Below, piece by piece: positions 1 through 6,349 of a stretch of DNA of 6,349 bases. Under the pieces are notes generated by a model. The model worked only from the letters and a program-made list of their open reading frames with translations. It searched no databases and was not told the origin of the DNA. The position numbers and the translations under genes are program-made. Within the stretch, counting starts at the first letter, position 1, and each line of letters opens with the position of its first letter. Location of the stretch: contig PWGE01000096.1 in NCBI GenBank assembly GCA_003554345.1, forward strand, positions 1 to 6,349, read 5' to 3'. This DNA comes from T1SED10-198M sp003554345 [NCBI: Candidatus Sumerlaeota bacterium] (GTDB lineage Bacteria; Sumerlaeota; T1SED10-198M).

Positions 1-587
1 GTGATAAACTGAATCTTTTACCCTGTGCGTCCCTGGGACAGCTGACAGAGCAGGATTTCAAGTGTCTTTCTTCTGCCGGTTTAACCCGTTACCATCATAA
101 CCTGGAAACAGCGCCTTCTCATTTTCCCAGGATTATCACTTCTCATACCTTCGGGGAGAGAAAAAAAACTGTTCAACGTGCGTATCATGCCGGTTTAGAA
201 GTATGTAGTGGCGGCATTATTGGAATGGGGGAAAACGAAGAGCAGCGCCTGGAACTGGCACTGGAACTCAGTCGATTACCGGTCTCTTCAATACCGGTCA
301 ATATCCTGGTTCCTATTAAAGGCACTCCTCTTGAGGATGTTAAACCTCTTACGCTTGAAGAAATTATACGGGCCCTGGCAATTTTTCGTATAGTCAATCC
401 TGATAAGGTGGTAAAAGTAGCAGCAGGACGGGAAGAATACCTGGAAGATTTTCAGGGACTGGTCTTCTGGGCACTGGCTAACGGATTTATTACCGGTGAT
501 TACCTCACCCTTAAGGGCCGGACTTCTGAAAAAGATCTTAAAATGTCACAGGTGCTGGATGTTCTATGGGGTTCGAAGAAAGACTGA
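1..587 (+). CDS. bioB: Biotin synthase, C-terminal part (5' end outside window)
   Basis: Radical SAM enzyme that inserts sulfur into dethiobiotin to form biotin, the last step of biotin synthesis; cytosolic. The reading frame is open from the window edge (first full codon at base 3) and gives 194 residues before the TGA at 585-587. Visible family landmarks are Y-H-H-N-L-E-T near residue 36, the C-S-G-G-I-I-G-M-G-E motif whose Cys (codon 204-206) corresponds to a [2Fe-2S] cluster ligand, V-N-I-L-V-P-I-K-G-T-P-L, and A-G-R-E, whose Arg (codon 429-431) matches the unusual arginine ligand of that cluster. Compared with about 346 residues in E. coli BioB, the N-terminal part carrying the CxxxCxxC radical SAM motif lies upstream of the window. 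The gene overlaps bioF by 22 bases, so the two are almost certainly co-transcribed. The identification is secure; only the start is missing. Confidence 0.97.
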   Translation, partial: DKLNLLPCASLGQLTEQDFKCLSSAGLTRYHHNLETAPSHFPRIITSHTFGERKKTVQRAYHAGLEVCSGGIIGMGENEEQRLELALELSRLPVSSIPVNILVPIKGTPLEDVKPLTLEEIIRALAIFRIVNPDKVVKVAAGREEYLEDFQGLVFWALANGFITGDYLTLKGRTSEKDLKMSQVLDVLWGSKKD

Positions 588-1711
588 GCAGGCACCTTGC
601 TAAACGCCGGGAAAAAGGTCTCTATCGTGAACTTCCTTCTTACCGGCTTTATGGTGATAACAGGATAATCAACCTTGCCGGTAATGATTATCTGGGACTT
701 TCCCGTCATCCGGCTATTAAAGAAGCCTGTGCTCGTGCTGCACGTGATAGGGGGGCTGGCAACTGTGCTTCACGCCTGATATCCGGGAATCATCCTGATT
801 ACCAGAGGCTCGAAGAAAAGCTTTCTCAATGGTTGAATCGGGAAGTACTCGTTTTTGGAAGTGGCTTTCTGGCAAATGTGGGGGTGTTGAGTTGTATCGC
901 CGGACGACATGATGTTTTTTTTGCTGATAAGCTGGTCCATAGAAGCATTATTGAAGGAATGAAATTATCCGGTGCCCGTATAGAACGTTTCTCTCATAAT
1001 GATATGGATGATTTGAAAAGATTACTGGAACGAAAAAGAGGGCAGGCTGATAACGCTTTTATTGTTACAGAAGGTCTCTTCAGTATGACCGGCAGTGTTC
1101 CTCCCTGGCAGGAGATTGTTCATCTGAAAAAGGCATTCGATTGTCATTTATACGTGGATGAAGCTCACAGTATCGGTGTGTGGGGACCTGACGGAAAGGG
1201 ATTGGCAGCTGCCGCCGGTTGCCTGGATGAAATCGATATATTTCTCGGGACCTTTGGTAAAGGATGGGGGAATTATGGTTCTTTTCTGGCAGCAACTTCC
1301 CTTCTTAAGGATTATCTCGTGAATTTTGCTCCTTCGCTGATATATTCGACAGCTCTTCCCCCCTCTGTGCTTGCGGGTATTCAGGCTTCATGGGATGTGA
1401 TCACTTCAAAAGAGGGGGAAAAGCGCAGAGAGAAATTAAGAGAAAATATCGAATACTTCTGTGAGAAGTATAAAGGACGTTCTTTGAAAAGACGGGGCAA
1501 TTGCCAGATACAGGCTCTTATGGCAGAGGATATCAAGACAATGCTGAAAGCCCATGCATACTTGAAAGAGGCTGGTTATATAACGGCAGCAATACGTCCT
1601 CCTACAGTACCTCCTGGCATGGCTATGATTCGGCTCAGTCTTCATGCAGAGATTTCAAAGAAACAGATGAGTGAATTAACAGAGGTTCTGAACATGGTTG
1701 ATACTGATTAG
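566..1711 (+). CDS. bioF: 8-amino-7-oxononanoate synthase (KAPA synthase), PLP-dependent
   Basis: Condenses pimeloyl-ACP or pimeloyl-CoA with L-alanine, releasing CO2, to form KAPA in biotin synthesis; cytosolic homodimer of the alpha-oxoamine synthase family. The 381 residues match the usual length (384 in E. coli). Landmarks: N-L-A-G-N-D-Y-L-G-L at 36-45; the PLP-stacking His at about 125 in D-K-L-V-H-R-S; S-H-N-D at 143-146; T-E-G-L-F-S-M at 168-174; D-E-A-H-S at 198-202, with the Asp that contacts the PLP ring nitrogen; the Schiff-base Lys at 232 in G-T-F-G-K-G-W-G; I-Y-S-T-A-L-P-P at 259-266; I-R-P-P-T-V-P at 343-349. The last two motifs and the operon position favour BioF over the related 2-amino-3-ketobutyrate CoA ligase. 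The ATG at 566 lies inside the bioB end; only a weak AGGTG precedes it (about 11 nt away), so translation is probably coupled to bioB. No other biotin genes are visible. Confidence 0.95.
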   Translation: MGFEERLSRHLAKRREKGLYRELPSYRLYGDNRIINLAGNDYLGLSRHPAIKEACARAARDRGAGNCASRLISGNHPDYQRLEEKLSQWLNREVLVFGSGFLANVGVLSCIAGRHDVFFADKLVHRSIIEGMKLSGARIERFSHNDMDDLKRLLERKRGQADNAFIVTEGLFSMTGSVPPWQEIVHLKKAFDCHLYVDEAHSIGVWGPDGKGLAAAAGCLDEIDIFLGTFGKGWGNYGSFLAATSLLKDYLVNFAPSLIYSTALPPSVLAGIQASWDVITSKEGEKRREKLRENIEYFCEKYKGRSLKRRGNCQIQALMAEDIKTMLKAHAYLKEAGYITAAIRPPTVPPGMAMIRLSLHAEISKKQMSELTEVLNMVDTD

Positions 1712-1746
1712 AAAGTAATTGATATGGTATTCCCGGAGAAGTTGAT

Positions 1747-1752
1747 TATAAT
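1747..1752 (+). promoter_or_regulatory. Possible -10 element (TATAAT) before the exported repeat protein
   Basis: A perfect TATAAT lies 33 nt before the ATG at 1786, in the 74-bp gap after bioF. At 16-17 nt upstream there is only a poor -35 match (around 1724-1730). A TTGATA at 1719-1724 is too far away (22-nt spacer). The gap shows no convincing terminator for bioF, so read-through from the biotin operon is also possible. Sigma-70-type use is inferred. Confidence 0.3.
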
Positions 1753-1785
1753 AAACCGGCAGTAAATAAAGTAAAGGAGTACACC

Positions 1786-2277
1786 ATGAAAAAGCAGTTG
1801 CTGACCCTGTGTATGGTTCTGTTGTGTATGGGATGGTTGTGTGCTGATTTTTATGTGATTTCCGGAGTGGGACGGTTAGGAGATCCTTTTGTTTTTGTCG
1901 ACAATACAATCACCTTTGTCACTAATTTGACTCCAGAGGTGGCTCCTGAAGGAACAGTGGTACAATTATCAGGACTGGAAAAGCGCCGTGACGTAAACTT
2001 TGCAGAAGCACGACTTGCCATTGAATTGGAACCTGACCCGGAGAATATATATACTGTTGCAGGAACAGGAAGAAAGGGTGATCCTTATGTCTATGTCGAG
2101 GATAAGGTGACTTATCTTACGAACCTTTCAGGAGAAGAGGTTGGTATCGGTTCGTTGGTTTCTATTTATAACCTGCGCGAACGTGAAAATGTGAATTTTG
2201 CGATAGGAGTGGAGTATATACCTCCGGAAAAGGAAAAAGATAATAGTGATTCTCCGGCGGAGACGGTAAAAGAGTAA
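1786..2277 (+). CDS. Exported protein with two tandem TRAM-like repeats, function unknown
   Basis: I do not recognise a named family for this 163-residue protein. It begins with a signal peptide: K2-K3, a hydrophobic core at about 5-18, and a likely signal peptidase I site after L-C-A at 18-20. The three early cysteines do not form a lipobox, so periplasmic or secreted is more likely than lipoprotein. The mature part is two tandem repeats with an exact 66-residue offset (about 22-83 and 88-149) and no gap between them; I count about 23 identities in 58 aligned positions. Both share G-x-G-R-x-G-D-P, V-x-V, a T-x-x-T-N-L strand, G-x-x-V and V-N-F-A. This pattern resembles the archaeal type of TRAM domain, a small OB-like beta barrel, although those are cytosolic nucleic-acid binders; this link is my inference. 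A charged, probably disordered tail (147-163) follows. The start is supported by AAAGGAG at 1773-1779, 6 nt before the ATG. Confidence 0.85.
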   Translation: MKKQLLTLCMVLLCMGWLCADFYVISGVGRLGDPFVFVDNTITFVTNLTPEVAPEGTVVQLSGLEKRRDVNFAEARLAIELEPDPENIYTVAGTGRKGDPYVYVEDKVTYLTNLSGEEVGIGSLVSIYNLRERENVNFAIGVEYIPPEKEKDNSDSPAETVKE

Positions 2278-2295
2278 AAGGTGGGTTAATCGTAC

Positions 2296-2375
2296 TGTTA
2301 CGCGGTATCTCCGATATATATAATCCTCATGAAGTGATTATATATCAGGAGCGCTTCATATCGGTAACGTTTTTT
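2296..2375 (+). terminator. Nested hairpin plus T6: terminator or attenuator before iorB
   Basis: The outer stem pairs 2296-2308 with 2358-2369: 12 pairs including two G-U, with one bulged G at 2302. Inside it, CTCC (2309-2312) pairs with GGAG (2348-2351), G2313 pairs with C2346, and a perfect 10-bp arm (2316-2325 with 2336-2345) closes a 10-nt loop. The T6 tract (2370-2375) follows the outer stem with no gap, as in Rho-independent terminators on the + strand. It begins 19 nt after the stop of the exported-protein gene and 47 nt before iorB. It may simply end the upstream transcript. A competing helix (2329-2336 with 2352-2359) would break the apical arm and allow attenuation of iorB. The stem is long and AT-rich at the top for a plain terminator. 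Confidence 0.6.
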
Positions 2376-2415
2376 GCCCGGAAAATGAATGATAAAGTAA
2401 AGAGAGGAGTAATAC

Positions 2416-3021
2416 ATGGAAACGAGTATTTTCTTGTGTGGAGTTGGAGGACAGGGGATTCTCAAGTTAAATGAGCTGATATCCTGGGCAGCTTTGCTTG
2501 CCGGGAACGATGTTAAAGGAAATGAGGTTCACGGTATGGCACAGCGTGGGGGGAGCGTGGTGTGTCATCTGCGCATTGGTTCTAAGGTCTATTCCCCTCT
2601 TATTCCTATGGGAGAGGCAGATTTTATCTTGTCACTTGAAAAGATAGAAGTGCTTCGCTATCATCATTATTTAAAAAAAGAGGGTGGTAAGGTCATGATT
2701 AACGATTTTAGCATCATTCCTACCACTGTTGCTACCGGTTCTGCCACCTATCCTGAAAATGCGGGCTCTTTATATGGAGAAGTGTTTTCAGATTACATCT
2801 TATTACCTGCTACCAAAATGGCATCTGAAGCAGGTACTCCCCGGGCGGCAAATACCGTTCTGGCTGGTTGCCTTGCTCCCCATCTGAATTTTGAGGATAA
2901 CATCTGGGAAAAAGCCATTGAAAAGGTTTTTCCCTCCAGGCTGGTCGAAATAAACAGGGAAGCTTTTCAAAAGGGGTTTTCATATGCTGCCCGTTTAGCA
3001 CAAAAAGGAGATGGTGATTGA
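2416..3021 (+). CDS. iorB: Indolepyruvate:ferredoxin oxidoreductase, beta (gamma-type) subunit
   Basis: Small subunit of the cytosolic enzyme that oxidatively decarboxylates aryl pyruvates such as indolepyruvate to aryl acyl-CoA, passing electrons to ferredoxin; used in aromatic amino acid breakdown (or synthesis in reverse) in anaerobes. It corresponds to the pyruvate:ferredoxin oxidoreductase gamma domain. The 201 residues fit IorB length. Signatures are the N-terminal G-V-G-G-Q-G-I at 9-15 and H-G-M-A-Q-R-G-G-S-V at 39-48, the latter highly typical of IorB. The ATG at 2416 is well supported by GAGAGGAG at 2402-2409, 6 nt upstream. The thiamine-diphosphate and Fe-S bearing alpha subunit (IorA), usually adjacent, is not in the window on either side. 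The nested hairpin lies just upstream. The family call is strong; the exact 2-oxoacid substrate is inferred. Confidence 0.9.
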   Translation: METSIFLCGVGGQGILKLNELISWAALLAGNDVKGNEVHGMAQRGGSVVCHLRIGSKVYSPLIPMGEADFILSLEKIEVLRYHHYLKKEGGKVMINDFSIIPTTVATGSATYPENAGSLYGEVFSDYILLPATKMASEAGTPRAANTVLAGCLAPHLNFEDNIWEKAIEKVFPSRLVEINREAFQKGFSYAARLAQKGDGD

Positions 3022-3151
3022 GATTTTGAAAATAGTTTCTGCAGTGTGCCCTTTAATTTCCGGTAACTCTCAAGCAGAAGTAAAAGGATATACATGGAGA
3101 ACAGTGAAACAGGTTGTTTTTGCCGGTTTTATAGTTTTTCTGACTTCATAA
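3011..3151 (+). CDS. Possible small membrane-like ORF overlapping the iorB end
   Basis: A 46-codon open frame starts at an ATG 11 nt before the end of iorB (alternative GTG at 3014) and ends at TAA 3149-3151. AAAGGAG (3004-3010) sits immediately before the ATG and 3 nt before the GTG, which is too close for a normal site, although coupling to iorB could help. The product would have a hydrophobic N-terminal stretch and a hydrophobic C-terminal stretch (about residues 32-46, V-K-Q-V-V-F-A-G-F-I-V-F-L). After the stop the same frame stays open for 16 more codons, to TGA 3200-3202. It could be a small membrane peptide, a decayed gene start, or chance. No family is recognised, and it overlaps the 24-codon ORF at 3094, so probably at most one is real. 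Confidence 0.2.
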   Translation: MVIEILKIVSAVCPLISGNSQAEVKGYTWRTVKQVVFAGFIVFLTS

Positions 3152-3168
3152 AAAGCATTTATAATTGA
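3094..3168 (+). CDS. Possible 24-residue leader or small peptide
   Basis: ATG at 3094, TGA at 3166-3168, encoding 24 residues that include two cysteines (C-F-C at 8-10) and several aromatics. It is noted because AAAAGGA lies 5 nt upstream of the ATG, good ribosome-binding spacing. The stretch 3078-3096 (AAGTAAAAGGATATACATG) also resembles the leaders of the exported repeat protein and iorB. It lies 61 nt before the glycosyltransferase start, so it could be a leader peptide. No homology is recognised; such a short ORF could be chance. Confidence 0.22.
   Translation: MENSETGCFCRFYSFSDFIKSIYN
3160..3165 (+). promoter_or_regulatory. Possible -10 element (TATAAT) for the glycosyltransferase-yraN-guaA unit
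   Basis: A perfect TATAAT lies 64 nt before the TTG start of the glycosyltransferase, in the only sizeable gap between iorB and that operon. The -35 is weak: CTGACT at 3140-3145 resembles TTGACA but leaves only a 14-nt spacer, and the 17-nt position reads TTTCTG. A 6-bp inverted repeat (AAGCAT 3153-3158, ATGCTT 3173-3178) straddles it and could be an operator or chance. A promoter in this gap is expected, since guaA needs expression, but its exact place is inferred. Confidence 0.3.
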
Positions 3169-3216
3169 GAGGATGCTTATTCGGGTGACTTTCATCATAT
3201 GAAACTATATTTTCTT

Positions 3217-3226
3217 AAAAGGTGAT
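3217..3226 (+). promoter_or_regulatory. Ribosome binding site supporting the TTG start at 3230
   Basis: AAAAGGTGAT matches the 3' end of 16S rRNA through the GGTGAT part and lies 3 nt before TTG 3230. The nearby ATG at 3225 is in another frame and does not give the glycosyltransferase, so the TTG is the best-supported start. Confidence 0.6.
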
Positions 3227-3229
3227 GTC

Positions 3230-4363
3230 TTGGCAAATATCGTCATTGTTGGACCTGTTCCTCCTTATAGAGGTGGTATTTCTCATTATAATCAGCTGTT
3301 ACTGTCAGCCCTTCGTTCAGAAGGACATACCACCCATGTGATAAGTTATAAAAGGATGTATCCCCGGTTTATTTATCCCGGCAAAAGTGATAAAGAACCG
3401 GAAGGAGAGGGAATGAATGATGAACATGTCTATTACTGTCTTGATTCACTGAATCCATTTACATGGCTGAAGGCTTTGCGTATCATTCGGAAATGTCATG
3501 CTGATGTTGTGGTGTTCCCCTGGTGGACTGCTTTTTGGTCGGTCTTGATCAGTACTCTCTGTCTGGGCCTGCGGCTGAGAAGAAAGAGGCCCCGTATTTT
3601 GTTTTTATGTCATAATATCTATGACCACGAAGGGGGACGTTTAAAGAACACCTTAACCCGATTGACCCTGAAGCAGGCTGACACTTTTTTTGTCCATTCG
3701 AAAAAGCACCGGAAAACACTCATATCCCTCATGCCTGGTAAGAGAGCACTTTTCCACCCTATGCCTGTGTTTAAAATGTTTCCGTCGGACAGGAAATTGC
3801 CTGAAGTACCATCAGATATACCCCGCAAGAGGCATATTGGTTTATTTTTTGGATTCATACGCCCCTATAAAGGGGTCGATATACTCTTGCAGGCGGTTCC
3901 TCTTATTTTACATAAAGTGCCCGATTTTCATCTTGTTGTGGCGGGCGAAGCAATGTGGGATCTTCAGAAGAAATATGCCGCCCTGGTTGAGGAGCTCAAT
4001 ATTCGGGACCATGTCACTTTTCACTGGAGATATATTCCTGGTAAAATGGCAGAAAGTTACTTCAGGTCGGCGGATGTTCTTATCCTTCCTTACCGCAGAG
4101 CGTCTGGCAGTGCCCTGATTACCCTTGGTTATCATTATGAGGTGCCTGTTATTGCCACCCGTACCGGAAATTTTGAAGAGATAATAGAACATGGAAAAAA
4201 TGGATATGTGGTTGAACCAGAAAACATTCAATCTTTAGCTCATTTTGTGATACAATATTTTACAAAATATAAGAAGAAAGAATTTGTATCACATTTGAGA
4301 GGAAGTCATAAAACCGGTGATTGGAAAACTGTGGCATCTATGATTGTTACAGGAAAGGAATGA
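3230..4363 (+). CDS. GT-B fold glycosyltransferase, family 4 type
   Basis: Predicted to transfer a sugar from a nucleotide donor to an acceptor, probably for a cell-surface glycan, lipopolysaccharide or exopolysaccharide; the actual sugar and acceptor cannot be read from sequence. The 377 residues form two Rossmann-like halves. The N-terminal half opens with V-G-P-V-P-P-Y-R-G-G-I-S-H-Y (7-20), the glycine-rich acceptor-side loop. The C-terminal half has F-F-G-F-I-R-P-Y-K-G-V-D-I-L (206-219), the family 4 donor-binding motif, then L-I-L-P-Y (284-288) and V-P-V-I-A-T-R-T-G-N-F-E-E (305-317). The usual E-x7-E motif is altered: its first Glu position falls in A-S-G-S (291-294), and the second is replaced in L-G-Y-H-Y, as in some subfamilies. 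A hydrophobic stretch at about 98-113 suggests membrane association. It uses a TTG start and ends 4 nt before yraN, forming an operon with yraN and guaA. Confidence 0.88.
   Translation: MANIVIVGPVPPYRGGISHYNQLLLSALRSEGHTTHVISYKRMYPRFIYPGKSDKEPEGEGMNDEHVYYCLDSLNPFTWLKALRIIRKCHADVVVFPWWTAFWSVLISTLCLGLRLRRKRPRILFLCHNIYDHEGGRLKNTLTRLTLKQADTFFVHSKKHRKTLISLMPGKRALFHPMPVFKMFPSDRKLPEVPSDIPRKRHIGLFFGFIRPYKGVDILLQAVPLILHKVPDFHLVVAGEAMWDLQKKYAALVEELNIRDHVTFHWRYIPGKMAESYFRSADVLILPYRRASGSALITLGYHYEVPVIATRTGNFEEIIEHGKNGYVVEPENIQSLAHFVIQYFTKYKKKEFVSHLRGSHKTGDWKTVASMIVTGKE
4354..4359 (+). promoter_or_regulatory. Ribosome binding site deciding the yraN start at 4368
   Basis: AAAGGA lies inside the end of the glycosyltransferase gene, 8 nt before ATG 4368. 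An upstream in-frame TTG at 4344 would precede this site and has no comparable site of its own, so the 154-residue form is preferred over the 162-residue one. Confidence 0.55.
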
Positions 4364-4367
4364 ACTT

Positions 4368-4832
4368 ATGAGATCATTTTTGCCGCTACTTTCCCGGTTA
4401 CGGTTTTTTCACGGGGCAGAGAAAAGTCTTTTGGCGAACAGTATTGATGGAAAGCCCGGAGAACAGGGTGAGTATCTGGCGGCAAAGTTTCTGGCAAAAA
4501 AAAGATTTGTGATTGAAGCCCGGAATGTCTTAACACCTTTTGGTGAAATTGATATTGTGGCGAGGCGGAAGAAACGAGTTTATTTTGTGGAGGTTAAATC
4601 TCTATCCGGCAAAGCAGAAGAAGATCCCCGCATAAACCTGACGCCTGAGAAACTGTCGCATTTTTTTCGCAGTGGTTTGTTTTATGCCAGAAAATATGAC
4701 CTGTCTTGTTCCTTTTCTTTTGCTGCAGTAATTGTAATCCTGAAGCCTCAAACCATTCACTGGTATGATAATCTCACTCTCGATTGTGATGCTGAAAATA
4801 TTATAAAATTCGGGAGGAAAAATAGATTATGA
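4368..4832 (+). CDS. yraN: YraN/UPF0102 family protein (endonuclease-like fold)
   Basis: Small cytosolic protein of a widespread family with a restriction-endonuclease-like (Holliday junction resolvase-type) fold; the biological role is not established. The family core is visible: G-E-Q-G-E-Y-L-A-A-K at 31-40, G-E-I-D-I-V at 59-64 and F-V-E-V-K at 73-77, which together supply the E...D...ExK residues typical of this nuclease fold. The later helix (about 91-110, T-P-E-K-L through Y-A-R-K-Y) and the following strand also fit. At 154 residues it is longer than the usual 115-130, because of about 28 extra basic and hydrophobic residues before the core and a short C-terminal tail. The ATG at 4368 is preferred over TTG 4344 because of AAAGGA at 4354-4359. 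Its TGA overlaps the guaA ATG (ATGA at 4829-4832), indicating translational coupling. Confidence 0.85.
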   Translation: MRSFLPLLSRLRFFHGAEKSLLANSIDGKPGEQGEYLAAKFLAKKRFVIEARNVLTPFGEIDIVARRKKRVYFVEVKSLSGKAEEDPRINLTPEKLSHFFRSGLFYARKYDLSCSFSFAAVIVILKPQTIHWYDNLTLDCDAENIIKFGRKNRL

Positions 4833-6349
4833 TTTTAGTTATCGATTATGGCTCTCAATACAGTCAGTTAATAGTCAGGCGTATCCGTTCTTTTGATGTA
4901 TGGGCGGTTATATGTCCACATGATGGTATAAAGGAGGTTCTCGAAGAAGAGAAACCGCAGGGAATCATCCTCTCTGGCGGACCAGGCAACCTGTATCTTG
5001 AAGAAGAACAGGAGCAGTTGCCTCCTGAGATTTACAAAGTCCCCGTGCTGGGAATATGTTATGGTATGCAGTTTTTAGCCGCCTCTAATGGGGGAAAGGT
5101 TTCAAGTGCCGGGAAAAAGGAGTGTGGTTCTACTGATCTTCAGCTTTTGAAGAGAGATGATCCCCTTTTTGACGGGGTGCCGAAAGAAAGTAATGTTTGG
5201 ATGAGTCATAAAGACGAGGTTACTTCTGTATCTGATGAGTGGGATGTTCTGGCTTCGACTGAAAACTGTGGAATAGCAGCCATCAGGCATAAAAAGAAAC
5301 CTCTCTGGGGGTTACAGTTTCATCCTGAAGTACAGCATACTGATTTTGGAACTAAAATCATTGAAAACTTCCTTTTTAAGATAGTAAAAGCCCAAAAAGA
5401 TTGGGTTATGGAAGATTATTTGGAAAATCAGATACAGAAAATACGTGAAGAAGTGGGAGATAAGGAAGTGGTTTGTGCCGTCAGTGGCGGAGTGGACTCG
5501 ACGGTGATGGCAGAAATTTTGCATCGCGCCATTGGAGATCAGCTCACCTGTGTTTTTGTCAATAATGGTCTGTTAAGGCTGAATGAGCCGGAAATTGTCC
5601 AGGAGCGATTTCAGAAGAACCTGGATATTATGGTGCATTACATAGATGCTTCCCATGATTTTATAAAAAAACTGAGAGGGGTTACCGACCCCGAAGAAAA
5701 AAGGCGTATTGTTGGTAAAACCTTTATCGATGTCTTCTATAGTTTTGCCCGACGTTTTGATTATCTTGCCCAGGGTACTCTCTATCCTGATGTTATTGAA
5801 AGTATAAGTACAGGCGGACCTTCTCAAACCATTAAAACCCATCACAACAGGGTGCAGCAGGTTCTGGATTTAATTCGCGAAGGACGGATTATTGAGCCAT
5901 TGAAGGATCTTTTTAAAGATGAAGTAAGAGAGCTGGGCAGAATTCTGGGACTCCCCACTGAAATGCTTATGCGTCATCCTTTTCCGGGTCCCGGTCTGTC
6001 GATACGGATCATTGGAGAAGTGCGGCCTGATCGCCTGGAGCTCTTGCGGGAAGCAGACTATATTCTTATGTACGAAATCAAAGAACATGGATGGTATGAA
6101 AAGGTCTGGCAGGCATTTGCCATACTGTTGCCTCTCAAAAGTGTAGGCGTGTTAGGGGATGTTCGTACGTATGAGTATACCTGTGTCTTACGAATAGTGG
6201 GGAGTATCGACGCCATGACTGCGGATTGGGCGAAGATTCCTTATCCTCTGCTGGGAAGAATAGCCAATCGTATAGTTAATGAGGTTGATGGTATTAATCG
6301 TGTGGTTTATGATGTAAGTTCCAAGCCACCAGCTACAATAGAATGGGAA
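4829..6349 (+). CDS. guaA: GMP synthase (glutamine-hydrolysing); stop codon just outside window
   Basis: Converts XMP to GMP using ATP and ammonia from glutamine, the last step of de novo guanine nucleotide synthesis; cytosolic. The frame gives 507 codons to the final base. Domain 1 is a class I glutamine amidotransferase with the oxyanion-loop S-G-G-P-G at 49-53, nucleophile Cys77 (G-I-C-Y-G) and the H-P-E pair His165/Glu167. Domain 2 is the ATP pyrophosphatase with P-loop S-G-G-V-D-S at 219-224 and Q-G-T-L-Y-P-D-V-I-E-S at 315-325. Domain 3 is the XMP-binding dimerisation domain, with R-H-P-F-P-G-P-G-L at 382-390 and ending K-P-P-A-T-I-E-W-E, the usual bacterial C-terminus. The protein is therefore complete except for its stop. 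The start overlaps yraN by ATGA, with GGAGG at 4813-4817. The loop after I-K-T-H-H-N (335-340) differs from the common bacterial N-V-G-G-L-P type. Confidence 0.97.
   Translation, partial: MILVIDYGSQYSQLIVRRIRSFDVWAVICPHDGIKEVLEEEKPQGIILSGGPGNLYLEEEQEQLPPEIYKVPVLGICYGMQFLAASNGGKVSSAGKKECGSTDLQLLKRDDPLFDGVPKESNVWMSHKDEVTSVSDEWDVLASTENCGIAAIRHKKKPLWGLQFHPEVQHTDFGTKIIENFLFKIVKAQKDWVMEDYLENQIQKIREEVGDKEVVCAVSGGVDSTVMAEILHRAIGDQLTCVFVNNGLLRLNEPEIVQERFQKNLDIMVHYIDASHDFIKKLRGVTDPEEKRRIVGKTFIDVFYSFARRFDYLAQGTLYPDVIESISTGGPSQTIKTHHNRVQQVLDLIREGRIIEPLKDLFKDEVRELGRILGLPTEMLMRHPFPGPGLSIRIIGEVRPDRLELLREADYILMYEIKEHGWYEKVWQAFAILLPLKSVGVLGDVRTYEYTCVLRIVGSIDAMTADWAKIPYPLLGRIANRIVNEVDGINRVVYDVSSKPPATIEWE

Follow-up and report, generated by a model that had tools for sequence, protein, structure and literature searches.

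TRAM domains are RNA-binding modules of cytosolic proteins. Close comparisons for the present protein are the archaeal stand-alone TRAM proteins MM1357 (1yez) and TRAM0076 (MMP0076, 1yvc), which are single-domain and for which RNA chaperone activity is described (PMC6705878, PMC5572242). Alanine at Phe39, Phe42, Phe63, Phe65, Arg35 or Lys62 of TRAM0076 greatly reduced RNA unfolding, and Ile33 is mentioned beside these residues (PMC6705878). The word “secreted” is absent from both reports, and a search of the titles and abstract beginnings of the open-access literature, which is a weak test, did not find an exported TRAM-domain protein. An OB fold outside the cytoplasm is exemplified by SipA of Vibrio cholerae (YgiW family), an exported protein that binds antimicrobial peptides in the periplasm (PMC6370654).

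Here we analyze a window of 6,349 nucleotides (the whole stretch of DNA under study) from a Candidatus Sumerlaeota bacterium, in which one ORF encodes a putatively exported protein with two tandem repeats (hereafter the window protein). Its repeats and the two archaeal proteins MM1357 and TRAM0076 have the G-x-x-G-D motif, the V-F-V strand, the G-x-x-V element and the final F-A in common, all in the same order and register. Unlike these archaeal proteins, the window protein carries tandem copies behind a signal-like start; moreover, the loop before the G-x-x-V strand is five residues longer in its repeats and most of the RNA-contact residues are replaced. With the YgiW/SipA proteins (BOF, PF04076) it appears to have in common only the fold class and the presumed exported location, as no PF04076 match was found for the window protein at E up to 1 and no BOF match was found in its own genome.

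Gene and Genomic Setting

The source genome is 2.55 Mb long, is distributed over 454 contigs and is 87.66% complete. Within the window, the neighbors of the ORF (Table 1) are bioB, bioF, a gene for an indolepyruvate oxidoreductase beta subunit, a glycosyltransferase gene, a gene for a YraN-type protein and guaA, several of these names scoring under the NCBIfam cut-offs. The iorB-like beta-subunit gene at 2,416–3,021, which is itself under the NCBIfam cut-off, has no alpha-subunit gene adjoining it within the window. The operon context of the ORF gave no functional clue, and the neighbors of the single paralogue that was detected in the same genome are different genes. The paralogue gene adjoins a ribosomal-protein/ssb cluster, with the gene names based on our own reading; together with bioB, bioF and guaA, this gene content points to a bacterial genome. 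Divergent to the paralogue gene, an open frame at 2–1,768 of the same contig (G000:C436, minus strand) begins with a hydrophobic stretch and looks exported, and it runs off the contig end.

Table 1. Positions of the features of the window protein gene and of its paralogue (residues in brackets are those of the window protein).
Feature	Position	Strand	Description
Ribosome-binding site AGGAG	1775..1779	+	Sequence element, 6 bases ahead of the ATG
ORF, 163 aa	1786–2277	+	Signal-peptide-like start and two repeats
Signal-peptide-like N-terminus (1–20)	1786..1845	+	KK start, hydrophobic core; paralogue with like layout and other letters
Repeat 1 (22–87)	1849..2046	+	Predicted five-stranded OB/TRAM-like barrel and acidic linker
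Repeat 2 (88–153)	2047..2244	+	Predicted five-stranded OB/TRAM-like barrel and start of tail
Charged C-terminal tail (143–163)	2212..2274	+	Overlaps the end of repeat 2
Paralogue gene (L052)	G000:C436:2054–2938		Signal-like N-terminus, three repeats, C-terminal domain scoring above the TRAM cut-off of Pfam

Tandem Repeats and the Paralogue

Self-comparison of the window protein gave a sharp peak at offset 66 with 27 identities, the runner-up among offsets 60–71 having 13, and the two repeats aligned without a gap are identical at 25 of 66 positions. Their 55-residue core contains 22 identities with a BLOSUM62 score of 122, compared to a mean of –50.5 (SD 16.4) and a maximum of 19 when the second copy was shuffled 20,000 times. 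Both repeats contain G-x-G-R-x-G-D-P, T-N-L and V-N-F-A. The tandem repeat is thereby confirmed as real and well observed, in agreement with the initial annotation, which had described two ungapped 66-residue repeats of about 40% identity sharing these same motifs.

The best start of the paralogue is an ATG behind AAAAGGAGG. It encodes a protein with its own hydrophobic N-terminus, three further copies of the repeat and then a fourth domain, and in this genome the family consists of this protein and the window protein. The three repeats of the paralogue are identical to repeat 1 of the window protein at 28–33 of 53 core residues, while the pairwise core identity of all five repeats ranges from 22 to 43 of 53. 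Sixteen columns are invariant across the five, including G-x-G, G-D-P, T..T-N and R..V-N-F-A. For the ten possible pairs dN was 0.14–0.58, and dS was 2.8–4.3 in four of them and not computable, due to saturation, in the other six. Since dN is low while dS is high or saturated, the repeats are conserved as protein, and these values fit purifying selection.

N-terminus and Export

The N-terminus of the window protein reads MKKQLLTLCMVLLCMGWLCA-D, where the two initial lysines (KK) are followed by a hydrophobic core with an 11-residue Kyte-Doolittle mean of up to 2.85. The signal-like start that had been proposed at the outset is hence present in the first 20 residues, and cleavage would be expected after Ala20. 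Judged from this N-terminal anatomy and from the similar but differently lettered start of the paralogue, the window protein is probably exported. In signal-peptide cleavage, the residue that the candidate site L-C-A/D carries at position –3 counts as less usual, a feature that would suit an uncleaved anchor holding the barrels at the outer face of the inner membrane. However, the hydrophobic core of the window protein is short and the cleavage site of the paralogue (G-L-S/N-D) is better, as judged by eye; an anchor of this kind seems to us quite improbable.

Predicted Fold

The structure of the window protein was modeled with AlphaFold2 from an alignment of four rows derived from the two genes. 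The model contains two five-stranded OB barrels, with pLDDT block means of 87–95 over residues 1–120 and an overall mean of 85.9, so that a five-stranded OB-like barrel, as expected of a TRAM domain, is predicted for both repeats. The last 15 residues of the C-terminal tail (model residues 129–143) were placed with very low confidence (pLDDT under 50) and are probably disordered. A like strand layout was obtained for the three repeats of the paralogue, at lower confidence (mean pLDDT 70, pTM 0.28).

With Foldseek, no match to the window model reached an E-value of 0.001; the rows ranked highest, all of weak E-value, were the OB folds of ribosomal S1, Mpa and HIN-200. In VIA-align 2, the top five rows were RlmCD/RumA chains matching repeat 1 (Z 7.2–7.5, rmsd 1.9–2.0 over 55 residues), and the matched ranges of these chains are presumably their TRAM domains. 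The archaeal 1yvc (Z 6.3, rmsd 1.7) and 1yez (Z 6.0, rmsd 1.9) were also retrieved, along with MiaB (Z 6.1–6.3). Repeat 1 thus finds its best structural matches in the TRAM domains of RumA/RlmCD and MiaB. These domains belong to RNA-modifying enzymes, whereas no enzyme domain is recognised by Pfam in the window protein. The best non-TRAM row reached Z 6.8 and every Z was under 8; TRAM and other OB folds, S1-type included, are tied within Z 1. For the paralogue model, RumA and RlmCD were again on top (Z 6.8–7.4, next 6.4), in a comparison that barely covers its fourth domain.

An OB/TRAM-like fold of the repeats is therefore predicted with good confidence. The models support the OB fold class well, and within that class TRAM is favored by structure, though not proven, as TRAM chains rank first but with Z-scores tied to those of other OB folds.

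Relationship to TRAM Domains

Direct searches with the window protein did not place it in a known family. It matched none of the Pfam and NCBIfam families at E up to 1, thereby not reaching the PF01938 gathering cut-off, and a sequence search of the PDB yielded no match at E up to 10, while the repeat profile yielded two chance-like rows in the PDB (E 0.5 and 0.79). With two home-made TRAM HMMs, the best domain of the window protein scored –1.3 and 2.2 bits and the three repeats of the paralogue 4.8 and –2.6 bits, the maxima of 1000 shuffles of the window protein being 6.7 and 6.9.

Profile-profile comparison gave a mixed picture. When the profile of the five repeats was compared in hhalign to a set of seven archaeal TRAM sequences, 47 columns were aligned with a probability of 57.7 and a score of 25.8; the alignment follows the expected register and includes the closing F-A. 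This score was reached by 0/300 target-shuffled and 0/300 query-shuffled controls, the highest value in either set being 19.9, and reversing the profile lowered the score to 10.2. Other OB controls scored 11.0 (S1) and 11.2 (cold-shock), and a bacterial TRAM profile rich in RumA scored 15.4, a value reached by 5/300 and 7/300 shuffles. As a side observation on the cold-shock family, no PF00313 match was found in the source genome, which is incomplete, whereas such a match occurs in 34 of the 40 phylum genomes. Used alone, the three repeats of the paralogue retained the archaeal signal (probability 58.3, score 26.0), but the two repeats of the window protein gave a probability of 10.8 and a score of 19.2, under the shuffle maximum. 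When the two PDB fragments were taken out of the archaeal set, the five remaining haloarchaeal sequences gave a probability of 6.3 and a score of 17.8. The comparison, which none of the 600 shuffles equalled, thus appears to favor archaeal TRAM, while leaning on the repeats of the paralogue and on the two PDB fragments.

Additional evidence comes from the fourth domain of the paralogue, which scores 27.4 bits against PF01938 as a fragment and 23.5 bits in the whole protein, with a cut-off of 21. It also matches the archaeal stand-alone TRAM proteins (1yez, E = 6.7e-6; 1yvc, E = 0.0021). Judged by the Pfam cut-off, a TRAM-domain protein that begins with a signal-like stretch is therefore encoded in this genome. 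Three other proteins of this genome have TRAM matches over the cut-off (MiaB-type, PIN-TRAM and RumA-type, named by our own reading) and look like the usual cytosolic kind.

The repeats may alternatively represent an OB barrel of independent origin that resembles TRAM and serves a structural or adhesive function. The lack of a match of the window protein in any curated family, the tied structural Z and the preference of Foldseek, at weak E, for the ribosomal S1, Mpa and HIN-200 folds would all agree with such an origin. Nevertheless, archaeal TRAM (25.8) stands apart from the S1 and cold-shock domains (11) in the profile-profile comparison, and the paralogue joins three repeats and a Pfam TRAM domain in one chain; we regard an independent origin as rather unlikely. 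The proposal that the repeats are of the archaeal TRAM type is accordingly partly supported: it is mostly borne out for the fold and plausible for the ancestry, given the OB/TRAM-like model, the archaeal-profile score and the TRAM domain of the paralogue, but the window protein lacks a Pfam match, its HMM scores lie in the shuffle range and its structural Z is tied with other OB folds.

RNA-Contact Residues and Charge

The residues of the repeats were mapped onto TRAM0076 in the hhalign register, with blocks anchored by hand. Among the six contacts, all five repeats retain an equivalent of Phe42 (either Phe or Tyr) and of Phe65, and one repeat retains that of Arg35, while Phe39, Lys62 and Phe63 are retained in none. 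The equivalent of Lys28 is Arg in four of the five repeats and that of Ile33 is Phe or Tyr in all of them. In the fourth domain of the paralogue, Tyr occupies both positions 39 and 42 and none of the other four contact residues is found. The repeats hence do not carry the full set of six, which are the residues of one archaeal member and not a Pfam criterion.

The mature window protein has a pI of 4.36, with 26 acidic and 13 basic residues, and the paralogue a pI of 4.05. The repeats range from 4.05 to 4.77 and the archaeal TRAM sequences used here from 4.05 to 5.10, whereas all 10 bacterial RumA-type TRAM domains collected are basic (8.5–11.3). An acid pI was considered as an argument against RNA binding and was dropped, because the archaeal TRAM sequences are equally acidic; what speaks against RNA binding is consequently the loss of contact residues, together with export.

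These data bear on whether the exported repeats still bind nucleic acid, such as extracellular DNA or RNA of a biofilm or periplasmic nucleic acid, by means of the OB/TRAM face. Nucleic-acid binding is classical for the OB fold, the nearest structures are RNA-binding TRAM, S1 and cold-shock domains, the equivalents of Phe42 and Phe65 are retained along with, in four of the five repeats, an Arg in place of Lys28, and an acid pI is common to the archaeal TRAM sequences. On the other hand, Arg35 is nearly lost, Phe39, Lys62 and Phe63 are gone altogether, and the collected RumA-type domains are basic without exception. Retained binding of nucleic acid is, in our judgment, unlikely.

Distribution of the Repeat

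No homologue of the repeat was found outside the source genome among 40 genomes of the phylum, genome and viral contigs, plasmids and phages. With the paralogue as query, 2 of the 40 phylum genomes (the source genome included) were matched, namely the source genome and one other. The match in the latter, a 465-codon frame, aligns only to residues 238–286 of the paralogue, its TRAM end, and this frame also scores 41 bits against PF01938. At E up to 1 the repeat profile matched 8 of the 40 genomes, and the seven partial matches outside the source genome (E 0.08–0.61) were treated as chance. Two pattern-seeded scans of genome contigs produced 113 and 64 candidate stretches, none confirmed; being seeded by short peptides, such scans reach close relatives only. 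Viral contigs scanned with the repeat alignment produced 82 stretches, with none confirmed, and with the 1yez fragment 11 stretches, with no relative among them. Plasmids and phages searched by tblastn with the paralogue as query (E up to 1) revealed no homologue. As these searches are limited and the 40 genomes include no other member of the same genus or family, the term “lineage-specific” is provisional.

Five odd PF01938 matches in the phylum were hand-picked and read for export, and none of them contains the repeat. One has its TRAM domain at the very N-terminus without a signal, two are weak and partial, and another lies inside a protein that has N-terminal hydrophobic stretches and resembles the PIN-TRAM type. 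The fifth, in another phylum genome (G028:C33:20405–20533, minus strand), scores 18.4 bits against PF01938, compared to the cut-off of 21. This match lies at residue 515 of a 1305-codon frame, the start of which has a signal-like stretch.

Proposed Function and Implications

Our preferred reading, held tentatively and at somewhat less than an even chance, is that the window protein is an exported, TRAM-derived (or closely allied) OB-repeat protein whose barrels bind a non-nucleic-acid partner in the envelope. The two OB barrels would have the archaeal type of TRAM domain as their ancestor or as a close ally; following Sec export and cleavage of the signal they would serve as extracytoplasmic binding modules, strung together by acidic linkers. 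With most of the RNA-contact residues replaced, the repeats share instead the invariant T-N pair and the R-x-x-V-N-F-A strand, and by analogy with YgiW/SipA they may bind, for example, a peptide, protein or glycan of the envelope in a multivalent manner. Such a partner is proposed on the basis of the lost contact residues, the probable export and the precedent of SipA. The initial annotation suggested that the barrel may have taken on another ligand, and this agrees with the missing RNA-contact residues, the ligand itself being a guess.

A further step, which we consider possible but doubtful, is that the two proteins represent a lineage-specific exported family, in which a TRAM domain was duplicated and lost its RNA-binding face to become an extracytoplasmic repeat module, with the TRAM end of the paralogue recording this origin. 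A tandem TRAM behind a signal peptide, if real, would illustrate how an RNA-binding barrel is turned to a different purpose. Within the pair of paralogues, a near-TRAM domain could then be compared with its altered copies.
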